In this document: in pieces, positions 1-64,000 of the stretch | Position numbering within the stretch: position 1 is the stretch's first letter | Layout of the letters: every line of letters begins with the position of its first letter | Assembly: GCF_017086365.1 (NCBI RefSeq) | Contig: NZ_CP070969.1 | Location: 3,968,001 to 4,032,000, forward strand | Length of the DNA stretch: 64,000 bases | Direction of reading: 5' to 3' | Source of the DNA: Paenibacillus tianjinensis | GTDB taxonomy: Bacteria; Bacillota; Bacilli; Paenibacillales; Paenibacillaceae | The notes under the pieces: generated by a model | What the model was told of the DNA's origin: nothing | What the model saw: the letters and a program-made list of their open reading frames with translations, nothing else | Databases searched by the model: none | Position numbers and translations under genes: made by a program

Positions 1-17
1 ATTTGGCACTACGCAAT

Positions 18-58
18 AACAAAAACAGCGCGCACCGAAAAAGATCGGCACACGCTGT
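18..58 (-). terminator. Intrinsic terminator after tyrA
   Basis: On the minus strand a 14-base arm (ACAGCGTGTGCCGA) pairs with TCGGTGCGCGCTGT, using three G-U pairs, around a short TCTTTT loop. A TTTTGTT tail follows. It lies about 60 bases past the tyrA stop and marks the end of the aro-trp-his-tyr transcript. Confidence 0.85.
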
Positions 59-119
59 ACGCACAAATTTTGTATATCTGTCTATTACATGATGCTTGCG
101 GGCCCGGTTGTGCCGGCTC

Positions 120-1214
120 CTATACGTATACTGTATAATCGTTATGCTGCAGCAGAATTTTGGCCCGCTCCATATCGTTCTCCTGGCGGAAAGACAGCCG
201 CATAATGCCTGGCACATCCTCACGGCTCTCAATGATCTGCACGTTACTGAGGTTGATGCCCTGATCCCCCAGCTCGGTTGCGATACGGCCAATGATCCCC
301 GGATGATCGGGAACGTCAATATGAAGATCGAAGAGCGGAGTAATCATCCCTTTACGCCGTTCCGGCAATTGGCTGCGGAAACCGTTCGCTTCATGGAAGG
401 CCTCCTCTATTCCGTCTCCGTCCGAATCCTCAAGCAATTGAATAAATGATGATACCTCTTCATTCCAGTCCTTCAGCAGACGCAGCATCACCGAGCGGTT
501 ATTCAGTAAAATATCGCGCCAGATGATCGGATCGCTGGACGCAATCCGGGTAATGTCACGGAAACCGCCGGCAGCTAGGGTGCTGTACAGCGAATCCTCA
601 GAATCATACGCGTGAATCTGATTCACTAGCGCAACTGCAATAATATGCGGCAAATGGCTGATCGCCCCGACAATCTCATCATGGCGCTCCGGATCAAGTC
701 TGACAATCTGTGCTTTCGTATGTAGGAGCAAGGTTTGAAGTGCCTCATAAGCCTCCTCCGGCACTCCTGGCGGAGGGGTAAGCACATAATAGGCATTCTC
801 GAACAGCAGCGACGAGGCAGCTTCCACCCCTGAGCGTTCCGAACCTGCCATTGGATGTCCGCCTATGAAATGAACACCGGGAATATCCAGCGAAACCGCA
901 CAGGCTGCGATACTGGCTTTGGTGCTGCCGACATCTGTGATGATGCAGCCCGGCTTAAGCGGAAGCTTGCTTAATTGCTGCAGATAATTCTCAAGCATGC
1001 CCACAGGCACACACAGAAAGATGTAATCGGCGTCCAGCGCTGCTTCCTCAACAGAAAGGGTAGCCTGATCGACTACGCCTCTGCTGACATATTTAATCGC
1101 GGATTCAGGGCGGTGGGCATGGCCGATGACGGTCAGGCCCGGCTTGCCTTTGAAACAAAGGGCCAGTGAGCCTCCGATCAGACCGACACCGAAGATTGCT
1201 ATTTTTGTCGTCAT
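120..1214 (-). CDS. tyrA: Prephenate dehydrogenase with C-terminal ACT domain
   Basis: This enzyme oxidatively decarboxylates prephenate to 4-hydroxyphenylpyruvate using NAD(P)+ in tyrosine synthesis. The 364-residue protein opens with a Rossmann loop GVGLIGGS (residues 9-16). It carries the family signature GGHPMAGSERSG (118-129) and SHLPH (186-190), which holds a conserved histidine. The last 70 or so residues (from about 293, HIDVPDHPGIIG) form an ACT domain, the usual site of tyrosine feedback. It is the last gene of the supraoperon, 48 bases after hisC, and is followed by a terminator. In Bacillus subtilis aroE comes next; here the terminator closes the unit, so the EPSP synthase gene is probably elsewhere. 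Confidence 0.95.
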   Translation of the reverse strand: MTTKIAIFGVGLIGGSLALCFKGKPGLTVIGHAHRPESAIKYVSRGVVDQATLSVEEAALDADYIFLCVPVGMLENYLQQLSKLPLKPGCIITDVGSTKASIAACAVSLDIPGVHFIGGHPMAGSERSGVEAASSLLFENAYYVLTPPPGVPEEAYEALQTLLLHTKAQIVRLDPERHDEIVGAISHLPHIIAVALVNQIHAYDSEDSLYSTLAAGGFRDITRIASSDPIIWRDILLNNRSVMLRLLKDWNEEVSSFIQLLEDSDGDGIEEAFHEANGFRSQLPERRKGMITPLFDLHIDVPDHPGIIGRIATELGDQGINLSNVQIIESREDVPGIMRLSFRQENDMERAKILLQHNDYTVYV

Positions 1215-1262
1215 ATCTTTGTACTACCTGCCTTCTATGGTATCGTCTTGAGCGTTTCCCTC

Positions 1263-2360
1263 TTACGCCCTTACTTCCTGCTCCTTGAGCGTCTGTTCCA
1301 GAGCGGTAATAAATGACTTATTCTGCTCGGCCGAGCCTACAGTAACGCGGATGCAGGTCGGGTATAACCGGTGTCCGGCTCTCACAATAATCCCGAGGCG
1401 CAGCAAGGCATCAAAGACTTCAGTAGCCGGCTTACGCACATCCACCATGATGAAATTACCGTGCGCAGGGAAGGATTTGAGACCCAGACGCTTGAATTCT
1501 CCCTCGAGCTGTACGATGCCTTCACTGTTGAGTCGGCGGCACTCTTCCACATAAGCCTGATCGGCCAGAGCAGCCAGTGCACCAGCCTGGGCCAGTCGGG
1601 AGGTATTAAACGGTTCCCGTACCTTGTTGATTAGATTAATAATTTGCGGGCTCGCTACCCCATAACCGATCCGAAGTGCAGCCAGACCATAAATTTTGGA
1701 GAAGGTCCGCAGCACAACCAGATTCGGGTATTGGTCCAGTAGCTTGATTCCATCCGAATAAGACGGGTCAGTCACATATTCAAAATAAGCTTCATCCAGC
1801 ACAACCAATACACCGGCAGGCACCGCATTCAGGAACTTCACAAGCGCCTCTTCCGGCACAATCGTTCCGGTCGGGTTATTGGGATTGCAAATCCAGATGA
1901 CCTTGGTCCGTTCGGTAACCCGGGCCAGCATACCGTCAAGATCATGCGTTCCGTCTACAAGCGGCACCTCAATGGTAACTGCGCTTTCGATATCCGCATT
2001 GCTTTTATATACGGAAAAGGTCTGATCAGCCATAATCGTCTCATCCCCCGGCAGGAAAAAGGCCCGGGCAATCAGGGCGATAATCTCATCTGAGCCGCAG
2101 CCGAAAATGATATTGTCACTCTGCACACCAAGATGACTGGCCAACGCAGCCGTTAAATCAGCAGCTGATCCGTCAGGGTACAGAAACAGATTGTCCAGAT
2201 CTGCGATGATTGCAGCTTTTGCACTCGGCGACGCTCCATAAGGATTCTCGTTAGAAGCCAGCTTAATAACCTCGTCTAAGCCAAGCTCTTTTTTTACCTC
2301 TTCAATTGGTTTTCCCGGCTTATAGACAGGGAGGTTAACAATATTCGGTTTCGGATTCAT
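1263..2360 (-). CDS. hisC: Histidinol-phosphate / aromatic aminotransferase
   Basis: This is a PLP-dependent class I/II aminotransferase of 365 residues. It shows SNENPYG near the N-terminus, NPNNPTG in the middle, DEAYFEY, and the PLP-lysine segment FSKIYGLAALRIGYG at about residue 218. In Bacilli the enzyme in this operon position acts on histidinol phosphate and also transaminates 4-hydroxyphenylpyruvate and phenylpyruvate. That explains its place between trpA and tyrA. It starts at an ATG 54 bases after trpA and is co-transcribed with the trp genes. The histidine role is family knowledge; the aromatic role is inferred from context. Confidence 0.93.
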   Translation of the reverse strand: MNPKPNIVNLPVYKPGKPIEEVKKELGLDEVIKLASNENPYGASPSAKAAIIADLDNLFLYPDGSAADLTAALASHLGVQSDNIIFGCGSDEIIALIARAFFLPGDETIMADQTFSVYKSNADIESAVTIEVPLVDGTHDLDGMLARVTERTKVIWICNPNNPTGTIVPEEALVKFLNAVPAGVLVVLDEAYFEYVTDPSYSDGIKLLDQYPNLVVLRTFSKIYGLAALRIGYGVASPQIINLINKVREPFNTSRLAQAGALAALADQAYVEECRRLNSEGIVQLEGEFKRLGLKSFPAHGNFIMVDVRKPATEVFDALLRLGIIVRAGHRLYPTCIRVTVGSAEQNKSFITALEQTLKEQEVRA

Positions 2361-2414
2361 CTGTGGTCCTCGCTCTCCAGTGATAATTACAGCTTTTTAA
2401 GGTCTGTCAGACCA

Positions 2415-3236
2415 TTATGGCTTTAATTGTGCCACAAATTCACGAATTTGCAACAACCCTTCACTTCGTGTGGCTGGATTATCCAGCAGCGGAATAACAT
2501 CCTCCACCTTGCGGACTATGGCGCTGCCCACGACAACACCGTCACAAATCTGAGCAAAACGCGCGACCTGCTCACTGGTGGAAATCCCGAAGCCAACAGC
2601 TACCGGAAGGTTTGTCGCCCGGCGTACGGAAGCAATGAAATCATCGACACCGGTATGAAAAGAAGATCTTTCCCCCGTCACACCCAGTGAGGAAACGCAA
2701 TAAACAAAGCCGCTGGCTCCCGAAACAATCCGCTCAATCCGCTCACTGGAGGTCGGTGCAACCAGCGGAATGAGGTTCACTCCAGCTTCGCGGCTGCGCT
2801 TACGCATCTCCTCCGACTCTTCCACCGGCAGATCGGGGATAATCAGTCCGCTGATCTCATGAGTATCCAGCTCGGCGAAAAACGTATCCAGTCCCATTTG
2901 CATTACCGGATTATAATAAGTGAACAGAATAAACGGCAGCTTACTGCCCGCCTGGCGGGCTTTGAGTGCAGTCTCCATACAGGTGCGCAGATGAATATTG
3001 CCGCGCAGCGCTCTGGACGATGCCCGCTGGATAACAGGTCCGTCAGCCAGCGGATCGGAATAAGGAACCCCCAGCTCCAGAATATCTGCACCAGCCGCTT
3101 CCAATTCGGCAATAATATCGAGCGTCGTGTCCAGATCGGGGTCCCCTACCGTAAGAAAGGGAATCAGCGCAGCCTTTCCTTCGGCTTTGAGCTTGCGGAA
3201 GGTCACATCCATCCGGTTGGTTGTTTCTGTTGTCAT
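2415..3236 (-). CDS. trpA: Tryptophan synthase alpha subunit
   Basis: This subunit cleaves indole-3-glycerol phosphate to indole and glyceraldehyde 3-phosphate, and passes indole to TrpB through the alpha2-beta2 tunnel. The 273-residue TIM barrel shows PFLTVGDPD (the conserved acid region sits just after) and ELGVPYSDPLADGPVIQRAS, which holds the catalytic aspartate. The phosphate-binding GFGIS is near residue 216. Its ATG overlaps the trpB stop by one base (TAATG), so translation is probably coupled. Length and motifs are normal for the family. Confidence 0.97.
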   Translation of the reverse strand: MTTETTNRMDVTFRKLKAEGKAALIPFLTVGDPDLDTTLDIIAELEAAGADILELGVPYSDPLADGPVIQRASSRALRGNIHLRTCMETALKARQAGSKLPFILFTYYNPVMQMGLDTFFAELDTHEISGLIIPDLPVEESEEMRKRSREAGVNLIPLVAPTSSERIERIVSGASGFVYCVSSLGVTGERSSFHTGVDDFIASVRRATNLPVAVGFGISTSEQVARFAQICDGVVVGSAIVRKVEDVIPLLDNPATRSEGLLQIREFVAQLKP

Positions 3237-4432
3237 TACTTATCCGCCCCTTCCGTATAAGCCATGATCGATTCCACATCTTTGTCTCCGCGTCCCGATA
3301 GGCAAATGACCACAACGTCATCCTTAGTAAGACTTGGAGCAATCTTCGCTACATGAGCTATGGCGTGGGCCGATTCCAGTGCCGGAATGATTCCCTCAGT
3401 GACGCACAGCAGCTTAAGCGCATCAAGAGCTTCTGCATCGGTAACCGGGACATACTTGGCACGTTCAATATCTTTGAGATAGGAATGCTCCGGTCCGACT
3501 CCCGGATAATCGAGGCCTGCGGAAATGGAGTGAGCCTCTGTAACCTGACCGTATTCATCCTGCAGCAGATAGCTCAAAGACCCTTGGAATACACCCTGGC
3601 TGCCCTTGCTCATTGTTGCAGCATGGAACGGGGTATCAATGCCCTTCCCGGCTGCCTCTACGCCGATCATGCCGACCTGCTCATCCTCCATGAAAGGATA
3701 GAACATACCGATGGCATTGCTGCCGCCGCCGACTGCAGCCACCAGAAGATCCGGCAGACGGCCTTCGGCCTCCAGGATCTGGCGGCGGGTCTCATCACCG
3801 ATAATCCGCTGGAAATTGCGGACCATCATCGGGTACGGGTGAGGACCGACTGCTGAACCCAAGATATAAAAGGTATCTTCCACATTGCTGACCCAGTAGC
3901 GGAGTGCTTCGTTACCTGCATCCTTAAGGGTCCGTGAACCGGAAGTCACCGGAATCACTTCGGCGCCAAGCAGCTTCATGCGGAAGACGTTCAGCGCCTG
4001 GCGGCGTGTATCCTCTTCACCCATGAACACTTTGCATTCCATACCCAGCAGTGCTGCCACCGTTGCTGTAGCCACCCCGTGCTGGCCGGCGCCTGTCTCG
4101 GCGATAACCTTGGTTTTGCCCATTCTTTTAGCTAAGATCCCTTGACCAATCGCGTTGTTGATCTTGTGCGCTCCGGTATGATTAAGGTCTTCACGCTTCA
4201 GGTAGATCTTGGCTTCTCCAAGCTGCTTGCTGAGCCGCTCGGCATAATACAGCGGGGTTTCACGTCCGGAATACTGTTTCAGCAAATAATCTATTTCTTC
4301 CTGAAATGCCGGCTCTGCCGAATATTTTGCGTAGGCTTCCTCCAGCTCAATCAGTGCATTCATTAAGGTTTCAGGAACGAAGCGGCCTCCAAAAGAACCA
4401 AAACGTCCGTACTTGTCCGGTACTTGTATCAT
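3236..4432 (-). CDS. trpB: Tryptophan synthase beta subunit
   Basis: This PLP enzyme condenses indole with serine to give tryptophan. The 398-residue protein has the PLP-lysine motif [13 protein letters not shown] near residue 88, the phosphate-binding [10 protein letters not shown], and the N-terminal [17 protein letters not shown] typical of TrpB1. The start codon overlaps the trpF stop as ATGA. Gene order trpF-trpB-trpA matches Bacillus. Nothing is unusual in length or key residues. Confidence 0.97.
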
Positions 4433-5109
4433 GATTGCTTCACCCTTTCCACGAAAGAAGTCATTTTGTCGAGATCCTTGATCCCGCCGCTTTCCACACC
4501 GCTGGAGACATCTACGCCATCAGGACTGTAGACCTCCAGCAGTTCAGTAACATTGTCGGGATGAAGCCCGCCTGCAACAAATAAAGGCAGTCCATGCGCT
4601 TCCGCAGCAGCCTGGAAGACCGGGATCTGCCCCCAGTCAAAGGTGCGCCCCGAGCCGCCGCTTCCCTGCGGATCATATGTGTCGAGCAGCAGGGCATCAA
4701 CAGAGCCGGCATAGCTTACCACATTGTCATTACCATCGGAATCGCCAGCCTGACTTGTGCCCGCCACGGAAATGGCCTTCCAGACCTTAACCTGCGGAAA
4801 AGCCTGCTTGACCTCCCGGCAGAACGCCGCGCTCTCCGATCCATGCAGCTGGATCACATCCAGAGGTACGGTTGCAAGCAGCTCTCGCAGCTCCTCAAGT
4901 CCGGGGTTGACGAATACCCCTGCTGCTCCAGGGGCTTTTCCTGCCTCCCATGCCGACAGCTCGGCAACAAGCTCCGCTGCCTGTACAGGTGTTACTCTGC
5001 GGCGGCTGGGTGCAAACACAAATCCGATATAATCAAGCGGCAATCGCTTCATAGATTTTAGCACTTCAACGTCCTGAAGTCCACAGATTTTTACCAATGT
5101 ATCAGCCAT
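4429..5109 (-). CDS. trpF: Phosphoribosylanthranilate isomerase
   Basis: This enzyme isomerises phosphoribosylanthranilate to CdRP, the third step after chorismate. Translation from the ATG at 5109 gives 226 residues starting [12 protein letters not shown], the expected N-terminus, whose cysteine is the general base. The frame is open further upstream to 5154, but the extra residues do not resemble the family and would overlap trpC more deeply. From 5109 the overlap with trpC is only 8 bases. [12 protein letters not shown] segment near the C-terminus binds phosphate. The middle contains a short extra acidic and glycine-rich stretch (AGDSDGND) that looks like a loop insertion. Confidence 0.93.
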
Positions 5110-5932
5110 GAACGGCACGATCCTTTCCGGCGGATACCGGTCCGAGCAGTTCATACACCGCGTCTTCGACGTTCTGCTGCCTCATCAGATATTCTCCCAC
5201 CAGCACACCTGTGGTACTGGTCTGGCGTAAATACTTAATGTCATCCGGTCCGGCAATCCCGCTCTCGCTGATGACAGGAACTCCACACGGCACCAGAGCC
5301 GCCAGCTCTGCTGTCGTTTCCAGTTTCGTCTCAAACGTGCGCAGATTGCGGTTATTAATACCTAGCAGCACGTGGGGCTGCTCTATTTTCCCTGTGCCGG
5401 CTACAAGCTCAAGTTCGCTGCGGTCATGGACCTCGATCAGTACATCTAGGCCAAGTGAAGCAGATAAATCTGTAAAAGCAGCTAACTGCCCGGCAGTTAG
5501 TATAGCCGCGATCAGCAGGACAGCATCCGCCCCCAATATACGGGCCTCATAAATCTGACGCTCATCGATAATAAAATCCTTGCGCAGTAAAGGAAGGTTT
5601 ACCGCTGCCCTAACCTGCTGCAAATACAAACCGCTGCCTTGAAAATAGTCTGTATCCGTTAGCACCGACAAGCAGTCGGCTCCACCTGCTTCATATCCCT
5701 GTGCGATGGATACCGGATCAAAGTCCGCACGGATCAATCCTTTAGAAGGTGAAGCCTTCTTCACCTCTGCGATAAGGCCGATCTCCCGGTTCCTCCTGCT
5801 TACAAGCGCCTCCCGGAAACCCTTTGTAGCCGTAAGCCCGGAGATTGTCTCTTCTGCGTCCTTCAAGGAAAAGATTTTGCTTAAAGCTTCGACTTCTTTG
5901 ATTTTGGTAGCGACTATTTTATCAAGATACAT
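5102..5932 (-). CDS. trpC: Indole-3-glycerol-phosphate synthase
   Basis: This enzyme closes the indole ring by converting CdRP to indole-3-glycerol phosphate. The 276-residue TIM barrel has EVKKASPSKG (catalytic lysine region), LLRKDFIID, LLGINNRNL and VISESGI, all typical of TrpC. I chose the ATG at 5932 because AAGGAG sits seven bases before it; a TTG two codons upstream is the alternative. The start lies inside the end of trpD (11-base overlap), so the two are probably translationally coupled. Confidence 0.95.
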   Translation of the reverse strand: MYLDKIVATKIKEVEALSKIFSLKDAEETISGLTATKGFREALVSRRNREIGLIAEVKKASPSKGLIRADFDPVSIAQGYEAGGADCLSVLTDTDYFQGSGLYLQQVRAAVNLPLLRKDFIIDERQIYEARILGADAVLLIAAILTAGQLAAFTDLSASLGLDVLIEVHDRSELELVAGTGKIEQPHVLLGINNRNLRTFETKLETTAELAALVPCGVPVISESGIAGPDDIKYLRQTSTTGVLVGEYLMRQQNVEDAVYELLGPVSAGKDRAVHG

Positions 5933-6962
5933 AATCAAGCTCCTTCGTCATGGCTTTTAGCTGTTCCAGCTTCAACAGCGCACTGCCGGAATCGATCATA
6001 CGGCGCGCCTCCTGGACACCTGCACTCAAGCTGTCCGCCAAACCGGCAACATAGATGCAGGCACCGGCATTAGCCAGTACGATATCACGGTATGGGGTTA
6101 AGGCTCCCTCCAGGACTGCAGTGATGATTGCAGCGTTCTCAGCTGCATCTCCGCCCAGCACATCCTCCAGCGGATGCCGCTGCAGGCCCATGGCCTCAGG
6201 GGTAATTTCATAAGTGGTGACAATACCGTCTTTCAGTTCGGATACCTGGGTAGGTGCCGATATGCTGATTTCGTCTAGACCGTCCAGACTACTGACAATC
6301 ATCGCCCGCTTGGAGCCCAGCTCCTTCAGCACATTGGCCACAATCTCAGTCTTATCACGGTCGTAGATGCCCATAAGCTGCCGATCGGCTCCTGCCGGGT
6401 TGGTTAGCGGCCCCAGCATGTTGAACACTGTCCGGAAGCCCAACTCGCGGCGCGGTGCGGCGGCATATTTCATGGACGGATGATAGATCTGGGCAAAGAG
6501 GAAGCAGATACCGATATGATCCAGGCATTGCCGGGCCTGCTCTGCGTTCAAATGAATGTTGACACCCAGGGCTTCCAGCACATCCGCACTGCCGGCTCTG
6601 CCGGAGGCGGAACGGTTGCCGTGCTTAGCTACGCGTACGGAAGCCGCTGAAGAAATAATTGCCGAAGCGGTCGAAATATTGAATTTATGAATGCCGGAGC
6701 CTCCGGTACCGCAAGTATCCAGCAGACGGGTACGCTCTGTGAGCACCGGTGTCCCGAATCCGCGCATCGCTTCCGCGAAGCCGGTGATTTCTTCCACAGT
6801 CTCCCCTTTAATCCGCAGCGCCGTCAGCAGCGCACCGATTTGCGCTGGGGTGGCCACTCCTTCCATAATGGTCCCCATAATCTCACGGGCCTGGGTCCGG
6901 CTAAGATCTTTGCCCTCGATCAGCCCGGCAATTCCTGATTGTATCATTTGACTTGCATCCAT
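5922..6962 (-). CDS. trpD: Anthranilate phosphoribosyltransferase
   Basis: This enzyme transfers the phosphoribosyl group of PRPP to anthranilate. The 346-residue protein shows the PRPP-binding CGTGGSG near residue 85 and the anthranilate-site KHGNRS near 113. A strong TAGGAGG precedes the ATG at 6962. Unlike the tightly packed genes downstream, trpD is separated from trpE by 129 bases that carry a stem-loop (7002-7031). No trpG lies in the cluster, so the glutaminase subunit is probably encoded elsewhere (pabA in the folate operon), as in Bacillus. Confidence 0.96.
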   Translation of the reverse strand: MDASQMIQSGIAGLIEGKDLSRTQAREIMGTIMEGVATPAQIGALLTALRIKGETVEEITGFAEAMRGFGTPVLTERTRLLDTCGTGGSGIHKFNISTASAIISSAASVRVAKHGNRSASGRAGSADVLEALGVNIHLNAEQARQCLDHIGICFLFAQIYHPSMKYAAAPRRELGFRTVFNMLGPLTNPAGADRQLMGIYDRDKTEIVANVLKELGSKRAMIVSSLDGLDEISISAPTQVSELKDGIVTTYEITPEAMGLQRHPLEDVLGGDAAENAAIITAVLEGALTPYRDIVLANAGACIYVAGLADSLSAGVQEARRMIDSGSALLKLEQLKAMTKELDYVS

Positions 6963-7001
6963 AGTCTTTTTCCTCCTAAAAGTTTTGTGAGCATCTACTA
7001 C

Positions 7002-7031
7002 TTGAAACCGCTACGGCAAATCTGGTTTCAA
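7002..7031 (-). other. Stem-loop in the trpE-trpD spacer
   Basis: An 8-base inverted repeat (TTGAAACC / GGTTTCAA) encloses 14 bases in the 129-base gap between trpE and trpD. No T-run follows on the minus strand, so I do not call it a terminator. It could be an mRNA processing or stability element. The rest of the gap shows only the trpD ribosome-binding site. Confidence 0.35.
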
Positions 7032-7091
7032 AAGCATACGCTAAAAGTTTTATGGAGCATTCTCTGCTCAGCTCTTCTGTCCTGTCTCTGA

Positions 7092-8645
7092 TTAAGGCGT
7101 ATATTCGTACATGTAATCCTGATTGATTACCTGCTTTTCTTTGATCTCTACCGGGAACATGGCTTCCGCCATCCGGATGGCTTTGAGCATTGCCTTCGCT
7201 TTGTTAAGGGTCTCTTCATATTCCTTCTCCGGTACCGAATCCCACACAATCCCTGCTCCAGCCTGCACATAGGCCCGGCCTTTACGGAAAATGATGGTGC
7301 GGATGGTGATACAGGAATCCATATTCCCGGAGAACCCTAGATAGCCGATAGCTCCTGCGTAGGCGCCTCTGGCTTCACGCTCCAGCTCGGAAATGATCTC
7401 CATCGCCCGCAGCTTCGGTGCGCCTGAGACGGTACCGGCCGGCAGACATGACAGGAAGGCATCGAAGAAATCTTTATTGTCGTCCAAGGTCCCTGACACA
7501 TTTGAAACCATGTGCATGACATGGGAGTACTTTTCAATTTCCATAAAGGAGTCGCATTTCACCGAGCCGAATTTGGAAACCCTTCCCAGATCGTTGCGAC
7601 CGAGGTCAACCAGCATCAGATGCTCTGCCCGCTCTTTTTCATCCTCCAGAAGTTCAGCCGCGAGGGCCCGGTCTTCTGCCTCATTCGCCCCCCGCGGCCT
7701 GGTTCCGGCGATCGGGCGGGTGGCCACACGGCTGCCGTCCACCTTCACCAGCGCCTCCGGAGAGGTGCCGACGATGATCTCTTCATCCATTTTGAGATAA
7801 TACATATACGGCGAAGGATTCAGTGTACGCAGCATCCGGTATACATGAAGCGGGGATACTTCCGTCTCAATATGCAGGCGCTGCGACAGCACCACTTGAA
7901 AAATATCTCCGGCCCGGATATATTCCTTGGCCTGCTCAACATTAGAAATGTATTGTTCTTTAGTAAGGTTGGAATGAATCTCGCCCAGCTCGATATCCTG
8001 GGGAATGCTGCGGCGGTTAACATTTTCCTTTGGTCCTTCCTTCTGCAGCTCCTCGGCGAAGTCCTCCAGCTTGCGGTTTAGAGCCTCATAGGCTGCACGG
8101 ATGTCGGAGTCCGTATCCCCTTCTTTGATGTGCAGGTTGCCTACGAGCAGGATCTGCTGTTTCACATGGTCGAAGACAATGATCCGGTCGCAGAACATGA
8201 AGCGTATATCATCCGTACCCAGATCATCTACCGCATGCGGCGAGAGCTTCTCATAATATTGCAGCAGATCATATCCGAAGAATCCGATCGCACCGCCGGT
8301 AAACGGAGGCATCCCGTCCAACTTTGGACTGCGGTAGGAGCGGAGCAGTGCTTTTAGTTCCTCGATCGGTTTGCCTGTCAGCCGCTTCTGCTCCCCGCCG
8401 ACCTTCACGTGGATGACATTCTTTTTCCCGGATATCATCAGAAACGGATCACTGCCGATAAAAGAATACCGGGCCCATTGAATGCCGCCTTCTACACTTT
8501 CCAGCAAAAATGCGTGGGACTCACCGGCAAACCGCTGAAACAGGCGGATCGGTGTCTCCATATCAGCAAGCAGCCTTTTCACTACCGGAATCAGGTTATA
8601 TTCCCGCGACAGTGATACCACTTCTTCAACACTAGGATTGGTCAT
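7092..8645 (-). CDS. trpE: Anthranilate synthase component I
   Basis: This subunit converts chorismate to anthranilate using ammonia supplied by a TrpG/PabA glutaminase. The 517-residue chorismate-binding enzyme has the N-terminal LLESVEGG and mid NPSPYMYYL segments, which form the tryptophan feedback pocket in the family. The C-terminal half carries the catalytic signatures GTRPRGANEAED, DLGRNDLGRV, TVSGAPKLRAME and QAGAGIV. The ATG at 8645 has AAGGAGG seven bases upstream. It is preceded by a leader with a TRAP-binding array and a terminator, so tryptophan should control readthrough into trpE and everything downstream. Confidence 0.97.
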   Translation of the reverse strand: MTNPSVEEVVSLSREYNLIPVVKRLLADMETPIRLFQRFAGESHAFLLESVEGGIQWARYSFIGSDPFLMISGKKNVIHVKVGGEQKRLTGKPIEELKALLRSYRSPKLDGMPPFTGGAIGFFGYDLLQYYEKLSPHAVDDLGTDDIRFMFCDRIIVFDHVKQQILLVGNLHIKEGDTDSDIRAAYEALNRKLEDFAEELQKEGPKENVNRRSIPQDIELGEIHSNLTKEQYISNVEQAKEYIRAGDIFQVVLSQRLHIETEVSPLHVYRMLRTLNPSPYMYYLKMDEEIIVGTSPEALVKVDGSRVATRPIAGTRPRGANEAEDRALAAELLEDEKERAEHLMLVDLGRNDLGRVSKFGSVKCDSFMEIEKYSHVMHMVSNVSGTLDDNKDFFDAFLSCLPAGTVSGAPKLRAMEIISELEREARGAYAGAIGYLGFSGNMDSCITIRTIIFRKGRAYVQAGAGIVWDSVPEKEYEETLNKAKAMLKAIRMAEAMFPVEIKEKQVINQDYMYEYTP

Positions 8646-8691
8646 TTAGGGATACCTCCTTGAAATGTATGAATATATTATCCGAAATACA

Positions 8692-8717
8692 GAAAAACCT
8701 CTACCGAAGTAGAGGTT
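8692..8717 (-). terminator. trp leader attenuator (intrinsic terminator)
   Basis: On the minus strand AACCTCTAC and GTAGAGGTT pair around a TTCG tetraloop and run into TTTTT. It sits between the TRAP-binding array and trpE, 47 bases upstream of the start codon, as expected for an attenuator. The competing antiterminator is not obvious: no perfect partner for CCTCTAC is visible in the leader, although GTTGAG inside the TRAP array could pair with CTCTAC with one mismatch. Confidence 0.85.
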
Positions 8718-8877
8718 GTTGTAGGTAAGTATATGAAAAAGCGCTCAGGACCGGGCATTATTCCAAACTATGCATGAAATGTCTGATTAAGGATATACGG
8801 GTAGCGTAAATAAACCAATCGTAAATACTATCCAAAAAGACATATGCAATTCAATGGAATGCCTCAGATTTAACATC

Positions 8878-8935
8878 CTGCACTCGTCTCAGCTATACTC
8901 AACTAGGCTAAACTCAACTAGGCTTTACTCGGCTA
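8878..8935 (-). promoter_or_regulatory. TRAP (MtrB) binding site: 12 NAG triplets with 5-base period
   Basis: Read on the minus strand from 8935, the triplets are TAG, GAG, AAG, TAG, GAG, TAG, TAG, GAG, TAG, GAG, GAG, CAG. Every one is separated from the next by exactly two bases. This is the arrangement the 11-subunit TRAP ring wraps around in Bacillus trp leaders. The first TAG lies at the predicted transcription start, so the RNA probably presents 11 complete triplets. The mtrB gene is in this window. A tryptophan-loaded ring here should favour the attenuator at 8692-8717. Confidence 0.92.
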
Positions 8936-8940
8936 ATTAC

Positions 8941-8970
8941 ACTATACATGATGACGGTGTTCATTGACAA
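8941..8970 (-). promoter_or_regulatory. trp operon sigma-A promoter
   Basis: The -35 TTGTCA (8965-8970) and the -10 TATAGT (8941-8946) are 18 bases apart. The predicted start near 8934 leaves the TRAP array at the very 5-prime end of the transcript. The promoter overlaps the sequence just after the aroH stop, so trp genes can be expressed both from here and by readthrough from aroC. Confidence 0.75.
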
Positions 8971-8988
8971 CCCGCAAACGAGAATAAA

Positions 8989-9360
8989 TTACTTGCTCTG
9001 TGAGAGATCCGGGCGAAGCTTCTGCGCCTCATTCAGATAGACATGGCGGATATCCCGCTGCGACTTATCCGTGTTGACCTGTACCATCAGCCGGATGCAC
9101 ATCGGCAGACCGCCTTTGACAGGAATCTCGACGGAGCACATTAGTGGCACTAAATCCCAACCCTCAATTTCACGGATGGCCCGTGCCGGAAAAGTAGCAT
9201 CCAGATCACCAGTCACAGTAATCCATACACTGCAGATATCTTCGGCAATAACATCATTGCGCTCGACAATTTCCCGAAGGAGCACAACGGTTTCACGTAA
9301 AATCTCATTTTCCTCGTTTTTGGTTACGGTTGTTGCACCGCGTATCCCCCGGTTCACCAT
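8989..9360 (-). CDS. aroH: Chorismate mutase (AroH class)
   Basis: This enzyme rearranges chorismate to prephenate, the branch to tyrosine and phenylalanine. The 123-residue trimeric AroH-type protein starts MVNRGIRGATTV, with the conserved arginine at residue 7. It keeps the mid-protein CSVEIPVKGGLP and CIRLMVQVNT segments and a C-terminal RHVYL, which supply the other active-site residues in the family. The ATG overlaps the aroB stop by seven bases. A 340-base leader separates it from trpE. Confidence 0.95.
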   Translation of the reverse strand: MVNRGIRGATTVTKNEENEILRETVVLLREIVERNDVIAEDICSVWITVTGDLDATFPARAIREIEGWDLVPLMCSVEIPVKGGLPMCIRLMVQVNTDKSQRDIRHVYLNEAQKLRPDLSQSK

Positions 9361-10457
9361 GGGCTTCCCTCCTTCTTAAGCTGTGCGATAACCTCACGCA
9401 CATCACTCTGCTGCACATCATTTACAATGCTGACAGCACCAATAGAATCCGGCACGATAAAGGTCATCTTGCCTTCCTTGAATTTCTTGTCATGCATCAT
9501 CGCATCCATCAGCTCATCTTCGTTGTACTCTGCAGGCAGCCTCACCGGCAGCGATAACGCCGACAGCATAGAAACAGTGTCCTCATAAATCGCCTGATCG
9601 CGGCCCAGCTTGGCTGCCAAGAGTGCCGAACCAGCCATCCCGATGGCAATCGCCTCACCGTGCAGGAATTTACCGTAACCGCCTACCGCTTCGATGGCAT
9701 GTCCGATCGTATGTCCCAGGTTCAGAATCGCCCGCTGGCCTTGCTCGCGTTCATCATTGCCGACGACTACGGCCTTAATGGCGCATCCGCGCTCCAGGGC
9801 ATAGCCCAGCGCCTCTGCATCCAGAGCAAGCAGGTCTTCTGCATGCTCACGGCACCAGTAGGCAAATTCACGGTCCAGAATCAGACCATGCTTCACCACT
9901 TCAGCCAGGCCGGATGAGACTTGGCGCGGTGGCAGCGTGCTCAAGGTATCCAGATCATACAGCACCATCATGGGCTGGTAAAAAGCCCCGACCATATTCT
10001 TCGCCAGCGGGTGATTAACGGCCACTTTGCCGCCTACACTGCTATCGTGTGCCAGAATCGTAGTTGGGATCTGAATGAATCCGATCCCCCTCATGTAGGA
10101 TGCAGCCACAAAACCCGCCAGATCTCCTACGACACCCCCCCCAAGCGCCAGCACCGCCGAGCTGCGGTCCAGACCAGCCTGAATCGCAGTTGTAATCACT
10201 TCCTCGTAGACGGTAAGTGACTTAGAGGCTTCTCCGGCTGGAATAACGTGACTTACGACCGAATAGCCTTGTTCGTGCAGCGAAGCTTCGACCTCAGCCA
10301 GATAGCGCGGGGCTACTTCGCTGTCGCTGACGACCAGCAGCGGGCTGCGGAGCGGAATGCCGGCTTCCCGGCAACGTTCCCCGATCTTGCGCAGCAATCC
10401 GCTGCCGATATGAATGGGATAAGAGCGCTCGCCTAAATCTACAGTAATACTGCGCAT
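9354..10457 (-). CDS. aroB: 3-dehydroquinate synthase
   Basis: This enzyme converts DAHP to 3-dehydroquinate, with NAD+ and a divalent metal, in the second step of the shikimate pathway. The 367-residue protein has the NAD-binding and signature stretch LGGGVVGDLAGFVAASY and the metal-ligand segments EVVKHGLI, LNLGHTIGHAIE and LHGEAIAIGM. It starts at 10457, two bases after the aroC stop. Length and motifs are typical. Confidence 0.97.
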   Translation of the reverse strand: MRSITVDLGERSYPIHIGSGLLRKIGERCREAGIPLRSPLLVVSDSEVAPRYLAEVEASLHEQGYSVVSHVIPAGEASKSLTVYEEVITTAIQAGLDRSSAVLALGGGVVGDLAGFVAASYMRGIGFIQIPTTILAHDSSVGGKVAVNHPLAKNMVGAFYQPMMVLYDLDTLSTLPPRQVSSGLAEVVKHGLILDREFAYWCREHAEDLLALDAEALGYALERGCAIKAVVVGNDEREQGQRAILNLGHTIGHAIEAVGGYGKFLHGEAIAIGMAGSALLAAKLGRDQAIYEDTVSMLSALSLPVRLPAEYNEDELMDAMMHDKKFKEGKMTFIVPDSIGAVSIVNDVQQSDVREVIAQLKKEGSPW

Positions 10458-10459
10458 AA

Positions 10460-11629
10460 TCAGTAGCTCTCCAGCTGCGCCAGGTAATTATTGTAGTTCG
10501 TTCTAATCTCCTCAAGCGAATCGCCGCCGAACTTCTCCAGGAATGCTTTGGCAATCTCCCAGGCAACCACGTTCTCCAGCACTACACAAGCTGCCGGAAC
10601 AGCGCAGGCATCCGAGCGTTCCACCTGTGCGGTGAATGGCTCCTTGGTGTCGATATCCACACTTTGCAGCGGTTTGTACAGGGTAGGAATCGGCTTCATG
10701 ACACCGCGGACTACGACCGGCATTCCGTTAGTCATGCCGCCTTCAAAGCCGCCGAGCCGGTTGCTTGCCCGGTAATATCCCCGGGAGGCTTCATACATAA
10801 TCTCATCATGGACCTGTGAACCGCGCAGGATACCGGCTTCGAAGCCGATCCCGATCTCCACACCTTTGAAGGCATTGATCGACATGACGGCTCCGGCAAT
10901 AGCTGCATCAAGCTTACGGTCATATTGTACATAGCTTCCGAGTCCGACAGGCAAGCCTTCAACGATGCATTCCACAATTCCGCCGATGGAGTCGCCTTCC
11001 TCCTTGATCTTGTCTATGTATGCCTCCATCTTCTGTTCCGTCTCTTTGTCCACGACTCTCACAGAGGATTCTTCTGTCCGGGCAATTAATTCGTCGATAG
11101 GCAGATTATTCGCAGGCGCTTCGATCTCACCGATCCGGATCACCTGTCCGGCAATCTTAACACCGAACTCTGCCAGCAGCTGGCGGGCAACAGCGCCTAC
11201 CGCCACTCTTGCGGCCGTTTCACGTGCGCTGGAGCGCTCCAGTACATTCCGCAGATCGGTATGGTTATATTTCAATCCGCCGTTTAAGTCGGCATGTCCG
11301 GGACGCGGCCGGTTGACCCGCCGCTTCTCTTCATCACTGCCGGGAATCGGCTCAATATTCATAATATTCTTCCAGTGTGTCCAGTCTTTGTTCTCTACTA
11401 CCAAAGCTACCGGAGCACCTGTGGTATAGCCATGGCGCACACCACCGACGATCTGTGCGGTATCCTTCTCGATCTGCATCCGGCGTCCGCGGCCGTAGCC
11501 CTTCTGCCGCCGCAGCAGCTGAAAATTAAGCTCTTCGAAGTTAAGTGTCAAATTGCTGGGCAGTCCCTCAATAATTGCTGTAAGCTGGGGGCCGTGCGTT
11601 TCCCCCGCTGTTAAATAGCGTAAACTCAT
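10460..11629 (-). CDS. aroC: Chorismate synthase
   Basis: This FMN-dependent lyase makes chorismate from EPSP; the Bacillus name is aroF. From ATG 11629 the protein has 389 residues starting [15 protein letters not shown], the standard N-terminus. Signatures include [20 protein letters not shown], the [10 protein letters not shown] stretch and GGMTNG. An ATG six codons upstream is in frame, but AGGGG lies within those codons and fits as ribosome-binding site for 11629. It is the first gene of the aroC-aroB-aroH-trp unit, with a near-consensus promoter 60 bases upstream. Confidence 0.96.
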
Positions 11630-11690
11630 GCTGCGTTCCCCTTTCACACTTTTAAACTGTAAACCGCTAAAATATTAAAACTCTTGCCTC

Positions 11691-11719
11691 ATTATAGTAT
11701 AGCCTTCCCGCTTTGACAA
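11691..11719 (-). promoter_or_regulatory. aroC supraoperon promoter
   Basis: The -35 TTGTCA (11714-11719), a 17-base spacer and a perfect -10 TATAAT (11691-11696) point at aroC. The predicted start is near 11684, which gives a leader of about 55 bases. It lies just downstream of the terminator at 11764-11800, so aroC is expressed separately from cheR and ndk. Confidence 0.85.
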
Positions 11720-11756
11720 GAAAGGGATCATCAGTAAAAGTCAGATTTGCGTCCAT

Positions 11757-11800
11757 ATAAGAACAGCGCCGCCTTACTCTTTCGAGCAAAGGCGGCGCTG
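11757..11800 (-). terminator. Terminator upstream of aroC
   Basis: A perfect 12-base stem (CAGCGCCGCCTT / AAGGCGGCGCTG) with a 13-base loop is followed on the minus strand by TTCTTAT. The stem is strong but the U-run is weak. It ends the unit containing the small gene at 11828-11989. Confidence 0.7.
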
Positions 11801-11827
11801 CTAAACGTCCCGGTTCAGAGCCCTGAA

Positions 11828-11989
11828 TCAGCTTCCGATCTTTCGCTGTGCAGGAGCAACAGTCTGCTTGCTCTCCTCAAGCTTAAGCAGGCTTTGCAGC
11901 TGCAGCTCTTCGACACCAAGAATTTGCCCGCATTCACGGACGGTCAGAAACCCGCGTCTGTAGGCGGCAATGACCTTACTTTTGTCCAT
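11828..11989 (-). CDS. Small helix-turn-helix-like protein of unknown function
   Basis: The frame from the ATG at 11989 gives 53 residues starting MDKSKVIAAYRRGFLTVRE. The stretch AAYRRGFLTVRECGQILGVE reads like a helix-turn-helix of the kind that tests for a recognition element, but I do not recognise a named family. The frame is open further upstream (to 12040), but that part looks unrelated. The nearest purine-rich site (AAAGG) is 12 bases before 11989, so the start is uncertain. It sits between cheR and aroC and is closed by its own terminator. It may be a regulator, or simply a short conserved protein. Confidence 0.55.
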   Translation of the reverse strand: MDKSKVIAAYRRGFLTVRECGQILGVEELQLQSLLKLEESKQTVAPAQRKIGS

Positions 11990-12061
11990 CTGGATTAACG
12001 ACCTTTCGCATGGCGTAAAGTACCTGCTATTCAGTATCACTGAAAGATTGCGAAAGTATAC

Positions 12062-12865
12062 CTACTTCTTCCGGTAGAAGAATGTTTCCGTCGACTCAAA
12101 TCCGTATTGTGCAGGAGTGAAGATCTGTTCCGTGCTGCCTACAAACAGATAACCGCCCGGACGCAGGCTGGCCGAGAACTTATGATAGAGCTTGTTCTTC
12201 GCTTCCTCTGTGAAATAGATCATTACATTGCGGCAGATGATCAGGTCAAACCCTTCATCGAATTTGTCGAGCAGCAGATTTTGCTTACGGAAATCAATAT
12301 TCTTCTTCAGCGATTCACTAACCTTGAAAACTGGGCCCTCCGGTGTAAAGTAACGGTTTGCCACATCCTTTGGCACATCTTTCAAGGAGCGTTCCAGATA
12401 GAGTCCCTGCTTCGCCTTCGCCAGTGCCCCGTCATCAATATCGGTAGCCAGAATGCCGGTCTGTGACAGGATGTTTTTATCAGCCAGGATCATGGCCAGC
12501 GTATATGGCTCTTCCCCTGTTGAACAGGCAGCGCTCCACAATTTCATCCTGCGGCCTGAGCGCTGCAGTTCCGGCAGTATAACATCCCGCAGTACTTCCC
12601 AGCGGTTCGGGTTGCGCCAGAATTCTGATACGTTGATCGTCATCCGGTCCAGAAATTCATAGAATAAAGATTTATCCTTCATCATTGCAGCAAAAAATTC
12701 TGTAAAAGTATGATACCCGTTCTTCGTCCGGAGCGTCGTCAGACGGCGCTTCATCTGTGCTTCCTTATATTGGGCCAGATCTATACCGGTGCTCTGCTTA
12801 ACATTATGAATAAACCCGGTGTAATCCGGGTCTGGTGCTGTTGAATTCTCGTCATGATCAGCCAT
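12062..12865 (-). CDS. cheR: Chemotaxis protein methyltransferase CheR
   Basis: CheR transfers methyl groups from S-adenosylmethionine to glutamates of chemoreceptors. From ATG 12865 the protein has 267 residues. GGGAGG lies 11 bases before the start, and the frame further upstream is not conserved-looking. The N-terminal helical domain precedes the SAM-binding part, with LWSAACSTGEEPYTLAMIL, the acidic ATDIDDGALAKA and FDLIICRNVMIYF. Its place after ndk and before aroC is the Bacillus arrangement. A chemoreceptor gene occurs at 43972. Confidence 0.95.
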   Translation of the reverse strand: MADHDENSTAPDPDYTGFIHNVKQSTGIDLAQYKEAQMKRRLTTLRTKNGYHTFTEFFAAMMKDKSLFYEFLDRMTINVSEFWRNPNRWEVLRDVILPELQRSGRRMKLWSAACSTGEEPYTLAMILADKNILSQTGILATDIDDGALAKAKQGLYLERSLKDVPKDVANRYFTPEGPVFKVSESLKKNIDFRKQNLLLDKFDEGFDLIICRNVMIYFTEEAKNKLYHKFSASLRPGGYLFVGSTEQIFTPAQYGFESTETFFYRKK

Positions 12866-12890
12866 TATAATCCCTGCCTCCCGCCTGGAA

Positions 12891-13334
12891 TTACATCCAG
12901 ACTGCGATGTCTTTGCTGTAGTCTGCCAGTTCTTCAGGAGCAAAGAAATTAGCTATTTCGCGCTCTGCGCTTTCCGGCGAATCCGATCCATGGATCAGGT
13001 TAAGCGGAGTATGGCTGGCAAAATCACCGCGGATCGTGCCCGGCAATGCTTCGCCAACTTTTGTTTTGCCGATCATCAGACGGGACAACGCGACTACATC
13101 ATCGCCTTCCCATACCATAGCGAATACGGGACCGGAAGTGATAAAGCTTACCAGTCCAGGGAAAAAGTCTTTGCCTTCATGTTCTGCGTAATGCTTTTTG
13201 GCTTGCTCTTCCGTAACGGTAATCAGCTTCGCGGCAATCAGCTTGAATCCCTTATCCTCCAGGCGGGCAACAATACGCCCGATCAATCCGCGCTGTACAC
13301 CATCGGGCTTGATCATCAGATACGTTTTTTCCAT
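12891..13334 (-). CDS. ndk: Nucleoside diphosphate kinase
   Basis: This enzyme transfers the gamma phosphate of ATP to nucleoside diphosphates through a phosphohistidine. The 147-residue protein starts [19 protein letters not shown], and the active-site histidine lies in [12 protein letters not shown]. The ATG at 13334 has GGAGAG upstream; an ATG five codons earlier would include that site in the coding region. It is 25 bases upstream of cheR and has its own promoter (13419-13447). Confidence 0.97.
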
Positions 13335-13411
13335 AGAGTCACTCTCCATTTTCGCTTAGTCCAATAAATAACCGGTTTGAGACAAGTCCCAGCTTTTATA
13401 TTATGGTTATA

Positions 13412-13432
13412 TTTTCTGATATTATCAGAAAC
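13412..13432. other. AT-rich dyad overlapping the ndk -10 region
   Basis: TTTCTGAT and ATCAGAAA form a dyad around three bases in the hepT-ndk gap. It overlaps the predicted ndk -10 box, so it could be an operator or a weak hairpin at the end of the hepT transcript. No U-run supports a terminator. Confidence 0.3.
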
Positions 13433-13447
13433 CCTGCCATCTGTGAA
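13419..13447 (-). promoter_or_regulatory. ndk promoter
   Basis: The -35 TTCACA (13442-13447) and the -10 TAATAT (13419-13424) are 17 bases apart. The leader to the ndk start is about 80 bases. Confidence 0.55.
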
Positions 13448-13475
13448 CGTTTAATATTTTTGGGGAATAGGAGGC

Positions 13476-14444
13476 TTAGTAAGCACGTCCGGTCACAAAA
13501 AAAGCAATATCCCGCAGATTCCGTTTGGTCTTGTTAGTCGGAAGCTGATCCAGTGCCGCCAGCGCTTTGTCGATGTAGCGTGAAGCCAGCGCTTCTGCAC
13601 GGGTAATTCCGTCTCCGGACAGGATCAGATCAATGGCTCGGCCAACACCGGCTTGCTCTGCACGGATAGAGGCCAATTCCTCCAACAGCGGCGCACGCAG
13701 GCGCGTGTCCTCCAGGCTGTAAATCACCGGAAGCGTAATATTGCCCTGCCTCATATCACTGCCCGGCGGTTTGCCGATCTGCTTCTCTGTTCCTGAGAGA
13801 TCCAATAAATCATCGCGGATCTGAAACGCCATCCCGACATTATAACCGTAATTATAGAGCAGGCGGGCAGTTTGTGGCTCTGCATCCGCAGCCAGTGCAC
13901 CAAGCTCGCAGCTGATAGCGATTAGCAGCGCTGTTTTGCGGCGGATCCGCCGCAGATAATGGCGTACACTTTGCTCACTGTTGAAGAAATCGCGGATCTG
14001 TTCCATTTCTCCTATGGACATCTCCACCATTGCTTTCGACAGGATCTGATGAATCCGCGGATTTTTGAGTTCAGAGGTGATGACAAGTGCCTTGGCATAG
14101 ATATAATCACCGGTATACATGGCGATCTTATCCCCCCATTTGGCCTTGACGGTAAGCTCTCCCCGGCGAAGCTCGGCATCATCAATGACATCGTCGTGCA
14201 CAAGTGAAGCGCTATGTATCAGCTCCAGCGGAATTGCGACACGCTTCAGTTTCTCCAGATCATATTGTCCGAATTTGCCGCCCATGAGCACAAATACCGG
14301 CCGCAGCCGTTTGCCGCCTGCCTTCAGCAGGTGAAGGGAGGTCTCTGTCAGCAGCTCGTCGTCTCCTTGAACACTGCGGTACAGCTCTTTTTCAATCTGA
14401 TCCATATCCTTATTCAGCAATCCGAATATTTGCATTCGCTTCAT
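13476..14444 (-). CDS. hepT: Heptaprenyl diphosphate synthase component II
   Basis: This is the catalytic subunit of the two-component trans-prenyl transferase that builds the menaquinone side chain. It carries both aspartate-rich motifs, DDVIDDAELRRG and FQIRDDLLDLSG, plus GGKRLRP. From ATG 14444 the protein has 322 residues; this start overlaps the mqnA stop as ATGA. A second ATG three codons later is possible. Its partner HepS lies at the other end of the quinone block. In Bacillus the order is hepS-menH-hepT; here ubiA-, ubiX- and mqnA-type genes sit between menG and hepT. Confidence 0.93.
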   Translation of the reverse strand: MKRMQIFGLLNKDMDQIEKELYRSVQGDDELLTETSLHLLKAGGKRLRPVFVLMGGKFGQYDLEKLKRVAIPLELIHSASLVHDDVIDDAELRRGELTVKAKWGDKIAMYTGDYIYAKALVITSELKNPRIHQILSKAMVEMSIGEMEQIRDFFNSEQSVRHYLRRIRRKTALLIAISCELGALAADAEPQTARLLYNYGYNVGMAFQIRDDLLDLSGTEKQIGKPPGSDMRQGNITLPVIYSLEDTRLRAPLLEELASIRAEQAGVGRAIDLILSGDGITRAEALASRYIDKALAALDQLPTNKTKRNLRDIAFFVTGRAY

Positions 14445-15301
14445 TCTTTCACCCGTGTCAGCAGATTGTGGCTCCAAAGCTCCATCTTCACTTCCTGCGG
14501 CAGCAGGCCCAATTCATAGGCATAGCGGAAATAGAGGTTCAGACCTTCCTGCTGCCTTTCCCCAAAGTCATAACATAAATTACTGAAGTACCCGTGCCAA
14601 TATTCAGGTGTGCCTCCAACCGACGAGCAGGCCTCCCGGATAATCGGAGCAAGCTTATTTACCCCGCGTACTTTACTCTCCACCAAAGCCTCGGCAATTT
14701 CGGCGATCGCCTCCGGCTTGTCTCTCGCAGCCTCACGGTTAACCGCCCAGACTGCGAAGGTCATGCTATGTCCGGTCCACTCTTTCCAGACCTCGCCAAG
14801 ATCCGTAACGATGTAGCCCTGATCCTGCCAGGTAGCTTTGATCGCATTGTCGCCAATCAGCAGGCAGGCATCCGCCACTTCCATCATCCTATCCAGATCG
14901 GGTTCCGCCGTCACATATTCCGGCTTACACCCGGCCGCCTTCTCCAGCAGAATCTTCAGCAGATTCACCGAAGTCGCTGAGGTGTTGGTCACCGCAATTT
15001 TTCCATTTCCAATCTGCGTGAAAGGCACACGGGAGAACAGCATGATGGATTTTACCGGACCGTCCGCACTGACAGACAAATCCGGCAGCAGCAGCAGCCG
15101 GTCGCTTAACGCCGCATAAGCAAATGAAGATAAGGCGCCTACATGAATCGTTCCCCGGGCCATCCCCTGATTAAGAATGGCAGGCACTTCACTCACCATC
15201 TCTGCCGGATACCTTAACGAAGAGGGATGGAAATTGTGAAATACCGGCCATGAGTTGGTATAGCTGATTTTACCGATAATGGTATGCTGAGGATTACTCA
15301 T
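14441..15301 (-). CDS. mqnA: Chorismate dehydratase (futalosine menaquinone pathway)
   Basis: MqnA dehydrates chorismate to 3-enolpyruvylbenzoate, the entry to the futalosine route. The 286-residue protein starts at ATG 15301, with GGGGGAG just upstream and an ATGA overlap with ubiX. IGKISYTNSWPVFH near the N-terminus, IHVGALSSFAYA and VTNTSATSVNLLKILL are typical of this periplasmic-binding-fold family. It shares an operon with prenyltransferases and methyltransferase, so the whole block serves menaquinone. This contrasts with Bacillus subtilis, which uses the o-succinylbenzoate (Men) route. No mqnC, mqnD or mqnE is in the window. Confidence 0.9.
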   Translation of the reverse strand: MSNPQHTIIGKISYTNSWPVFHNFHPSSLRYPAEMVSEVPAILNQGMARGTIHVGALSSFAYAALSDRLLLLPDLSVSADGPVKSIMLFSRVPFTQIGNGKIAVTNTSATSVNLLKILLEKAAGCKPEYVTAEPDLDRMMEVADACLLIGDNAIKATWQDQGYIVTDLGEVWKEWTGHSMTFAVWAVNREAARDKPEAIAEIAEALVESKVRGVNKLAPIIREACSSVGGTPEYWHGYFSNLCYDFGERQQEGLNLYFRYAYELGLLPQEVKMELWSHNLLTRVKE

Positions 15302-15906
15302 TCGTTCTCCCCCCATCTGCGGAATAAATGGTGCTCAATGTTAAAGCTGTCCAGCACTTTCCCAACCATGAAATTAACCAAATCATCCATGCTGGTCGGG
15401 CCAAAATAAAAGGCTGGCATGGCCGGTATCAGCTTGACCCCTAGCCGCGAAAGCTTCAGCATATTTTCCAGATGAATGGCATGAAGCGGTGTCTCACGCG
15501 GTACAAGCACCAGGGGCCTGCCTTCCTTCAGCATTACATCAGCAGCCCGCGTCATCAGGTTGTCCGAGCTTCCATGTGCTACAGCAGACAGCGTCCCCAT
15601 CGAGCAAGGCATAATAATCATTCCTTCTGTACGGAAGGAGCCGCTGGCAATGGATGCCCCGATATCCGCGATAGGGTGATAAAGCAGAGAACCGGGATAG
15701 CCTTTGAACTGTTCGTTCAAAAAGCCTTCCCGGTCTGTGGCGGTAAAACCCAGTTCTTCTTTGAACACCCGCCAGCCTGCATTGCTGACCACAAGATGGA
15801 CCGTATACCCCAGTGCAAGCAGGGTTTCCGTCAGACGGACGCCGTAAATTCCGCCGCTCGCCCCGGTGATTCCTACGATGAAGTGTTTCGGTTTCAGCTC
15901 TGTCAT
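15298..15906 (-). CDS. ubiX: UbiX-type flavin prenyltransferase
   Basis: UbiX enzymes attach a dimethylallyl group to FMN, making the prenyl-FMN cofactor of UbiD-type decarboxylases. The 202-residue protein has VGITGASGGIYGVRLTE at the N-terminus, the mid MIIMPCSMGTLSAVAHG segment and RPLVLVPRETPLHAIHLENM, all hallmarks of the family. The ATG overlaps the prenyltransferase stop as TGATG. Beside mqnA and a UbiA-type gene it probably supports decarboxylation of the naphthoate intermediate, with a UbiD partner encoded elsewhere. Confidence 0.93.
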   Translation of the reverse strand: MTELKPKHFIVGITGASGGIYGVRLTETLLALGYTVHLVVSNAGWRVFKEELGFTATDREGFLNEQFKGYPGSLLYHPIADIGASIASGSFRTEGMIIMPCSMGTLSAVAHGSSDNLMTRAADVMLKEGRPLVLVPRETPLHAIHLENMLKLSRLGVKLIPAMPAFYFGPTSMDDLVNFMVGKVLDSFNIEHHLFRRWGENE

Positions 15907-16778
15907 CAGTAAAACTGCACCACCAAGTCAATCAGAGTAAAGGAAAACACAACGATGCTCAGCACACCGTTCATCGTAAAGAATGCTGTCTGCAAACGGC
16001 TTAAATCGCTTGGAGACACAATATGATGTTCATAAAACAGGATAATATAGGCAATCAGCATTCCAGCCACATACCACCAGCTTAAATCAGTGATAAAGAG
16101 CAGTGAAACAAATCCGATACCCGTTAGAATATGAAATACCTTGGCAATATCCAGTGCACGGGCCACTCCAAAGCGCACCGGGATGGAATACAAGCCTTCT
16201 TTTGCATCAAAATCAACATCCTGGCAGGAATAGATAATATCAAAACCGGCGGTCCAGAACACAATTGTGAAATAAAAAATCATGGCGGTCCAGTCTACAT
16301 TGCCCGTAACCGCAACCCAGCCCCCCAGAGGAGCGAGCGCAATGGTTAGTCCGAGGATCAGATGGCAGGCCCAGGTAAAACGCTTAGTGAAGGAATAGAA
16401 CACCAGCAGAAAAACAGCAATGGGCAGAAGCTGAGCAGATAAGGGATTCAGCTTAAAGGCAGCCCAGAATAATAAAAAGAACGAAATTGCGATGAACACT
16501 GATACTTCTCCAACCTTCAAAAGCCCTGCGGGAATTGCCCTTCCGGCTGTCCGGGGATTCTTCGCATCACTAATCCGGTCTATCAGCCGGTTCAGCCCCA
16601 TAGCCGCGCTTCGTGCACCGAACATGGCGATAATGATCCAGCCAATCTGTGACCAGGATGGCAACTGGCCGAACATTACAACGGATCCCAACAGCGCCCC
16701 CATAAAGGCGAACGGTAAAGCAAATACAGTATGTTCAAACTTAATCATTTGCAGAAAAACGCCGACTTTTTTAAACAT
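15906..16778 (-). CDS. mqnP: UbiA-family prenyltransferase (MqnP-like)
   Basis: This membrane protein of 290 residues with about eight hydrophobic segments should prenylate the aromatic ring of the menaquinone precursor. Both UbiA aspartate motifs are present: NRLIDRISDAKNPRTAGR (about 58-75) and CQDVDFDAKEG in the second half. I chose ATG 16778 (MFKKVGVFLQMIKFEHTVFA) because AAGGAG lies seven bases before it. It overlaps menG by 8 bases. Annotators often call this 4-hydroxybenzoate octaprenyltransferase; beside mqnA and hepS/hepT the futalosine-pathway role (MqnP) is more likely. Confidence 0.88.
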   Translation of the reverse strand: MFKKVGVFLQMIKFEHTVFALPFAFMGALLGSVVMFGQLPSWSQIGWIIIAMFGARSAAMGLNRLIDRISDAKNPRTAGRAIPAGLLKVGEVSVFIAISFFLLFWAAFKLNPLSAQLLPIAVFLLVFYSFTKRFTWACHLILGLTIALAPLGGWVAVTGNVDWTAMIFYFTIVFWTAGFDIIYSCQDVDFDAKEGLYSIPVRFGVARALDIAKVFHILTGIGFVSLLFITDLSWWYVAGMLIAYIILFYEHHIVSPSDLSRLQTAFFTMNGVLSIVVFSFTLIDLVVQFY

Positions 16779-17523
16779 TACAATTCTCCTTGAACCCAAT
16801 ATGTAATGCAGCGATGCCTCCGGTCAAGGGGAAGGATTCCACTTTCTGCAGCCCGGTTTCACGAAAAATCACCGAAAGCTGCTCTCTGTCCGGGAAGAGG
16901 GCCAGTGATTCCGGCAGCCATTTATATTGCTCGTATCTTTTGGCAAACAGTTTGCCGAGGAGCGGAAGCATCCGCTCAAAATAAAAATAATAAATGCCCT
17001 TGAACGGCTGCTTCATCGGTTTAGAAAGCTCCAGACAGACAACCATTCCTCCCGGTTTCACCACACGCTTCATTTCATTCAACACTTGAACGAGATCAGG
17101 CACGTTGCGAAGCCCGAAGCCTATTGTTGCATAGTCAAAGGAGTTGTCACCAAACGGAAGATCCATCGCATTGCCCTGGATGAGGGAGATACGGTCCTGC
17201 AGGCCTTGCGCTTCCACTTTGCGCCGGCCCACTTCAAGCATTCCTGCACTGAAATCCAGTCCCATCACGGAACCGGTCTGGCTTGCTTCTGCGAGTGCGA
17301 TACTCCAGTCACAGGTGCCGCAGCAGAGGTCTACAGCAGAATCGCCCCGCTTCATCGCCATCTTGCGCATGGTGAATTTACGCCAGGCTTTATGGCGGCG
17401 GAAGCTCAAAATATCATTCATCAGGTCATATTTACCGGCGATGCTCTCAAATACGGAATGTACAAATTGCTCCTTCGGCTTAACACCTTTATCGCCCAAA
17501 GCAGAAGTTTTCTCTATCGTCAT
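16771..17523 (-). CDS. menG: Demethylmenaquinone methyltransferase
   Basis: This enzyme makes menaquinone from demethylmenaquinone with SAM as methyl donor (UbiE/MenG family). The 250-residue protein has the SAM-binding AVDLCCGTCDWSIALAE, then GLDFSAGMLEVG, ATIGFGLRNVPD and VCLELSKP. It follows hepS by three bases and overlaps the prenyltransferase gene. One departure is a cysteine-rich version of the glycine loop (CCGTCD rather than CGTGD). Confidence 0.95.
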   Translation of the reverse strand: MTIEKTSALGDKGVKPKEQFVHSVFESIAGKYDLMNDILSFRRHKAWRKFTMRKMAMKRGDSAVDLCCGTCDWSIALAEASQTGSVMGLDFSAGMLEVGRRKVEAQGLQDRISLIQGNAMDLPFGDNSFDYATIGFGLRNVPDLVQVLNEMKRVVKPGGMVVCLELSKPMKQPFKGIYYFYFERMLPLLGKLFAKRYEQYKWLPESLALFPDREQLSVIFRETGLQKVESFPLTGGIAALHIGFKENCNV

Positions 17524-17526
17524 ACT

Positions 17527-18393
17527 CTACCCCTCCACGGCTGCTTGTCCAGAAATTTTCATCTGCAGGAGGAAGCGGTCCAGCAGGGTGCTGAGCTCAC
17601 TGATCAGATGCTCGTCCTTGATACCCTGCAGCAGTCCTTGAATGGACTGAATCGATTCGTGAAGCTTATCGGTCAGCAGAGTATCACATTTGTATTTCAT
17701 TTTCAGTTTTTTCCAGTCCTTAAGATCCATGTTCTGGTCGCGAAGCAGTTCAGCCTCATCGTCCGATGCACTCTCCAGCATTTTCCAGTAACAGTACCCT
17801 TCCCGAGCATTGCCGGGATCATTTCCGCGCCGCAGTTCGTAGCATACCGTTTCGCAGTGGCTGAACTCGGCCAGCAGCTTCTCCCAAAGTTCGGTGAGCG
17901 CCCCTTCAATCATCGGTGTAAAAGAAAGGAACAGCCGCATATTGAGCTGAACCGAATGCCGCAAATATTGTTCCGCGGAGAGCAGCATCTCCTTCATTTT
18001 GCCGTATAAACGGGCCTTCATCACGTTAAAGTCAGCGATCGCCGAACTTAAACTGCCCACCATCTCAATCTGTCCGCGCTTCGCAAGCAAGTGGTAGAAC
18101 CAGCCGCTGAAATAGTCGCCGGCCAGCACTTTAAGCTGCCGGGAACGCATAAGGTCGCCACCGGGATCATCCTGAGTACGGTCGATGATCTCATGCGTAT
18201 CGAGAGCAAGCTGCACTAGGCCTGTAACAAGCGTATAGAGTTCACTGTTACGGTCAGCTTCCGTGCCGTAACTAAGAAAAATATATAACAAATGACTACG
18301 CCCATCCGAAAACGGCGGCAATTCCGTATGCCGCTGAATCATGTCGTAGTCTGTGTAGGGTTTTACTAATTGCGGTATGCGGTACGGTTTCAT
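17527..18393 (-). CDS. hepS: Heptaprenyl diphosphate synthase component I
   Basis: This is the non-catalytic subunit that binds HepT and sets chain length. The assignment rests on position (mtrB-hepS-menG as in Bacillus) and on an all-helical, roughly 290-residue protein with SGWFYHLLAKRGQIEMVGSL-like content seen in the family. ATG 18393 has GGAGG five bases upstream and gives 288 residues starting MKPYRIPQL. Earlier in-frame starts extend into the promoter region, with TATAAT at 18449-18454. Confidence 0.8.
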   Translation of the reverse strand: MKPYRIPQLVKPYTDYDMIQRHTELPPFSDGRSHLLYIFLSYGTEADRNSELYTLVTGLVQLALDTHEIIDRTQDDPGGDLMRSRQLKVLAGDYFSGWFYHLLAKRGQIEMVGSLSSAIADFNVMKARLYGKMKEMLLSAEQYLRHSVQLNMRLFLSFTPMIEGALTELWEKLLAEFSHCETVCYELRRGNDPGNAREGYCYWKMLESASDDEAELLRDQNMDLKDWKKLKMKYKCDTLLTDKLHESIQSIQGLLQGIKDEHLISELSTLLDRFLLQMKISGQAAVEG

Positions 18394-18448
18394 TTCAGCC
18401 TCCGGAGCCATTGACGTTATTACAATATCTTTGTTCACAATCTTGTCT

Positions 18449-18458
18449 ATTATATCAC
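18449..18458 (-). promoter_or_regulatory. Extended -10 promoter for the menaquinone block
   Basis: TGTGATATAAT on the minus strand is an extended -10 element (TG-N-TATAAT), with the hexamer at 18449-18454. No good -35 is seen at 17 bases; GTGACA lies at 14. It lies upstream of hepS and could drive hepS-menG-mqnP-ubiX-mqnA-hepT. Confidence 0.5.
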
Positions 18459-18507
18459 ATGTTTTTTTGTCACGCACGATGGGACGTCCTAGTTTCTTTT
18501 ACCCATA

Positions 18508-19044
18508 TCAGGGATAAATGAACTGCTTCCGCCATAGCTCGCTTTCACTAATACGGAAGCCGTTCTTAAGCCGTTCAGGCAACGGCCCATTGCCGGCCGA
18601 TTGCAGCTCCTGCTGCAGCTGGAGCGACCATTCGGTGCGGCGGATATCCCCGGCGAGCAATAGGCGCCGGCTGTCCAGCCATTTATCCTCGGCTACGATC
18701 CGCAGCAGCAGCTGGTCAATATTCTCCGTATCTTGAAAGGCAAAAGAGATCGCCAATGCCATATTCTGATATAACTCCTGAGGCTCATGGTCGTTGCCAG
18801 TTACCTTTAGATCCAGCGACAGGATCTGATTCTTCCAGCCGACACTGTCAATGTCCAGGGTGAAGGGCAGCTTGCTTATCACATCTACGAGATTATCATT
18901 TGCAAGCGTGGTACTGCCCCCGCCGAGAGTCTCCACCGCACGAGACTGCTGCAGAGCTGGTTCGAGGGACGCCAGACCCGGCAAGATAACAGCAACCGCA
19001 GCGGTTAGCAGCATTGCAATTCCGATCAGCCAGCTCCGGTTCAT
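18508..19044 (-). CDS. Membrane-anchored protein of unknown function
   Basis: I do not recognise this 178-residue protein. It starts MNRSWLIGIAMLL at ATG 19044 with AGGGGGC upstream. It has one N-terminal hydrophobic segment (about residues 5-27) and a soluble remainder predicted to lie outside the membrane, with no cysteine lipobox. The rest has alternating hydrophobic strands (FTLDIDSVGW, LSLDLKV) and ends WRKQFIYP. It sits between mtrB and hepS, where Bacillus has no counterpart, and is separated from mtrB by a terminator. Confidence 0.7.
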   Translation of the reverse strand: MNRSWLIGIAMLLTAAVAVILPGLASLEPALQQSRAVETLGGGSTTLANDNLVDVISKLPFTLDIDSVGWKNQILSLDLKVTGNDHEPQELYQNMALAISFAFQDTENIDQLLLRIVAEDKWLDSRRLLLAGDIRRTEWSLQLQQELQSAGNGPLPERLKNGFRISESELWRKQFIYP

Positions 19045-19124
19045 AGCCTGCCCCCTATCCATAGTTTCCGCCAGGCAGTGACATTATACGATCATACAGA
19101 CTTGCCTATATCTAGTTATATTTT

Positions 19125-19150
19125 GAAAAAAAGCAGGCTATGCCTGCTTT
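19125..19150 (-). terminator. Terminator after mtrB
   Basis: AGCAGGC and GCCTGCT pair around a 3-base loop and run into TTTTTTT on the minus strand. The stem starts 3 bases past the mtrB stop and separates hbs-mtrB from the downstream unknown gene and hepS. Confidence 0.85.
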
Positions 19151-19399
19151 TCAGCTTTCACTCTCCAGTTGTCCGTGTTTGCTCCATATTTCTGCTTTAC
19201 CGCGGATTTTCATAGCTGAGGTATGATCGGTGAATTGAGCGATCAGCACCTCTCCTTTATCCAGCTTCTCCGTGTGGTGAAACCGCGTATCCAGGCCCCG
19301 GGTAAGTCCGATTACCTGAACGCCGTTCTCCTTGGCCTTTACCACGATGTATTCGCTGCCGGCCGGTGCAGGGCTAACGCCATTATTCTTCTCGGTCAT
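19151..19399 (-). CDS. mtrB: trp RNA-binding attenuation protein TRAP
   Basis: TRAP is an 11-subunit ring that binds tryptophan and then wraps NAG-repeat RNA to stop trp expression. The 82-residue protein contains [22 protein letters not shown] and SAMKIRGKA, which carry the tryptophan-pocket threonine and the RNA-contacting lysine/lysine/arginine set known from Bacillus. The N-terminus is several residues longer (PAPAG stretch) than the Bacillus protein. AAGGAGG precedes the ATG. Its target array lies in this window at 8878-8935. In Bacillus folE comes between hbs and mtrB; it is missing here. Confidence 0.95.
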
Positions 19400-19430
19400 G
19401 TTTAATCCTCCTTAACGTTGTAGTCCTTCA

Positions 19431-19459
19431 ACAACAAATGCCGCCTTGGAGGGCGGCAT
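19431..19459 (-). terminator. Terminator between hbs and mtrB
   Basis: ATGCCGCC and GGCGGCAT pair on the minus strand and run into TTGTTGTTG. The tail is a weak U-run, so it probably lets part of the hbs transcript read into mtrB. Only 31 bases separate it from the mtrB start, leaving no room for a separate promoter after it. Confidence 0.65.
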
Positions 19460-19504
19460 CGTTAATACTCGGAAAGAGACTATAGGATTGATATGTAGAA
19501 ATCT

Positions 19505-19777
19505 CTATTTGATTCCGTCTTTAAGCGCTTTACCTGGTTTGAAAGCAGGTACTTTGCTTGAAGGAATTTCGATTTCTTCACCAGTTTGCGGGTTGCGGCC
19601 TTTACGTGCGGAACGTTCGCGCACTTCAAAGTTTCCGAATCCAACCAGTTGTACTTTATCGCCGCTTTGCAGAGCTCCTGTGATCGCTTCGAAAACGGCA
19701 TCTACCGCTTTAGTAGCATCTTTCTTGGGAAGTTCAGTTGCTTCTGTAACTACGTTGATCAAATCTGATTTATTCAT
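19505..19777 (-). CDS. hbs: HU-type DNA-binding protein
   Basis: This 90-residue histone-like protein bends and compacts DNA as a dimer. It starts [20 protein letters not shown] and contains the HU signature [18 protein letters not shown] and the C-terminal [21 protein letters not shown] ribosome-binding site precedes the start. Its position between spoIVA and mtrB matches Bacillus. It is expected to be very highly expressed. Confidence 0.97.
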
Positions 19778-19903
19778 GTCTTCTCACCTCCCTGGGCAAA
19801 TTTCCGGTATCATACACTGTTTCCGTTTCAACGCAAAATATACGTGATAATCCCGTTTATTACTAGATACTGGCGCCCTTCTTCCTAGAAGCGCAACAAA
19901 CTT

Positions 19904-19932
19904 ATAGTAATACAGCCCACCCATAATTTCAA
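19904..19932 (-). promoter_or_regulatory. Candidate hbs promoter
   Basis: The -35 TTGAAA (19927-19932) and the -10 TACTAT (19904-19909) are 17 bases apart. They point at hbs, with a leader of about 120 bases. The -10 matches consensus at four positions. Confidence 0.5.
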
Positions 19933-19960
19933 GGCGTTACTCAAAAAAGGAGCAGAAAGT

Positions 19961-19993
19961 ATCATTTGAGCAGAAAATATCTGCTGAAATGAT
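19961..19993. other. 14-base inverted repeat between spoIVA and hbs
   Basis: ATCATTTGAGCAGA and TCTGCTGAAATGAT pair with one mismatch around a 5-base loop. There is no U-run directly after it on either strand. It lies between the spoIVA terminator and the hbs promoter, and may be a protein-binding dyad. Confidence 0.4.
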
Positions 19994-20025
19994 AGACTAA
20001 TACTGTTAGATTCTTCAATTTAAGT

Positions 20026-20060
20026 ACAAAAAAGAGAGCGGATTATCCTCCGCTCCCTTT
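20026..20060 (-). terminator. Terminator after spoIVA
   Basis: GGGAGCGGA and TCCGCTCTC pair on the minus strand (one G-U) around a 6-base loop and run into TTTTTTG. It lies about 30 bases past the spoIVA stop. Confidence 0.88.
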
Positions 20061-20091
20061 TCTGATAATTGGTTCATCAGGTATTGTTGAT

Positions 20092-21570
20092 TTATAAAAT
20101 AATGGCGATAAGTCCGCCTGAGCCCTCATTAATGATTCGTCCAAGCGTTTCCTGCAGCTTATACCGGGCATTGTCCGGCATCATGGCGATTTTACCCTGT
20201 ATGCCTTCACGCACGATGGAATGCAGCGAGCGGCCGAAAATATCTGACTCCCAAATTTTAATCGGGTCGTTCTCAAAGTCCTGCATCAGATAGCGCACCA
20301 GCTCTTCACTCTGCTTCTCAGTGCCGATGATCGGGGAAAATTCCGACTCCACATCAACCCGGATCATATGAATGGATGGGGCTGTCGCCTTCAGGCGGAC
20401 TCCAAAGCGTGATCCTTGGCGGATCAATTCCGGTTCATCGAGCGCCATCTCAGCCAGTGACGGTGCAGCAATACCGTAACCTGTTGTTTTGACCATTTCC
20501 AGCGCTTCTGAGAACCGGTCGTATTCACGCTTGGCATGTGCGAAGTCCTGCATCAGCTGCAGCAGGTGATCTTTGCCGCGGATTTCAACACCGACCACTT
20601 CCATGAGCACCTGATCGTATAGCTCTTCTGGAGCATACAGATCAATTTCAGCTACTCCCTGACCCATGTTCATGCCGCTGAGTCCGGCTCTGTCAATGAA
20701 GTCATATTCAGTAAACTGGGAAACCAGACGGTCGACATCCCGCAGACGGCGGATATCTTTTACCGTATCCCGTACGGAATTCTCATAGCTGCTGCGCAGC
20801 CAGTGGTTCTCGCCAAGCACCATGACCCAGCTAGGCAGGTTGACATTAACCTCATGTACCGGGAATTCATAGAGCACTTCCCGCAGCACACCGGTCACAT
20901 CCTCCTCCGTCATATTGGCAGCGCTGAGCGTCATCACCGGAATGTCGTATTTCAGAGCCAGCTCACTGCGGAGCTGCTGTGCTTCCTCACTGCGCGGCCG
21001 GGTAGAGTTGATTACAAGCACGAACGGCTTGCCGACCTCCTTCAGTTCAGCAATGACACGCTCTTCCGAGTCAATGTAGGAGTGGCGCGGGATTTCAGCA
21101 ATTGTGCCGTCCGTAGTCACTACTACACCCAGTGTGGAGTGTTCCTGAATCACTTTGCGTGTGCCAATCTCCGCCGCTTCCTGAAAAGGAATCGGTTCCT
21201 CAAACCAAGGTGTGGAAATCATACGGGGCCCGTTTTCATCCTCGTAGCCCTTTGCGCCTTCAACGGCATACCCTACACAATCGACCAGCCGGACATTCAC
21301 TTCAAGGCCTTCCGCCACTTTGATCTGCACCGCGTTGTTTGGCACAAATTTCGGCTCTGTTGTCATGATTGTTTTGCCAGCTGCGCTCTGCGGCAGTTCA
21401 TCCACAGCTCTTACCCGGTCTGCTTCGCTCGTAATGTTCGGCAGAACAATCGTCTCCATGAAGCGTTTGATGAATGTCGATTTCCCCGTGCGAACCGCGC
21501 CGACGACGCCAAGATAAATGTCTCCGCCGGTACGCTCGGCAATGTCCTTGAAAATATCCACTTTTTCCAA
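20092..21570 (-). CDS. spoIVA: Stage IV sporulation protein A (coat morphogenetic ATPase)
   Basis: SpoIVA polymerises on the forespore surface using ATP and forms the base of the spore coat. Reading from the TTG at 21570 gives 492 residues, the same length as the Bacillus protein, starting (M)EKVDIFKDIAERTGGDIYLG. The Walker A loop is GAVRTGKST. AGGAGGGG lies just before the TTG. Upstream in-frame ATG codons would add 36 unrelated residues. The C-terminus INEGSGGLIAIIL is the conserved membrane-targeting end. Expression is expected from a mother-cell sigma factor; no convincing sigma-E promoter was found upstream. Confidence 0.97.
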   Translation of the reverse strand: MEKVDIFKDIAERTGGDIYLGVVGAVRTGKSTFIKRFMETIVLPNITSEADRVRAVDELPQSAAGKTIMTTEPKFVPNNAVQIKVAEGLEVNVRLVDCVGYAVEGAKGYEDENGPRMISTPWFEEPIPFQEAAEIGTRKVIQEHSTLGVVVTTDGTIAEIPRHSYIDSEERVIAELKEVGKPFVLVINSTRPRSEEAQQLRSELALKYDIPVMTLSAANMTEEDVTGVLREVLYEFPVHEVNVNLPSWVMVLGENHWLRSSYENSVRDTVKDIRRLRDVDRLVSQFTEYDFIDRAGLSGMNMGQGVAEIDLYAPEELYDQVLMEVVGVEIRGKDHLLQLMQDFAHAKREYDRFSEALEMVKTTGYGIAAPSLAEMALDEPELIRQGSRFGVRLKATAPSIHMIRVDVESEFSPIIGTEKQSEELVRYLMQDFENDPIKIWESDIFGRSLHSIVREGIQGKIAMMPDNARYKLQETLGRIINEGSGGLIAIIL

Positions 21571-21924
21571 AAGAGATCCCCTCCTCATATTACTCCGAAG
21601 AAAAAATGCCTGAAGAGCATCGACTTCGCGTTCCGCCGGTAAACGGACCCTTGCAGGACATCCACCGGACTTTGGCATTGCCCGCCAGGGAGCCTAGCCT
21701 GCCTAAGCGGAACATTTTTGCCCCGCGCTAAACTCCGAATGCTCGGACATGCATTTGGACTAGTATCATCATATGTATCCGGAACGGATTTATGACCCGC
21801 AGCTGAGCAATTTATACACGAATTTCACAAAAGCCAGCTGCTGCCCGGAAACCTTCTCATCAAGCATATGAAAAACACGCAGCGTATAGAACTGATTCAC
21901 TTTTTCCAAAGCACAGCCAACACA
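21571..21924. other. Gene-free leader region upstream of spoIVA
   Basis: This stretch of about 350 bases holds the upstream region of spoIVA. I see the spoIVA ribosome-binding site. There is a weak sigma-E-like pair (CATAAAT and GATACAT, spaced too closely) near 21760-21795, which I do not call. Open frames here on either strand look like noise. Confidence 0.4.
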
Positions 21925-21950
21925 AATAAGCCCCCTGAGTTAGGGGGACC
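21925..21950 (-). terminator. Terminator after the yphF-like gene
   Basis: CCCCCT and AGGGGG pair around a 5-base loop and run into CTTATTTGTG on the minus strand. It lies 20 bases past the lipoprotein stop. The U-run is interrupted. Confidence 0.65.
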
Positions 21951-21966
21951 GTTGCTGATTATTTAC

Positions 21967-22707
21967 TTATGGCTGGGGAACAGGCTTGCCGCTGACCCAC
22001 AGATAGGGTAAGGACTTCACCGGCACATAAAAAGAGGCCGTCTCCAATTCGGTTCTCAAGTCCTTATCTGGCACCGGGGTACTCCCGTTTTTGTCTATTG
22101 CAGACAGAATATCAAGGACATAATCAACGTACACCCTGCCGTTCTTATCCATCATAAATTCCAGCGGCTCACCGGAATAAACACTCTTCAGTGTAATCCC
22201 AGACGTCCGCGCCTGCTTGGAATTGATAGAAAAAAGTCCCGGATATCGTTCTTCCCCTGCCGGAAGCTTGCCCCCGTGATCGGCCTTGTATCGGTTCACC
22301 TGACGCTGGACATCATTGACCCTCTGCACAGTGACGAGATCCATCAGCTTCACAACAGGAGCGGTTTCCTCATCCAGAATCAGAAAATAGGCATTCCCGC
22401 CCTTTTCGAAGGCAGCTGGCGGAATTTCCTCTAAATACCCCTGCTTGCGCAGTTTTTCAAGATCAACTACGAACTTCTCATAACGCGGTGTGGACTCGTC
22501 ACTATTAAGAATAGGCAGCAGCCCTTCCACCTGCTGATACTCATCAACAGCCGCCTGAACGCGCCTAACACTCTCCCTGCTGCTGCTTCCCGGCTGCATC
22601 TGCTCTTCGGGATACATGCAGCCTGCCAGCGCAGACAGCAGCAGGATGATTCCGGCAAGCAGCCCTAGTCTTGCTCCTTGTCTATTCACTCTCCTGGCGA
22701 GTTTCAC
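21967..22707 (-). CDS. yphF: Lipoprotein, YphF-like
   Basis: This 246-residue protein has a basic N-terminus, a hydrophobic stretch and a lipobox LAGC (cysteine near residue 29), so it should be lipid-anchored outside the membrane. The mature part is soluble, with repeated charged helices and short strands. I recognise it mainly by place: in Bacillus the gene between spoIVA and the yphE-gpsA-der group is the lipoprotein gene yphF, of similar length. Its function is unknown. A ferredoxin and a 59-codon yphE-like gene follow upstream. Confidence 0.65.
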   Translation of the reverse strand: MKLARRVNRQGARLGLLAGIILLLSALAGCMYPEEQMQPGSSSRESVRRVQAAVDEYQQVEGLLPILNSDESTPRYEKFVVDLEKLRKQGYLEEIPPAAFEKGGNAYFLILDEETAPVVKLMDLVTVQRVNDVQRQVNRYKADHGGKLPAGEERYPGLFSINSKQARTSGITLKSVYSGEPLEFMMDKNGRVYVDYVLDILSAIDKNGSTPVPDKDLRTELETASFYVPVKSLPYLWVSGKPVPQP

Positions 22708-22767
22708 AGCTTCCGCCCCCCGTCGTTCAATCGCTGAAGGATCAGATCTTCAGCATCATATCAGTTA

Positions 22768-23139
22768 CTACCATAGCTCGTCCCTTTCACCACGGCGTGC
22801 AGCTTCCAGCCTGCGGCGTACAGCCGCTTTAAGCGGGTCTTCAGGAACACTGACGTTCACATCGCTGCAGACGGCAGCCTGGCAGGCCAGACGGACGCCC
22901 TGCTCCAGCAGGCTGCCCAGCTTGCGCTGTTCAGCCTCCCCGGGTGGACGCAGTGCACCGGATTCTTGCTGTTCCACAGTCACTTTACACATCAGACAGG
23001 CGGCTTTTCCTCCGCAGCGTGTAGGCAATATCACTCCGGCCTTGCGGGCAGCCTCCAGCAGCGATGTTCCATGCTTAACAACCGCTATTCGCTCTTCGGG
23101 CAGAAAAGTAACCTTATATCCATTTTGCAGCTTCATCAT
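22768..23139 (-). CDS. 2Fe-2S ferredoxin
   Basis: This 123-residue protein carries a 2Fe-2S cluster motif, CGGKAACLMC followed by LACQA. The four cysteines are spaced C-x5-C-x2-C-x(n)-C, as in adrenodoxin-type ferredoxins. LPTRCGG precedes the first cysteine. I chose the ATG at 23139 because GGAAGGAAG sits ahead of it; the ATG directly after is equally good. The C-terminal tail is arginine-rich. It should pass electrons in the cytoplasm, but no partner reductase or oxygenase is adjacent. Confidence 0.85.
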   Translation of the reverse strand: MMKLQNGYKVTFLPEERIAVVKHGTSLLEAARKAGVILPTRCGGKAACLMCKVTVEQQESGALRPPGEAEQRKLGSLLEQGVRLACQAAVCSDVNVSVPEDPLKAAVRRRLEAARRGERDELW

Positions 23140-23190
23140 ACAGCTTCCTTCCATAGCTATGTTTCAGGCATTACATTTTTTTGTAAATGC

Positions 23191-23370
23191 TTACATAATT
23201 GAAGCCGCTCCACTGAGCAGGCCGATTAACATAATAACAAAGGCAACTATGGACAAAATAGCCCTAAGCACACCTTTCGTCTTGCTGCGGGCAAAAGTGA
23301 TCAGAAACACAGATACTCCCATGATTAGTATCGCAATAAGAGATAACCACATCTTCGTCATCGGATCCAT
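23191..23370 (-). CDS. yphE: Small membrane protein, YphE-like (DUF2768 type)
   Basis: A short gene of 59 codons, starting MDPMTKMWLSLIAILIMGVS. It has two hydrophobic segments (about 8-25 and 37-57) separated by a basic turn (ARSKTKG). AGGAGG lies ten bases before the ATG. Its place between gpsA/spoVIF and the ferredoxin/yphF group, its length and its two-segment layout match the Bacillus YphE family. Family assignment is from position and topology, so moderate. A role in sporulation is plausible from its neighbours only. Confidence 0.75.
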   Translation of the reverse strand: MDPMTKMWLSLIAILIMGVSVFLITFARSKTKGVLRAILSIVAFVIMLIGLLSGAASIM

Positions 23371-23459
23371 AGCTGAGCCGCCTCCTGCCGTTTAGCTTTA
23401 ATTGCGAATATTATAGCATGAACATTATATCAAGAAACCTATAAAGTCTATCCCCCAGC

Positions 23460-23512
23460 AAAAAAAGAGCAAAGACCCCGGAATCTGATCGGATTCCGGG
23501 TCGTTTGCTCTC
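23460..23512 (-). terminator. Terminator after spoVIF
   Basis: A long stem of about 19 bases (GAGCAAACGACCCGGAATC with GATTCCGGGGTCTTTGCTC, few mismatches) is followed by TTTTTTT on the minus strand. It cleanly separates spoVIF from yphE. Confidence 0.92.
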
Positions 23513-23531
23513 CGCAATATGAAGAGAAATA

Positions 23532-23807
23532 CTATTTTTTCATTAACATTTTCATCAAAGACTCCATGGTGCCGGAATTTGCGCCGCCTTTTTTGACAGC
23601 ACTGATAATCTCCTGCACAGTAGCCTCACTGACCGGCACCTTCGCCATGGCTGATACCTGTTTGATTAACTGGCGGAGCTGGGCTTCATTCTGCATGGTT
23701 CCCGGCTTGACCGTACTTGCCAGCTTTTTAACCGCACCAGGCGTTATATTCTTGCCTGCCTTTTTGTTGATGGCATTTAATGCATCTTTGGAAAAATCTC
23801 TGTCCAC
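23532..23807 (-). CDS. spoVIF: Stage VI sporulation protein F
   Basis: SpoVIF is a small mother-cell protein needed late in coat assembly in Bacillus. Here the protein has 91 residues from the GTG at 23807 ((M)DRDFSKDALNAINKKAGKN). It has a lysine-rich, all-helical layout, a central LIKQVSAMAKVPVSE and a C-terminal MESLMKMLMKK, as in the family. An ATG seven codons earlier is possible, but GGAGGAAGG lies within those codons and serves the GTG. A strong terminator follows. Confidence 0.85.
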   Translation of the reverse strand: MDRDFSKDALNAINKKAGKNITPGAVKKLASTVKPGTMQNEAQLRQLIKQVSAMAKVPVSEATVQEIISAVKKGGANSGTMESLMKMLMKK

Positions 23808-23874
23808 TCTTCTTCCCTCCTCCGTCAATCCCCATTACAACATATGAGAATCGCCGGCAAAAGGTGAACAGTCC

Positions 23875-24915
23875 TCAGGAATGCCACTGCTCCCAGGTTT
23901 CCTGTGAGATAGCTTCCATTTCCGTCTTGCGGTCACGGCCCATCAAGGCTTCTACTGCGCTGCGGGGTGTTCTTCCCTTGAACAGCACGTGATAGATCTG
24001 GTCGGTAATCGGCATCTGCACGCCCAAATTCAGTGAGATCGCATAGGCCGCCTCCGTCGTACGAATTCCTTCTACAACCATGCCCATCGAATCCAGCACT
24101 TCAGCAAGCGCTTTACCTTGTCCCAGCATCCAGCCTGCACGCCAATTACGGCTATGCTGGCTCGTTGCCGTCACGACCAGGTCACCGAGTCCAGCCAGAC
24201 CGGAGAAGGTCAGCGGATTCGCCCCCAGCTCGACACCAACGCGGGAGATTTCAGCGAGTCCGCGGGTCAGCAGCGCTGCTTTGGCATTATCACCGAAGCC
24301 AAGACCATCCGAAAGACCGGCGCCAAGGGCGATAATATTTTTTAGCGCTCCTGCCAGCTCTACCCCCAGCTGATCGCGGTTGGTATAAACACGAAAATCG
24401 TTGTTAATGAACAGTCCCTGTGCAATGGCAGCCCGCTCTTCATCAGCCGAAGCGACAACAACCGTTGTCGGACAGAGACGGACGACTTCCTCGGCATGGC
24501 TGGGCCCGGAGAGAACCACAATCTGACCTTCACTGCACCCCAGCTCTTCGGAAATCACGGTTGACATCCGCTTCTTTGTTTCCGTCTCAAAACCCTTCGT
24601 AGCATGAATACAGAGCATATCTTCCTTCCAAAAGCTCTTTAAGCTGCGCGCCACTTGACGCATACCGGATGACGGTGCAACAATGACTACTGCTTTCGAA
24701 CCATCCACTGCTTTTTCCATGTCTGTAGTGGCAATGATGTTCTTGGGTAAAGACACTCCGGGTAAAAAGTGTTCGTTCGTATGTGCCTCATTAATCTCGG
24801 CAGCTTGCTCAGGCCTACGTGTCCATAGATAAACTTCCGAGTGGTTAGCCGCCAGCACAGATGCCAGCGCAGTTCCCCAACTGCCCGCGACCAGCACGGT
24901 TACTTTATCAGACAA
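23875..24915 (-). CDS. gpsA: Glycerol-3-phosphate dehydrogenase (NAD(P)+)
   Basis: This enzyme makes sn-glycerol 3-phosphate from dihydroxyacetone phosphate for phospholipids. The 346-residue protein starts at a TTG (24915) with AAGGAGGGG upstream, and overlaps plsY by 8 bases. Motifs are SGPSHAEEV, GALKNIIALGAG and NAKAALLTRGLAEI. One oddity: the first glycine of the nucleotide loop is valine here (VLVAGSWGTALA where most relatives read VLGAGSWGTALA). This is a single-base difference and may be a lineage trait. PlsY, its product user, is next door. Confidence 0.95.
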   Translation of the reverse strand: MSDKVTVLVAGSWGTALASVLAANHSEVYLWTRRPEQAAEINEAHTNEHFLPGVSLPKNIIATTDMEKAVDGSKAVVIVAPSSGMRQVARSLKSFWKEDMLCIHATKGFETETKKRMSTVISEELGCSEGQIVVLSGPSHAEEVVRLCPTTVVVASADEERAAIAQGLFINNDFRVYTNRDQLGVELAGALKNIIALGAGLSDGLGFGDNAKAALLTRGLAEISRVGVELGANPLTFSGLAGLGDLVVTATSQHSRNWRAGWMLGQGKALAEVLDSMGMVVEGIRTTEAAYAISLNLGVQMPITDQIYHVLFKGRTPRSAVEALMGRDRKTEMEAISQETWEQWHS

Positions 24916-25525
24916 CGCGATTCCCCTCCTTGACTTTGGAGCCGATTTTATTCTCTCTTCCCTGAGAGATTTTTACAATATTGCTGCGGTGCCGCCAGAA
25001 GGCAAAAACAGCGATAATCAGGCTGCCCCAAAGCTCTGGAGCCGTGAATCCGGTAAACAGGAGAAAGACCGGAGTAAGCGCCACAAAAATAAGTGAGCCA
25101 AGAGACACATAACGGGTGAACACAATAGCCAGGATTGCAAGAATACCGGCAGTCAGCGCAGGCCAAAAGCATAGTGTGGCCATCACGCCAATCGTTGTCG
25201 CAATCCCCTTCCCTCCACGGAAGTGAAAATAAAGCGGCCAATTATGCCCGATAATGGCAGCAATACCGCAGGCTACGGCCACCCAGCCTCCCCAGCCGCC
25301 GGCCCAGGTTCCGAGCCAGACGGCAGCAATTCCCTTCAGTACGTCAAGAACCAGCACCAATATAGCCGGTCCTTTCCCCATCACTCTAAGTGTATTGGTA
25401 GCTCCGGCATTCCCGCTTCCATAATGGCGGATGTCGATCCCCTTGAGCAGCCGGGCAAGTAATACACTAAAGCTGACAGAGCCAAGCAAATAGCTTACAA
25501 CGATAACCAGAAGTTCAAACGCCAC
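24908..25525 (-). CDS. plsY: Acyl-phosphate:glycerol-3-phosphate acyltransferase
   Basis: PlsY is an integral membrane enzyme that acylates glycerol 3-phosphate with acyl-phosphate, the first step of phosphatidic acid synthesis. The 205-residue protein has about five hydrophobic segments and the family motifs GSVSF, the glycine- and asparagine-rich HYGSGNAGATNTLRVMGKGP, HNWPLYFHFRGGKGIATTIG and LTPVFLL. It starts at GTG 25525 with GGGGAG upstream, 12 bases from der. Confidence 0.96.
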   Translation of the reverse strand: MAFELLVIVVSYLLGSVSFSVLLARLLKGIDIRHYGSGNAGATNTLRVMGKGPAILVLVLDVLKGIAAVWLGTWAGGWGGWVAVACGIAAIIGHNWPLYFHFRGGKGIATTIGVMATLCFWPALTAGILAILAIVFTRYVSLGSLIFVALTPVFLLFTGFTAPELWGSLIIAVFAFWRHRSNIVKISQGRENKIGSKVKEGNRVV

Positions 25526-25537
25526 TACTCTTCTCCC

Positions 25538-26863
25538 CTAACCTTCGTTTTCGGATTTGCGCCGCGTAAATAGACGAATCGGTGTACCTTCGAAATTGAA
25601 CGCTGCACGGATTTTGTTCTCCAAATAACGTTCATAGGAGAAATGCATCAGTGACGGATCATTTACGAACACAACAATCGTCGGCGGCTTCACCGCAACC
25701 TGGGTTACGTAGTTGATGCGCAAACGGCGTCCTTTATCCGTAGGCGGAGGGTTAATCGCTACAGCATCAGATACCACATCATTAACCAGATGCGTCGTAA
25801 TCCGCAATGCATGCTGCTGGGCAACATGCTGTACAACCGGGAGCAGCTTCTGAAGACGTTGTTTCGTAAGTGCTGACAAGAAAACAACCGGAGCATAGGT
25901 CATAAACAGGAAGTGGTCGCGGATGGTGTTCTCAAAGTTCTGCATTGTCTTGTCATCCTTCTCGACAGCATCCCACTTATTCACCACGAAGATCGAGGCT
26001 TTCCCTGCATCATGGGCATAACCGGCAATATGCTTGTCCTGGTCGATAATGCCTTCCTGGCCGTTGATGACAACAAGAACTACATCTGCCCGCTCAATAG
26101 CACGCATGGCACGCATGACACTGTATTTCTCTGTAGTTTCATATACTTTGCCGCGTTTACGCATACCCGCTGTATCAATCAGGACATACCGCTGTCCATC
26201 CCGTTCAAAAGGAGTATCTATCGCATCGCGTGTAGTTCCGGCAACATCACTGACTATAACGCGTTCTTCACCGAGAATAGCGTTCACGAGCGAGGATTTC
26301 CCTACGTTTGGACGTCCAATCAAAGCTACACGAATCACATCTTCATCATATTCTTCATCTTCCTTTTCCGGAAGCTTTTCAGTAACCGCATCCAGCAGAT
26401 CGCCGATTCCGGTACCATGGCTGCCGGAAATACCGATCGGATCGCCAATTCCGAGGCTGTAGAATTCATAGATGTCTTCCGTACGCTTCATATTATCCAC
26501 TTTGTTGATCGCCAGCACGATCGGCTTGCCGGACCGGAACAGAATCTGCGCTACCTCTTCATCTGCATTCGTAAGACCGCTTTTCGCCTCACACATAAAG
26601 ACGATGACATCCGCTTCCTCGATCGCCAGCTCCGCCTGAACGCGGATCGATTTCAGAATCGCATCTTCACCGTCAATCTCAATTCCTCCGGTATCAATGA
26701 CACTGAAGGATTTACCGTTCCAATCGGAAACGCCATAAATCCGGTCACGCGTAATCCCCGGTTTATCTTCTACAATGGCCAGTCTATCACCAATCAGCCT
26801 GTTAAATATCGTCGATTTTCCGACGTTAGGCCTGCCTACAATGGCCACAACGGGTCTTGCCAT
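25538..26863 (-). CDS. der: Ribosome assembly GTPase Der (EngA)
   Basis: Der is an essential GTPase with two tandem G domains and a KH-like C-terminal domain, acting in 50S assembly. The 441-residue protein has GRPNVGKST and [10 protein letters not shown]-loops, two DTGG/DTAG switch motifs and two NKVD/NKWD motifs. AGGAGG sits seven bases before the ATG at 26863; the ATG two codons upstream is too close to that site. The order der-plsY-gpsA is the Bacillus one. Confidence 0.97.
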
Positions 26864-26921
26864 ATTCATTCCTCCTGTCTTCCTTACGATTTCATCATAG
26901 CAAAAAACAATTCAATTGGAA

Positions 26922-26961
26922 AACACAATCGGCGAACCCCCAAATGAGGGCCCGCCGATTA
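26922..26961 (-). terminator. Terminator after rpsA
   Basis: AATCGGCGGGCCC and GGGTTCGCCGATT pair (two mismatched bases) on the minus strand and run into GTGTTTTCC. The stem is strong and the U-run modest. Confidence 0.75.
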
Positions 26962-27047
26962 CTTTACCCGGTATGACACCAAATATAAGACACATAAGTC
27001 ACCCTATGCGGTATCCTTATATTTCTGTGTAAACATAAATTAAGGGA

Positions 27048-28361
27048 TTAGTTATTGCCCTTGAATTTGTCCAGCTTGTCGCCGAAACGTTCAGCCAGAG
27101 TGAAGCTGAGGCCTTCGTTGCTGAGCGATACGTTAGGATTGTTTAGCACTTCCTTAGGCGCTCTGTCTCTGCTCTCTCTGCGTTCAGGTCTAGCCGTAGG
27201 AGCCGGAGCTTCTTCGGTTTCCTTGATGCTGAGGCTAACACGCTTCTCGGATGGATTGAAGTCCAGAACCTTCACTTGAACTTCTTGTCCTTCCTTAAGA
27301 ACTTCATGCGGAGTGCCGATGTGCTTGTGGGAGATTTGCGAGATGTGCACAAGGCCTTCAACGCCTGGAAGCAGCTCAACAAATGCGCCGAAGTTTACAA
27401 GGCGTTTAACTTCGCCTGTTACTACATCGCCAATGTTGATTTTGCCGGCAGCGGAATCCCAAGGACCTGGAGCAGCCGCTTTGATGCTGAGGCTGATCTT
27501 GCCTTTTTCCGGATCCACTTTAAGGACTTTAACGCGAACTTTGTCGCCTTCAGATACAACATCAGATGGTTTTTCCACGTGGTTCCAAGCGATTTCGGAT
27601 ACGTGAACCAGACCGTCAACGCCGCCTACATCAACAAATGCGCCGAATTGAGTCAGACGTTGTACTGTACCTTCGATGATTTGTCCTTCGGACAGCTCGG
27701 ACATAATTTTTTGTTTGTTGGCTTCGAATTCTTCTTCCAGTACTTCTTTGGCAGACAGAATAACCTTGCTGTTCTCGCGGTCGAGTTCTTTCACTTTCAC
27801 GCGCAAGGTGCGGCCTTTGTAGTCACTGAAATCTTCTACGAAGTGACGTTCAACCATGGATGCAGGAATAAATCCGCGAGCGCCAACGTCAGCCACAAGG
27901 CCGCCTTTGACAACATCAGCCACAGTAACTTCGAATGCTTCTTGGGAAGCAAAATACTTTTCAAGATCTTCCCATGATTTTTCGCTGTCGATCGCACGTT
28001 TGGAGAGCACAAGGCTTTCCTTATTGTCGTTGATGCTGACTACTTTGCATTCCACTTCTTGTCCAACTTCAACCGCTGCAGCAGCGTTGTCCAGCTGTAC
28101 GGAAGAAAGTTCGCGAATCGGAATCACACCGTCGTATTTATATCCAATGCTTACATAAGCTTGGTTATCTTCGATTTTGACGATTGTTCCTTTCACGGTA
28201 TCGCCTTTTTTCAGAGAAATGATTTCCAAACCTTCTTGGCTAGTCACTTCTTCTTCATTGCTGGCAACAGGCACAGTGGATTCCACAGTTTCCGTTGCTT
28301 CTACGGTTTCGTTGTTCTCAACATTCGCCGCAGCTTCCTGATTTCTTGTTTCTTCAGACAT
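27048..28361 (-). CDS. rpsA: Ribosomal protein S1 homologue (four S1 domains)
   Basis: This RNA-binding protein of 437 residues holds four S1 repeats at about 50-125, 135-205, 220-290 and 305-375. Each carries the typical KGxVVxGTV...GAFVDVGGVDGLVHVSE pattern. It starts with a low-complexity acidic region rich in Glu, Thr and Val, and ends with a charged tail. The corresponding Bacillus gene (ypfD) sits next to cmk in the same way. The four-domain version is the Firmicute form, shorter than the six-domain E. coli S1. GAGGAGGG precedes the ATG. Confidence 0.93.
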   Translation of the reverse strand: MSEETRNQEAAANVENNETVEATETVESTVPVASNEEEVTSQEGLEIISLKKGDTVKGTIVKIEDNQAYVSIGYKYDGVIPIRELSSVQLDNAAAAVEVGQEVECKVVSINDNKESLVLSKRAIDSEKSWEDLEKYFASQEAFEVTVADVVKGGLVADVGARGFIPASMVERHFVEDFSDYKGRTLRVKVKELDRENSKVILSAKEVLEEEFEANKQKIMSELSEGQIIEGTVQRLTQFGAFVDVGGVDGLVHVSEIAWNHVEKPSDVVSEGDKVRVKVLKVDPEKGKISLSIKAAAPGPWDSAAGKINIGDVVTGEVKRLVNFGAFVELLPGVEGLVHISQISHKHIGTPHEVLKEGQEVQVKVLDFNPSEKRVSLSIKETEEAPAPTARPERRESRDRAPKEVLNNPNVSLSNEGLSFTLAERFGDKLDKFKGNN

Positions 28362-28530
28362 GTGATTACCCTCCTCGATTCAAAACCCCATTTATTTAAA
28401 CCCGCGTAGCGCAGAGTTCAAAACAATCATTACATGTAATACCACTTGTATTTTTAAGTTAGTATGTTCCAAAAAATAGCGGTTATGCCGTTATTCCTCA
28501 GCATTCGTAAAAAGCTCAAAGCTAACGGAG

Positions 28531-29118
28531 CTATTTCGTACTGGGCTTGCCGGTCTTACTCATCTCATGGATCCGTCCCATAATTACGTCGGTAACTTCT
28601 TCAAGAGATTCGCTGCCTGCTCCGGCAAATGAGCTGAGATCGATGGGTTCCCCATAAATAACGGTCATTCGGCGGAATGGCTTATAAGAACCGATAATAG
28701 CGGCCGGAACAACTGCTGCGCCGCTGCGAAGCGCAAAGCTTGCTGCGCCTTTCTTAGCAACACCAGAATCAGAGTTACGCGTTCCTTCCGGAAAAATGCC
28801 CATAACATGTCCGCTGCGAAGCGTATTAAGGGCCGTTTTAATGGATTCTTTGCTTACGCCGCCACGTTTGACAGGAAAAGCGCCCAGTTTGTCTATGAGC
28901 CAGCCCAGCACCGGAACCTTGAACAGTTCGGCCTTGGCCATATACTTGACCTGACGTTTCAGCTTAATCCCGATGGTCATCGGATCAAGCAGGCTGATAT
29001 GGTTCGCGCAGAGCAGTACCCCGCCCTCCTTTGGCACATTTTCTTTTCCCACAATCTTGAGCGGGAACAGGATGGCATAAATCAAGCGAAGCAATCCACG
29101 GCAAATAACATAAATCAT
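28531..29118 (-). CDS. plsC: 1-acyl-sn-glycerol-3-phosphate acyltransferase
   Basis: PlsC adds the second acyl chain to lysophosphatidic acid. The 195-residue protein has the acyltransferase motif NHISLLD (H-x4-D), GAFPVKRGG, FPEGTRN and the late VPAAIIGSY. One N-terminal hydrophobic segment (residues 4-20) anchors it. The ATG overlaps the cmk stop as ATGA. With plsY and gpsA nearby, three phospholipid genes fall within 5 kb. Confidence 0.95.
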   Translation of the reverse strand: MIYVICRGLLRLIYAILFPLKIVGKENVPKEGGVLLCANHISLLDPMTIGIKLKRQVKYMAKAELFKVPVLGWLIDKLGAFPVKRGGVSKESIKTALNTLRSGHVMGIFPEGTRNSDSGVAKKGAASFALRSGAAVVPAAIIGSYKPFRRMTVIYGEPIDLSSFAGAGSESLEEVTDVIMGRIHEMSKTGKPSTK

Positions 29119-29825
29119 GAATGATTTCTCTCCCCGTTAACATGAGATCTGCAGTGGGAGACAATAGCTTCCACGGCTTGATGGATATCCATATAGGTCG
29201 TGTCAAGAAGAATAGCATCCTCTGCACGGCGCAGCGGTGAAATCTCCCGTCCTTCATCAAGACGGTCACGGGCTGCAATATCGTGTTCAAGCTGCTGGAG
29301 AGTCACTGTTTCCGCATCTTTCAGCTCCTTGTAACGGCGGAGGGCACGTTCCTCCACACTTGCCGTCATGAAAATCTTCACTTCGGCATCCGGCAGTACG
29401 GTCGTACCGATATCGCGGCCATCCATGACAACCCCTTTGCGGAGTGCCATCTGACGCTGCAGATGACTGAGTCTGGATCTTACGCCTTCGAGTTTCGAAT
29501 ACTGCGATACTTGACCGCTGACCTGAAGACTGCGGATATGGGGGGTTACGTCTTCCCCATTAATGAGCACCTTCTGTACATCTTCCTCCGGAATAAGCTC
29601 AATTACCATATCGCGGACGAGATCATCCACCTGTTCATGGGCTTCCGGCGGTATGCCTCGACGGAGCATATACCAGGTAATTGCGCGGTACATAGCACCC
29701 GTATCAACATAAATGTAAGACAGCTTGCGTGCTACCAATCGGGCTACAGTACTCTTGCCTGCCCCGGCAGGTCCGTCGATGGCGACGTTAATTCTGTCGT
29801 TAGTATGTGTCCCCTGCCTATCCAA
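29115..29825 (-). CDS. cmk: Cytidylate kinase
   Basis: Cmk phosphorylates CMP and dCMP using ATP. The P-loop is AIDGPAGAGKSTVARL, followed by YVDTGAMYRA and DGRDIGTTVLP. I place the start at the TTG at 29825, nine bases after AGGAGG, giving 236 residues. The frame is open to 29921, but that part overlaps the terminator of the upstream gene and looks non-coding. A later unusual start cannot be excluded. It is translationally coupled to plsC. Confidence 0.93.
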   Translation of the reverse strand: MDRQGTHTNDRINVAIDGPAGAGKSTVARLVARKLSYIYVDTGAMYRAITWYMLRRGIPPEAHEQVDDLVRDMVIELIPEEDVQKVLINGEDVTPHIRSLQVSGQVSQYSKLEGVRSRLSHLQRQMALRKGVVMDGRDIGTTVLPDAEVKIFMTASVEERALRRYKELKDAETVTLQQLEHDIAARDRLDEGREISPLRRAEDAILLDTTYMDIHQAVEAIVSHCRSHVNGERNHS

Positions 29826-29907
29826 CGGGGCATTCCTCCTCAAACACTCTTTCGTCCAGAAACAGGGCAAAGCCGCATATTTCCAGGGACTTACTGATAT
29901 TATCAAG

Positions 29908-29931
29908 AAAAAAGCAGGCATTGCCTGCGAC
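29908..29931 (-). terminator. Terminator after the PilZ gene
   Basis: GCAGGC and GCCTGC pair around two bases and run into TTTTTTC on the minus strand. It ends the PilZ transcript and supports the downstream TTG start for cmk. Confidence 0.8.
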
Positions 29932-30011
29932 TTATAAAATTATACCACAGTTTGGAACACAGTGCAAAACAGCATATACCCCTAAACGCATACAAACATC
30001 CGTAAAAAGAG

Positions 30012-30680
30012 TCAGCGGTTACGGAAATCAAACTGCCGTTCAAAGCAATAGCGGATAATTTTTTGCCGTTCTGCATCGGAAATGGACGAGAACTTCAGCA
30101 TAACAAGACTGCGTCCGTTCTCGAGCGGCTTCATCCGCACAATTTCCCCTTCAAAATTCGCATGCTCCGTGCTGCCGTTGCGGTAAGGAAGGAGCAGCCA
30201 GCAGCTGAGCTTGTCGGAAACCGCAAGCTTAACCTTGGCATCGCTGAGAAATGAAGTTCCTCCGCCCCCGATATCATCGGTCCGGACGAGAAAGCGGCTG
30301 CCTAGAGCATCCTTCACAGCCAGCTCAAGCTCAGCGTTAACGCGCAGAAAGCTGCGGCGCTGGATTTTGAAGATAGATTCCGCTTCCGGCTTGCGAATCC
30401 TTACCATACGAATCACATCTTCTTTAAATCCGATAACATGAGTACTGAAATAATTCTTAATCCCGCCTTCAGTAATAAAGTATGCGGAGAGCTCGTCCCC
30501 CATAAACAGCTTTTTCAGCCGACCCTTATCCACCTGCATCGGAATTTCAATCAGAAAAGCATCATCCTCCATATCCGCGATTCTGGATCGGTATTCGATC
30601 TCCGTTTCCGCCGGATCACTGGAAGCTACCTGTATGTATAGATGTTCATTAATTTTGGGATACAAACCTGTCACCGCCAC
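30012..30680 (-). CDS. motI: PilZ-domain c-di-GMP receptor, YpfA/MotI-like flagellar brake
   Basis: In Bacillus the homologue (YpfA, DgrA, MotI) binds c-di-GMP and disengages the flagellar stator. The 222-residue protein has an N-terminal YcgR-like domain (about 1-95) and a C-terminal PilZ domain. The RxxxR motif is visible in RRSFLRV (about 107-113). The second PilZ motif reads DDIGGGG, so the usual serine of D/N-x-S-x-x-G is a glycine here. It lies between ypeB and cmk, as in Bacillus. It makes a functional pair with the c-di-GMP riboswitch at 45.7 kb in the same window. Confidence 0.85.
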   Translation of the reverse strand: MAVTGLYPKINEHLYIQVASSDPAETEIEYRSRIADMEDDAFLIEIPMQVDKGRLKKLFMGDELSAYFITEGGIKNYFSTHVIGFKEDVIRMVRIRKPEAESIFKIQRRSFLRVNAELELAVKDALGSRFLVRTDDIGGGGTSFLSDAKVKLAVSDKLSCWLLLPYRNGSTEHANFEGEIVRMKPLENGRSLVMLKFSSISDAERQKIIRYCFERQFDFRNR

Positions 30681-30764
30681 AATGTTAGTAAGTTGATCTG
30701 TTTTTGATTATATCATGGCCTTTAGACACCGGGTTAGCAAATATTATGAAAGTTCAGAATTTTA

Positions 30765-30800
30765 AACAAAATAGGAGGGGTCCTCTAGGGATGCCCTCCT
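30765..30800 (-). terminator. Terminator after ypeB
   Basis: AGGAGGG and CCCTCCT pair around a 14-base loop on the minus strand and are followed by ATTTTGTTT. It is 14 bases past the ypeB stop. Confidence 0.75.
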
Positions 30801-30813
30801 GCTTCATTAGAAC

Positions 30814-32172
30814 TTATTTATCCTGTGCTCCTGAGGAAGTCCGCACCTCTTCCACTGCCTCTTCATTTCCATCCGCAGCATTCAGATAAATCCGGTATTG
30901 TGAACCGTTGATTTTGCCCCCGAATTCATACGTAAGAAGCTCCACAGCATCTTCATTTTCAATCCAGGCCAGACGGTGGTATAGCTCTTTGAATTCCGGG
31001 TTTAAGTGTTTTCTGGCCTCCGCAAGCGATAGGGCGGGTTTAGGGATTTCGCGTTTGTCCTGATGTTCTTTGACAAAGTCGCTCGCCTGGAAACCGGTAG
31101 GATCCCCTGTATCCAGCGCAACCCGTACCGTCATTTTCTCGGGATAGATCAGCACACCGTTCTGGCTGCTCACAAAGGTCAGGTTCCCTAGATTATCGTA
31201 ACGGTCCGCACTGACTGCAGTCATTCCCGGATAACCCTTTTTCTTCAGGAATTCGCCTGCTTTAGTTACCGCCTGTTCCATCGAGACTTTGGCCGGACCG
31301 ACCTCGCGGTTATCATTATACGAAATCAGCAGCCCGCCTTCTCTTGTAAAGTCCATGCTGATCGGCTGCTGATGATTGGGGCTGGATACCATTGCCGTAA
31401 ATGAAGCCCACTCGGTGCCTTTTCCGTTCTCACGGACATCCACCTTCTCATTACCGCCGATGTCGGCAAACTTCACGGCTTTTGCCTTGATTTCCTCTGC
31501 AGTAACCGGCTTGCCCCCGATTTTCTTCACGGAACGTTTGTCATAAATGCTGGCCACGGATGGTCCCCAGTCCAGTTCGGGATAGGCTGCAACCCGTTTA
31601 TCCACTGTTTTAAAACCGTCAATAATCGTATTATCCTCAGCCTTTTCCTCAGTCGCGAGCGCCGACTCCACATCCATCCAGCGCAGCTTATTGCCAATTA
31701 CCTTCTGCTGCACTTCCTGCAAATCCTTGGATATTTCGCCGGAATTTTTATAGAGCGCCTTGAGGTTCCCCAATTCGGCTTCTGTCAGCGGCTTTTTCGT
31801 GAAGTCACGGACAGCGGCTTTATAAGAGAAGTTTGCGATTTTCGAAAGAAATTCCTCCGTCTCACTGAACGGCAGCAATGTAAGCGGAAGCTGATTGATT
31901 TCATTCTGTGCCTCACTGGTTAACCGCCATACATTAACGAGGCCTTTGCGGTGCATTCCGTTCGAGGAAGCGTTCACTGCAAGGGTGTTTCCGAGTTCAC
32001 CATGAAGCCGCTCCACATGAAAAGAAAGATCATGGAAGGCTCGCTGATACTGATTCTCTGCTTTGATTAGAATTGAGTTTTTCTCCTGGTTCTCCTGATA
32101 TCCCCAGACCAGCGCTCCCACCAGCAACAATGCGGTAAGCGGGAACATTATGGCACTTAATCTTTTGTACAT
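30814..32172 (-). CDS. ypeB: Germination protein YpeB
   Basis: YpeB sits in the inner spore membrane region and stabilises the cortex-lytic enzyme SleB. The 452-residue protein has an N-terminal hydrophobic anchor (about 6-25), a helical domain and three C-terminal PepSY-like segments (for example VSMEQAVTKAGEFLKKKGYP and LSLAEARKHL). In Bacillus ypeB follows sleB in one operon. Here the 335 bases upstream hold only a tiny cysteine-motif gene and then prsW, so sleB must be elsewhere or absent. Confidence 0.92.
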   Translation of the reverse strand: MYKRLSAIMFPLTALLLVGALVWGYQENQEKNSILIKAENQYQRAFHDLSFHVERLHGELGNTLAVNASSNGMHRKGLVNVWRLTSEAQNEINQLPLTLLPFSETEEFLSKIANFSYKAAVRDFTKKPLTEAELGNLKALYKNSGEISKDLQEVQQKVIGNKLRWMDVESALATEEKAEDNTIIDGFKTVDKRVAAYPELDWGPSVASIYDKRSVKKIGGKPVTAEEIKAKAVKFADIGGNEKVDVRENGKGTEWASFTAMVSSPNHQQPISMDFTREGGLLISYNDNREVGPAKVSMEQAVTKAGEFLKKKGYPGMTAVSADRYDNLGNLTFVSSQNGVLIYPEKMTVRVALDTGDPTGFQASDFVKEHQDKREIPKPALSLAEARKHLNPEFKELYHRLAWIENEDAVELLTYEFGGKINGSQYRIYLNAADGNEEAVEEVRTSSGAQDK

Positions 32173-32284
32173 AGGGCTGCAAGACTCCTTTCGGTAGCTT
32201 ATTGCCGTTAGTTTGACAATAACTGAGAAGAGTTATGCACCTTACAGGCCCGCAAAAAAAAGAGAATACTTCCAGAGCTCCGGT

Positions 32285-32431
32285 TCAGGCCCGTTCTTCA
32301 ATCTCAAAACCGCTGCTGCTGCTGCACAGGCACTGCTTGAAGCCGGTCTGTATCACTCCGTGCTCCTTGTTCCCTCTTAATATGTAGGTTTCACCACACT
32401 GCTTGCAGACAATCCGCACTTTTACACGCAA
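32285..32431 (-). CDS. Tiny cysteine-motif (zinc-ribbon-like) protein
   Basis: A 48-codon frame starting at TTG 32431 ((M)RVKVRIVCKQCGETYILRG) contains CKQCG and a later CLC, four cysteines in a spacing that could hold one zinc ion. AGGAGAGAGG lies nine bases upstream. It ends FEIEERA. I do not recognise the family. Codon use and the strong ribosome-binding site favour a real gene. It lies between prsW and ypeB, in the spot held by sleB in Bacillus. The remaining bases between it and ypeB contain a T-rich stretch (32255-32262 on the minus strand) but no clear stem. Confidence 0.6.
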   Translation of the reverse strand: MRVKVRIVCKQCGETYILRGNKEHGVIQTGFKQCLCSSSSGFEIEERA

Positions 32432-32507
32432 AAAAAGACACCTCTCTCCTCTCTGGAATTCCTTGCTTACGGAACTTTCCGGGTAAGATTAAGTGTGTCC
32501 ATCTCAA

Positions 32508-33203
32508 TTATAGGTTAACCTCTTCCTCACGCTTCAAAAAACGGAACGGCGAGCGGCTGTTGGCCAGCGCCACCTTCCCCATGCCTCCATACCATAATAA
32601 AGCCATCAAAGGTACGATAAACCAAATCCAGTAATTCGCTGTAGTACTTAGTATAAAGTCATAGATTCCGTGCCACAGCCAAGGCAGCAGGAGCGAGACA
32701 AGCAGGATCCCCCTCGTTTTGTTCCCCTTCGAGAACTTGGCCCTGCCCATGTGATATCCCATAACAACTCCGAACATCGCATGTCCCGAGACCGGCAGCA
32801 ATGCCCTTATAAACATTGATCCGATAGAAGCATGGCTGTACCAGGCATACATTATATTCTCAATTGTTGCGAAGCCTAGCGAAATCGCTACGGCATATAG
32901 TATTCCATCATATGGCTCGTCAAATTCGGTATGATTGTAAATCATATGGTACAGCACAAACCACTTCAAGCATTCCTCTACTCCTGAGGAGATGAGGAAC
33001 GAGTCGACATAGGGACCTCCACTCAGCCCCAGCACCAGGCCCCTCTGGATGATCATAACCGGAAAAACAATCAACAGGCCGAGCAAAAATACCTTTATGA
33101 CCATATGCAGCGGTTCTTGATCATACTTATCTTTCAGATAGAAAAAAGTCAGCAGCGCAAGTCCCGGTGCCACTGCCGACGTAATGACCGATAACAAAAG
33201 CAC
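32508..33203 (-). CDS. prsW: PrsW-type intramembrane protease
   Basis: PrsW makes the first cut in anti-sigma factors such as RsiW in Bacillus. The 231-residue protein has about seven hydrophobic segments. The family motifs are EECLKW (double glutamate), EPYDGILYAVAISLGFATIEN and SGHAMFGVVMGYHMG, which supply acidic and histidine residues thought to form the site. It ends with a short basic cytoplasmic tail. Position next to ypeB and mecA fits Bacilli. Confidence 0.93.
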   Translation of the reverse strand: MLLLSVITSAVAPGLALLTFFYLKDKYDQEPLHMVIKVFLLGLLIVFPVMIIQRGLVLGLSGGPYVDSFLISSGVEECLKWFVLYHMIYNHTEFDEPYDGILYAVAISLGFATIENIMYAWYSHASIGSMFIRALLPVSGHAMFGVVMGYHMGRAKFSKGNKTRGILLVSLLLPWLWHGIYDFILSTTANYWIWFIVPLMALLWYGGMGKVALANSRSPFRFLKREEEVNL

Positions 33204-33287
33204 CGAATAACCTCCCCGAGCTTATCTCTCCTATCTGTTACCGCAAAACCCGGCGGTATGCAGGAAAGTCATATTTCAAAACTAGAG

Positions 33288-33313
33288 GAAAGGGCCGGGC
33301 CTCAGGCCCGGTC
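33288..33313 (-). terminator. Terminator after mecA
   Basis: CCGGGCC and GGCCCGG pair around TGA on the minus strand and are followed by CCCTTTCCT. The stem is very GC-rich and the tail weak. Confidence 0.65.
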
Positions 33314-33326
33314 TCTCCTCAACCGC

Positions 33327-33941
33327 TTATTCCTGGCGCTTAAAATGAGTGCATAATAACTGGATTGCATTCTCAGCCATTACGGTCTTTCCGTATTCAT
33401 CTAGAACAGCTTCTGTAACAGGGGACGAATCCCCGAACTCCGACAATACGGCTACAATTCCCGTAAGGACATTTTCTTCATATTCCTTCGGATCGAAGTA
33501 GAGGTACCATTTATCATTATAAGAATACAGTTTTCCCTGGGAAGTAATATTGCCGATGAGCACATGAGCCGCTTCAATCAAAACCTCAAAATCGCGGAAT
33601 GCATACACAATGGAGTCGCTTTGTTCTAGAGTAACTTCCATTTCGTAAATCTCTTCAGGCATTTCTTCTTCCCCGGCTCCACCGTACTGATGGTGATCAT
33701 ATTTCCCCCGGGTCACAATAACGACCATACCTTGCGCGGGCAATGCGAACACTTCTACGGCAAGCGGACCTGTAGCGTCAAAACCAAGTTCACTATACGC
33801 CTGATCCATCATTTCCGTAAAAAGGTCATGCACCTTGGGAACTTCCTGCCACATATCTTCCTTCTGGATGCCCCGCTCGCTCAGGTCGTCAAAAGTGAGG
33901 AAAATCCGTATCTTATCTTGACCTAATCGCTCTATTCTCAT
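33327..33941 (-). CDS. mecA: ClpC adaptor protein MecA
   Basis: MecA delivers substrates such as ComK to the ClpC-ClpP protease. The 204-residue protein starts MRIERLGQDKIRIFLTFDDL at ATG 33941. AAGGAGG lies eight bases upstream, so the longer frame to 33968 is not used. The N-terminal substrate-binding part is followed by an acidic linker (GEEEMPEEIYEMEV) and a C-terminal ClpC-binding domain (LIEAAHVL to the end). Its paralogue YpbH is also possible, but the N-terminus fits MecA. Confidence 0.9.
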   Translation of the reverse strand: MRIERLGQDKIRIFLTFDDLSERGIQKEDMWQEVPKVHDLFTEMMDQAYSELGFDATGPLAVEVFALPAQGMVVIVTRGKYDHHQYGGAGEEEMPEEIYEMEVTLEQSDSIVYAFRDFEVLIEAAHVLIGNITSQGKLYSYNDKWYLYFDPKEYEENVLTGIVAVLSEFGDSSPVTEAVLDEYGKTVMAENAIQLLCTHFKRQE

Positions 33942-34094
33942 GACAGGATCCTCCTTTTGCAAGCTCATTTAATATTAATGTATGATGAGTCCCGAGTAAT
34001 GAGCCAAAAATGGTTACTATGTATGTATGTTATCATTTTGGCGCTGTAAATGCACGTAAATAAATATTTTTATGACCCATTTATTCCGGCATTC

Positions 34095-34145
34095 TGATAA
34101 AAAAAGAATCATTTTGCGGATGGAATCATCCCCAAAATGATTCTG
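34095..34145 (-). terminator. Terminator after the 34162 gene
   Basis: AGAATCATTTTG and CAAAATGATTCT form a perfect 12-base stem on the minus strand with a 16-base loop, followed by TTTTTTATC. Confidence 0.88.
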
Positions 34146-34161
34146 CAATGTTGCTTTGCGG

Positions 34162-34530
34162 TTACAAACCGGGTATTGCTGTATGAGTTTCTTTAAGAAT
34201 TTGCTCTACCTCATGTTTTACATCAGGATTGCTGCGGATGAAATCCTTAAGCATTTTAAGATTGGATTCCTTGGATTTAATCGCAGACTCCTTGTGGTCG
34301 GCATTGCCGGCAGCCTTATGCTCAGCAGTGTCATTGGCGCCGCCCGTTTGGGTGCTGCCGAATCCGGTCATCGCCATACCCATAATTTTGTCCCGTGCCT
34401 TCTCCCCTGCACCCTGCATCTGGCCGCCCGGCTGCAGGAGCGAGGACATCATGGTACTGCGTTTTTTGGACATCATCATACTGGCGGCTGCACCCAGCAT
34501 CACTCCGCATAGAAATGACGAAGTATTCAT
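34162..34530 (-). CDS. Small hypothetical protein, YtxH-like layout
   Basis: This 122-residue protein starts MNTSSFLCGVMLGAAASMMM at ATG 34530, with AAGGAGG upstream. A short N-terminal hydrophobic segment (about 5-22) is followed by a basic turn and a polar, helical C-terminal half rich in Lys, Glu and Asp, ending KETHTAIPGL. The layout resembles YtxH-type envelope stress proteins, but I see no diagnostic motif. It is transcribed away from the deacetylase gene and has its own terminator. Confidence 0.7.
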   Translation of the reverse strand: MNTSSFLCGVMLGAAASMMMSKKRSTMMSSLLQPGGQMQGAGEKARDKIMGMAMTGFGSTQTGGANDTAEHKAAGNADHKESAIKSKESNLKMLKDFIRSNPDVKHEVEQILKETHTAIPGL

Positions 34531-34615
34531 ATCTCTAACCTCCTTGTATGGTAAAATCATGCTTAGTGTTCGCGGAAAGATTCCGGCTCATACAACCAAA
34601 CAACAAGAAAGCGAG

Positions 34616-35545
34616 ATGAAAAAAGTGGGTAAAGCAATATCAGCGCTCCTGCTGGCAACTCTACTGCTGTCTGCTTGCAGCAGCGGGAACAACGGGGACA
34701 CTACAGGGAGCAGTGTAATGCCATCTGCCACCGCTACCCAGGAAGCTTCAGCAGCACCAGCTGACCAGGGTAAGAGCCCTGCAGCACCAAGTCCTTCTCC
34801 TACCTCTGAAGGCACAGGAGGAAGTGAATCAGCAGCCGCAACGGCTACCTCCGGAACAGCAACGGCACAGCCCAGTGAAGAACCGGCTGCAGCAGAAGTC
34901 CCGCTGCTGTACCATATGAACAAAAATTACGACATTGTCCCAAATGAAGAAAGTACGAATAAAAAAGTGGTCCTGCTTACCTTTGATGACGGTCCTAAGG
35001 AAGCGGATATGATTAATTCACTGATCGACACGCTGGATAAACATCAGGCGAAGGCAATCTTTTTCGTGAACGGCTACCGCGTGAAGGAGCATCCAGAACT
35101 GCTGAAGCTGATCCACGACCGCGGCGGCATTCTAGGCAATCACAGCTGGGATCATATTGTCCTGAAAGATAAATCGTACAGCGAAGTAAAGAAGCAGATT
35201 GAGAATGTGCAGACTATCGTGAAGCAGGTTACCGGCGAATCCCCGGTATTCTTCCGTCCGCCGCACGGTGCAGGCGGGGATGTCGGCAAAAAGGTAGCTG
35301 CAGAGAACGGCCTGCTTTATATGACCTGGTCTGTCGGATCACTGGATTGGGAAATGAAAGAGAAGGAACAGGGGAAAACCGATACACTGATCAAAAATGT
35401 GACAGACCAGCTCCATTCCGGCAGCAATATTCTGATGCATGAGCTTCCATGGACTGTGGAGGCACTTGATAAGCTGCTTACCACACTGGAAGGCAAGGGA
35501 TACACCTTTGTCGACCCGCGAAGCATTGAGCTAAAGATGCGCTAA
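34616..35545 (+). CDS. Polysaccharide deacetylase lipoprotein (NodB domain)
   Basis: This secreted, lipid-anchored carbohydrate esterase family 4 protein has 309 residues. The signal MKKVGKAISALLLATLLLSA ends at a lipobox cysteine (SACSS, about residue 21). A Ser/Thr/Ala/Pro-rich linker (about 22-100) leads to the NodB domain. That domain shows TFDDGP (catalytic and metal aspartates), NHSWDH (metal histidines), RPPHG and ILMHE. It should remove acetyl groups from peptidoglycan or another surface glycan. Start chosen at ATG 34616 because the signal peptide begins there; the ribosome-binding site is weak (GAAAGCGAG). Its original terminator was split by an IS element. Confidence 0.9.
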   Translation: MKKVGKAISALLLATLLLSACSSGNNGDTTGSSVMPSATATQEASAAPADQGKSPAAPSPSPTSEGTGGSESAAATATSGTATAQPSEEPAAAEVPLLYHMNKNYDIVPNEESTNKKVVLLTFDDGPKEADMINSLIDTLDKHQAKAIFFVNGYRVKEHPELLKLIHDRGGILGNHSWDHIVLKDKSYSEVKKQIENVQTIVKQVTGESPVFFRPPHGAGGDVGKKVAAENGLLYMTWSVGSLDWEMKEKEQGKTDTLIKNVTDQLHSGSNILMHELPWTVEALDKLLTTLEGKGYTFVDPRSIELKMR

Positions 35546-35584
35546 GCATAAAGTACTCCCCCCCAAAAAAAGGGATCCGAGGCA

Positions 35585-35588
35585 CTAT
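35585..35588. repeat. Target-site duplication CTAT (left copy)
   Basis: CTAT at 35585-35588 is repeated at 36867-36870, directly flanking the TG...CA-ended IS element. Four bases is within the range seen for IS3-family insertions. Confidence 0.8.
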
Positions 35589-35663
35589 TGAAGTGCACCC
35601 CTTAGAATAGACATTGGAAAAACCCCAGGGTAAATCCGATGTAATTCTAGGGGGTGCATTTTT

Positions 35664-35966
35664 ATGCCAGCTAAGAAAGGTCAGAAGTTTAAGCATTATC
35701 CTGAGTCTGTGAAAGTAGAAGCTGTTCGACTGTTTATGGAGGAAGGATGGTGCTGCAGAAAGATTACAGAACACCTGGATATTAATGACAGGAAGCGTGT
35801 CAGTGTCTGGGTGAGGAAGTATCGGGCAAAGGGAAAAGACTCTTTTCAGGATAGACGTGGAGATCCGCACAGGTCTGAAACAGAGCAAGAGCGAGAACTA
35901 CGTCGTTTACAGTTGGAGGTAGACGTTCTAAAAAAGTGGTTACAAATCTTGAATCGGGAGGGTTGA
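35664..35966 (+). CDS. IS3-family transposase OrfA
   Basis: OrfA has 100 residues. It contains an N-terminal helix-turn-helix (about 10-55, ESVKVEAVRLFMEEG and RKITEHLDI) for binding the element ends, and a leucine-zipper-like C-terminus (LRRLQLEVDVLKKW). Its last 31 bases overlap orfB. On its own it is a DNA-binding regulator; fused to OrfB by frameshifting it forms the transposase. Confidence 0.92.
   Translation: MPAKKGQKFKHYPESVKVEAVRLFMEEGWCCRKITEHLDINDRKRVSVWVRKYRAKGKDSFQDRRGDPHRSETEQERELRRLQLEVDVLKKWLQILNREG
35930..35936 (+). other. Programmed -1 frameshift site of the IS
   Basis: The heptamer A AAA AAG lies in the orfA reading frame at CTA AAA AAG. A one-base backward slip enters the orfB frame at GTG GTT ACA. 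This is the usual way IS3 elements make the OrfAB fusion. Confidence 0.8.
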
Positions 35967-36829
35967 AGGATAGATATGTTGTCATCGACGAACTGAAGCA
36001 TAAGCAGACCGTAAAGGAACTCTGTGGATATTTAGGGGTCCACAGAAGCGGTTACTATGCTTATCTGAAGCGCAAGGAAAAGGATCCAGACCAAGAGTTG
36101 AAACGTAAGATCAAAGCCATATACGAGCAACGGGACAAGACGGTAGGATACCGTCGGATACAGGATGAGTTATACCGCCAATATCACCTTGTCGTGAATC
36201 ACAAGAAGGTTTTACGACTCATGCAGGAGCTTCGTATTAAGGCGATTATACGCCGTAAGTACGTCCATAGAACAACCTATGAGGCAGCAGTTTCGGATGG
36301 AAGAGTCGCAGAGAATCTACTGAAAAGAAATTTCAAAGCGGATAAACCCAACCAGAAATGGGTAACGGATGTTACACAATATCGGGTATTCGATGAGAAA
36401 ATTTACTTATCAGCCATCAAGGATTTGTGGAATAACGAGATCGTCGGATACCACATTAGCAGATGTAACGACAATCCACTTGTATTAGAGACGTTTAGAA
36501 AGGCCTTTGAAACACATAAAGACGTGACTGGACTGATCGTTCACAGCGACCAGGGATGCCAGTACACGTCCCATGCATACCACGACATGCTGCCACAGGT
36601 TGGCGCCCAAATCAGCATGTCACGCCGAGGAAATTGTTATGACAATGCCTCCATCGAGAGCTTCTTCTCTCATCTTAAAGTCGAAGCACTCTATCCTTAT
36701 GATATACGAAGTATCGCTGAGGCACAAAGAAGAATTGAGGAGTATATACGTTTTTACAATGAAGATAGAGCACAACGAAAACTAAACAAGCTGACTCCTG
36801 TTGAGTACAGGAATCAGCTTGTAGCCTAG
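35936..36829 (+). CDS. IS3-family transposase OrfB (DDE catalytic part)
   Basis: OrfB is the 297-residue integrase-like part. It shows the N-terminal HTH_21-like region (GYRRIQDELYRQYH) and then the rve core with catalytic aspartate in VTDVTQY, aspartate in HSDQGCQY and glutamate in NASIESFFSHLK. The C-terminal YNEDRAQRKLNKLTPVEYR is the IS150-group signature. The frame is intact. It is most likely translated as an OrfAB fusion through the -1 slip at 35930. Confidence 0.95.
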   Translation: MVTNLESGGLKDRYVVIDELKHKQTVKELCGYLGVHRSGYYAYLKRKEKDPDQELKRKIKAIYEQRDKTVGYRRIQDELYRQYHLVVNHKKVLRLMQELRIKAIIRRKYVHRTTYEAAVSDGRVAENLLKRNFKADKPNQKWVTDVTQYRVFDEKIYLSAIKDLWNNEIVGYHISRCNDNPLVLETFRKAFETHKDVTGLIVHSDQGCQYTSHAYHDMLPQVGAQISMSRRGNCYDNASIESFFSHLKVEALYPYDIRSIAEAQRRIEEYIRFYNEDRAQRKLNKLTPVEYRNQLVA

Positions 36830-36895
36830 GTCTTTTTTCAATGTCTACTAAATGGGGTCTTGACCACTATTGCCCGGGATCCCTTTTTTTTACGT

Positions 36896-37729
36896 TTACT
36901 TTAGTGTACGCAGCGTCAGCACATGAATTTCGGCAGGACTGCGCCAGCGGATCGGGAGATGTGCTGTACCGAAACCGCGGCTGATCAGCAGCTTGGCATC
37001 GGCTCCGGTTCCGTCTTCCCGGGGAATGCTGTATTTGCCGGCATTATATGTACGATAGAACGGATCGGTATGCATTTGCAGGCCAAACGGCAGAATAACC
37101 TGTCCGCCATGCGTGTGCCCGGCAAGGACAAGCTCCGCAGGAACGGAGGATTGCTTCGAGAGCCACAGCGGGTCGTGTACGAGAATGATCCTGCAGTAAG
37201 GTACAGCAGATAAAGGAGCAAGCGGTAATGGGGCATACTTTTTCCTGCCCCCCTGCCTAGGGAAATCCACACCTGTCAGCAGCAGCTTGTGCCCTTTCCG
37301 TTCGAGAAAGACGTTCTCATCCATAAGCAGTCTGGCTCCGCTGCCGCGGATAATATTATCTACAAGTAGCACCTTTGCCTTGTAGTCATGATTTCCATGA
37401 ACGGCATATACAGGAGCAATCGAACACAATAATTTCATATTATCAGAAAGACGGCTTAGCGGATTCCCTTTCTCAGTGATATCGCCGCCCAGGAATACGG
37501 CATCGATCTCCCCGCCGAGGGAGGCTTGTAAGGCTTTGGGAAGCCGTCTGCGGTGGATATCCGTAATAAACAAAATACGGAAGCCGTCAAATCCCGGAGG
37601 CAAAGCATCCAGGACTATTTCCTCGGCAATAATTCTATGCTTGAAAGCGGCAGCTAACATTATTGATCCAAAGATGCAGAGCGCAAGAACAGCAGCTGCC
37701 GCTATGGCTGTCATCCAGGCGGTTACCAT
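36896..37729 (-). CDS. Membrane-anchored metallophosphoesterase (YpbG-like)
   Basis: This 277-residue protein has an N-terminal hydrophobic segment (about 5-28) and a calcineurin-type phosphoesterase domain. Metal-ligand motifs run in order: FITDIH, GGDITEKGN, HGNHD, HDPLW and GHTHGGQ. The substrate is unknown; relatives include YpbG-like proteins and UDP-diacylglucosamine hydrolase-like enzymes. It overlaps the next upstream gene by seven bases, and with the CPBP protease gene forms a three-gene unit resembling the Bacillus ypb cluster. Confidence 0.85.
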   Translation of the reverse strand: MVTAWMTAIAAAAVLALCIFGSIMLAAAFKHRIIAEEIVLDALPPGFDGFRILFITDIHRRRLPKALQASLGGEIDAVFLGGDITEKGNPLSRLSDNMKLLCSIAPVYAVHGNHDYKAKVLLVDNIIRGSGARLLMDENVFLERKGHKLLLTGVDFPRQGGRKKYAPLPLAPLSAVPYCRIILVHDPLWLSKQSSVPAELVLAGHTHGGQVILPFGLQMHTDPFYRTYNAGKYSIPREDGTGADAKLLISRGFGTAHLPIRWRSPAEIHVLTLRTLK

Positions 37730-38094
37730 AACGTCCTCAGCTCAGGTGCGCCTTCAATTCCCCACCAGACAAGCGATGCAAGCAGCAGGACAAACATAAA
37801 AATCAGCGAGTTGACGAATATTTTACTCAGGCGGATGCGTTCAGAAGGATAGCTCCGGGAGCGGGAAGGCGTATCTTCCGCCTCCTGAGTTGTCTGGCGG
37901 TTCCCTGCAGCCTTCGGTGAAGCTGCCGCATATTTCGCTTTTCTGGACAGCGTTCCAGGCACCGGTACAACCGGTTCATTCTGCGAAGAGGCTGATAGGG
38001 TTGTACTCCTTGCTTTTTCCCTCTTGAGTTGAGGCTGGTCTTTGCGATTATTTTGTTTACGGCGGGATTTCACCCGGCTTAATTCCTCGCTCAT
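37723..38094 (-). CDS. Hypothetical protein with basic N-terminus and C-terminal membrane segment
   Basis: This 123-residue protein starts MSEELSRVKSRRKQNNRKD at ATG 38094 with AGGAGGG upstream, overlapping the protease stop by four bases. The first 80 residues are highly charged and low in complexity. One hydrophobic segment (about 98-115, SLIFMFVLLLASLVWW) lies near the C-terminus. It may be a tail-anchored regulator or scaffold of its operon partners. I do not recognise a family. Confidence 0.65.
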   Translation of the reverse strand: MSEELSRVKSRRKQNNRKDQPQLKREKARSTTLSASSQNEPVVPVPGTLSRKAKYAAASPKAAGNRQTTQEAEDTPSRSRSYPSERIRLSKIFVNSLIFMFVLLLASLVWWGIEGAPELRTLW

Positions 38095-38684
38095 GATTCC
38101 CTCCTGTAGCGGATCACTAGCCCTGAGAACAGATCGATCAGGAAATGACATAATATAGGCGCCCACAGGGTTCCTGTGTGGATGTAAATATATCCCAGGC
38201 CATAGCTACTGAGGAACACCCAGCCGGTCGGAATAAAGTGGCGCAAATAACGCACATGAATCACTGCAAACAGAATGCTTGTCCAGTAGGGTCCGAATGC
38301 GTGCTGGATAGCTCCCCTGAACAACAGCTCTTCGCATACGGCCACCATGGCCGCGATAATGATGATGTGCCAGAGCGGCCTGCGCCCGAATAAAAGGTCA
38401 TTTATGCCTCCGTCATCCATGCTTTCTTCCGGTACGATATGGGTTAACAAAAAATCCACAATCAGCATAATTCCCGCTAAACCAAGGCCCCAGAGCACAA
38501 ATTTGGCGCTGCCGGGAAAAATTAATATGTCAAACGGATTTCTTTTCTGCAATAATATCCATATCAAACCGATAAATAAGGTAAGCCCCTGTGTAATATA
38601 GAGATTGAGCAGAAGCAGCTTATCCGTAAGATGCTGAGGGTCGGCCTTTTTGATTTTGATATCGCCAAATTTAAATTTTTTCAT
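38091..38684 (-). CDS. CPBP-family intramembrane metalloprotease (CAAX type)
   Basis: This 197-residue membrane protein has about six hydrophobic segments. It carries the CPBP/Abi motifs EELLFRG, the FxxxH equivalent FAVIHVRYLRHF and a late HFLIDLFSG. In Bacilli the YpbD-type homologue occupies this place. Substrates are unknown; related proteins mature peptides or act in bacteriocin immunity. It is the first gene of a three-gene unit read away from the gene at 38750. Confidence 0.85.
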   Translation of the reverse strand: MKKFKFGDIKIKKADPQHLTDKLLLLNLYITQGLTLFIGLIWILLQKRNPFDILIFPGSAKFVLWGLGLAGIMLIVDFLLTHIVPEESMDDGGINDLLFGRRPLWHIIIIAAMVAVCEELLFRGAIQHAFGPYWTSILFAVIHVRYLRHFIPTGWVFLSSYGLGYIYIHTGTLWAPILCHFLIDLFSGLVIRYRRES

Positions 38685-38749
38685 GGTAACCTGCCTGTTC
38701 TAAATTGTTTTTACATAAGATAATTTTCCTAGAAGAAGGAGCACTAATT

Positions 38750-39658
38750 ATGAATAGCCGTACCTCCCGCACTCAAATGTTGTATACCTTAAGTTTTCTA
38801 TTTTTCCTGATTTGCGCATTTGCCGCATTTTTCACGGGAGTGAAGGTTGGAGCTGACAAGACAGAAGCAAAATATTCTCATCTTAACGATGCTGAAGGGG
38901 CTGTGGAGGAATTTTCAGGCTCATACCAGCAGCAGGATCTTGTTACTTTCTATCATAACGTATTTTTGCCTTACCGGGAATTCAAGCGGAATTGGAACAA
39001 TGAAGTAGAAAATCTCGCACGCAGCACGGATGCACGTGAGAACGCGGCAACGCTGAAAAATCTCAGTATCCTGGCGGACAAGCAATATGACAAGGTCAGC
39101 AAGGACTCGCTGTTCACCAGTTCACCGCTTTTGTTCCAATCCCAGCTTAACATACTTAAAAGCCTGACGCTCTTCTCCCAGGCTTCGAGCAAGGTTACCG
39201 CAGGGACATCCGGCGCCGAAACAGCCAAAATACTGAAGAACGACACTTTTACTGCAAGTGCTATTAAATTCGGGCTGCTCGGTCAAAAAGACTTCTACGA
39301 TTCCATGCTCAAATGGGGTTCCAAAACGAACAGCAGTATCCCTGCTGAGGCCGGGGAGCTCAAAACGCTGTCCTTCGTTGCATGGAAAAAGATGCCTCTC
39401 CTGCTCAAGAATTCGACTATCGCGAATATTATGCTGAACCGAAAAATATATGGCGGATACGATCCTCAGGATATTACAGCGAAGATCGATGACATGATCT
39501 ATTCCGGCACAGCCAGCTCACTGAAACTGAAGGACGTCCAGTCTTCGGTCACCCTGTTAATTTCAACGGGCGCTATACAGGAGCAGGACTTCATGAAATG
39601 GCGGGAACAGTACTATGGCAAGGAAATCATGCCGCAGCTGCCCTTCTTTTACGAGTAG
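38750..39658 (+). CDS. Hypothetical membrane-anchored protein
   Basis: I do not recognise this 302-residue protein. From ATG 38750 (AGAAGGAG upstream) it starts MNSRTSRTQMLYTL, with one hydrophobic segment (about 10-32). The long remainder is helical and polar and predicted to be outside the membrane. It has few glycines or cysteines, and ends EIMPQLPFFYE. It is read away from the CPBP protease unit and has no partner in its own direction before the serA leader. Confidence 0.7.
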   Translation: MNSRTSRTQMLYTLSFLFFLICAFAAFFTGVKVGADKTEAKYSHLNDAEGAVEEFSGSYQQQDLVTFYHNVFLPYREFKRNWNNEVENLARSTDARENAATLKNLSILADKQYDKVSKDSLFTSSPLLFQSQLNILKSLTLFSQASSKVTAGTSGAETAKILKNDTFTASAIKFGLLGQKDFYDSMLKWGSKTNSSIPAEAGELKTLSFVAWKKMPLLLKNSTIANIMLNRKIYGGYDPQDITAKIDDMIYSGTASSLKLKDVQSSVTLLISTGAIQEQDFMKWREQYYGKEIMPQLPFFYE

Positions 39659-39722
39659 AACCAGCTATTGCATCATAACGAAAAATGAAATTCACTTCAA
39701 GGCGGCCCGGCGAATAAGCCTA

Positions 39723-39752
39723 TTGACACATCTGGCATCACCATGTTACATT
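39723..39752 (+). promoter_or_regulatory. Promoter of the serA T-box transcript
   Basis: A perfect -35 TTGACA (39723-39728) is followed after 18 bases by TACATT (39747-39752), or after 17 by TTACAT. The T-box leader begins directly downstream. Confidence 0.65.
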
Positions 39753-39769
39753 ATGAAAAATTAATCACG

Positions 39770-40027
39770 CAAAACCGATGAAGGAACAAAGATTCTGGTA
39801 GTCTTCAGAGAGCCGGTGGGTGGTGCAAACCGGTGGCGGACAGAATTTTTTAGCGCTCCTGAGATATTGTATCGAACGAATAGTAGGTGCAATCGGATCA
39901 TCTCCGTTATCAGTGTGGCCTTTGCAGGCCAATGAGGCTGCTTCTTAACAGTTGCAGTGAATTAGGGTGGTACCACGATAACTCTCGTCCCTTACTACGG
40001 CAGTAGTATGGGGTTGGGGGTTTTTTT
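39770..40027 (+). promoter_or_regulatory. T-box riboswitch upstream of serA (probably tRNA-Ser)
   Basis: All parts of a T-box leader are visible. These are the AG-bulge segment CAGAGAGCC, the distal loop GGTGGTGCAAACCGG, the hairpin TGGCCT-TTGC-AGGCCA, and the T-box core AGGGTGGTACCACG (39964-39977). A terminator formed by CCCTTACTAC and GTAGTATGGG is followed by a G-rich stretch and seven T (40021-40027). Within Stem I, ATTCTG pairs with CAGAAT. The best specifier is AGC at 39852-39854, a serine codon, which fits serA; TTT and TCC nearby are alternatives. Uncharged tRNA should bind and allow readthrough. Confidence 0.93.
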
Positions 40028-40235
40028 GTTACCCAAATTCATGATTTTTGGCTAAAAGGCCCACTGTCCGTGTTTCTGGTATTCCTGCACGCTTTCTCTT
40101 TTATGCGACAGCGCGTTACTCTGTTATTTTGACAATGCTTTACAACTGTTATTGAGGAATCTGGTACTGTGGACGCCTCATGAGGGCATCCTTAGGCATA
40201 TTAAGCTTTCTAACTTTTAAGGGGGATAAGAAACC
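40028..40235 (+). other. Spacer between T-box terminator and serA
   Basis: About 208 bases with no convincing gene. It contains TTGACA at 40129-40134 without a good -10, a small palindrome GCCTCATGAGGGC near 40170-40185, and the serA ribosome-binding site AAGGGGG. Confidence 0.45.
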
Positions 40236-41828
40236 ATGTTTAAAGTATTAGTATCGGATCCGATCAGTGATTTGGGCATTCAGCAATTGATGGACGCAAA
40301 CGATGTAGTTGTGGACAAGAAAACAGGACTGAGCGAAGATGAACTGATTGCCATCATTGGCGAATATGACGGTCTGCTTGTCCGCAGCCAAACGACGGTT
40401 ACCGAGAAAATAATCGCTGCCGGCACCAACCTGAAAGTTATCGGCCGTGCCGGAGTCGGAGTTGACAACATCAATCTGGAGGCGGCTACGCAGCGCGGTG
40501 TCGTAGTTATTAATGCTCCGGACGGAAACACCATCACTACCTGTGAGCATGCCTTTGCCATGATGATGGCGCTGGCCCGCCACATTCCGCAGGCTTACGC
40601 CAAAACCATAAACGGTGTATGGGACCGTAAAACGTTCCTTGGCGTTGAGCTGCGCGGCAAGACACTCGGGGTGCTTGGTATGGGCCGGATCGGCAGCGAA
40701 GTAGCCAAGCGCGCCAAAGCATTCGGTATGAACATTCTTGCCTATGACCCATTCCTGACGGCTGACCGTGCGGAGAAGCTAGAGGTGAAGCTGGCCTCGG
40801 TCGATGACATTGTACGCGGTGCTGATTTCATTACTGTACACACTCCGCTGACACCTGAAACACGCCACATGATTTCCCGCCCGCAATTCGAGGTTATGAA
40901 AAAGGGCATGCGCATCGTTAACTGTGCCCGCGGCGGTGTTATTGATGAAATGGCGCTGGTTGAAGCAATCGACAGCGGCATCGTTGCCGGAGCAGCCTTT
41001 GACGTTTTCGAGAAGGAGCCGCCGCAGGCTGATCATCCGTTCCTGTCCCATCCGAAGATCATTGTCACTCCGCATCTCGGCGCTTCGACCGTTGAAGCCC
41101 AGGAGAACGTCGCCATCGACGTATCTGAGCAGGTTCTGAATATCCTGCGCAACGAGCCGTTCATCAATGCCGTCAACATCCCGCCGGTTGCTCCAAGCGT
41201 AATGAACAAGCTTCAGCCGTACTTCACGCTCGGCGAGAAGCTGGGAAGCTTCGCAACACAGCTTACCCACGGTGCTATCAGTGAAATCAACGTTGAGTAT
41301 GCCGGAGACCTCTCCGATGTGGATACCCAGCCACTGACCCGTTATATTGTCAAAGGCGTGCTGTCCCGTCACTTCGCGGGCGATGTAAATATCGTCAACT
41401 CTATGCATTTGGCTAAAACCCGGGATGTTAACGTAATTGTTACGAAATCCCCTAAGACCAAAGGGTTCACTAACCTCATTACCGTTACTCTGAAAGCCGA
41501 TCCGGACGAGGAACGCCTGGTAGCCGGCACCCTGCTGCAGGGATACGGCGAGCGTATTGTCCAGGTGAATAAATTCCCGGTTGACATTGCTCCGGAAGGC
41601 CACCAAATTCTGATCTCCCATAACGATAAACCGGGAATTATCGGCCTCGTCGGCACATTGCTGGGCGAAAACGACGTCAATATCGCATCCATGCAGGTGG
41701 GACGCAAAATCGTCGGCGGTGCGGCAATTATGCTTCTGACCGTCGACAAGGCAGTACCGCAGCAAGTTCTGGTTAAGCTGGCAGGTTTGCAGGAAATTAA
41801 CACTGCAGAAGAAGTTATTCTGCTGTAG
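40236..41828 (+). CDS. serA: D-3-phosphoglycerate dehydrogenase
   Basis: SerA oxidises 3-phosphoglycerate to phosphohydroxypyruvate, committing carbon to serine. The 530-residue protein is the long form. An N-terminal substrate and NAD domain carries [31 protein letters not shown] (catalytic arginine), a conserved glutamate and HLGAST (catalytic histidine). An intervening domain (about 320-445) follows, then a C-terminal ACT domain ([16 protein letters not shown]), the usual serine site. It is controlled by the T-box leader and ends at a bidirectional terminator. Confidence 0.97.
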
Positions 41829-41842
41829 AATCTTTAAGCAAC

Positions 41843-41902
41843 AATAAAAAACGCCCGTTTGGAATACGGCTGGATTGCCGTCCATTCCAAACGGGCGTTT
41901 AT
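41843..41902. terminator. Bidirectional terminator between serA and the SDR gene
   Basis: AACGCCCGTTTGGAAT (41848-41863) and ATTCCAAACGGGCGTT (41882-41897) form a perfect 16-base stem. A-rich sequence lies on the left and TTATCTTTATT on the right, so it can serve both converging genes. Confidence 0.9.
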
Positions 41903-41904
41903 CT

Positions 41905-42753
41905 TTATTCGGGGACGTGAAAGACGGGCACTATACGTCCGTCAATATCCGTGAATCCGTATTTCTCCGCCAGCTCCCCTACCTGCAGTGGAATTCCTGT
42001 CAAAGCCATCTTATCAGCATCCGCGGCCAGGGCTACTACTGCCCGGCCTATATACGCCGTAGATTCACTTGACTTCAGTTCCTCCACCTCCTGCCAATGT
42101 GCCTCATCTGTACCAAGGCTCTCCAACACCAGCTCGGTCCGCATCCATCCGGGTGAAAGCGGAATAACGGCAATTCCGTCCGCAGCGAGTTCAACAGACA
42201 ATCCGTAAGCCATGCGGACCAGCGCATTTTTGGCCAGATCATAATATAAATTACCGATGTATTTATAACGGTCCCAATAAGTGGTGTGAATAATTAATCC
42301 TCTACTGTCCTGATTACTGCGCATTAGCGGAATCGCATAATAATTAGTCATCAGCTGCGCCTTGACACCAGCATCGAACATATTTCCCCAGTGTTCTGTC
42401 GGTAGCTCCCAGAACGGTTTACTGTCAATCGGGAGTTCATTACCACCCCATACATTGTTGACCAGGATATCAAGTCTGCCCTGTTCTTTAGCGATCTGCC
42501 GGACAACACTCTCTGTCTGACTATCCTGAGTGTGGTCACAGCGGATAGCCGCACCCTCGCCTCCACTAAGGCGAATCTCATTTATTACACTGTCTACTGT
42601 CCCTTTCCGTCGCCCTTCCTGCTGGGCACCGGAACTTCTGCCGGTTAGATAGACGTAAGCACCCGCTTTGGCCAGTTCCATCGCGATCCCCCTTCCTGCT
42701 CCTCTGCTTGCTCCGGTAACCAGTGCTACTTTTCCCCGCAGATTTATCAACAT
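41905..42753 (-). CDS. Short-chain dehydrogenase/reductase
   Basis: This 282-residue oxidoreductase starts MLINLRGKVALVTGASRGAG at ATG 42753, with GAGGAG upstream. It has the nucleotide-binding TGASRGAGRGIA, an internal LVNNVWGG (NNxG type) and the catalytic YxxxK in YYDLAKNALVRM. Substrate is unknown; SDR proteins with this extended length and VWGG loop are often poorly characterised. It is read divergently from a WYL regulator, its likely controller. Confidence 0.88.
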   Translation of the reverse strand: MLINLRGKVALVTGASRGAGRGIAMELAKAGAYVYLTGRSSGAQQEGRRKGTVDSVINEIRLSGGEGAAIRCDHTQDSQTESVVRQIAKEQGRLDILVNNVWGGNELPIDSKPFWELPTEHWGNMFDAGVKAQLMTNYYAIPLMRSNQDSRGLIIHTTYWDRYKYIGNLYYDLAKNALVRMAYGLSVELAADGIAVIPLSPGWMRTELVLESLGTDEAHWQEVEELKSSESTAYIGRAVVALAADADKMALTGIPLQVGELAEKYGFTDIDGRIVPVFHVPE

Positions 42754-42837
42754 TATCTCGCTCCTCTCCATTTACAGTCCTTAGTATTGTTTCTCCACTT
42801 TCGTAATTATTGTAACGCTTATATATGACACCAATTG

Positions 42838-42849
42838 ACATATATATGT
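42838..42849. promoter_or_regulatory. Candidate operator between the SDR and WYL-regulator genes
   Basis: ACATATATATGT is a perfect 12-base palindrome in the 141-base divergent gap. It is next to TTGACA (42835-42840) and a second TGACA just upstream. It is the only symmetric site in the gap. Binding by the WYL regulator is an inference. Confidence 0.35.
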
Positions 42850-42894
42850 GGTACACTGAAAAAAAAACAGTTTAGAAGAGGAGTTAGTGACTTA

Positions 42895-43866
42895 ATGAGA
42901 GCAGACCGCTTATTATCCATAATGCTTCTGCTGCAAAGTCGAGGCAAACTCAGCTCACGTGAGCTTGCACGTATGCTTGAGGTCTCTGAGCGGACCGTTA
43001 TACGCGACATGGAGGCGCTCAGTGCCTCCGGAGTCCCTGTGCTGGCAGAAAGGGGCCGTGATGGCGGCTGGATGCTTGCTGAAGGCTACAGAACTTCCTT
43101 GACAGGAATGAAGCCGAATGAGATTGGCTCTTTGCTCCTGACAGCAGATGCTTCTATCTTAGAAGCGCTGGGAATTCAGGATGATTTCTCTTCTGCTGTC
43201 CGCAAACTGGAAGCAGCAGCCAAACCTCAAGACTCTCCGCTCCAATTTCTGAGTTCGCGTATCCATATCGACGGTGCCGGATGGCATCCTTCTGGTGAGT
43301 CTTATCCTTTCCTTACACTGCTGCAGGAAGCTATCTGGGAGAACCGAAAAGTATCGCTCACTTACAGTAATGGCGATGAATGCAAGGCTAGGCTGATTTC
43401 TCCGCTGGGACTTGTGGCCAAACGCGGTGTCTGGTATGTCGTTGCCGAAAGCAGCAATGGAATGAGGACCTACCGGGTTTCCAGAATCACCGATGCCGAA
43501 ATCACCTGCGATACATTTACCCGTCCGTCAGGATTTGAGCTGGCCCGCTATTGGGAGGAATCCACATCCTCCTTCAAATCAACACTGCCCCGCTACCCTG
43601 CCACCTTGCTGCTCAAGGAAACTGCATTAGCGTCGCTTCAGCAGGAGCGGTATGTATCCGTCACAAGCATCGAGCCGTCCTCCAGAGCCGGCTGGCTGAC
43701 AGTCCATGCTGATTTCCAGACACTGGAATCTGCCTGCAAAATGATATTGTCCTTAGGACAACAGACTCTGGTAACCAGGCCTCAGGAACTAATTGACATT
43801 GTGATGACCAGCTTGCGGGAAACCATCACCTTATATGAAGAAAGAATGCAACAACCCTTTCTTTAG
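42895..43866 (+). CDS. HTH and WYL-domain transcriptional regulator
   Basis: This 323-residue protein starts MRADRLLSIMLLLQSRGKLS at ATG 42895, with GAGGAG 11 bases upstream. An N-terminal winged helix (about 1-60, SSRELARMLEVSERTVIRDM) is followed by a WYL domain (about 145-215, VSLTYSNGDECKARLISPLG and GVWYVVAES). A C-terminal WCX extension completes it. WYL domains bind nucleotides or other small ligands. The divergent SDR gene is the obvious target. Confidence 0.88.
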   Translation: MRADRLLSIMLLLQSRGKLSSRELARMLEVSERTVIRDMEALSASGVPVLAERGRDGGWMLAEGYRTSLTGMKPNEIGSLLLTADASILEALGIQDDFSSAVRKLEAAAKPQDSPLQFLSSRIHIDGAGWHPSGESYPFLTLLQEAIWENRKVSLTYSNGDECKARLISPLGLVAKRGVWYVVAESSNGMRTYRVSRITDAEITCDTFTRPSGFELARYWEESTSSFKSTLPRYPATLLLKETALASLQQERYVSVTSIEPSSRAGWLTVHADFQTLESACKMILSLGQQTLVTRPQELIDIVMTSLRETITLYEERMQQPFL

Positions 43867-43971
43867 ACATGGTTAATTGATGATTTATGTCAGTTCTTAC
43901 AATAGACTGATCCCCCGTTAATCACCTATAATATTACAATACACACCATATTTTTTAGGGGGAACTTTATT

Positions 43972-45222
43972 ATGAACTGGATGACCAAGCTTCCGTTAAA
44001 ACAGAGAATTGTTGCCGGTTGTTATCTTGTCGCTGCATTATTTGCTGTCCCGGTTTTAATCACGATGGTGATTATGGGCAAAATCATTCTCGGCATCGTA
44101 CTCGTTGCCGCACTGGCCGGTCTGACTTATCCGCTTGCGCGCTATGTAGAGAGAACGCTTACATCCTCTTTTGACGATATTTCCAATGTAACTCACACGA
44201 TTGCAAAAGGTGACTTCACCCTGAGGGCAGACGAAAACGGATCTATGGGCGAGGTCAGCCGTTCCTTCAACACTATGATTGACAAGCTGAAGAAAATTCT
44301 TACAGAGGCTTCACAGATCACCCGCCATGTAATGGATGCCAGCAGAGGCATTGAGGACAAAAACCACAATCTAAAAATAGTAATGGCACAGGTTGCTTCT
44401 TCCTCCAATGAACTTGCCCAGGGGGCAAATGAAATTTCCGTGGACATTGCAGATATGACGGATTCGATCAAAGATATTGAAACGAAAGTATCCAACTACA
44501 CAAGCTCTACCAAAGAAATGAATAAACGATCTATACATACGCTTGAACTGGTCGAAAAAGGCAGGCTGTCCGTTGATACCCAGGCAGAAGGCATGCGCAA
44601 AAATATTGAAGCCACGAACAAGGTGGCTAGCACCATCGAGACGCTCTCACAAAATGCCCGCGGCATTTCGATGATTGCTAAGAGCATTACTGAAATCGCC
44701 GAGCAGACCAATCTGCTGTCACTGAACGCCTCGATTGAGGCTGCACGTGCGGGTGAGCATGGACGCGGTTTCGCCGTTGTCGCTCAGGAAGTACGAAAGC
44801 TCGCTGAAGAGTCCACTTCCTCCACCAAAGAAGTCTTCAGTCTGGTCCGCAGCATTGAAGCCGATATCAAGCAGGCTGTGGAGAATATCGCAATCAATGA
44901 AGAAGTGGTTCAAGTACAGAATGAGATGATCGTCGAAACGGCACATATTTTCTCGCAAATCGTTCAAAGCGTCCAATACATAACGGAACAAATCTCTGCC
45001 TTCTCTGCGGAGAGTGACCTCATGCTGGAAAGTGCGCTCAAGATCTCCAGTGCCATTGAAAATATATCCGCGATCACCCAGCAGACTGCAGCCGGCACTG
45101 AAGAAGTATCCGCAGCCATGAATGAGCAGATTAACGCCTTGCAGTCCGTAGCCGATGAGACCGATAAAATGACCCAAGCGGTCTTCCAGCTGCAAAAAAC
45201 CATTCATATTTTCAAATTTTAA
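43972..45222 (+). CDS. Methyl-accepting chemotaxis protein without an external sensor domain
   Basis: This 416-residue chemoreceptor has two hydrophobic segments close together (about 14-34 and 37-56) with almost no loop outside. A HAMP segment (about 57-110, [19 protein letters not shown]) and a signalling domain with the hairpin tip [19 protein letters not shown] and [18 protein letters not shown] follow. It lacks a ligand-binding ectodomain, so it may sense membrane state, the cytoplasm or a partner protein. It lies directly upstream of the c-di-GMP riboswitch operon and is closed by its own terminator. Confidence 0.93.
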
Positions 45223-45238
45223 TTTACTTAATTCCATT

Positions 45239-45271
45239 GCTGCCGCTTACCTTAAGCGGCAGTTTTTTTGT
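45239..45271 (+). terminator. Terminator after the chemoreceptor gene
   Basis: CTGCCGCTTA and TAAGCGGCAG form a perfect 10-base stem around three bases, followed by seven T (45263-45269). Confidence 0.93.
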
Positions 45272-45600
45272 GTCTTTACCCTCCGCATAATTTGATTTAC
45301 TCATAGAAGTAACTGACTATAATGCTTTGCACTTCTCCTCTGCCGCTCCCTTACTTCTTAATAATAACCAGTACGTCTCCGTTTAGGTCTTTTCCCCCAA
45401 TTAATCTAATTCACATCATGAATTTACAATCACTCTATATAAATAGTACATATAGCCCATTTCTTTTTTGGTGTTGGAAGCTTATCCCTATCTTCACTAA
45501 CCGTTCAAGTAGTGGTTAGCATTTGCATTATAAGACATTTTTTTCATTCCATATATCCCGATTAAAGTTCTGCAATTCGTCAATTTCTGATTTTTTCCGC
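45272..45600. other. AT-rich gene-free stretch
   Basis: About 330 bases of AT-rich sequence between the chemoreceptor terminator and the riboswitch promoter. The only structure I see is a short inverted repeat CTAACC / GGTTAG (45497-45519). Short open frames here have no ribosome-binding site and no recognisable product. Confidence 0.5.
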
Positions 45601-45610
45601 AGAAAATATA

Positions 45611-45638
45611 TTGACAAAGATAGAGTTAAAAATATATT
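45611..45638 (+). promoter_or_regulatory. Promoter of the c-di-GMP riboswitch operon
   Basis: A perfect -35 TTGACA (45611-45616) and -10 TATATT (45633-45638) are 16 bases apart in an AT-rich region. The predicted start is near 45645, about 20-25 bases before the aptamer. Confidence 0.75.
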
Positions 45639-45663
45639 GTAAAGTAAAATTATCCAATGAAAA

Positions 45664-45778
45664 TTTAAACAATTATTGGCAAAATTCTCCGAAAGGGAAT
45701 GACGCAAAGCCATGGATCTACAGTCTCATTTTATCGGGACCAGGACAGCCAGGTTGCCTAAGAGCCGGAACGTTTGAG
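45664..45778 (+). promoter_or_regulatory. c-di-GMP-I (GEMM) riboswitch aptamer
   Basis: The signature GACGCAAAGCC (45701-45711) follows a GAAA-capped hairpin (ATTCTCC-GAAA-GGGAAT). A second arm, GTCTC...GGGAC, leads to AGCCAGGTTGCC (45747-45758), and GGCAA at 45678 can close with TTGCC. These are the conserved blocks of the GEMM-I aptamer, including the tetraloop. It lies 20 bases after a strong promoter and before an intrinsic terminator, so c-di-GMP should decide whether the ThDP-enzyme gene is transcribed. Confidence 0.9.
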
Positions 45779-45795
45779 ACCTCTCACGTTCTAAA
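45772..45795 (+). other. Extra hairpin between aptamer and terminator
   Basis: GAACGT and ACGTTC, with an inner GAG/CTC pair, form a stem-loop between the aptamer and the terminator. It may be part of the switching platform. Confidence 0.45.
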
Positions 45796-45812
45796 TGACT
45801 ATTTAAGCAACC

Positions 45813-45845
45813 GCCTGTACTCCCTGAGTACAGGTTTTCTATTTT
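45813..45845 (+). terminator. Riboswitch-controlled intrinsic terminator
   Basis: CCTGTACTC and GAGTACAGG form a perfect 9-base stem around three bases, followed by TTTTCTATTTT. It lies between the aptamer and the first gene. Whether ligand turns the operon on or off cannot be told from the sequence alone. Confidence 0.88.
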
Positions 45846-45862
45846 CGTAAGATAAATACACA

Positions 45863-47515
45863 ATGGATAGGGTGGAGCTTTTGAAAACAGTCGCAGATTA
45901 TATGGCTGAGGCACTACGAAACCTCGGTGTAACACATTCCTTTGGTATCATTGGCAAATCTATTTGTCCTGTTGTTCTCAAAATGGTTGATTACGGCATT
46001 GAGTTTATTCCAGGAAGACATGAATCAAGCTCCGGATTCGAAGCCGCCGGCTATGCTCTTAAAACCGGTAATCTCGGGGTAGCCTTCGGCACCTCAGGAC
46101 CCGGCGGAACGAATTTACTCACTGCTGCAGCCCATGCCAAGGCGAATAACCTTCCTGTCCTGTTTATTACCGGACATCAGTCCATAAAGGAGCTGGGGAT
46201 TCCCCAGTGTCAGGATTCCTCATCCTATCTGGCGGATCTGGCAGAGATGTTCAGACCCGCTACGCTATTCAGCAAGCTGGTAGAGCGCGGCGATCATTTC
46301 AGTACCCTCTTTAATCATGCTGTCTCTATTGCTTTAGGCGGTCAGCGTGGACCGGTCCACTTATGCCTCCCCTTTGATGTCCAGACCGAAAGGCTCGAAG
46401 AATGCCGAATTGTGATTCCTGAGCGCGAGCCCGTCATCAGCATCGCTAATTTCGAGCGGGTAGTCTCCGCCATTAATAAGGCCTCTAATCCTCTTATTGT
46501 CGCTGGTAAGGGCGTCAATCGATCCGGTGCCCACCAGGAGCTTGCGCAGCTGGCGGAAACGTTCAATATTCCTGTGGTTACTTCTCCCGGGGGCAAAGGC
46601 GCCATTGCCTGGGATCACCCGCTGTATCATGGCCCGGTCGGTGTGGGAGGATGCAGTCATGGTGATGATTTGCTGAATAGCAGCGACCTGTATATTGTGC
46701 TTGGTTCACGCCTCAGTGATATGACCATCTGTAATCTTAAGGCGGAGAATCATCCGGCTACCCTGATCCAATTCGATGTCGATCCTACTTATGTCGGTAA
46801 AATTCTGAACTCACAGACTATCCCGGTTAGCGGTGATGTTCGTGACAATCTGGCTTACTACCTGCAGAATATCGATAGAGATACTATTAAAAAACATGAA
46901 ACAAAAGCCGATGTTCATTATGCAGAAAAATTACCAGTACTGCCTAAACTTTCACTTGCTTCGGTAATGAGTACATTTAGTGACCTGATCCCATATAACA
47001 GTTCAGTTTTTGTGGATGATGGCAGCCATGGCTTCAATGCCGTGAAATGGTACAACGTGAAGAAACCCGGCAGCTTTATTTTCGATGCTTATTTTGCCTG
47101 CATGGGCAATGCCATCGGTATGGCTATAGGCGCTAAAGTTGCTGCGCCGGAAGAAACGGTATTCTGCATTACCGGAGACGGCTGCTTTATGATGCTTGGC
47201 GCGGAAATAAACACCGCAGTGTGCAAAAACATTCCGGTTATTTTTATCGTGGTCAACAACATGCAGCTGGATATGGCTCTAAAGGGTATGGAAAAAACAA
47301 CTGGCAGAATCGATGGCACGATCTTCGAAGTTCCGATGGACGCAGTGAAATTCGCCGAATCACTCGGAGCGACCGGCTACAGATGCGAGACAGCTGACCA
47401 ATTCTCTGCGGCCGTAAATGCTGCTGTAGCGTCAAACCGGGTAGCTGTTATTGAGCTGCTGACCGACCGTGATGAAATGCCTCCAACGGCCCACCGCACC
47501 TTAAATCTCAACTAA
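45863..47515 (+). CDS. ThDP-dependent enzyme, acetolactate-synthase-like
   Basis: This 550-residue protein has the three-domain ThDP fold of acetolactate synthase, pyruvate oxidase and acyloin synthases. The catalytic glutamate lies in GRHESSSGFEAAGYA (E54), a central Rossmann-like domain contains PLIVAGKGVNRSG, and the cofactor motif runs from GDG (438-440) to NN (465-466). No regulatory subunit and no other branched-chain amino acid gene is nearby, so ordinary valine/isoleucine synthesis is unlikely. It may join or decarboxylate 2-oxo acids in a specialised pathway. The ATG at 45863 has no good ribosome-binding site. A TTG at 45881 is preceded by AGGGTGGAG and may be the true start. Confidence 0.85.
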   Translation: MDRVELLKTVADYMAEALRNLGVTHSFGIIGKSICPVVLKMVDYGIEFIPGRHESSSGFEAAGYALKTGNLGVAFGTSGPGGTNLLTAAAHAKANNLPVLFITGHQSIKELGIPQCQDSSSYLADLAEMFRPATLFSKLVERGDHFSTLFNHAVSIALGGQRGPVHLCLPFDVQTERLEECRIVIPEREPVISIANFERVVSAINKASNPLIVAGKGVNRSGAHQELAQLAETFNIPVVTSPGGKGAIAWDHPLYHGPVGVGGCSHGDDLLNSSDLYIVLGSRLSDMTICNLKAENHPATLIQFDVDPTYVGKILNSQTIPVSGDVRDNLAYYLQNIDRDTIKKHETKADVHYAEKLPVLPKLSLASVMSTFSDLIPYNSSVFVDDGSHGFNAVKWYNVKKPGSFIFDAYFACMGNAIGMAIGAKVAAPEETVFCITGDGCFMMLGAEINTAVCKNIPVIFIVVNNMQLDMALKGMEKTTGRIDGTIFEVPMDAVKFAESLGATGYRCETADQFSAAVNAAVASNRVAVIELLTDRDEMPPTAHRTLNLN

Positions 47516-47587
47516 CCGGATTCACCGGCACAACTCAAACCTGTCATGTTCTTTCGAAATGCTATCAAATTTCAGGAGGTATCTTCA

Positions 47588-47956
47588 GTGGAAAATACGG
47601 TTAACAGCGGTCTAAAGCACTTCTCCAATCTGTCCGGTGACTATGGCGCCAAAGCTCTGGCTCCAATTAAAGAGCATTTTCCGGAATTGGCTGAGTACAT
47701 CATGGGTAATGCTTACGGTGACATTTTTCAGCGCACTACGATCGGTTCTGACTGGAAGGAAATTGCCGTCATTTCCTCTCTGATCACCATGGGACAGTTT
47801 GAGCAATTAGGGGTTCATTATGTGATGGCGCTGCGAGTCGGTATGACCGTGGATCAGATCAAAGGGATCTTGCTTCATCTAGTACCGTGCGTCGGTGCTC
47901 CGAGAATCATTTCCGCCTTTAATGTCCTGCTTGCCACACTCGAAGAAATCCAATAA
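47588..47956 (+). CDS. Carboxymuconolactone-decarboxylase-family protein
   Basis: This 122-residue protein starts at GTG 47588 ((M)ENTVNSGLKHFSNLSGDYG), with AGGAGG eight bases upstream. The frame is open earlier, but that part covers the ribosome-binding site. HYVMALRVGMTVDQIKGILLHL is the CMD core. It has the histidine of the gamma-CMD type (H near residue 77) and not the CxxC of AhpD peroxidase-type members. The protein is all helical and probably oligomeric. It follows the ThDP gene by 72 bases under the same riboswitch. In small-molecule clusters such proteins act as decarboxylases or isomerases; the substrate here is unknown. Confidence 0.8.
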   Translation: MENTVNSGLKHFSNLSGDYGAKALAPIKEHFPELAEYIMGNAYGDIFQRTTIGSDWKEIAVISSLITMGQFEQLGVHYVMALRVGMTVDQIKGILLHLVPCVGAPRIISAFNVLLATLEEIQ

Positions 47957-48049
47957 ATTGATTAGCGGCATTTTAATGCATGATTCGACTTTTTTCTTGC
48001 ACAAATGAGAATATTATGGTTATATTAAGGCAAATTATCCCATTACCTA

Positions 48050-48080
48050 AAGTTTCTTGTCGAAAACCGACTTAAAACTT
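48050..48080. promoter_or_regulatory. 31-base dyad overlapping the internal promoter
   Basis: AAGTTT-ctt-GTCG-aaaac-CGAC-tta-AAACTT is symmetric, with outer 6-base and inner 4-base complementary arms. It overlaps the -35 of the internal promoter, so it could be an operator. If transcribed from the riboswitch promoter it would also fold as an RNA hairpin. Confidence 0.5.
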
Positions 48081-48100
48081 CTAGTTTTTGGATATATAAT
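48072..48100 (+). promoter_or_regulatory. Internal promoter before the STAS-like gene
   Basis: A perfect -10 TATAAT (48095-48100) has TTAAAA (48072-48077) 17 bases upstream. It would let the last two genes be expressed without riboswitch readthrough. Downstream, GCCGACCA/TGGCCGGC and CTGCA/TGCAG form two small stems in the leader. Confidence 0.6.
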
Positions 48101-48171
48101 AGCCGACCAATGCTGGCCGGCTGCATATTTTGCAGAAGACACACACATTCAATTTTGGGAGAGATGAGCAC

Positions 48172-48516
48172 ATGGGTAAATTTATTTTGAAAACCGATTC
48201 TGTTAACAAGGTCATTAATGTCGAATTAGAAGGTACCTTCTCCAATGAGGACGGCCTTAAATCGATTCAAGCCTATCAGCAGACGGTCAATCCGATCACA
48301 CCATCTGAATATTCTCTGCAGATCGACTGCAGAAAGCTAAATGTTACTGCTCCAGATGTTGTGCCGCTGCTGGAAGGCTGCTTCATCATGTTCAAAGCAG
48401 ACGGTTTCGAAAAAGTAAGCCTGACCCTTGAAAACAATCCGATCCTCAAAATGCAGCTCGCCCGTCTTGGCCGCAAAGCAGGACTAGAAAACCTGGAAAT
48501 CACTTCGATCGTTTAA
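48172..48516 (+). CDS. Small STAS-like protein
   Basis: This 114-residue protein starts MGKFILKTDSVNKVINVELE at ATG 48172, with GGGAGAG eight bases upstream. The alternation of short strands and helices (VINVELEGTFSNEDGL, YSLQIDCRKLNVTAPDVV, FEKVSLTLENNP) resembles a STAS or SpoIIAA-like fold, but without an obvious phosphorylatable serine motif. It lies 36 bases before the ketosynthase-like gene and is probably its partner. Function unknown. Confidence 0.65.
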   Translation: MGKFILKTDSVNKVINVELEGTFSNEDGLKSIQAYQQTVNPITPSEYSLQIDCRKLNVTAPDVVPLLEGCFIMFKADGFEKVSLTLENNPILKMQLARLGRKAGLENLEITSIV

Positions 48517-48551
48517 GAGCATTACTCCACTAACTTTACAGGAGGGCTACC

Positions 48552-49544
48552 ATGGCCGGAATACGTATTAAGGATATTGATATCTATCATCCAAGTAAAA
48601 AGATTGATAATGACTTTTTCATACAGCATTTTGATGAAAAGGGTATAGATATCCGCGGACTCCTGACAGCTCTGGGCCGTGAGAGCCGCTACAGTATTGA
48701 CAACGAGGAAGAGAATTCCCTGACTATGGCCTTTGAGGCAGCAAGCAATGTACTGGACAAGACAGGCCTTACCGGTGCTGACATTGACCTTATCGCTTAT
48801 GCCAGTCAGACTCCTGAATACATCTTTCCTACGAACTCGCTGATGATTCACCGGCTGATCGGCGGTGCCTCCCATACCATTTGCATCGACAGCAATGCGA
48901 ACTGCGCCGGTATGACCGCTTCTGTAGAACAGGTAAGCCGCCAGATGATGGCTAACCCGAGAATCCGCCGGGCACTGGTTATCGGATCGGACCACGTGGC
49001 GCCGCATGCCGACAGGAATGATCCGGTCTACTATGCCAACTTCGGAGACGCTGCCGCGGCAGTGATCCTCGAGCGTGATGAGAATTCCGTTGGCTTCATC
49101 GATTCCATTTACCAGACAGACACCTGCGTCTATGGCAATTCGATGTTCCCTGCAGAAGGGATGGCGAACCTTGGCCGCCGCGGGGTAGGCAAAGGTGAGT
49201 TCAACGTAAAGTTTATTCCTTTTGACGATTCCATTTGTGTGGATGCAGCCTCAGAGTCTATCAATACGCTTCTGAGTGATAACGGGATTGCTCCTGAAAC
49301 CATTAAAGCGGCATGCTTCTCCCAGTTATCCCTGCCAAACATTCGTGCCGTATCTGACAAAACCGGTATCGGCAGCGACGCTGCCGTCTATATCGGCGAT
49401 GAGTTCGGCTATACTTCGACGAGCAGCCCCTTTGTCGCTCTTCATAAAGCAGTGACTACCGGCAAGATTGAGCGGGGCGACAAGGTTCTTTTCTGGACGG
49501 TCGGCGCCGGCTGGCAGAACGTAGCCTTTGTGATGGAATACTAA
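48552..49544 (+). CDS. Ketosynthase III-like (FabH-fold) enzyme with altered active site
   Basis: This 330-residue thiolase-fold protein has the nucleophile cysteine in DSNANCAGM (C118), as in FabH. The other two catalytic positions differ. Where FabH reads HQAN this protein reads SLPN (S260-N263), and where FabH reads GNTS it reads GYTS (Y287). The histidine and asparagine needed for decarboxylating malonyl-ACP are therefore missing. It may instead transfer an acyl group from its cysteine to another acceptor, as some specialised KAS III relatives do. AGGAGGG precedes the ATG. A strong terminator follows. Confidence 0.85.
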   Translation: MAGIRIKDIDIYHPSKKIDNDFFIQHFDEKGIDIRGLLTALGRESRYSIDNEEENSLTMAFEAASNVLDKTGLTGADIDLIAYASQTPEYIFPTNSLMIHRLIGGASHTICIDSNANCAGMTASVEQVSRQMMANPRIRRALVIGSDHVAPHADRNDPVYYANFGDAAAAVILERDENSVGFIDSIYQTDTCVYGNSMFPAEGMANLGRRGVGKGEFNVKFIPFDDSICVDAASESINTLLSDNGIAPETIKAACFSQLSLPNIRAVSDKTGIGSDAAVYIGDEFGYTSTSSPFVALHKAVTTGKIERGDKVLFWTVGAGWQNVAFVMEY

Positions 49545-49566
49545 GCACTTATTCATTGAACTAACC

Positions 49567-49613
49567 AAAAAGCAACCTGAAGGCTAGCTATACTAGTCTT
49601 CAGGTTGCTTTTT
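49567..49613. terminator. Bidirectional terminator between the KAS III-like gene and glpK
   Basis: AAAAAGCAACCTGAAG and CTTCAGGTTGCTTTTT form a perfect stem around a 15-base loop, with A/T runs on both sides. It ends both converging transcripts. Confidence 0.92.
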
Positions 49614-49663
49614 GATTAAGTCAGGATTATAAAGCCAACGTAATGTATTTCTATCCAATGCTG

Positions 49664-51157
49664 CTAACCTCGGCTTTCATGCTTCTCCCACCCCATCGTC
49701 CGTGACACAGCGTCCTTCCAGGCGTCATAGCGGCGTTCCCGCTCCTCTTCACCCATCTGGGGCAAGAAGTCCTTCTCGGCCTTATTGAAGCTCTCCAGCT
49801 GTTCCCTAGACCATATCCCGGAGGTTAGCCCTGCCAGCAGGGCAGCCCCGAGCGCTGTCGTCTCTGCGTAGGTCGTGCGGGTCACCTCACTGCCGAGAAT
49901 ATCGGCCTGAAACTGCATCAGCAGGTCGTTGCGTACCGCACCGCCGTCTACACGCAGTCCGGTCAGCGGCATGCCGGCATCTTTCTCCATGGCGCCGATA
50001 ACATCGCGTGACTGGAAGGCCAGCGATTCCAGGGTCGCCCGGACCAGATGTCCAGCCGTTGTGCCCCGGGTTAGCCCAAACACAGCTCCGCGGGCATACA
50101 TATCCCAATAGGGGGCCCCAAGGCCGGTAAAGGCAGGCACGACCACAACGCCTTCACTGTCCACTACTTCAGCAGCTTTGTTCTCCGAATCAGACGGCCC
50201 TTCGATTAATCCCAGGCCTTCATGAAGCCATTGTACGGCTGCTCCGGCTACAAACACACTGCCTTCCAGCGCATAATACAGTTCATCCCCCATCCCCCAG
50301 GCAACAGTCGTCAGCAGACCATGCTTGGAGGCAACTGGCTCGGTTCCTGTGTTCATCAGAATAAAGCAGCCTGTTCCGTATGTGTTTTTGGCACTGCCTG
50401 CCTCAAGGCATGTATGACCGAATAATGCGGCCTGCTGATCACCAAGCACAGAACAGATAGGAATCTCCGCACCGAACCACCGGGCCTCAGCTGTACCGAA
50501 ATCGCCGCCGGACATCCGTACCTCAGGCAGCATGAGGCGGGGAATCCGCAGCTGTTCGATGAGCTGCTCGTCCCATCTGCGTTCATGCAGATTGAACAGC
50601 ATGGTCCGTGAAGCATTCGTCACGTCTGTAGCGTGCACAGCGCCTCCTGTGAGCTTCCAGATAAGCCAACTGTCAATTGTCCCGGCAAGCAGCTCTCCCC
50701 GCTCAGCACGTTCCCTGGCACCTGTAACATGATCTAGAATCCAGGCCAGCTTGGTAGCCGAGAAATAGGCATCCACCACCAGACCTGTCTTGCGGGCGAT
50801 TTCAGCAGCCAGGCCTTGACGTTTGATCTCCTCACACTGTTCTGCCGTACGCCGGTCCTGCCACACGATGGCCGGATAAATCGGTTCTCCCGTTGCTTTG
50901 TCCCAAATCAGTGCGGTTTCGCGCTGATTTGTGATGCCGATACATGATATTTCCTCAGCCGTTATTCCGCTGGCCTGAATCGCATCTCTGGCCGCTGAGA
51001 GCTGGCTCTCCCAGATCTGCTCGGGATCATGCTCCACCCACCCCGGGCGGGGAAAGGACTGCTTAATCTCATATTGCCCCTGGGAAACCATACCCGCCTG
51101 CTGATTAAAAAGGATGGCCCGAGAGCTGGTCGTGCCTTGGTCCAATGATAAAATCAT
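49664..51157 (-). CDS. glpK: Glycerol kinase
   Basis: GlpK phosphorylates glycerol to sn-glycerol 3-phosphate. The 497-residue FGGY kinase begins ILSLDQGTTSSRAILFN (phosphate loop) and contains QRETALIWDK, DAYFSATKLAWILDH, GDQQAALFGH and the C-terminal LRVDGGAVRNDLLMQFQADI. No glpF, glpD or glpP lies beside it. The leader between the res terminator and its start is only about 55 bases, with AGGAGGC before the ATG. Confidence 0.96.
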   Translation of the reverse strand: MILSLDQGTTSSRAILFNQQAGMVSQGQYEIKQSFPRPGWVEHDPEQIWESQLSAARDAIQASGITAEEISCIGITNQRETALIWDKATGEPIYPAIVWQDRRTAEQCEEIKRQGLAAEIARKTGLVVDAYFSATKLAWILDHVTGARERAERGELLAGTIDSWLIWKLTGGAVHATDVTNASRTMLFNLHERRWDEQLIEQLRIPRLMLPEVRMSGGDFGTAEARWFGAEIPICSVLGDQQAALFGHTCLEAGSAKNTYGTGCFILMNTGTEPVASKHGLLTTVAWGMGDELYYALEGSVFVAGAAVQWLHEGLGLIEGPSDSENKAAEVVDSEGVVVVPAFTGLGAPYWDMYARGAVFGLTRGTTAGHLVRATLESLAFQSRDVIGAMEKDAGMPLTGLRVDGGAVRNDLLMQFQADILGSEVTRTTYAETTALGAALLAGLTSGIWSREQLESFNKAEKDFLPQMGEEERERRYDAWKDAVSRTMGWEKHESRG

Positions 51158-51212
51158 GACTAGATGCCTCCTATACGTTCCACGATGAACAAGAATAAAG
51201 TTGTCCTTTCAA

Positions 51213-51240
51213 CAAAAAGCACCTCTGCAGTCAGAGGCGC
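51213..51240 (-). terminator. Terminator after resE
   Basis: GCGCCTCTG and CAGAGGTGC pair around four bases on the minus strand and are followed by TTTTTG. It separates the res operon from glpK. Confidence 0.88.
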
Positions 51241-51259
51241 CGTCAGTCTTGGTCTGTAT

Positions 51260-52705
51260 TTACTGTTTTTCGACAGGAAGTCTTAGCGTAAAGGTCGTGC
51301 CTTCGCCAAGTTTACTTGTGGCAAAAATCTGCCCGTGATGCGACTCGACGATATTTTTAACAATCGCCAGCCCCAGCCCGGTGCCTCCGGATTCTCCGCG
51401 CACCCGCGCCTTGTCGGCTTTGTAGAAACGTTCGAAGATAAAGGGCAAATCCTCCGGATGAATTCCTGCGCCTTCATCCCGGATCGCAATCTCCAGATAG
51501 CGGCGCCCTTCAAGTACCGCAGAGCCGGTGATGATCGAGATATGTTTATCAGCAGGGGTATGCCTGAAGGCATTATCCAGCAGATTGGTCAAAACCTGTT
51601 CCAGCTTATCTACATCCGCCGATTTAAGCAGCAGAGCGCTTTCTGTCTTATGGAGCTCAAGAATGATGTCCCGTTCCTTAGCCCGCACGGAGAATTTGCG
51701 GTAGATCCGCTCGAGCAGTTCGTCCATATCCACCTGTGTTTTATTCATATCTGTATGCCCCGCTTCCATCCGGGCAAGATCCAGCAGGTCTTTAACAAGC
51801 CGGCCCATCCGTAGCGATTCATCATGAATAACCTGCACAAGCTCACTGCTCTCTTCCGGTGAGGAGGCCATACCGTCCAGGAGTGCTTCACTGTAACCCT
51901 GCATCATCGAAAGCGGTGTGCGGATTTCATGCGAGACATTCGCTACGAAATCACGAAGCATTTTCTCAAGCCTTACTTCTTCCGTTACATCGCGCAGCAC
52001 GGCTACAGCACCACGGAGATTCCCCTCCGAATACAGCGGAGCCATATGCACAGACCACACGCCTTGCCGGACATGCACATTGGAGCGCTGATCTCCTCCC
52101 TGGCTCAGTGTACTGAAGAAGACCGGCCGGAGCGGAACAGGAACTGCTCCAGCAGCTCCGCCATGCAGATCCTGCTCAGCATCGCTATCTTCCTCAAGGA
52201 CCGGCTCCAGATCCCCCCAGGCCTCCAGCAGCTTCTGTCCATGCGGATTCGTGAGTATGATCTGTCCATCAATATCAAACGTAATCACGGCGTCGGTCAT
52301 GCTGCGCAGAACACTGGACAGATGTCCCTTCTCGTGATTTAGACTGCGGATATTCTCCTCCAGCTCTTCAGCCATGTGATTAAATGATGTGGCGAGCTGG
52401 CCGATTTCGTCGCTTGTCCGGAGATTCAGCCTCGTGCCGTATTCGCCGCGGCGGATATTGTTGGCCGCTTCAATCACCTGCTGCATGGGCTGGGTAATCT
52501 TCGTAAACAGGAACAACGCAAAAAACGTTGTCAATGAAAACCCAATCATACAGGTATACATAAATAAACGTTTGATCGCCCCGGAATTGGCGAAATTGCT
52601 GTCGATATAAGGCAGCAGGAACAGCCCTAGCGTAATGAGTACGACGGCAACAAGGCAGATGATCGTGACCCACAGCTTGCCGACAAGGCTTCTCCAGAAG
52701 TTCAC
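51260..52705 (-). CDS. resE: Sensor histidine kinase ResE-like, with a reduced external domain
   Basis: ResE phosphorylates ResD in response to oxygen limitation or nitric oxide. The 481-residue protein has two hydrophobic segments (about 10-32 and 48-68) with only about 15 residues between them. HAMP (about 70-120), a PAS domain (about 130-240), the HisKA site FVANVSHEIRTPLSMMQGY and an HATPase_c domain (NLLDNAFRHTP, GTGLGLAI) follow. Bacillus ResE has a large external domain and is about 100 residues longer. The start is GTG, directly after the resD stop. Confidence 0.92.
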   Translation of the reverse strand: MNFWRSLVGKLWVTIICLVAVVLITLGLFLLPYIDSNFANSGAIKRLFMYTCMIGFSLTTFFALFLFTKITQPMQQVIEAANNIRRGEYGTRLNLRTSDEIGQLATSFNHMAEELEENIRSLNHEKGHLSSVLRSMTDAVITFDIDGQIILTNPHGQKLLEAWGDLEPVLEEDSDAEQDLHGGAAGAVPVPLRPVFFSTLSQGGDQRSNVHVRQGVWSVHMAPLYSEGNLRGAVAVLRDVTEEVRLEKMLRDFVANVSHEIRTPLSMMQGYSEALLDGMASSPEESSELVQVIHDESLRMGRLVKDLLDLARMEAGHTDMNKTQVDMDELLERIYRKFSVRAKERDIILELHKTESALLLKSADVDKLEQVLTNLLDNAFRHTPADKHISIITGSAVLEGRRYLEIAIRDEGAGIHPEDLPFIFERFYKADKARVRGESGGTGLGLAIVKNIVESHHGQIFATSKLGEGTTFTLRLPVEKQ

Positions 52706-53422
52706 CTATTTAGGTACCTCAAGCTTGTAGCCTACTCCCCATACCGTGGTGATCATTGCTGCCGATTCCGGTGATACTTTATTCAGTTTCTCACGAAGCC
52801 GTTTGACATGCGTGTCCACCGTACGTAAATCTCCGAAAAACTCATAATTCCAGACATCCTTAAGCAGTTCTTCACGGGAGAAAACTTTGTCCGGTGAGAT
52901 TGCCAAATAATGAAGCAGCTCATATTCCTTCGGCGTCAGACTCACTTCCTGCCCGCCTGCCGTTACGCGGTGGGCATCATGCTCAATAATGAGATGAGGG
53001 AATACAATGTTGTTGCTGGAATTGCTCTCTTTCGATAAAAACGCTGTTGCCGAAGAACGGCGCATAATCGCCTTTACCCGGTAAATCACTTCACGCGGAC
53101 TGAACGGCTTAACGACATAGTCATCTGCACCCATTTCAAAGCCCTGCACCCGGTTAATCTCTTCACCCTTGGCAGTCAGCATCAGGACCGGAGTCGATTT
53201 GACGCCTCTGAGTCTCGTAAGCACTTCGATCCCGTCGATACCCGGCAGCATAACATCGAGCAGGATGAGGCCGTAATCATTAGCCGTTGCTTTGCGCAAA
53301 GCGATTTCGCCATCTTCCGCCTCGTCAATTTCGTAGCCTTCTTTTTCAAGATACATTTTCAGCAGGCGGCGAATACGTTCTTCGTCATCCACCACCAGAA
53401 TTCTATTCAAATGCTCTGCCAT
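52706..53422 (-). CDS. resD: Response regulator ResD
   Basis: ResD is an OmpR-family regulator that activates cytochrome biogenesis and anaerobic genes. The 238-residue protein starts MAEHLNRILVVDDEERIRRL. It has the acidic DD pair, phosphoaspartate in LLDVMLPGIDG, the KPFSPREV lysine and a C-terminal winged helix (LTPKEYELLHYLA, DLRTVDTHVKRLREKL, TTVWGVGYKLE). The start at 53422 follows AAGGGG. It lies between resC and resE, as in Bacillus. Confidence 0.96.
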   Translation of the reverse strand: MAEHLNRILVVDDEERIRRLLKMYLEKEGYEIDEAEDGEIALRKATANDYGLILLDVMLPGIDGIEVLTRLRGVKSTPVLMLTAKGEEINRVQGFEMGADDYVVKPFSPREVIYRVKAIMRRSSATAFLSKESNSSNNIVFPHLIIEHDAHRVTAGGQEVSLTPKEYELLHYLAISPDKVFSREELLKDVWNYEFFGDLRTVDTHVKRLREKLNKVSPESAAMITTVWGVGYKLEVPK

Positions 53423-53507
53423 TAACAACAACCCCTTCATCAAATACAGTTGAACGTTACCCTAGTACGTACTAGATTCCTGTGCTGCAACTGCGAATAC
53501 CGTATAC

Positions 53508-54770
53508 TCAGTCTGTCCCCGCATAAGAATGAAGCCCGGCGATGACCAGATTTACACCTACAAGGGTAAACATTACAACCAAAAAACCCAATACGGCGAG
53601 CCATGCGGACTTGCGTCCCTGCCACCCGCGTGCCAGCCGCAAATGGAGATATGCACTGTAGAACAGCCATGTAACAAGCGCCCAGACCTCCTTGGGGTCC
53701 CAGCCCCAAAACCGGCCCCAGGCAACCTGAGCCCAGATCATTGCAAAGATCAATGCCCCCAGTGTAAAAATCGGAAAGCCGATGGCAATCGCCCTGTACG
53801 TAATTTCATCAAGATCATTCTCGTCAATTCCGTCCAGTACCGGATGAATTGCATTGCCCAGCGGTTTGCGCACAGCAAGACGAAGAATTCCGTATAAAAT
53901 GAGACCGGAAAGCAGCGACCATATAACGGTATTGAACTTTCGTCCGGCATTAACGCCATTCATCCATGAGGGTGCTTCGAACAGCGGCTGTTTTATTCCA
54001 AGAAACGACTGGAAAACCTCTGTTTCGCTATGGTAAGGTGCCACAATCGGCGGCATTTTATAACTCACTTTCTCTATTGTACTATCTTCCTGCCCGGAGC
54101 TGTCAATCGTAACGTTGCTGCGGACAAAAACAGATTCGTATCCGGCACTGCGGAAGGCAAATACACTCCCGAGAAATCCAATTATAACAATGATTGAAAA
54201 GAGAGTAAATTCAACCAGCCTCTGCTGCTTGCGGTCACTCCGCTCCTTGCTCGCAAAATTAACAGTGCGCAGCAAGTACATCAGTCCGGCGGCAAAACCG
54301 ACGGCGAAAAAGGATTCCCCGAGCGCAGCAAGCGTGACGTGGATATTCAGATAAATGGATTTCAATGATGGAATCAGCGGCTGAACCTCCTGCGGAAACA
54401 CCGCCGCATACGCCATCACTATAATAGAAATTGGAACTGCGAATACCCCTAGAATGATTTTGCGGTAGATGGCAAAGATCACCGTAAAGGCCACCATCAC
54501 CATCATCGATAAAAAGGTCATGAATTCATACATATTGCTGACGGGAATATGCCCCGAGCCCATCCAGCGGGTAATGAAATAAGCGATATGGCAGAGCAGC
54601 CCTACGGAAGAGGCAATAAAAGCGATTCTTCCCCAGCGGGCGGTATGCTCCTCGGGCTTTCTGCCGGACCACCGGCGGCCCATGATGGCGATCGTGAACA
54701 ACATAAATGCACCGCTGTATAAAAAGAATGCGGCTATAAAGACATCACTGCTGAAATCGAGCAGGCTCAT
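53508..54770 (-). CDS. resC: Cytochrome c biogenesis protein ResC (CcsA-like)
   Basis: ResC is a multi-spanning membrane protein that with ResB moves heme across the membrane and attaches it to cytochrome c. The 420-residue protein has about eight hydrophobic segments and the heme-handling tryptophan-rich loop WGRFWGWDPKEVWALVTW near residue 345. HVTLAALGES and the late VNLVIAGLHSY add conserved histidines. It overlaps resB by four bases (ATGA). Confidence 0.95.
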   Translation of the reverse strand: MSLLDFSSDVFIAAFFLYSGAFMLFTIAIMGRRWSGRKPEEHTARWGRIAFIASSVGLLCHIAYFITRWMGSGHIPVSNMYEFMTFLSMMVMVAFTVIFAIYRKIILGVFAVPISIIVMAYAAVFPQEVQPLIPSLKSIYLNIHVTLAALGESFFAVGFAAGLMYLLRTVNFASKERSDRKQQRLVEFTLFSIIVIIGFLGSVFAFRSAGYESVFVRSNVTIDSSGQEDSTIEKVSYKMPPIVAPYHSETEVFQSFLGIKQPLFEAPSWMNGVNAGRKFNTVIWSLLSGLILYGILRLAVRKPLGNAIHPVLDGIDENDLDEITYRAIAIGFPIFTLGALIFAMIWAQVAWGRFWGWDPKEVWALVTWLFYSAYLHLRLARGWQGRKSAWLAVLGFLVVMFTLVGVNLVIAGLHSYAGTD

Positions 54771-56455
54771 GCCAGACCTCCTCCGTTGTCCAATGATTTT
54801 TCATCGACTATGACGTCTACCTTGTACAGAATAGAAACGATCTCACGGCGGAAGCCGAACCAATTCTTGTTAGTGTGCCCTCCAAGGACAAGCTCACCGT
54901 TCTCAAGATTTAACCAAATGCGTCTATGCTGCCAGTAAAAGCCCAGCACGAGTCCAAGCATTACGATCCCTGCACCCACCCAGACAAAGGGCATCGCCCG
55001 GTCTACACGGATGTTGAGATAGGTTGTGGATTCAGCAAAATCAACATCGCTCATGCCCTGCACTTCAAGCTCCAGAAAACGTCCGCTGCCACCCAGCTTG
55101 TCATTGATGGCCTGCTGCTGGAACTGCTCTTTATCCACCTGTTTCGGAAAATAAAAATATTGCTGCCCCTCCGCCGGCAGATCCGGCCCTGTAATGAGGA
55201 AGAGGAATGCGGGCGCATTCGGATAAGGCGATTTGGAGACCGGCTGTCCCTCATCGTTCAAGCCGAAATCCATATATTTTTCTTTGAGCGAAAGGGTGTA
55301 AGGCCCGGACTGGTATGTGCGCTGCGGGTTCTTCATATCAAGCTTGAATTTGCCATACCCTTCTCCGGTAGCGCTGTTAACGAGCTCCGGCTGCACGGAA
55401 CGCAGCACAGGGGTCAGGTCATAGTCAAACTGATACGCTTTCAAACCTTTGTAGCTAAGCGGCGAGTTCACCTGGATGTCATGAACGGCAACTTCTGAAA
55501 GCTTAGGCTCCTTGGACGGGTCGGTACAGTCTGCAGTACATTCATAGAGCACAGCCTTGGTCTCGTACAGCTTGGGCAGAACTTTTTTGCCGCGGAACTC
55601 CTCAGGCATTTCCTCATCCGTATAGAATTCAACGGTGAACTTCTCGTTTTTCAGATAATACGTCGTATCCGGAATCTTCGTAACCTCACCCTGCGGAAAG
55701 GCAAGATGCTGGTCCATGTTGAGTCCCGGCAATCCTCTCGCCAATACAGCGAGCAAAAATATAATTAGACCAATATGTATTACATACGGTCCCCAGCGGC
55801 TAAAGCGGTGTTTCTCGGCCAGCAATGCGCCTCCGTCCGTCTTGACGCGGTAGCCCTTTTTCCTCAGCGGTTCACTTAGCCGGGCCACCCAGACTTCCGG
55901 TTCCTCCTCCACCTTCGTTACCAGCACAACCTTCTGGCGGGTCAGGAATTGGCGGTGCTTCCGGATCTTCTGCCGGGTCAGCGCCTTATACAGCGGAAGG
56001 ACACGGTCTAAACTGCAGATGACGAGTGAAGCGCCAATCATCACCAGCAGTGTTACAAACCACCAGGATTCATAGGTGTGCGAAAGGCCGAGTCTATAAT
56101 AAATATTCCCGGCTGTTCCGTACGTTTCTTTGTAATAGGTTGAGGCATCAATATTAAGAAAGGTGCTCTCCTGGGGAAAAATCGTGCCCAGCATGGAACC
56201 CAGCAGAGTCAGTACAATCAGGTAAATCGCTATTTTGACAGAGGAGAAAAAGTTCCAGACCAGGTCGATTATCCCCGGGTTCACACGCTGTGAACGGCGG
56301 GCAACACCGTCATAGCGCATTTCGAGATTGTCCGCAGACTCGCGGTCCTTCTCGTCCAGCGGCTTGCCGCAGGCTTCACAGAGTACGGTACCTACCGGAT
56401 TCTGATGGCCGCATTCACATTTGGTATTGCTGATCAGCGGCTCCCGCCCGTTCAT
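54767..56455 (-). CDS. resB: Cytochrome c biogenesis protein ResB
   Basis: ResB is the partner of ResC in system II cytochrome c maturation. The 562-residue protein opens with a zinc-ribbon-like CECG...CEACGKP, then hydrophobic segments near 75-95, 125-145 and 225-245. A long outside domain (about 260-490) and a last membrane segment near 500-520 follow. WNFFSSVKIAIYL is typical of the family. It overlaps resA by four bases and resC by four bases. Confidence 0.94.
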   Translation of the reverse strand: MNGREPLISNTKCECGHQNPVGTVLCEACGKPLDEKDRESADNLEMRYDGVARRSQRVNPGIIDLVWNFFSSVKIAIYLIVLTLLGSMLGTIFPQESTFLNIDASTYYKETYGTAGNIYYRLGLSHTYESWWFVTLLVMIGASLVICSLDRVLPLYKALTRQKIRKHRQFLTRQKVVLVTKVEEEPEVWVARLSEPLRKKGYRVKTDGGALLAEKHRFSRWGPYVIHIGLIIFLLAVLARGLPGLNMDQHLAFPQGEVTKIPDTTYYLKNEKFTVEFYTDEEMPEEFRGKKVLPKLYETKAVLYECTADCTDPSKEPKLSEVAVHDIQVNSPLSYKGLKAYQFDYDLTPVLRSVQPELVNSATGEGYGKFKLDMKNPQRTYQSGPYTLSLKEKYMDFGLNDEGQPVSKSPYPNAPAFLFLITGPDLPAEGQQYFYFPKQVDKEQFQQQAINDKLGGSGRFLELEVQGMSDVDFAESTTYLNIRVDRAMPFVWVGAGIVMLGLVLGFYWQHRRIWLNLENGELVLGGHTNKNWFGFRREIVSILYKVDVIVDEKSLDNGGGLA

Positions 56456-56976
56456 GGGTTCACCAGCTTTCCGATTTGCCCGTCAAGTGAATCCAGATCG
56501 AGCTGCCCGATATGAATGCTGTCCACTTTGCCCTTAGTATTAATGAAAAAAGTAGTAGGCAAAGGAGAAACGCCATAACTGCGGACAGCGCTGCGCCCGG
56601 AGTCCATGACAACCGGGAAATCGATGTCAACCAGCTTGACGAAATTCTCCACCGTCATCTGGTCTTCGCCGACGTTCACTCCAATGACTACAACTCCTTG
56701 ATCCTTCCACTTCTCCCATTGTGCCTGCAGAGCAGGCATCTCCTTCACGCAAGGGCCGCACCAGGAACCCCAGAAATTAAGCACCACCGACTTGCCCTTG
56801 TACTCCTCAAGCGTATGGGTCAAGCCGTCGAGGCCAAGCAGCTCAAAGGATGGCGCTTTACCACCTTCCCTGGGCTTTCCGTCTCCCCCGAACACCGAGG
56901 AACCGATTGCATAACCTCCAAGCAAAAGTATTACTGAAAGAATTACGATTTGAATCGGCTTTCTCGCTTTGCCCAC
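56452..56976 (-). CDS. resA: Thiol-disulfide oxidoreductase ResA
   Basis: ResA is a membrane-tethered thioredoxin-like protein that reduces the heme-binding cysteines of apocytochrome c. The 174-residue protein has an N-terminal anchor (about 8-26), the active site WCGPC (about 73-77) in VVLNFWGSWCGPCVKEMP and the cis-proline loop PLPTTFFIN. It starts at GTG 56976, with AAGGGGG eight bases upstream. It is the first gene of resABCDE. Confidence 0.95.
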   Translation of the reverse strand: MGKARKPIQIVILSVILLLGGYAIGSSVFGGDGKPREGGKAPSFELLGLDGLTHTLEEYKGKSVVLNFWGSWCGPCVKEMPALQAQWEKWKDQGVVVIGVNVGEDQMTVENFVKLVDIDFPVVMDSGRSAVRSYGVSPLPTTFFINTKGKVDSIHIGQLDLDSLDGQIGKLVNP

Positions 56977-57022
56977 ACGCGAAGCCCCCTTCTGTGACGC
57001 AACTCATACTTTAGTTGTCAGG

Positions 57023-57039
57023 TGTGAACATCCTATGAA
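57023..57039 (-). promoter_or_regulatory. Candidate PhoP-type direct repeat upstream of resA
   Basis: On the minus strand TTCATA (57034-57039) and TTCACA (57023-57028) are direct repeats one helical turn (11 bases) apart. Both fit the PhoP half-site TT(A/T/C)A(C/T)A. In Bacillus the resA promoter depends on PhoP. A TATAAT lies just upstream (57041-57046) and a TATGAG just downstream, so the exact promoter is unsettled. Confidence 0.35.
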
Positions 57040-57086
57040 CATTATACCGAATATTGTCACAGTTTTAGGAGAGGGAATTGTGAACT

Positions 57087-57845
57087 TTATGTGTCTTTGC
57101 GTGTCGTATTTGCTTTTAGCGCACCAGCCTTAGCAATTTGCTGCAGATGGTTAATTTCATCCTTGGTCAGATGGCGGTAGGAGCCGCGCTTAAGATTCTG
57201 CAGCAAAATGTCCCCGAAGGAAATCCGTTTCAGACGGATCACAGGGTGGGCAATCGCTTCGAACATGCGGCGTACCTGACGGTTGCGTCCTTCATGAATC
57301 GTAATGCTGATGACGGATTCCTTATTCACTTCATCCACATCCTTGTATTCCACTTCCGCCGGAGCGGTCATACCGTCCTCCAGCTTGATGCCCGCCTTAA
57401 GCTTGTCCAGGGCTGTTCCGTGCGGTATACCCTTGACCGTGGCCAGATACGTCTTCGGCACGTGATGCTTCGGATGGGTAAGCAGATTAGCAAACTCCCC
57501 GTCATTCGTCAGCAGCAGCAGCCCTTCCGTGTCATAATCCAAACGGCCTACAGGATATACGCGCTCTTTGATGCCCTTCAGATAGTCTGTTACTACCTTG
57601 CGGCCCTTATCATCGGATGCGCTGGTGATCACGCCTTTGGGCTTGTTGAACATGATGTAGATTTTATTCTCGCCCCGGATCAGCTTACCGGCCACTTTAA
57701 TAATATCTTGTTCGGGGTCCACCTTCGTGCCAAGCGTAGTTACGAGTTCCCCGTTGACTTCCACTTTACCGGCCAAAATCATTTCTTCACATTTGCGTCT
57801 GGACGCAACACCTGCTTGCGCCAAAATTTTCTGTAATCTTTCCAT
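57087..57845 (-). CDS. rluB: Ribosomal large subunit pseudouridine synthase B
   Basis: RluB isomerises a uridine in 23S rRNA helix 89-93. The 252-residue protein has an N-terminal S4 domain (about 1-60, QKILAQAGVASRRKCEEMI) and the catalytic aspartate in GRLDYDTEGLLLLTNDG. The C-terminal INHEGRNRQVRRMF-like segment reads IHEGRNRQVRRMFEAI. The order spmAB-rluB-resABCDE matches Bacillus, with two extra genes inserted upstream here. Confidence 0.95.
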   Translation of the reverse strand: MERLQKILAQAGVASRRKCEEMILAGKVEVNGELVTTLGTKVDPEQDIIKVAGKLIRGENKIYIMFNKPKGVITSASDDKGRKVVTDYLKGIKERVYPVGRLDYDTEGLLLLTNDGEFANLLTHPKHHVPKTYLATVKGIPHGTALDKLKAGIKLEDGMTAPAEVEYKDVDEVNKESVISITIHEGRNRQVRRMFEAIAHPVIRLKRISFGDILLQNLKRGSYRHLTKDEINHLQQIAKAGALKANTTRKDT

Positions 57846-57865
57846 TTTCGACTACTCACCTCAGG

Positions 57866-58210
57866 TTAATGATAACCATCAGCGGGATAAATCACAAGTT
57901 CATTCCATGGAAAAAATCCTCCCGGGCACGAATTGCTATGCGGTTCGATGAGCAAAGGGGATATTTCATAACGTGCAGCCAGCTCCAAAATGAGCTTGCC
58001 TGCAGCAAACAGCTGTCTTTTACGGCCAGTCAGCTGCGAAGCTTCCTCTTGCTCCCCGTAGTTCCCCTCCAGACAGACATGGATATGATCCGGGTCTGTT
58101 AACAGGGGGCCGGCGTAGATTTCGCCATCCTTGGCCACCCAAAAGTCAAATCCTTTCCCATTAATAGACGGACAGCGGGAATGATGCAGTATGAACCCTT
58201 TATATTCCAT
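57866..58210 (-). CDS. Small amidase_2/PGRP-like protein
   Basis: This 114-residue protein starts MEYKGFILHHSRCPSINGKG. It shows a pattern close to N-acetylmuramoyl-L-alanine amidases of the PGRP fold: an N-terminal HHS, a FWVAKDGEIYAGP strand, HIHVCLEGNYGE, and a late IEPHSNSCPGGFFPW that could supply the last zinc ligands. There is no signal peptide, so it would act in the cytoplasm, the mother cell or a lysing cell. It is shorter than classical amidases. Family call is moderate. Confidence 0.6.
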   Translation of the reverse strand: MEYKGFILHHSRCPSINGKGFDFWVAKDGEIYAGPLLTDPDHIHVCLEGNYGEQEEASQLTGRKRQLFAAGKLILELAARYEISPLLIEPHSNSCPGGFFPWNELVIYPADGYH

Positions 58211-58557
58211 CGCATGGGCCTCCCTCCGTGTTGCTGCAATAGCATATGATTAGGGAGAGGGCGGGGTGACGGGTGTTTCTTGAAAATCAAACTGATGGGC
58301 TGCTGCCGTAACTGCGGGAACTTTTGGATTTCCGGCCGCTGTTGTCTGCAGATTTCTTGATTTGTACCGCTGTTAGTGGTGGAAATCCAAACCTAAACCC
58401 ATGCTTACGATGCGGGCTTTCCTACGGAAAGCTTTCAGGCGGACGCTATTGCTCCTCCAATTCCAAAACTCCCTCCGTTACTTTCGCCCATCCGCTGCAC
58501 TTGAAGGCAAAAGCAAACCCTCACCCCGTGAGGGTGAGGGCAACAAAAAAAACGAAA
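58211..58557. other. Gene-free region with inverted repeats, possible interspersed repeat
   Basis: This 347-base stretch has no convincing gene. TTTGGATTTCC (58323-58333) and GGAAATCCAAA (58381-58391) form an 11-base inverted repeat 47 bases apart. CCCTCACC / GGTGAGGG lies near 58519-58541. The composition differs from the neighbouring genes, and the layout resembles an intergenic repeat unit. It needs a genome-wide search to confirm. Confidence 0.4.
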
Positions 58558-59049
58558 TTACCAGAATTTATTCTCCGGTTCTTCCAGGCTAATAAAATGA
58601 TCAGCCAACAAAGTGAGAGCAAACACAGCAAAGTTTATAAACAGGCTGAACATTCCGCCCCAGCCAATCCCGCTGTCCTGTAAAGAGTCTCCAGTCACCG
58701 CTGCGGCAAAACGATTGAACTGAAACAGGTCAAACAGGTAAAGGAGAGAAATAACCGCGCTGAATATCCGTCTGTCTGCGAAAAAGCCGAGTCCTGCCGA
58801 GAAACCCACGGCTCCGCAAAAAACATTTATGAAAATAAATTCACTCCGGCCAAGAAATTCCGCGTTCAATAATAGTAACAAATAATTCAGTGCTGAAAGC
58901 AGTACCCATGCTCCTAGGATACAGCCGGCTTTTTTGAGGAGCCATCTTCTGTCAATATCCCATTCCTCCTGCAATACAACTGCAGCATAATTAAATAGAT
59001 AATATAAGACCCCTGCATAACAGGCCAGTAAGATAAGAATAAACTGCAT
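58558..59049 (-). CDS. Hypothetical integral membrane protein
   Basis: This 163-residue protein has four or five hydrophobic segments (about 2-24, 38-62, 70-88, 95-110 and 130-150), starting MQFILILLACYAGVLYYLF. No conserved motif is recognisable. It lies alone between the spmB region and the repeat-bearing spacer, so context gives little. Function unknown. Confidence 0.65.
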   Translation of the reverse strand: MQFILILLACYAGVLYYLFNYAAVVLQEEWDIDRRWLLKKAGCILGAWVLLSALNYLLLLLNAEFLGRSEFIFINVFCGAVGFSAGLGFFADRRIFSAVISLLYLFDLFQFNRFAAAVTGDSLQDSGIGWGGMFSLFINFAVFALTLLADHFISLEEPENKFW

Positions 59050-59300
59050 ACTTATATCCCCTTATTCTTAACAGTGCTCTGGAATAGGTAATTTAATGAT
59101 GACTTATTCCCCATGACCTTAACACATCCCCCAATTTAAGGAAATAAAGTATTTCACAATAAACTGGCCAAAAAAACACGAAAAACCCAAACCGTCGGGA
59201 AATCCATTCGAGCTCTACAAGAAGAAGTCAAATGATTTACCATCAGTTTAGGTTTTACCTGACACGGCCGGTAACTATTTTCACACGCCAGCTGTATGTT
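59050..59300. other. Spacer between spmB and the membrane protein gene
   Basis: About 250 bases, AT-rich, with no gene, no clear terminator for spmB and no recognisable promoter pair that I trust. Confidence 0.4.
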
Positions 59301-59834
59301 CTACCCAAACGCCAGCATGCATATGGCGATGGCTGCGACAAAGCCGACAATATCGGAGAACAAGCCGACCTTTAGCGCGTACCGCCCGTTGCGGATGCCC
59401 ACGGCGCCGAAATAAACGGTTAGCACGTACAGGGTAGTGTCTGTGCTGCCCTGGATGGTGGAGGCAATCATGCCGATCAGCGAATCCGGCCCATGGACGC
59501 GGATGAGATCTGTCGTATAGGCGAGCGAGCCAGTGCCTGTCAGCGGGCGGAGCAGGCCAAGCGGCAGCACCTCAGGCGGCACGCCAAGCCCCTGCAGCGC
59601 CGGTGCGATGAAGCCCATCAGGAAATCCAGTGCGCCGGATGCACGGAACACGCTGATGGCCACCAGCATGCCGACAAGATGCGGAATAATGGCTATGGCG
59701 GTCCCGAAGCCGTCCTTGGCTCCTTCCACGAAGGACTCATAAACAGGAACCTTGCGGGTAAAAGCATAAAGCGGAATGAATGTGATCATGACCGGAATTG
59801 CCCAGGCCGATATGAGGCTGATTAGCTGGAACAA
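59301..59834 (-). CDS. spmB: Spore maturation protein B
   Basis: SpmB with SpmA is needed for spore core dehydration in Bacillus. The 177-residue membrane protein carries a nucleoside-recognition (Gate-type) domain, with GAKDGFGTAIAIIPHLVGM and LRPLTGTGS. About five hydrophobic segments are present. It starts at TTG 59834, with the ribosome-binding site inside the end of spmA (AAAGGGTGA), so the two are coupled. Confidence 0.93.
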   Translation of the reverse strand: MFQLISLISAWAIPVMITFIPLYAFTRKVPVYESFVEGAKDGFGTAIAIIPHLVGMLVAISVFRASGALDFLMGFIAPALQGLGVPPEVLPLGLLRPLTGTGSLAYTTDLIRVHGPDSLIGMIASTIQGSTDTTLYVLTVYFGAVGIRNGRYALKVGLFSDIVGFVAAIAICMLAFG

Positions 59835-59841
59835 GCGCGGC

Positions 59842-60507
59842 TCACCCTTTCATGGAGGAATGCGGGAGGGCCGGCCCCCCTCTGGCTGAATCCCCCGGCC
59901 TGATCGCTGGCGGCTTCGGAGGCCTGCGCAGCAGCGTCAGGCGGCGGAACAGCCTGTCCGCAGCAATCGCTGCAAGCGTTGCTACCGCCGTTGCAGCGAG
60001 CGTTGTGCCGACGATACCGGCCGGTTCAGCCGAGCCGAAGTTGAGCCTGATCGCAATCAGCGTGGCCGGAATGAGGGTAATGCTGGCTGTGTTCAGCGCA
60101 AGCAGGGTGCACATCGCCGGAGTAGCAGTCTCCTTATCAGGATTTAGCGTCTGCAGCTCCTGCATCGCCTTGATGCCCATAGGTGTTGCTGCATTGCCTA
60201 GACCAAGCAGATTTGCACTCATGTTTGAGAGTATATAGCCGATAGCCGGATGGCCTTTCGGCACATCCGGGAACAAAAAGCCGACGACCGGGCCGAGCAG
60301 GCGGGCGATTTTACGCAGCAGTCCTGCATCCTCCGCCACCCGCATCATCCCCATCCAGAATACCAGTACGCTGATCAGCCCGAAGCTTACGGTAACTCCG
60401 CTTTTGGCGCCGTCAAAGACAGCTGCCGTGAACTCATCCATCCGGCCGTTTACGGCAGCGAAGACGAAGCCGATCACGATCATCGCCAGCCAGATTCCAT
60501 TAATCAT
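59842..60507 (-). CDS. spmA: Spore maturation protein A
   Basis: SpmA is a 221-residue membrane protein of the nucleoside-recognition family. It contains FDGAKSGVTVSFGLISVLVFWMG, the LSNMSANLLGLGNAATPMG signature and NTASITLIPAT. The C-terminal tail is proline- and arginine-rich and longer than usual. It lies 34 bases after dacB and directly before spmB, the order known from Bacillus. Confidence 0.94.
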   Translation of the reverse strand: MINGIWLAMIVIGFVFAAVNGRMDEFTAAVFDGAKSGVTVSFGLISVLVFWMGMMRVAEDAGLLRKIARLLGPVVGFLFPDVPKGHPAIGYILSNMSANLLGLGNAATPMGIKAMQELQTLNPDKETATPAMCTLLALNTASITLIPATLIAIRLNFGSAEPAGIVGTTLAATAVATLAAIAADRLFRRLTLLRRPPKPPAIRPGDSARGGPALPHSSMKG

Positions 60508-60540
60508 GCCATTCCCCTCCCCTCCGCTATCCGCGTCCTG

Positions 60541-61734
60541 CTATTTTCCCATTTGCAACAGCGCGCGCAGTGCACTGCCCAGCGCCTGCAGCCAAGTGTC
60601 TGCAGGATATGCAGCGGCCCCTGTCGGAGCGTATCGCTTCATATATAAGGATTGCTCCGGCGGAAGCTGCTCCGGTGTATAAACCGGCACCCGGCCGATC
60701 TCCTTTCCGCCGAGCTGCAGTACCAGCGCCCCCTTCAGTCCAAAGCTGCTGCGGGCTTCAGCCCCGCCAGAAGCGGCCGGCTGCCCATTCAATACGAGCT
60801 TTGTGATCATCCTGGCTTCTTCACCTTGTCCAAGCGGATAGGCAAACTTCTTTGACGTTACGAAGCTGTATCCGCTGATGCTTTCCCCGCGTTCTATTAA
60901 GGTTTTCAGCGGATAATGGTTAAAGCCGAAATTGAGCAGCGCAGCATGGTCATTCCAGTCATTGCCGTCATTCAGCGTCACTGCCACCAGCTGCTGCCCG
61001 TTCCGGGTGGCGGAGCTGACCAGACATCGCAGCGCCTTTTTGGTATAGCCTGTCTTCACACCATCTGCACCCTCATAGAGGCGCAGCATTTTATTTTTGT
61101 TAGCCCATTTGTAATCCCATTTCTCATACGGATTGTCGGCTGTCTTCTCCTGGGTTTTTACAATCTCCTTAAAAACAGGATTATGTAGCGCGTATGCTGT
61201 CAGCACCGCCAGATCATTGGCACTGGAATAATGGCCCTCAGCATCCAGCCCGTGCGGATTGGCAAAATGCGTATGGATGAGCCCAAGCTCCTCCGCCTTG
61301 GCATTCATCAAATAGACGAAGCCCTCCTCTGATCCGCCGACATGTTCGGCAATCGCAGTTGCCGCATCATTTCCTGAACGAAGCATCAGACCGTAAAGCA
61401 TATCCTCCAGTTTCATTTCCTCCCCCTGCTTCAAATACAATGAGGAGCCTTCTTTGGCAAAAGCATTCTTTCCAACTTTAACTTTGGAATCCAGATCGCC
61501 ATTCTCTATAGCCACTATGGCAGTCATGATTTTGGTCAGACTGGCGATCAGCATGGGTTCATCCCCCCGGCTGCTATAAAGAATCCTGCCGGATTCCACA
61601 TCAATCAGCGCCGCTGCCCTGGCATGAGTTGTGATAGAGATGTTCTCCGCATGAACCGGATAAGGTGGAGCCCAAACCGCCAGCAGTGTGCACAATATCA
61701 AGATTAACGACGACCTAAAGGTTAATGTCTTCAT
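60541..61734 (-). CDS. dacB: D-alanyl-D-alanine carboxypeptidase, DacB type (sporulation PBP5*)
   Basis: This penicillin-binding protein trims cortex peptide side chains during sporulation. The 397-residue precursor starts MKTLTFRSSLILILCTLLAV with a cleavable signal (AxA near HAEN). It shows the three active-site motifs SLTK, SGN and KTG, and has a C-terminal amphipathic end. GGAGG lies six bases before ATG 61734; the ATG two codons earlier is too close. Its link to spmA and spmB marks it as the sporulation paralogue. Confidence 0.93.
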   Translation of the reverse strand: MKTLTFRSSLILILCTLLAVWAPPYPVHAENISITTHARAAALIDVESGRILYSSRGDEPMLIASLTKIMTAIVAIENGDLDSKVKVGKNAFAKEGSSLYLKQGEEMKLEDMLYGLMLRSGNDAATAIAEHVGGSEEGFVYLMNAKAEELGLIHTHFANPHGLDAEGHYSSANDLAVLTAYALHNPVFKEIVKTQEKTADNPYEKWDYKWANKNKMLRLYEGADGVKTGYTKKALRCLVSSATRNGQQLVAVTLNDGNDWNDHAALLNFGFNHYPLKTLIERGESISGYSFVTSKKFAYPLGQGEEARMITKLVLNGQPAASGGAEARSSFGLKGALVLQLGGKEIGRVPVYTPEQLPPEQSLYMKRYAPTGAAAYPADTWLQALGSALRALLQMGK

Positions 61735-61851
61735 GTTCATCCTCCGGCTTTTGATCAGATCTTTGGGTTCCGTAATGAAATATCATCCTATGTTGTACAA
61801 GTGTATGCAGCTTGAGGAAAAGGTATGTCCTCCGCTTGTACCTTAACATAC

Positions 61852-61896
61852 AAAAAGGGACACCGCCCCAAAAGGCGATATCCCGATTTATGTCTG
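61852..61896 (-). terminator. Terminator after ytfJ
   Basis: GGGATATCGCC and GGCGGTGTCCC pair on the minus strand (with G-U pairs) around a short loop and run into TTTTTG. It lies between ytfJ and dacB. Confidence 0.85.
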
Positions 61897-61905
61897 CTTG
61901 GACTT

Positions 61906-62394
61906 CTAATGGGTGGATGAATTCGAAGGTACCGGTTCAGCTTTTACCTCTGTTTTGGTTACTTTAGCACCCACAACTTCCGCCCCTACAGGTGTACCGT
62001 TTTGAAACATATTCTGGATTTTGTCGATCAGGTTTGGCGTAGCGTCAATAATTTTCTCGAACAGATGGGTCTGATTATCCAGAGGCACAATATGTACCCC
62101 TTCTCTGCCCACTACGAGAAACGCGATTGGACGGATCGAAACACCGCCGCCGCTACCTCCTCCGAAAGGAAGCAATTTGACCCCGCTTCCGCTGCCGTTC
62201 ACACCAGGGGCATCATCTTCCACCCGGTAGTCACTGCCGCCTGCGGCAAATCCAAATGCCACTTTACTGATCGGCAGAATAACACTGCCATCCGGTGTTT
62301 CCACAGGATCTCCGACAATCGTATTAACATCCACCATACCTTTGATATTTTCCATCGCCGTCTGCATCAGACCTTGGATCGGATGGTCACTCAT
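61906..62394 (-). CDS. ytfJ: Sporulation protein YtfJ (GerW family)
   Basis: YtfJ/GerW proteins occur in spore formers, where GerW is linked to SleB-dependent germination in Bacillus. The 162-residue protein shows HPIQGLMQTAMENIKGMVDVNTIVGDP split over its N-terminus, a glycine-rich GGGSGGGVSIRP and the conserved FLVVGREGVHIVPLD. It is cytoplasmic with no membrane segment. The preceding ytfI-type gene is its usual neighbour. Confidence 0.93.
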   Translation of the reverse strand: MSDHPIQGLMQTAMENIKGMVDVNTIVGDPVETPDGSVILPISKVAFGFAAGGSDYRVEDDAPGVNGSGSGVKLLPFGGGSGGGVSIRPIAFLVVGREGVHIVPLDNQTHLFEKIIDATPNLIDKIQNMFQNGTPVGAEVVGAKVTKTEVKAEPVPSNSSTH

Positions 62395-62512
62395 ATTGTT
62401 AGCCTCCTTTGAATTCTAGGGACTTCTAAATCTTTCACAGGTGATATCATCCCCCATGGGCACCATTTGTATGTAAGAGGATTCTTTCGGATGAAGTGTC
62501 CTGCCGGAGGGT

Positions 62513-63199
62513 TCAGTGGTTACGCTTCAAAAGCTTAATCCAATGGGACAAACCGCCCTTGACCTCGGAGATACGGCGCAGCAGCAGCAGCCCGGCAAAT
62601 AAGACATACGCAACTGACAGCTTCCCGGTACAGACGGCTTCTGTAGAATAGCACAGCTCATCCCGGAAAACCGGCACGACAAACATCCGCGGACGCTGCT
62701 GCAGCCGGACAAACTGTGACACCCAGCCCACCAGACTCCACTTTAGCCCCCAGAGTGCACCCGTTGCTGTAGCCGTGTATGCTGCATCGCCCAGCGAAAA
62801 ATCCGTTGACCAGTCGAGTTTGGTAATCTTAACATGGGACAAGAGACCCTTAAGCCAATTCTTTAAACCCCGGGTTGCCCGCATGGCCTCTTTCACATCG
62901 TCCGCCCAGTTCAGCACCGTTTCTTTATTGATATGTTCATCTTTGTCGGAATCTTGACGGACTGGCGCAATCCCGCTCTTTTCGAGCTTCACCTTCACCC
63001 CGCGTTCTATTCCTTCAAAAATTAGCTTTGGCAGCTCATAATGGAATTTAACCAGCCCAAACAAGGCTCTAATGTCAAATTCCACGCGATCATTCTTACC
63101 AAGTCTGCATAGGCGGAAGTGAAAATGGATAGAGGAAGACAGGGCGAGTACAATCACAAACAACAGCACGGCCAAGGGTATAGCAAGCCATAACGTCAC
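62513..63199 (-). CDS. ytfI: DUF2953 membrane-anchored protein (YtfI-like)
   Basis: This 228-residue protein has one N-terminal hydrophobic segment (about 3-23) followed by a strand-rich domain (FRLCRLGKNDRVEFDIRALF). The VKITKLDWSTDFSLGDAAYTATATGALWG region is diagnostic of the DUF2953 family, found upstream of ytfJ in Bacilli. A basic, arginine-rich end follows. It is probably made during sporulation, but the function is unknown. Confidence 0.85.
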   Translation of the reverse strand: MTLWLAIPLAVLLFVIVLALSSSIHFHFRLCRLGKNDRVEFDIRALFGLVKFHYELPKLIFEGIERGVKVKLEKSGIAPVRQDSDKDEHINKETVLNWADDVKEAMRATRGLKNWLKGLLSHVKITKLDWSTDFSLGDAAYTATATGALWGLKWSLVGWVSQFVRLQQRPRMFVVPVFRDELCYSTEAVCTGKLSVAYVLFAGLLLLRRISEVKGGLSHWIKLLKRNH

Positions 63200-63344
63200 G
63201 GATTAACCTCCAAGCAGCCTTTTTATAGGAACACTTGGATTAGTATGGCAAAGTCGGCTGGAAAAAATTCGGGATGATCATAAAATTCCCAAACAAAGTG
63301 AAGCCCCGGCTTCAAAGGTTATACGGATACTTTACGGGAACCGG

Positions 63345-63385
63345 AACAAATACAAAAAAACGCTGCTCCCTAAAGGAACAGCGGC
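63345..63385 (-). terminator. Terminator after scpB
   Basis: CGCTGTTCC and GGGAGCAGCG pair on the minus strand around a TTTA loop (one bulge) and run into seven T. It is about 40 bases past the scpB stop. Confidence 0.85.
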
Positions 63386-63421
63386 AGTATAATATATAAG
63401 TTCGTATTCCGGCTGGCCTGC

Positions 63422-64000
63422 CTAAGGCTGCTCGACATCGTCGAAGGTTAACTGGCTGTCCAGCTTGTTGAACAGGAGCTGTGTCTCCTCCTCAAGGCTG
63501 TCAGAAGTATCGAAGCTCGACGGCTCCGGCAGTTCCTTCAGGCTGGCCAGGCCGAAGCTGTCCAGGAATGACTTGGTTGTACCATACAGTATAGGGCGGC
63601 CAACGGCCTCTGCCCGTCCAACCTCATGAATCAGATCCTTGTTATTCAGTGTATGAATCGCCCGTTCGGATTTCACTCCGCGGATTTCCTCAATCTCCAC
63701 CCGGGTAATCGGCTGACGGTAAGCCACAATGGCCAGCGTCTCCAGTGCCGCTTGAGACAACGAAGATCTGGAAGGTGAGTACGCCAGGCGTTCAAAATAC
63801 GGCGCATGGTCAGGCAATGTAGCCAGCCGGTAATTCCCGGCAATCTGCACCACCTGCAGGCCGCGTTCCTGTGAAATGTAATCGTCCTTCAGCTCTTCCA
63901 GCGCTCTCGTTGCTAGATCCGGGCGCTGCTCGGTAATCTCGGCAATTTGACGGGCAGACAGCCCCTCATCGCCGGACAGAAACAGCAATCCCTCAATAAT
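63422..64000 (-). CDS. scpB: Segregation and condensation protein B (5-prime end outside the window)
   Basis: ScpB, with ScpA and Smc, forms the bacterial condensin. The visible 192 residues include [41 protein letters not shown] and [18 protein letters not shown], two winged-helix domains. The frame stays open to base 64000 (ending IIEGLL at its upstream edge), so the start codon and the first few residues lie beyond the window. The C-terminal tail is acidic. scpA should lie just upstream. Confidence 0.95.

Follow-up and report, generated by a model that had tools for sequence, protein, structure and literature searches.

The window, a 64,000-nucleotide stretch of the Paenibacillus tianjinensis genome, carries a conserved gene set led by a c-di-GMP-I (GEMM-I) riboswitch aptamer: at loci of its own type, a promoter, the aptamer and a terminator are followed by genes for a ThDP-dependent enzyme and a carboxymuconolactone-decarboxylase (CMD)-family protein, and then by genes for a STAS-fold protein and a KAS III-like enzyme (Table 1). 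The aptamer, the conserved linkage, the enzyme families, the altered KAS triad and the conserved promoter blocks were computed, and we infer the ligand, the OFF direction, each of the reactions and the product. In our preferred reading, to which we assign a probability of roughly 0.45, an OFF riboswitch controls a short pathway in which the ThDP enzyme and the CMD-family protein would form an acyloin and the KAS and STAS proteins would acylate it, the STAS-KAS pair being transcribed partly from its own promoter. If this is right, a c-di-GMP riboswitch directly controls a metabolite pathway, a target apart from the motility, adhesion and turnover genes that such switches usually govern, and the making of the compound may be tied to swimming versus settling.

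Table 1. Features of the locus (positions in the window)
Feature	Position	Strand	Basis
Chemoreceptor (HAMP + MCPsignal), no evident extracellular domain	43972..45222	+	Pfam; upstream of the switch
Strong terminator-like hairpin 3′ of the chemoreceptor gene	45239..45263	+	11 pairs, 6 GC, T-run
Sigma-A-type promoter, TTGACA-16-TATATT	45611..45638	+	11/12 consensus matches
c-di-GMP-I (GEMM-I) riboswitch aptamer	45668..45761	+	RF01051 covariance match
GGUUGC, aptamer 3′ strand, proposed antiterminator 5′ strand	45752..45757	+	Folding of nascent leaders
GCAACC, proposed antiterminator 3′ strand, directly 5′ of the terminator arm	45807..45812	+	Folding of nascent leaders
Intrinsic leader terminator	45813..45835	+	10-pair stem, 5 GC, one G-U pair, T-rich tail
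ThDP-dependent enzyme, probable alpha-hydroxy-beta-keto-acid (acyloin-type) synthase	45863..47515	+	Pfam TPP_enzyme N, M, C
CMD-family protein	47588..47956	+	PF02627; GTG start preferred, ORF from ATG begins 47546
TTCGAC, Spo0A-box-like half site	47984..47989	+	Hexamer recurrence in upstream regions
Promoter-like TTGCAC-18-TATATT before the STAS gene	47997..48026	+	Weak consensus match; similar block in most of 15 aligned gaps
TGTCGAA, Spo0A-box-like site	48058..48064	+	7-mer recurrence
STAS/SpoIIAA-fold protein, 114 aa	48172..48516	+	AlphaFold model, pLDDT 94.2
KAS III-like enzyme, Cys118-Ser257-Tyr287 for Cys-His-Asn, probable acyltransferase	48552..49544	+	PF08545/PF08541
Inverted repeat with A- and T-runs, probable two-way terminator towards glpK	49567..49613	.	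Sequence reading, 3′ of the KAS gene

The leader carries a GEMM-I aptamer

The original prediction had described a strong promoter, a GEMM-I aptamer and a terminator ahead of the ThDP gene, and all three were recovered. The promoter ranks first among 16 promoter-like sites in 43800-49700 (mean in shuffles, 9.6), and its block is kept in all 13 leaders aligned, drawn from a set of 19 own-type leaders. The Rfam model RF01051 matched the aptamer over its full length (model positions 1-87 of 87) and scored 68.4 bits (gathering score 35; E 2.8e-11). Across 28 aptamers, 25 of them distinct, 91.1% of the helix cells are paired compared with 19-46% in slid versions. In the same 28 aptamers, the 48 two-sided cells and the covariation score of 0.303 were each reached by 0/500 shuffles and the 11 pairs with two-sided changes by 5/500, while the number of further pair types was not above that of the shuffles (307/500 reach it); the alignment was fitted to the covariance model, so that these covariation statistics lean towards it. 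A terminator was found by scanning in 26 of the 28 leaders, the two without being L044 and L065.

Aptamers at the other loci were located with a covariance model built on six aptamers of the window's own genome, a regular-expression scan having found fewer. In the window aptamer, as is usual, a G precedes the GC of GGCAAA at the ligand-contacting position, which we take to be G20 of Vc2. This G is present in the window, at all 18 own-type loci and in L044 and L045, and a C stands there in L038, L040, L043, L046-L048 and the weak L049. The leader is probably a c-di-GMP-binding RNA switch. The genome has four other GEMM sites, one a tandem pair; three of the four precede proteins that read as having signal-peptide-like starts and the fourth lies ahead of an ORF, whereas the one in the window precedes a pair of small-molecule enzymes.

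Conservation of the gene set

Linkage of the four genes, which had been taken as one set, is conserved across the surveyed genomes. Among 148 of these, 30 were positive for the ThDP enzyme; the CMD gene adjoins it in 30/30, the STAS gene is adjacent in 26/30, the KAS gene is adjacent in 23/30 and absent there in 7/30, and the aptamer is present in 12/30. At P. amylolyticus-type loci, the four genes occur in 26/26 and an aptamer was detected in 0/26, so the gene set can exist without the switch. In a second lineage (Cohnella, P. oralis and others), a GEMM-type aptamer is followed by a chemoreceptor (MCP) gene, a ThDP enzyme of a different lineage, STAS and KAS. STAS-KAS pairs without a ThDP enzyme occur in several Bacillota genera, and ThDP enzymes of three lineages adjoin this KAS type, the Xenorhabdus lineage having no STAS gene. 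The upstream DNA of loci L039 and L041 is too short for the aptamer test.

No transporter or 2-oxo-acid supply gene was seen among the neighbours in 41905-51157, and none of the four proteins had an anti-phage match in PADLOC at E 0.01. The inverted repeat behind the KAS gene is missing from the computed list of terminators, whose loop limit is 8.

The ThDP enzyme and the CMD-family protein

As far as the tests went, none of the outcomes named in the original prediction as refuting it was seen. The ThDP enzyme had been described as acetolactate-synthase-like, which stands, and it is not an ordinary IlvB. It carries the three TPP_enzyme Pfam domains with intact catalytic residues, its start being uncertain by a few codons, and its score against TIGR00118 (IlvB) is 294.5 bits, below the cut-off of 538.35. 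An ordinary AHAS or housekeeping IlvB was rejected on this cut-off, on the absence of IlvN from the locus and on the presence of a separate ilvB-ilvN-ilvC set elsewhere in the genome. Its nearest relatives of known structure, by sequence and by fold, are BbmA and CsmA (PDB 8x3x, 8xod and 8x3z, titled 'ThDP-dependent HKA synthase'), with 30-32% identity over >500 residues, which is too distant for orthologue status; no paper on these two proteins was found among the matches listed in the open-licence literature. The likeness points to a probable carboligation of two 2-oxo acids, of the HKA synthase kind.

The assignment of the next protein to the CMD family was confirmed (PF02627, 39.4 bits against a cut-off of 23), and its score lies far under the PcaC equivalog cut-off (TIGR02425, 38.5 against 155.7 bits). 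GTG at 47588 is likelier to be its start than ATG at 47546: with three near-identical homologues left aside, 21 of 27 have alignments that begin only at query residue 13-18, and AGGAGG stands just upstream of the GTG. An AhpD-like peroxidase was rejected, the sequence having a single Cys and no CxxC. In the proposed pathway, this protein would remove the carboxylate, leaving the acyloin.

The STAS-fold protein and the KAS III-like enzyme

The 114-residue protein gave no Pfam or NCBIfam match at E 0.001; PF01740 (STAS) did not match it and, among 41 members, matched only two (best E 0.1). The STAS-like assignment nevertheless holds at the level of the fold, its AlphaFold model having the SpoIIAA/STAS fold with Foldseek and VIA matches to SpoIIAA, RsbS and SiaC. 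A Thr or Ser near residue 59, a candidate for the phosphorylatable residue of SpoIIAA-type partner-switching regulators, is present in the operon-type members and missing in some STAS-KAS-only members, among the alignment rows shown (every second one). Two further searches yielded candidates that were discarded, namely the best PHROGs match (E 0.14) and PDB sequence matches of the STAS profile (E 0.29 and worse), which look like chance.

For the last gene, the FabH-fold family stood (PF08545/PF08541), but the triad of FabH is incomplete: Cys118 is kept, His is replaced by Ser257 and Asn by Tyr287. The score against NCBIfam fabH is 116.1 bits, below the curated cut-off of 292.1, and a housekeeping FabH is excluded by the lost His and Asn. 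FabH uses these two residues in decarboxylation, and their loss makes an acyltransferase likelier than an ordinary ketosynthase. The same replacement was found in all full-length, in-frame KAS members examined except two XclB-like proteins, which lack the Cys too. The KAS of L045 reads Cys-Ser-Tyr in frame; its row in the KAS tree is in the wrong frame, with an odd triad and a very long branch. Two X. vietnamensis frames that end early and both XclB-like proteins are absent from this tree. The comparison points to a KAS III-like family marked by Cys-Ser-Tyr at the active site and by a partner gene for a STAS-fold protein. The window enzyme, together with the STAS-fold protein, would take an acyl group from a CoA or ACP thioester and pass it to the acyloin.

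A putative promoter before the STAS gene

Conserved promoter-like sequence lies in the 215 bp ahead of the STAS gene, so STAS and KAS may be controlled by more than the switch alone. Alignments covered 15 gaps, 13 own-type upstream regions and 8 Cohnella-type upstream regions, and hexamers and 7-mers were counted in 75 upstream regions. TTCGAC or its reverse complement occurs in 17/19 own-type and 26/26 amylolyticus-type upstream regions, against a background of 0.11 per 260 bp, and exact TGTCGAA, in either direction, in 13/19 own-type regions. Both resemble the consensus of the Spo0A box. No conserved promoter was seen in the 8 aligned Cohnella-type regions. The STAS-KAS pair thus probably has its own promoter with Spo0A-box-like sites, and would be transcribed partly by read-through from upstream and partly from this promoter. 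The idea that the riboswitch governs all four genes is retained for ThDP and CMD, which the aptamer precedes, and has to be loosened for STAS-KAS.

Direction of the switch and alternative readings

At low c-di-GMP, the aptamer 3′ strand would pair with the stretch at the terminator 5′ arm, forming an antiterminator, and ThDP and CMD would be read; at high c-di-GMP, the folded aptamer would retain its 3′ strand and the terminator would form. The leader is accordingly predicted to be an OFF switch at high c-di-GMP, on modest statistics. GGUUGC/GCAACC is the longest Watson-Crick match in the window leader, a result reached by 42/300 shuffles, and the antiterminator value of the window was reached by 7/40. 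Antiterminator tests covered 21 of the 28 leaders, setting aside the near-copies L056, L057, L059 and L100, L044 and L065, which have no terminator, and the weak L049; the antiterminator was reached by at most 2/40 shuffles in only five of the 21 and was below the shuffled mean in four. In the equilibrium fold, the terminator prevails whether or not the aptamer is enforced (0.997 with enforcement, 0.998 without).

ON and OFF GEMM-I switches are both known, and an ON or translational switch, with the genes made at high c-di-GMP in the biofilm state, would suit the four leaders without an antiterminator above the shuffled mean and the stability of the leader terminator in both states at equilibrium. 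We regard it as unlikely in view of the near-constant leader terminator, which still forms in the window with the aptamer enforced and which, in two separate lineages, has bases in or next to its 5′ arm that can pair with the aptamer 3′ strand, although 11/14 own-type aptamer-terminator matches are not unusual against shuffles. The chemistry could also be divided otherwise: the KAS enzyme would form a C-C bond between an alpha-hydroxy-beta-keto acid and an acyl thioester, decarboxylatively and like CqsB1, leaving the CMD-family protein an isomerisation or no catalysis. The pairing of ThDP and KAS genes is the same as in carbazole biosynthesis, but the Ser and Tyr that stand for the decarboxylation residues of FabH, and the constancy of CMD as the ThDP partner, which fits a separate decarboxylation step, make this division doubtful. 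That an ordinary acetolactate synthase or acetoin route came by chance to lie behind a riboswitch agrees with the AHAS-like fold and family of the ThDP enzyme; it is highly improbable given the TIGR00118 score, the location of ilvB-ilvN-ilvC at another site and the fact that BbmA and CsmA are closer than any PDB acetolactate synthase listed.

Two other readings draw in the chemoreceptor. The hairpin behind its gene suggests that it is probably a separate transcript. A close homologue lies upstream in 16/18 own-type loci (L098 shows none and L085 has too little upstream DNA), and an MCP gene in 13/16 Cohnella-type loci. In L040, L046 and L053, the operon opens with genes for an MCP and a GAF-domain protein. 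Such arrangements, together with a KAS that lacks its original catalytic residues and a STAS fold like that of regulatory proteins, would accommodate a sensory module rather than a pathway, in which STAS, GAF and degenerate enzyme-fold proteins would bind ligands on behalf of the sensorless chemoreceptor. This is very unlikely in the face of the intact ThDP catalytic residues, the same KAS type in a Xenorhabdus cluster taken as biosynthetic and the terminator between MCP and switch. Orthology of the MCPs between the two lineages was rejected, the window MCP being only 12th of 29 own-genome matches for the P. oralis MCP; by ORF reading, L050 has the MCP without a GAF gene and L042 a similar small ORF without an MCP; and an MCP adjoins the STAS-KAS pair in 0/15 STAS-KAS-only loci, although in two of them an MCP lies some 5 kb away on the opposite strand. 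The Cohnella-type GAF protein had no match in the window's own genome, in a search run without a positive control. Quite unlikely, too, is a c-di-GMP-gated cassette in which swimming cells would make an acylated acyloin as a diffusible signal, and the neighbouring sensorless chemoreceptor, with GAF or STAS proteins, would sense either the product or the pathway itself. The two lineages, whose ThDP enzymes and MCPs differ, would then have converged on switch, chemoreceptor, ThDP, STAS and KAS.

Comparison with known systems

In carbazole biosynthesis, the ThDP enzyme NzsH/CqsB3 makes an alpha-hydroxy-beta-keto acid for the KASIII-like CqsB1, as stated in PMC7466098; these actinomycete pathways include an ACP, a second KASIII and a cyclase, and are likened to the window by description only. 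Passages of PMC12247030 and PMC12452182 yielded no mention of Xcl or sattabacin and nothing on this gene set, respectively. Titles and abstract openings in the open-licence literature gave no c-di-GMP riboswitch tied to Paenibacillus or to a biosynthetic or secondary-metabolite cluster.

The xenocyloin cluster xcl of Xenorhabdus bovienii was reportedly described by Proschak et al. 2014, and by gene order and species we take locus L037 to be this cluster. Unlike the window, the three Xenorhabdus loci have no detected STAS, CMD or aptamer, and Xenorhabdus has another KAS without the Cys. The Xenorhabdus ThDP enzyme is only 25.6% identical to that of the window, no closer than the Cohnella-type ThDP enzyme at 26-28%, which falls short of orthology to XclA, and at this level of identity the product cannot be carried over. 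As in the window, X. bovienii has the ThDP gene beside KAS III-like genes; a KAS beside it that has the Cys-Ser-Tyr of the window KAS is probably XclC of xenocyloin biosynthesis, and the second KAS of X. bovienii T228 has these residues and 47-48% identity with the window KAS. The 2-oxo acid chemistry plus acyl transfer put forward in the original prediction fits the nearest characterised relatives.

Architecture of the locus under predicted riboswitch control

The original prediction of a c-di-GMP-I aptamer leading a four-gene set proved to be real, and the arrangement is conserved over many species. Downstream of the leader, the genes encode, in order, a thiamin-diphosphate (ThDP) enzyme, a carboxymuconolactone-decarboxylase (CMD)-family protein, a 114-residue STAS-fold protein and a KAS III-like enzyme (KAS), whose closest named relatives are those of P. 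ihuae and P. auburnensis (99%). The genome contains six RF01051 matches, the window copy counted, two of which form a tandem pair. This pair (contig C1:573623-573858; L001, L002) lies 5′ of an ORF reading as a protein with a signal-peptide-like start. Elsewhere in the window, an ordinary T-box leader (39769-39995, 101.5 bits) is followed by a 3-phosphoglycerate dehydrogenase-like gene (40236).

Features of the riboswitch leader and of the preceding gene (window positions)
Feature	Position	Remark
HAMP-MCP chemoreceptor gene		5′ of the riboswitch promoter
Terminator-like hairpin closing the HAMP-MCP gene	45239-45263	
Promoter, strong		leader starts at 45611
c-di-GMP-I aptamer	45668-45761	full length
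Leader terminator	45813-45835	

Conservation and variation of the gene set

The 80 named loci compared, out of 170 relatives, were grouped by gene content: 18 are of the window's own type (aptamer-ThDP-CMD-STAS-KAS), 26 of the amylolyticus type, with the identical four genes, and 16 of the Cohnella type, with a ThDP gene of a different lineage, STAS and KAS. A further 15 hold a STAS-KAS pair with no such ThDP gene adjoining; in one of them (L116), the far end carries a partial ThDP match on the opposite strand. Three are from Xenorhabdus and two are others. These groups are nearly clades in the KAS tree (79 proteins, the L045 row being misframed), with six changes versus a minimum of five. The STAS-KAS-only loci (L102-L116) come from Paenibacillus, Oceanobacillus, Gottfriedia, Neobacillus, Metabacillus, Ornithinibacillus and Rummeliibacillus, with KAS near 7001 (6518 in L104) and STAS directly 5′.

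The aptamer was detected at 27/80 loci, always on the coding strand: at all 18 own-type loci, at 9 of the 16 Cohnella-type loci, including the weak L049 (E 0.074) and with L039 and L041 too short upstream to judge, and at none of the 46 others. Since the search model was built on the six own-genome copies, the window matches it by construction. Of nine loci scanned with Rfam models, three gave matches, one of them to the c-di-GMP-I-GGC variant RF03167; the six without a match are those where the own-genome-derived model finds nothing either. In the Cohnella type, the aptamer precedes an MCP gene, and a C replaces the ligand-contacting G in L038, L040, L043, L046-L048 and the weak L049; their ligand is therefore not to be assumed. 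The best match of the L040 aptamer is RF03167. Three Cohnella-type loci follow the order MCP, GAF-domain gene, ThDP, STAS, KAS, the GAF-domain protein being of about 145 aa (L040 4485-4919, L046 4520-4960, L053 4525-4950); no aptamer was detected in L053.

Among 148 genomes of the family, KAS was present in 51 (E≤1e-60), the ThDP enzyme in 30 (E≤1e-150), the STAS-like protein in 53 (E≤1e-10) and the CMD protein in 30 (E≤1e-25). Within 4 kb of ThDP, the 30 ThDP-positive genomes hold CMD in 30, STAS in 26, KAS in 23 and the aptamer in 12, the aptamer scan covering 42 chosen genomes and leaving out the ThDP-positive G062. All 12 belong to the window's genus, which has 14 ThDP-positive genomes. 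The other two, G074 and G110, carry an in-frame stop within the ThDP match, with neither STAS nor KAS adjoining, and are apparently copies in decay. In G064, G102 and G142, ThDP-CMD-STAS has no KAS adjoining and a separate STAS-KAS pair lies elsewhere, and G053 retains aptamer, ThDP and CMD, with STAS and KAS both absent beside them.

Predicted switch logic and transcription of the STAS gene

The riboswitch is predicted, with moderate confidence, to be an OFF switch terminating at high c-di-GMP. In growing-transcript folds of the window leader, a helix between the aptamer 3′ strand and bases at the terminator 5′ arm is present before the terminator is complete. A terminator was found in 26/28 scanned leaders, and pairing between the aptamer 3′ end and downstream bases exceeded the shuffled mean in 17/21, falling below it in four. 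The window value was matched by 7/40 shuffles and those of five leaders by at most 2/40. None of 300 shuffles attained the 9-base match of L040 and L043; by the same test, 11 of the 14 matches in own-type leaders are unremarkable. At equilibrium, the terminator of the window leader dominates in both states, so any switching would be kinetic. An OFF switch fits the chemoreceptor as leading gene of the Cohnella-type operon.

A second promoter probably serves the STAS and KAS genes. Upstream of the STAS gene, TTCGAC or GTCGAA, which resemble Spo0A boxes, occur at 17/19 own-type, 26/26 amylolyticus-type, 2/15 Cohnella-type and 0/15 STAS-KAS-only loci, against a background of 0.11 per 260 bp; loci within a group are closely related, so these counts are not independent. 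In most of the 15 aligned gaps, these sites are followed by a TATATT/TATAAT-like block. No terminator is listed on the + strand of the window gap, and read-through from the riboswitch promoter is therefore also possible.

Enzymes and candidate product

Of the 58 NCBIfam families that the ThDP protein matched, none of the 25 listed gave a score reaching its curated cut-off. In the PDB, BbmA and CsmA are nearest to this enzyme in sequence; their entries, titled "ThDP-dependent HKA synthase", again rank first by fold for its structural model (pLDDT 85.6). "HKA", read from the entry title, is taken to mean alpha-hydroxy-beta-keto acid, and the activity described for CqsB3 and NzsH agrees with this sense (PMC7466098, PMC9822442). 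These nearest relatives back the acyloin-like route first guessed; the product of the gene set, like the turning off of its genes by c-di-GMP, is a prediction. Another IlvB-like protein, of 536 aa, is encoded in the own genome (C1:4564102; L118 1413-3023), and no IlvN-like ORF was seen in the 4.5 kb containing its gene.

Three ThDP lineages (own, Cohnella-type and Xenorhabdus) adjoin one kind of KAS while sharing only 20-29% identity with one another, which suggests that they paired with it independently. The window KAS residues Cys118, Ser257 and Tyr287 recur as Cys-Ser-Tyr in 78/83 KAS rows; the remaining five comprise a pair of XclB-like proteins from Xenorhabdus (Thr-Tyr-Ser), two early-ending X. 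vietnamensis frames and the misframed L045, which has Cys-Ser-Tyr in the correct frame.

In the literature, XclB and XclC are named as ester-forming condensing-type enzymes (PMC4425429) and xenocyloins are described as indole compounds, of which B and D act on insect haemocytes (PMC6305712). From species and gene order, we infer that the X. bovienii T228 locus L037 is the xenocyloin (xcl) cluster. At 5856-6887, it encodes a KAS-fold protein without Cys, His or Asn, adjoining a Cys-Ser-Tyr KAS. The two may form a heterodimer like PqsBC.

In the open-licence literature on c-di-GMP riboswitches with Paenibacillus or biosynthetic gene clusters, no description of such a combination was found. The GEMM-I switch, the ThDP carboligase and the KAS-type acyltransferase are each known parts.
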